Assembly: GCA_017547315.1 (NCBI GenBank)
Contig: JAFYQA010000140.1
Coordinates: 1-8,009 of the forward strand
Length of the DNA stretch: 8,009 bases
Direction of reading: 5' to 3'
Source of the DNA: Roseburia sp.
GTDB taxonomy: Bacteria; Bacillota_A; Clostridia; Lachnospirales; Lachnospiraceae
The translations under genes and the position numbers were made by a program. The notes beneath the pieces are model-generated. The model did no database searches and was not told the origin of the DNA. It saw only the letters and a list, made by a program, of their open reading frames with translations. This document shows positions 1-8,009 of this stretch, piece by piece (the stretch's first letter is position 1; every line of letters starts with the position of its first letter).

Positions 1-63
1 GTAGATGGACAGTATATGTTATTTGCAGACGAAGAAGATTATAGAGAATATATGAATGATTGA
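1..63 (+). CDS. C-terminal tail of an unidentified protein (5' end outside window)
   Basis: Frame 1 is open from the left edge to a TGA at 61-63 and encodes 20 residues. The tail is rich in Asp and Glu and contains the run LFADEEDYREYMND. I do not recognise the family: an acidic C-terminus is common to many small cytosolic Firmicutes proteins and is not diagnostic. A strong hairpin starts 8 bases after the stop, which supports this being the true 3' end of a gene and of its transcript. The gene therefore probably belongs to a different transcription unit from the ones that follow. Confidence 0.6.
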   Translation, partial: VDGQYMLFADEEDYREYMND

Positions 64-71
64 ATGAAATG

Positions 72-129
72 AGAGACTGGTTTCTGCTATGTAGTTCGGG
101 AAACACATAGCAGAGAACCAGTCTCTTTT
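72..129 (+). terminator. Rho-independent terminator after the upstream gene
   Basis: AGAGACTGG at 72-80 pairs with CCAGTCTCT at 118-126. The stem continues through 81-83 with 114-117 (one bulged base) and then CTGCTATGT (84-92) with ACATAGCAG (105-113). GTT (94-96) and AAC (102-104) can extend it, leaving a 5-base loop. A short T-run (126-129) follows the right arm. The stem is longer than most intrinsic terminators and the T-run is short. The flank on the opposite strand has only broken T-runs, so termination is expected mainly for plus-strand transcripts. Confidence 0.8.
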
Positions 130-131
130 GG

Positions 132-160
132 TTGAAATGCATTCCTTAAAATGTTAAAAT
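132..160 (+). promoter_or_regulatory. Sigma-A type promoter for the thioesterase-pepP-polA-coaE unit
   Basis: TTGAAA at 132-137 is followed by a 17-base spacer and TAAAAT at 155-160. A TG at 152-153 makes an extended -10 element. The promoter lies between the upstream terminator and the thioesterase gene. The transcript should start near 167, leaving a leader of about 30 bases before the ATG at 198. No operator-like palindrome overlaps it. It is the only convincing promoter in the window and may drive all the downstream genes. Confidence 0.75.
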
Positions 161-180
161 AAATATATCTATGTTTTTCA

Positions 181-187
181 AGAAAGG
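181..187 (+). promoter_or_regulatory. Ribosome binding site that fixes the thioesterase start at 198
   Basis: AGAAAGG lies 10 bases upstream of the ATG at 198-200. An in-frame ATG at 171 has no ribosome binding site and lies only about 10 bases after the -10 element, almost at the expected transcription start. The 198 start is therefore preferred. Confidence 0.7.
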
Positions 188-197
188 TCGTGATTTT

Positions 198-671
198 ATG
201 GCAAACGAAGTAAAAGTTTTTGATGTGAATGATGCGAATGGGAATATGTTTATCCGTCCTTATGAGCACAATGCGAAGTACTATGAGACAGACCAGATGG
301 GGATTATTCATCACTCGAATTACATTCGTTGGATGGAGGAAGCTCGTATTGATTTGATGGATCAGGTCGGACTTTCTTATAAACAGATGGAAGAGATGGA
401 GATTATCAGCCCTGTTTTGTCGGTATCCTGCGAGTATCACAGCATGACACATTTTGCAGATACCGTAATAATCGAGCCGAAAATTACAAAATATAATGGT
501 ATCAAATTAGAGTTTGAGTACCGTATTACAGATAAATTAACAGGTGAACTTCGCGCGACGGGAAAGAGTTCACATTGCTTTTTGAATCGCTCCGGCAGAC
601 CGATTTCGTTAAAACGCATGTATCCGGAGATTGATACGAAGTTTTTCTCATTCGGGAATGAACAGCAATAA
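198..671 (+). CDS. Acyl-CoA thioesterase, hotdog fold (YbgC/FadM/4HBT type)
   Basis: The predicted protein is 157 residues, cytosolic, with no signal peptide or membrane segment. Residues 28-50 carry the family hallmark YYETDQMGIIHHSNYIRW, followed by MEEAR. D32 matches the catalytic Asp of 4-hydroxybenzoyl-CoA thioesterase, and the HHSNY stretch matches the start of the central hotdog helix. The later stretch, with KITKYNGIKLEFEYRI and then GELRATGKSSHCFLN, fits the remaining beta-strands of a single hotdog domain. Such enzymes hydrolyse acyl-CoA thioesters, usually as tetramers, but substrate cannot be read from sequence. Length is slightly above the usual 130-145 residues because of about 18 extra N-terminal residues. 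It is the first gene after the promoter, and the next gene starts 21 bases after its TAA, so the two are probably cotranscribed. Family assignment is firm; substrate is unknown. Confidence 0.88.
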   Translation: MANEVKVFDVNDANGNMFIRPYEHNAKYYETDQMGIIHHSNYIRWMEEARIDLMDQVGLSYKQMEEMEIISPVLSVSCEYHSMTHFADTVIIEPKITKYNGIKLEFEYRITDKLTGELRATGKSSHCFLNRSGRPISLKRMYPEIDTKFFSFGNEQQ

Positions 672-692
672 GAGATAAAAGGGGAGAACATT

Positions 693-2483
693 ATGATACA
701 AGAACGCTTACAGGCACTTCGTGCCGAGATGAAAAAAAGAGGAGTCGACATTTATGTGATTCCAACAGCAGATTTTCATGAGTCTGAGTATGTTGGAGAA
801 TATTTTAAAGCGAGAGCTTATATGACAGGTTTTAGTGGTTCTGCGGGCACTGCGGTTGTGACAATGACAGAAGCTGGATTATGGACAGACGGACGTTATT
901 TCGTACAGGCAGAGCGTCAGTTAGAGGGAACGGGTGTGACCTTATTCCGCATGGCGGAAGAAGGTGTGCCGACGATTGAAGAATATCTTACCAAAGAATT
1001 ACCAGAAGGTGGTTGTCTTGGTTTTGATGGCAGAGTGGTGAATACTGCATGGGGCAAAAAGTTAGCAACAGTAGCAGAGAAAAAGAATTCCAAATTATAT
1101 GTAGATGAAGATTTAGTTGGACTTATCTGGACAGACAGACCAGCATTAGCAAAAACAGCACCATTTATTTTAGAAGAAAAGTATGTTGGAAAAAGTGTAG
1201 CAGAGAAGTTAGCAGGTGTTCGTGCAAAAATGGAAGAAGCAGGAGCAGATACACATATTTTAACCTGTTTATATGATATCGCATGGTTGCTAAATATCCG
1301 TGGTAACGATATTGACTGTGTGCCGGTTGTGATGTCTTATCTTGTAATGAACAGAGAGGAATGTATCTGGTTTTTACAGGAAGAAGTGTTAGATGATACC
1401 GTAAAAACATATTTGGCAGAAAATCAGATTATTACAAAACCATACGATTCGATTTATGAATATGTGAAGACAATCCCTGCAACTGCAAAGGTATTGTTAA
1501 GTGAAAGTGGAGTGAACTACCGTATTTGCAATAATTTGCAGGAGGGCATTACGGTTATCAACCAGTCGAATCCAACCGAGTTGATGCGTGCCATGAAAAA
1601 TCCGATTGAAGTGGATAACACTAGAAAAGCACACGTAAAAGATGGTGTAGCGTTCACGAAATTTATGTACTGGTTAAAAAATAATATTGGAAAAATTCCA
1701 ATGACTGAGATTTCTGCTTCTGATTACTTGGAAGCACGTAGAAGAGAGCAGGAAGGTTTTGTAGAGTTAAGCTTCCATACCATTTCAGCTTATGGTCCAA
1801 ATGCAGCGATGATGCATTATTCGGCTACTCCGGAATCAAATGCAGAGTTAAAACCAGAAGGATTTTTACTGGTAGACTCCGGCGGACACTATTACGAAGG
1901 CTCTACTGATATTACTAGAACGATGGCATTAGGCCCGATTACAGAGGAAATGCGTGAGCATTTCACCGCAGTTTGCCGTTCCAATATGAACCTTGCAAAT
2001 GCCAGATTTTTATACGGCTGTAGTGGCTTGAATCTGGATATTTTAGCGAGAGGTCCATTATGGGATTTAAACATTGATTATAAATGTGGAACAGGACATG
2101 GTATTGGCTATTTACTCAATGTACACGAAGGTCCAAATGGATTCCGCTGGAGAATTGTGCCGGAACGTAAGGATAGCGGCACATTAGAAGAAGGTATGAT
2201 TACGACGGATGAACCGGGCGTTTATTTAGAAGGTAAGTACGGTATCCGTACCGAAAATGAATTGGTTTGTCATAAAGGCGAGAAGAACGAATACGGTCAG
2301 TTCATGTATTTTGAAAATATCACATATGCGCCAATTGATTTAGATGCCATTGACCCAGAGGCAATGACCAAACGTGAACGTGCGATGTTGAATGAATATC
2401 ATGCAATGGTATATCGTGTACTTTCTCCGTATATGACAGCGGAAGAAAATGAATGGTTGAAGCAGTATACCAGAGCAACTTGA
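693..2483 (+). CDS. pepP: Xaa-Pro aminopeptidase, large three-domain aminopeptidase P (M24B)
   Basis: The 596-residue protein has the layout of the large aminopeptidase P class (eukaryotic XPNPEP1-like) rather than the ~440-residue E. coli PepP type: two creatinase-like N-terminal domains (about 1-140 and 150-300), a pita-bread M24 domain (about 305-530) and a C-terminal extension (about 535-596). The family removes N-terminal residues that precede proline. All five dinuclear-metal ligands are visible: D395 in LLVDSGGHY, D406 in STDITRT, H469 in GTGHGIGY, E507 in TTDEPGVY and E521 in RTENELV. The substrate-site histidines H375 (MMHYS) and H478 (NVHEGP) are also present, with spacings close to human XPNPEP1. 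No signal peptide is seen, so it is cytosolic, probably recycling proline-containing peptides. The start has a strong GGGGAG site at 681-686, 6 bases upstream. The gene ends 44 bases before polA. Confidence 0.93.
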   Translation: MIQERLQALRAEMKKRGVDIYVIPTADFHESEYVGEYFKARAYMTGFSGSAGTAVVTMTEAGLWTDGRYFVQAERQLEGTGVTLFRMAEEGVPTIEEYLTKELPEGGCLGFDGRVVNTAWGKKLATVAEKKNSKLYVDEDLVGLIWTDRPALAKTAPFILEEKYVGKSVAEKLAGVRAKMEEAGADTHILTCLYDIAWLLNIRGNDIDCVPVVMSYLVMNREECIWFLQEEVLDDTVKTYLAENQIITKPYDSIYEYVKTIPATAKVLLSESGVNYRICNNLQEGITVINQSNPTELMRAMKNPIEVDNTRKAHVKDGVAFTKFMYWLKNNIGKIPMTEISASDYLEARRREQEGFVELSFHTISAYGPNAAMMHYSATPESNAELKPEGFLLVDSGGHYYEGSTDITRTMALGPITEEMREHFTAVCRSNMNLANARFLYGCSGLNLDILARGPLWDLNIDYKCGTGHGIGYLLNVHEGPNGFRWRIVPERKDSGTLEEGMITTDEPGVYLEGKYGIRTENELVCHKGEKNEYGQFMYFENITYAPIDLDAIDPEAMTKRERAMLNEYHAMVYRVLSPYMTAEENEWLKQYTRAT

Positions 2484-2527
2484 CTCTGAATAACTATAGT
2501 AAATTATGAAAAAGAGGATTTTTTGAC

Positions 2528-5248
2528 ATGAGCGAAAAGCTGGTTTTGATAGATGGACATAGTATTTTAAACAGAGCCTTTTTTGGAATTCCGGATTTGA
2601 CGAATTCGGAAGGGCTTCATACGAATGCGGTATATGGATTTTTAAATATTTTATTTAAAATCCTAGAAGAAGAAAAACCGAATTACTTAACGGTGGCATT
2701 TGACTTATCAGCACCGACTTTCCGCCACAAAATGTTTGAGGAATACAAAGGTACGAGAAAGCCGATGGCAGATGAACTGCGTCAGCAGGTGCCTGTTATG
2801 AAGGAAATGCTTGCAGCGATGGGAATTCCGGTTGTGACCAAAGAAGGTTATGAAGCGGACGATATTCTCGGTACGATTGCGAAAAGAAGCGAAGCACAGG
2901 GGATGGAAGTTTCCATCGTATCTGGTGACCGTGACTTGTTACAGTTAGCGACTGATCATATCAAAATCCGTATTCCAAAGACCAAAAAAACAGGAACTGA
3001 AATCGAAGATTACTATGCAAAAGATGTATTAGAAAAATATCAGGTAAGCCCAATTGAGTTTATCGATGTAAAGGCCTTGATGGGCGATACTTCCGATAAT
3101 ATTCCGGGTGTGCCGGGCATTGGTGAGAAAACTGCCACAGCTTTGATTGTGCAGTATAAGAGCATCGAGAATGCTTATGAGCATGTAGATGAGATCAAAC
3201 CGCCAAGAGCTAGCAAGAATTTAAAAGAAAACTATGACTTGGCACAGATGAGCAAGACTCTTGCGACGATAGAGATTAACGCAGATATCGAGTATGATAT
3301 CACAAATGCAAGATTCGAACAGATTTCTGATTTGTATACAGAAGCAGCTTATATGCTTTGTAAAAAGTTAGAGTTTAAACATTTGCTTGGCAGATTTGAA
3401 GTAACAGCTCCAAAGAATCAGGCAGAAGAATATTTTAAATGTGTCACAGATAAAAAAGAAGCTGAGAAGATTTTTGCCAGAACCAAAGGTGCGCCATGTG
3501 CATTCCAAATCATCCCGTTTGAAGAAGAGAATGGTGGTGTAGAGGAATTAGGACAGATGAGCCTTTTTGCAACACCGCAGGTGAATCAGTTCTTCGGTAT
3601 GGCGCTAGCTTTTGGGGAGGAAGATACTTATTTCTTTAAAGCAAATGAAGAATTAACAAGTGATGTATTGGTTTCATTACTTACAGGTAGTAAAGCGAGT
3701 GAATATATCACTTTGAACTTAAAATCACAGTTAAAATTGCTTGGCATGATTGAGAAAAAACAAAATGGTGCGATTTCTCTGGCGAATTTGTTCGATGGCG
3801 TTATCGCGGCATATTTGCTGAATCCGTTAAAGGGGGATTATCCGTACGAAGATATCGCAAAAGATTACGCCGGACTGATGATTCCATCCCGTGCAGATTT
3901 GCTTGGTAAATTAAGTGTGGAAGCTGCTTTTACTGAGAAAATGGAAGAAGCGTTAAAATATGTCTGCTTCGAGGCGTACACAGCATGGAAGTCTAAACAG
4001 ACTTTAGAAGCAGAATTAAAAGATACCAAGATGTACCAGCTTTTTACCGATATCGAGATGCCATTAGTATTCACGCTGGCGGATATGGAAGCAACAGGTA
4101 TCATTTTAGATGCACAGGATTTGAAGGAATACAGTGATAATCTGTCGGTTCGTATTGCAGAATTAGAAAAGCAGATTTATGCGGCGGCAGGAGAAGAATT
4201 TAACATCAATTCTCCAAAACAATTAGGTGTCATTCTTTTTGAAAAATTAGAATTACCTTATGGTAAGAAGACAAAAACAGGCTACTCCACAGCAGCAGAA
4301 GTGTTAGAAAAACTGGCACCGGAAGCATCGATTGTAGCTGATATTTTAGAATATAGAACGTTAGCAAAATTAAAATCAACCTATGCTGACGGCTTGGTGA
4401 ACTTTATTGCAGAAGACGGCAGAGTGCATACTAATTTTAACCAGACGATTACTGCAACGGGACGACTTAGTAGTACCGACCCGAATCTACAGAATATTCC
4501 GATTCGAATTGAGCTTGGCAGATTAATCCGTAAGGCATTTTTACCGCCAGAAGGTTATGTGTTTATGGATGCGGATTATTCCCAGATTGAACTTCGTGTA
4601 TTAGCGCATATGTCAGGTGACGAGAAGTTAATCGAAGCATATAGACAGGCACAGGATATCCATAGAATTACTGCGTCGCAGGTATTTCATATCCCATTTG
4701 ATGAGGTTACGGATTTACAGCGAAGAAATGCGAAAGCAGTAAACTTTGGCATTGTATATGGTATCAGTTCGTTTGGTTTGAGTCAGGATTTAAGTATTTC
4801 GAAAAAAGAAGCAGCTGAATATATCGAGCGCTATTTTGAAACCTATCCAAAGATTAAACTATTTTTAGATAAATTAGTTGCAGATGCTAAGGAGAAGGGA
4901 TATGTGACGACCATGTTTGGCAGACGCCGTCCGATTCCAGAACTTTCTAGCAGTAATTTCATGCAACGTTCGTTTGGGGAGCGTGTTGCGATGAATGCAC
5001 CGATTCAGGGAACATCGGCAGATATTATTAAGATTGCCATGAACCGTGTGCATGATGCATTGATTGAGCAGGGCTTAAAGTCTCGTCTGACGGTAACAGT
5101 ACACGACGAATTGCTGATTGAGACGGCAAAAGACGAGATTGAAAAAGTAGAAGAGCTTTTAATAGAAGGAATGAAACAGGCGGCAGAACTGGCTGTGACA
5201 TTAGAAGTGGAGGCACATACCGGTGCCAATTGGTATGAAGCCAAATAG
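2528..5248 (+). CDS. polA: DNA polymerase I with a decayed 3'-5' exonuclease domain
   Basis: The 906-residue family A polymerase acts in Okazaki-fragment maturation and excision repair. The 5'-nuclease domain (about 1-290) keeps its metal-binding acids: D9, D59, E109/D111/D112, D134/D136 and D187/D190, plus the GVPGIGEKTA helix-hairpin-helix (194-203). The polymerase domain (about 500-906) has motif A DYSQIELR (catalytic D683), motif B with R732, K736, F740 and Y744, and motif C VHDELL (H859, D860, E861); each lies 22 residues before its E. coli equivalent. Phe at 740 is the usual form that discriminates against dideoxynucleotides. The middle domain (about 296-495) has lost the proofreading acids: positions matching E. 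coli D355, E357, D424 and D501 are Q327, I329, Q401 and E482. It should therefore lack proofreading, as in Bacillus. QMSLF at 343-347 resembles a sliding-clamp binding motif. An AAAGAGGA site precedes the ATG by 9 bases. Confidence 0.97.
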   Translation: MSEKLVLIDGHSILNRAFFGIPDLTNSEGLHTNAVYGFLNILFKILEEEKPNYLTVAFDLSAPTFRHKMFEEYKGTRKPMADELRQQVPVMKEMLAAMGIPVVTKEGYEADDILGTIAKRSEAQGMEVSIVSGDRDLLQLATDHIKIRIPKTKKTGTEIEDYYAKDVLEKYQVSPIEFIDVKALMGDTSDNIPGVPGIGEKTATALIVQYKSIENAYEHVDEIKPPRASKNLKENYDLAQMSKTLATIEINADIEYDITNARFEQISDLYTEAAYMLCKKLEFKHLLGRFEVTAPKNQAEEYFKCVTDKKEAEKIFARTKGAPCAFQIIPFEEENGGVEELGQMSLFATPQVNQFFGMALAFGEEDTYFFKANEELTSDVLVSLLTGSKASEYITLNLKSQLKLLGMIEKKQNGAISLANLFDGVIAAYLLNPLKGDYPYEDIAKDYAGLMIPSRADLLGKLSVEAAFTEKMEEALKYVCFEAYTAWKSKQTLEAELKDTKMYQLFTDIEMPLVFTLADMEATGIILDAQDLKEYSDNLSVRIAELEKQIYAAAGEEFNINSPKQLGVILFEKLELPYGKKTKTGYSTAAEVLEKLAPEASIVADILEYRTLAKLKSTYADGLVNFIAEDGRVHTNFNQTITATGRLSSTDPNLQNIPIRIELGRLIRKAFLPPEGYVFMDADYSQIELRVLAHMSGDEKLIEAYRQAQDIHRITASQVFHIPFDEVTDLQRRNAKAVNFGIVYGISSFGLSQDLSISKKEAAEYIERYFETYPKIKLFLDKLVADAKEKGYVTTMFGRRRPIPELSSSNFMQRSFGERVAMNAPIQGTSADIIKIAMNRVHDALIEQGLKSRLTVTVHDELLIETAKDEIEKVEELLIEGMKQAAELAVTLEVEAHTGANWYEAK

Positions 5249-5324
5249 TTTTATTGGGTGATTAGTCCAGTTAAGATGTAGAGCCGGTCAGATTCTTCTT
5301 GAAAGTTATAGGGAGAGATGAAAA

Positions 5325-5924
5325 ATGAAATTCATAGGAATCACCGGAGGTGTAGGAGCCGGCAAGTCGGCAGTCCTTAAATATTTAAGTGAAAAAGAAA
5401 ATATTCGGGTGATGTTAGCGGATGAAATTGCACATGATTTAATGTTGCAAGGGACAGAGTGTTATAAAAAAATAATAAGGGCATTCATACACGAAGATAT
5501 TTTAGACTGTAGTGGTGAGTTCGACCGCGTGAAACTGGCGAAGATCATTTTTTCTTCGGATGAGAAACGTTTAAAAATGAATGCAATCGTTCATCCGGCA
5601 GTAAAAGAATATGTAAAAGAACAGTTTGTGTTAGAAAAGGAAAAAGGAGAGCTGGATTTTTTGATTTTAGAGGCAGCACTTCTGATTGAAGACCACTATG
5701 ATGAGGTGTGCGATGAACTCTGGTATATTTATGCATCACCAGAAGTTCGTAAAGAACGGCTTATGACAACGCGCGGTTATTCCGAAGAAAAGGTACAACA
5801 GATCTTTGACAGCCAGCTTTCGGATGAAATTTATCGAAAAAAGTGCAAAGTTACCATTGACAATAACGGAGATTTATCGGAAACTTTTCTACAGATAGAT
5901 AAAGCACTTGGATTTTTGGAAGAT
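5325..5924 (+). other. coaE: Dephospho-CoA kinase (CoaE) domain of the fused frame
   Basis: CoaE phosphorylates the 3'-hydroxyl of the ribose of dephospho-CoA with ATP, the last step of coenzyme A synthesis in the cytosol. Residues 4-15 hold the P-loop IGITGGVGAGKS (K14, S15). LADEIAHDL (31-39) carries D33, at the place of the conserved Asp of the DAD-type motif. FDRVKLAKIIFS (66-77) and NAIVHPAVKEYV (86-97) match the conserved LDR...HP segment. LILEAALLIED (113-123) corresponds to the usual PLLFE strand, with Pro replaced by Ala. ERLMTTRGYSEEKVQQI (144-160) is the lid with its arginines, and DSQLSDE follows. The length of about 200 residues is normal for a whole CoaE, so nothing appears to be missing. 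The symbol is secure for the domain. Confidence 0.93.
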
Positions 5925-8009
5925 ACAACAAAGGAGAATGTGATTGGAATGGAACAGCCATTTGTATTTGGATTAGACATAGGAACAAGAAATGTAGTAG
6001 GTACCGTAGGGTATTTAGAGGACGAGCATAGTTTTATTGTTCAGGCTCAGTGCATCATGGAGCATGAGACAAGAGCTATGATTGACGGTCAGATTCACGA
6101 CATTGGTCGTGTTGCCAGAACAATTACAAAAGTAAAAGAGGCATTAGAAGAACAGATTAAGCAACCGCTTACAGATGTATGTATCGCAGCTGCCGGACGT
6201 GTGTTAAAAACGATTAATGTATCAGTAGAATATGAATATCCGGAAGAATCCGTGGTAACAGCAGAAGATATTCATACATTAGACTTACTGGGCATTGAAA
6301 ACGCACAGAGTATTTTAAAAGAAGAAAATGATACACAGTACAAGTTCTATTGTGTAGGATATACAGTAGTTAAATACTATATCAATGATGAACCTTTTTC
6401 CAATATTGAAGGTCATAAAGCTCGCAAAATCAGCGAGGAGATTATTGTAACCTTCCTCCCGGAAGACGTAGTAGATGGTTTGTATTCTGCAGTAGGACAG
6501 GCAGGCTTAAATGTAGCAAGCCTTACCTTAGAGCCTATCGCTGCGATTAATATTGCTATTCCGGAAGCATTCCGTATGTTAAATATTGCTTTAGTAGATA
6601 TTGGAGCAGGTACATCCGATATTTCTGTAACAAAAGGTGGAAGTATCACAGCGTATGGTATGATTCCGCTTGCAGGTGATGAAATTACAGACTTGATTGT
6701 ACAACAGTATTTGGTAGATTTTAAAACTGCAGAAGCGATTAAGCTTGCTAGCAGCAAAGGCGGCGATATCACATACAAAGATATTATGTTGATTGAGCAT
6801 ACCATTACATCCGAAGAAATTTGGAAACTTGCAGAGTCTACCGTAGAAAAAATGACAACAGCAGTAGCGGCTAAGATTAAGGAACTCAATGGTGATAAAG
6901 CAGTCAGTGCGGCGTTTATTGTCGGTGGCGGCGGTAAAATCCATGGTTATACTGAAAGTCTTGCAGAAAAGCTTGGTATTATAAAAGAACGAGTAGCATT
7001 GCGTGGTGAAGAAGTATTACAGGAAGTAACTTTCTTACAGGACGATATTAAAAAAGACCCATTATTAGTTACACCAATTGGTATTTGTGTGAACTATTAT
7101 CATCAGAAAAATAGTTTTATTATGGTGCGTTTAAATGGGGAGCGTGTAAAATTATACAATAATAATAAGTTGACGATTGTGGATGCTGCATTACAGGCAG
7201 GTTTAAAGAATGAGGATTTGTTCCCAAGACGTGGAAAAGAGATTCATTACAAGATTAATGGTGTGGATAAAGTAGAACGTGGTGCAGCGGGTGAATCTGC
7301 CGTGATTACTATGAACGGAAAACCAGCAGGTATGAATACACGTTTAGAATCAAATTGTGACATTCAGATTCAGGTGTCTACGCAGGGAGAAGATGCAGTA
7401 CTTCGTGTAGAAAAATTAGAAGAATACAAAGGACAGCAGTTGACTTTTGTAGTAAACGGCACAAGAGTAACCTGCCCGAAATGCGTAGAAGTCAACGGGG
7501 AGTTAAAACCGGGAGCATACGAGATTCAGGATGGTGATGTAATCGAGGTTCGTGCTTATTATACAGTTGAGCAGATTGCGAAATTTATGGATGTAGAAGT
7601 GGATATGACAGAGGATGTTTTTGTCAATAACCGCAGTGTAGATATGGATACCCGTGTATATGACAATTTTACATTGGATTGGAAAACATTATCCTATGCA
7701 GTAGCGGAAGAACCTGGTAACAATGTAGATGAAATAGCAGCGGATGATGAAGATACCGTGGTAGAAGATGCTACAAATGATGATGTAAATCTTACGACAG
7801 CTTCAAAAGTAGACAGCATTCAGAATGTTCAGGTATACGTCAATGGGCTGCCAGTTATGTTGACCGGGAAAAGCGAATATGTTTTTGTAGATATTTTTGA
7901 TTATTATAATTTTGACTTAAAGGCTGGAAACGGACGTGGCGTGATTACTCAGTTAAATGGAGAAGATGCGGCATACGTTGCAGTTCTAAAAAATGGTGAC
8001 CAGATTAAA
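5325..8009 (+). CDS. coaE: CoaE-FtsA-like fusion frame, open at the right edge
   Basis: One frame starts at ATG 5325 (AGGGAG at 5310-5315, 9 bases upstream) and runs 895 codons to the window edge without a stop. Residues 1-200 are a full dephospho-CoA kinase. Residues 209-600 are an FtsA/PilM-type ASKHA ATPase. Residues 600-895 form a tail with repeated NG...GD-x-I signatures. The join (residues 195-215) has no linker: the last CoaE helix ends near LGFLED and the ATPase begins at MEQPFVFGLDIG. In most bacteria the two proteins are separate. A ribosome binding site and ATG at the join could also give a free FtsA-like protein. The frame lies 76 bases after polA with no clear terminator or promoter between. 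The absence of a stop is seen directly; whether a single bifunctional chain is made in vivo is not known. The last domain seems nearly complete, so the true stop is probably close to the edge. Confidence 0.8.
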   Translation, partial: MKFIGITGGVGAGKSAVLKYLSEKENIRVMLADEIAHDLMLQGTECYKKIIRAFIHEDILDCSGEFDRVKLAKIIFSSDEKRLKMNAIVHPAVKEYVKEQFVLEKEKGELDFLILEAALLIEDHYDEVCDELWYIYASPEVRKERLMTTRGYSEEKVQQIFDSQLSDEIYRKKCKVTIDNNGDLSETFLQIDKALGFLEDTTKENVIGMEQPFVFGLDIGTRNVVGTVGYLEDEHSFIVQAQCIMEHETRAMIDGQIHDIGRVARTITKVKEALEEQIKQPLTDVCIAAAGRVLKTINVSVEYEYPEESVVTAEDIHTLDLLGIENAQSILKEENDTQYKFYCVGYTVVKYYINDEPFSNIEGHKARKISEEIIVTFLPEDVVDGLYSAVGQAGLNVASLTLEPIAAINIAIPEAFRMLNIALVDIGAGTSDISVTKGGSITAYGMIPLAGDEITDLIVQQYLVDFKTAEAIKLASSKGGDITYKDIMLIEHTITSEEIWKLAESTVEKMTTAVAAKIKELNGDKAVSAAFIVGGGGKIHGYTESLAEKLGIIKERVALRGEEVLQEVTFLQDDIKKDPLLVTPIGICVNYYHQKNSFIMVRLNGERVKLYNNNKLTIVDAALQAGLKNEDLFPRRGKEIHYKINGVDKVERGAAGESAVITMNGKPAGMNTRLESNCDIQIQVSTQGEDAVLRVEKLEEYKGQQLTFVVNGTRVTCPKCVEVNGELKPGAYEIQDGDVIEVRAYYTVEQIAKFMDVEVDMTEDVFVNNRSVDMDTRVYDNFTLDWKTLSYAVAEEPGNNVDEIAADDEDTVVEDATNDDVNLTTASKVDSIQNVQVYVNGLPVMLTGKSEYVFVDIFDYYNFDLKAGNGRGVITQLNGEDAAYVAVLKNGDQIK
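5931..5951 (+). promoter_or_regulatory. Internal ribosome binding site and ATG at the CoaE/FtsA-like junction
   Basis: AAGGAG at 5931-5936 is followed by an in-frame GTG at 5940 (3-base spacing, too close) and an in-frame ATG at 5949 (12-base spacing, long but tolerated in Firmicutes). The ATG falls exactly where a stand-alone FtsA-like protein would begin (MEQPFVFGLDIG). An out-of-frame ATGTGA sits at 5938-5943. This looks like the start region of a formerly, or still, separately translated gene. Confidence 0.55.
5949..8009 (+). other. FtsA/PilM-like ASKHA ATPase portion; possible separate translation product
   Basis: From M209 of the fused frame the protein has the actin/Hsp70/sugar-kinase nucleotide fold. 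Phosphate-1 is FGLDIGTRNVVGTV (215-228, D218), phosphate-2 is ALVDIGAGTSDIS (422-434, D425), and the adenosine loop is FIVGGGGKI (531-539). The stretch around 290-395 between phosphate-1 and phosphate-2 sits where FtsA carries its SHS2 (1C) domain, and no Hsp70-like substrate domain is present. This places it with FtsA/PilM/MreB relatives that polymerise or scaffold at the membrane. It is much longer than true FtsA (~420 residues) because of a long tail, and the FtsZ/membrane-binding C-terminal amphipathic helix of FtsA is not visible in the part present. No transmembrane segment is seen. A role in division or envelope assembly is only inferred by homology; the exact function is unknown. Confidence 0.75.
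7110..8009 (+). other. C-terminal tail with repeated NG...GD-x-I units (probable tandem beta-grasp domains)
   Basis: After the last ASKHA helix (TPIGICVNYY) come about 300 residues built from short hydrophobic strands with Asn-Gly turns at 604, 645, 664, 711, 724, 840, 878 and 890. Two copies share the same spacing: NGE at 724 with GDVI at 737-740, and NGE at 878 with GDQI at 891-894. A looser third has MNG at 663-665 and CDIQI at 678-682. This strand-turn pattern resembles ThiS/MoaD/TGS-like beta-grasp folds, but no C-terminal Gly-Gly is visible. A strongly acidic, low-complexity linker (about 795-830) separates the last unit from the rest. A CPKC pair at 717-720 is isolated. Fold assignment is inference from pattern alone. 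Confidence 0.5.

Follow-up and report, generated by a model that had tools for sequence, protein, structure and literature searches.

Does the reading frame that starts at ATG 5325 in this Roseburia sp. contig (the window, meaning the whole stretch of 8,009 nt analysed) encode a genuine fusion of dephospho-CoA kinase (CoaE) with an FtsA-like ATPase, and, if it does, is the fused chain the only product of the gene? The window translation reads on the + strand from 5325 to the window end at 8009 through 895 codons without a stop, and in this single frame a CoaE domain and, behind it, an FtsA-fold domain were recognised, so the in-frame join proposed from the sequence alone is genuine. The 3′ end of the gene is cut off by the window edge; because the frame of the nearest relative stops after 900 codons, the same length (900 aa) as in the nearest complete clusters, about five codons and the stop are missing from the window. 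The upstream neighbour is polA for DNA polymerase I (2528..5248, + strand; PF00476, PF02739 and PF01367). In E. coli, coaE adjoins zapD. A promoter inside the junction region was considered and rejected, the one weak consensus match (5299-5326) being fewer than shuffled sequences gave (mean 2.4); no terminator-like site was found in the junction-region scan, and no record in the plasmid collection covered 80% of the query.

The CoaE module (5325..5936, + strand, residues 1-204) scored above the curated cut-offs of PF01121 (136.7 bits against 27, residues 3-185) and TIGR00152 (143.1 bits against 65.55, residues 4-192) in the profile search, and the motifs pointed out previously are intact in the translation, namely the P-loop GGVGAGKS at residues 8-15 (5346-5369) and RGYSEEK at residues 150-156 (5772-5792). 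The curated scores and the P-loop place the module in the dephospho-CoA kinase family; its best solved relative is the dephospho-CoA kinase 2if2 (1.6e-25), and Foldseek matched it to the CoaE structure 1jjv with a TMt of 0.83. Each of the eight related genomes examined had one CoaE match above the cut-off, with a second match below it in G016. Given this single copy, the module likely catalyses the last step of CoA synthesis, and the fused form should therefore be the sole CoaE in fused species.

The FtsA fold was found across the whole ATPase domain (5958..7109, + strand, residues 212-595). The FtsA part scored 39.3 bits with PF14450 (cut-off 31.8), and its alignment with TIGR01174 spans positions 2-368 of 371. 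The TIGR01174 score was 88 bits, under the curated cut-off of 175.85 for this FtsA equivalog, and none of the eight related genomes gave a TIGR01174 match over that cut-off, while FtsZ was present in all eight and SepF in seven. Because the FtsA part falls under the curated cut-off and carries a C-terminal extension of about 300 residues, we call it FtsA-like; the sequence-only reading was right about the fold, and its name "FtsA" should be given up. The extension (7110..8009, + strand, residues 596-895, running beyond the window end) is mostly beta in the AlphaFold2 model, with a stretch of pLDDT <50 at residues 792-830; its match to TGS is weak and below cut-off, and some relatives have precomputed PF02824 or PF02597 assignments. 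FtsA has a C-terminal amphipathic membrane-targeting helix. The AlphaFold2 model of the window protein, whose last five or so residues are absent from the window, ends in strands, and AWKEN or DWKEN forms the C-terminal end of P0005, P0034, P0121, P0127 and P0035.

The earlier statement that the two domains are joined with no linker was nearly right: in the AlphaFold2 model the CoaE helix extends to about residue 204 and the FtsA fold begins at about residue 212, but residues 202-210 (5928..5954, + strand) form a flexible junction with pLDDT <50. Ten-residue blocks have pLDDT 92-97 in the CoaE module, except for 84 in its last block, and 81-97 in the FtsA fold. The join also holds AAAGGAG and an in-frame ATG at 5949, neither of which that reading had mentioned. 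The former (5930..5936, + strand), read in frame as ...Thr-Lys-Glu, gives an anti-Shine-Dalgarno duplex of -11.7 kcal/mol and is the putative Shine-Dalgarno sequence of the latter (5949..5951, + strand; Met209), the predicted start of a free FtsA-like protein. Between them lie 12 nt, which is on the long side of the norm.

Whether these signals are maintained was examined in related proteins. Of 35 listed clusters that reach at least 70% identity along the entire FtsA-like part, 33 are fused, the window included, and the fused frame is thus conserved over related species; all 33 keep Lys-Glu-x4-Met-Glu-Gln, with Lys-Glu at -6/-5 from Met, and columns -12 to -7 changed 9-16 times each in the same clusters. 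This comparison is of protein sequences, and the AAGGAG bases were present in all four rows read as DNA (the window, L001, L024 and L109, which are two close pairs). In P0122, a relative without CoaE, the predicted start is the matching Met. At the nearest upstream ATG the median anti-Shine-Dalgarno energy was -8.8 in 22 fused loci and -8.6 in 115 loci with separate genes, leaving out junctions with no ATG within 39 nt (4/26 fused, 20/135 separate); the fused sites had no advantage over the separate genes (p=0.46), and the remaining in-frame ATGs, at 1718 sites, gave a median of -3.1 (p=8e-11 for the fused sites against these, the rows not being independent). Simulated synonymous recoding gave weaker sites than the real ones (combined Fisher p=0.003 for 17 of the 22 loci, near-copies having been removed by hand; p=0.013 for the window alone), although six of the 17 (L008, L012, L020, L056, L110 and L172; p 0.51-0.86) had a site that did not exceed the middle of the simulated distribution. 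Protein conservation, bases, energies and recoding all point to a conserved internal Shine-Dalgarno sequence and start codon, and the junction likely doubles as a translation start. This start is not universal, since an ATG within 39 nt is absent from four of 26 fused loci (L018, L055, L063 and L064), and in two others (L056 and L172) the internal site is weak. Because both signals have been kept inside the frame, a separate FtsA-like protein is probably still made alongside the fusion, and the fusion-only picture drawn previously is incomplete in this respect.

We therefore favour, with a probability of roughly 0.7 and on the basis of sequence comparison, one gene with two products, derived from a former coaE and ftsA-like pair whose internal start was retained. 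Formerly separate coaE and ftsA-like genes, in this order, would have merged into one frame in which the ribosome-binding site and start of the second gene persisted. Translation from 5325 meets no stop and should yield a CoaE-FtsA-like protein of about 100 kDa; initiation at ATG 5949 through AAAGGAG would yield a free FtsA-like protein of about 76 kDa. As each of the eight related genomes has a single CoaE copy, the cell's entire CoaE would be attached to FtsA-like subunits, and additional free FtsA-like protein would be at hand for co-assembly. The tethering may serve localisation of CoaE or fixed co-expression.

One alternative is that the long protein is the sole product and the internal Shine-Dalgarno sequence and ATG are an unused relic. 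The four fused loci lacking a near internal ATG, among which one linker spans 301 codons, suggest that a fusion without an internal start is viable, and the linker of L010 and L011, of another clade, evolves like coding sequence: six synonymous and no nonsynonymous codon differences were counted among 31 linker codons, a pattern expected by chance at about 2e-4 to 8e-4 (kappa 2-8), by which this linker is under purifying selection as translated sequence. A relic, however, should decay, whereas Lys-Glu and Met stay at fixed spacing in 33/33 clusters behind columns that changed repeatedly, and the codons of the window bind the anti-Shine-Dalgarno sequence better than their synonymous alternatives. 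We consider this alternative unlikely.

A slightly less probable alternative is that each protein works on its own and the join is an unselected consequence of neutral stop loss, the fused product being a tolerated by-product. After exclusion of L002 and L003 as other proteins, 180 sequences were examined, of which 178 had the FtsA-like domain and 174 both domains (neither was found in L022 and L023, and no CoaE in L142, L144, L153 and L171); removal of repeated junctions left 161. Outside this sample are 24 genomes of the family with an FtsA-like match and 4/62 genomes of the genus. The coaE and ftsA-like pair is adjacent across the sampled Lachnospiraceae, and fused in 10/58 loci of the genus and 10/96 loci of other genera. 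On a quick LG+G4 tree of the 161 junctions, with SH-aLRT support only and gains not separated from losses, the fusion state changed 13 times, at least seven changes being forced by supported branches. A single ancestral fusion for all is accordingly not favoured, and the family seems to have acquired the fusion on several occasions. Compared with unfused kin, two clades have a fused junction that is shorter by one base (L040/L041 vs L108, L098 and L043; L028/L035 vs L045 and its kin); in at least these two, a single-base deletion from the short stretch separating Shine-Dalgarno and ATG probably made the fusion, which would join overlapping frames and leave both signals intact. The window's own clade may have become fused by this or by another route.

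Such lability and one-base origins speak for neutral stop loss, as do the variable linker sequences. The window and L001 differ by no synonymous and two nonsynonymous linker codons, with no purifying signal in this pair; and P0034 and P0122, two FtsA-like proteins alone inside the fused clade, appear split again, which may reflect loss of the fusion or else assembly or gene-call effects. Against neutral stop loss, fused species have no CoaE other than the fused one, and the L010/L011 linker is constrained. The frame has moreover stayed open in 33 rows through about 97 amino-acid changes in linker columns -12 to -1 (counted back from Met, so that indels inflate the count) and seven length changes, all of whole codons, where three to six stops plus frame-breaking indels would be expected under neutrality. 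Selection has thus probably preserved the open frame both in the clade of the window, by a rough estimate, and in that of XBD2001, by the codon comparison. A recent stop-codon loss, suggested by the sequence-only reading, is rejected, the fusion being common to 33/35 clusters and recurring in other branches. An artefact of sequencing or assembly, which that reading also raised and which the location of the fused/split difference of other clades in a short A-rich spacer might favour, is most improbable, because the junction is also open in the nearest genome (89% identity), in many database protein clusters and in Lachnospiraceae bacterium XBD2001, whose record title lacks "MAG".

Returning to one gene with two products, a wider meaning may be proposed tentatively, and we think it is rather doubtful at present: Lachnospiraceae may repeatedly have put their only CoaE on a possibly filament-forming FtsA-like protein. 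If so, CoaE would sit at the division or envelope machinery, the internal ribosome-binding site would set the ratio of CoaE-bearing to free subunits, and CoA supply would have a built-in coupling with cell growth or division. Gene fusions often join functionally linked proteins. That the sole CoaE has repeatedly been joined to an FtsA-like ATPase, and the join maintained in at least some clades, suggests that in a major gut family cofactor supply is tied, in a way not recognised so far, to the machinery of division or of the envelope. The fusions also provide clear examples of neighbouring genes that merge and may still give two proteins, and sister species with unfused genes can serve as their controls.

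The sequence-only reading called the join unusual and proposed comparing the junction with relatives and searching protein databases for CoaE followed by an FtsA-like domain. The fused frame proved common to close kin, and such chains exist in databases: P0051 has the same architecture as the window protein and is annotated by its source (JGI) as "dephospho-CoA kinase/cell division protein FtsA". P0011, also of the same architecture and the only close relative named by NCBI, is called just "dephospho-CoA kinase", so that the FtsA-like half is easily overlooked. Our literature search, whose coverage left out most subscription journals, found no description of the fusion and no account of its distribution, recurrence or internal start.

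Compared with known systems, the window protein is 16-22% identical to bacterial FtsA (7q6i, 7q6d, 3wt0 and 1e4g), below the TIGR01174 cut-off, and unlike FtsA it has the long C-terminal extension and CoaE at its N-terminus. Bifunctional coenzyme A synthase (PDB 2f6r, matched in our search) likewise carries dephospho-CoA kinase within a larger chain, its partner domain being another enzyme of the CoA pathway and not a cytoskeletal ATPase. Against NF002879, which we take to be the UPF0157-bearing form of CoaE, the CoaE part of the window scored 104.9 bits, below the cut-off of 215. Mycobacterial CoaE resembles our case in combining a CoaE module and an extra domain in one chain, and differs in that its extra C-terminal domain is UPF0157, whereas here it has the FtsA fold (PMC2765170). 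In bacteria, in-frame internal starts yield short and long proteoforms (PMC11005335), and the predicted arrangement here is likewise one reading frame with two start sites and two products; the difference is that the predicted short product here corresponds to an entire gene that was once a neighbour.

The fused frame that opens at ATG 5325 is also present in the nearest genome, Roseburia sp. RGIG7456, where the same locus (L001/L004) has 89% identity to the window and is likewise uninterrupted, with a stop after residue 900. The sequence-only reading had allowed for a sequence error at the junction, and this close relative with the same open frame argues against it. It had also suggested a database search for chains of CoaE followed by FtsA; a query with the whole protein, which is biased toward fused proteins, found both Pfam families and CoaE-length N-termini in 118 of the 120 best clusters. 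A query with the FtsA-like part, which has no such bias by score, was scored against the 7995 candidates sharing most words, and 35 of the best 120 clusters listed match the full length of the query at 70% identity or more. Thirty-three of these are fused (P0001–P0033, the window being P0001, and counting P0033, whose sequence starts inside CoaE) and two are not (P0034 and P0122), and the 35 form a single group with a support of 100 in a midpoint-rooted tree of 40 FtsA-like-part proteins. The separate protein P0121, at 68% identity, ranks by score among the 35; P0134, P0135 and P0142, all separate, have 73% identity over 85% of the query; and one of the other 85 clusters listed (P0035) is fused. 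On the basis of the open frame in the relative and the predominance of fusion among the close clusters, we rejected the view that the junction is an artefact, and a recent stop-codon loss is not borne out by these clusters. P0034 and P0122, which have the FtsA-like part without CoaE, are nested in the fused clade; their predicted starts coincide with the putative internal start described below or lie slightly upstream of it, and they may be reversions or effects of assembly or gene calling.

Among 180 sequences examined, including the window, the FtsA-like domain was found in 178 and both domains in 174, on the same strand in every one of the latter. Fusion was found in 10 of 58 loci of the genus (58 of its 62 genomes were fetched), in 10 of 96 loci with both domains in other genera of the family (100 fetched of the 124 listed with an FtsA-like match) and, in a scan of genome contigs, in 8 of 18 loci with both domains, these three sets overlapping. 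The distinct junctions comprised 26 fused and 135 separate ones (161 in total). On a concatenated tree excluding the linker, there were 13 changes between the fused and separate states vs 24.4 in shuffles, at least 7 of the 13 being forced by supported branches; the window belongs to a fused set of four (support 99), of which L027 is likely a fifth member (94). Of 298 genomes sampled from the family, at least 126 gave a match to the FtsA-like ATPase itself, which looks patchy because many others were listed with a CoaE-strength match only.

Upstream of the FtsA domain, a Shine-Dalgarno-like AAAGGAG (5930–5936) and an in-frame ATG (5949) were found, which together form a probable internal start. 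The anti-SD energy of this site, −11.7 kcal/mol, is reached by 12 of 1718 other in-frame ATGs. An ATG lies within 39 nt of the domain in 22 of the 26 fused loci, and the median energy is −8.8 in these 22, −8.6 in 115 separate genes and −3.1 in the 1718 internal ATGs. With columns numbered relative to the last Met ahead of FGLDIGTR, all 33 fused clusters share Lys (−6) and Glu (−5), and in all of them the Met is followed by Glu-Gln, with 2–7 changes per column at −4 to −1 and 9–16 at −12 to −7, the outer counts being inflated by linker indels that shift columns. This comparison concerns proteins, and the AAGGAG bases were read in all four rows of the clade available as DNA (the window, L001, L024 and L109). 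Observed sites were stronger than those obtained when the six codons preceding the ATG were recoded synonymously (Fisher p = 0.003 for 17 loci picked to leave out near-copies; p = 0.013 for the window alone), the effect being absent in six of the 17 (L008, L012, L020, L056, L110 and L172; p 0.51–0.86). P0122 has its predicted start at the Met equivalent to the internal start. No ATG within 39 nt was found in L018, L055, L063 and L064 among the fused loci, and L056 and L172 have a weak site at the nearest ATG; in these six the fusion may be the sole product. The linker of L018 (L018:4574-5476) spans 301 codons, is rich in Glu, Ala, Ser and Gly, and includes degenerate tandem repeats with units of 15 to 102 bases.

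Over the 33 rows, 12 linker columns underwent about 97 amino-acid changes, and the linker changed in length 7 times, each time by whole codons because the rows are fused. By a rough estimate, 3–6 stops plus frame-breaking indels would be expected if nonsense mutations were neutral, and two rows (P0034 and P0122) are without the fusion. Between Lachnospiraceae bacterium XBD2001 (L010) and L011, all 6 differences in the 31 linker codons that precede the internal ATG are synonymous (6:0, with a chance probability of 2e-4 to 8e-4 at kappa 2–8), the ratio elsewhere being 21:7 in CoaE and 39:2 in the FtsA part (408 codons). Five other pairs, compared along the full linker as far as the FtsA domain, gave 0:2 (window/L001), 1:1 (L006/L039), 1:0 (L024/L109), 0:1 (L040/L041) and 6:9 (L008/L056), and strong linker conservation is therefore not general.

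Separate junctions that have an ATG no more than 75 nt from the FtsA domain number 116. In 41 of them the closest of these ATGs lies upstream of the coaE end, most commonly by 8 bases (22 of 116), and over the 116 its position relative to that end ranges from −50 to +487. The distance from Shine-Dalgarno core to ATG is one base shorter in fused L040/L041 than in separate L108, L098 and L043, and one base shorter in fused L028/L035 than in separate L045 and its kin. Loss of one base in the spacer would remove the overlap stop and join the frames, leaving the signals of the second gene undisturbed. For the window clade, the nearest separate rows (L029 and L048) are too divergent to reveal the fusion step. 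The one-base difference between fused and separate forms at the L040 and L028 junctions falls in a short A-rich spacer, where slippage could in principle switch the states.

Each of the 8 genomes examined has a single CoaE match above the cut-off, with an additional one below it in G016, and the fused CoaE is therefore the sole CoaE in fused species. The FtsA-like protein is the only one in these genomes aligning with nearly the whole FtsA model, with a score below the cut-off. FtsZ was found in all eight and SepF in seven, the exception being RGIG7456, whose genome is 69% complete; the FtsA-like protein is therefore not necessarily the only anchor for FtsZ. Its C-terminal extension (7110–8009) has about 300 residues and is beta-rich with weak TGS/ThiS-type matches, residues 792–830 being a low-confidence stretch in the model. 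The upstream neighbour of the fused gene is polA, and downstream in RGIG7456 is a metallo-beta-lactamase-fold ORF (L004:6688-7506), whose listed start (TTG) falls within the 3' end of the fused gene.

We infer that the fusion tethers CoaE to an FtsA-like assembly and that internal initiation provides free subunits. The CoaE-FtsA-like architecture is already present in source annotation (P0051 and P0011), and no published account of it was found in the literature searched; we regard it as a multidomain CoaE fusion that has a new partner, recurs and retains a conserved putative internal start. Tethering may serve localised CoA synthesis, balanced expression or merely the stabilisation of CoaE. 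The last of these would parallel mycobacterial CoaE, for which UPF0157 is reported as a folding aid (PMC2765170).
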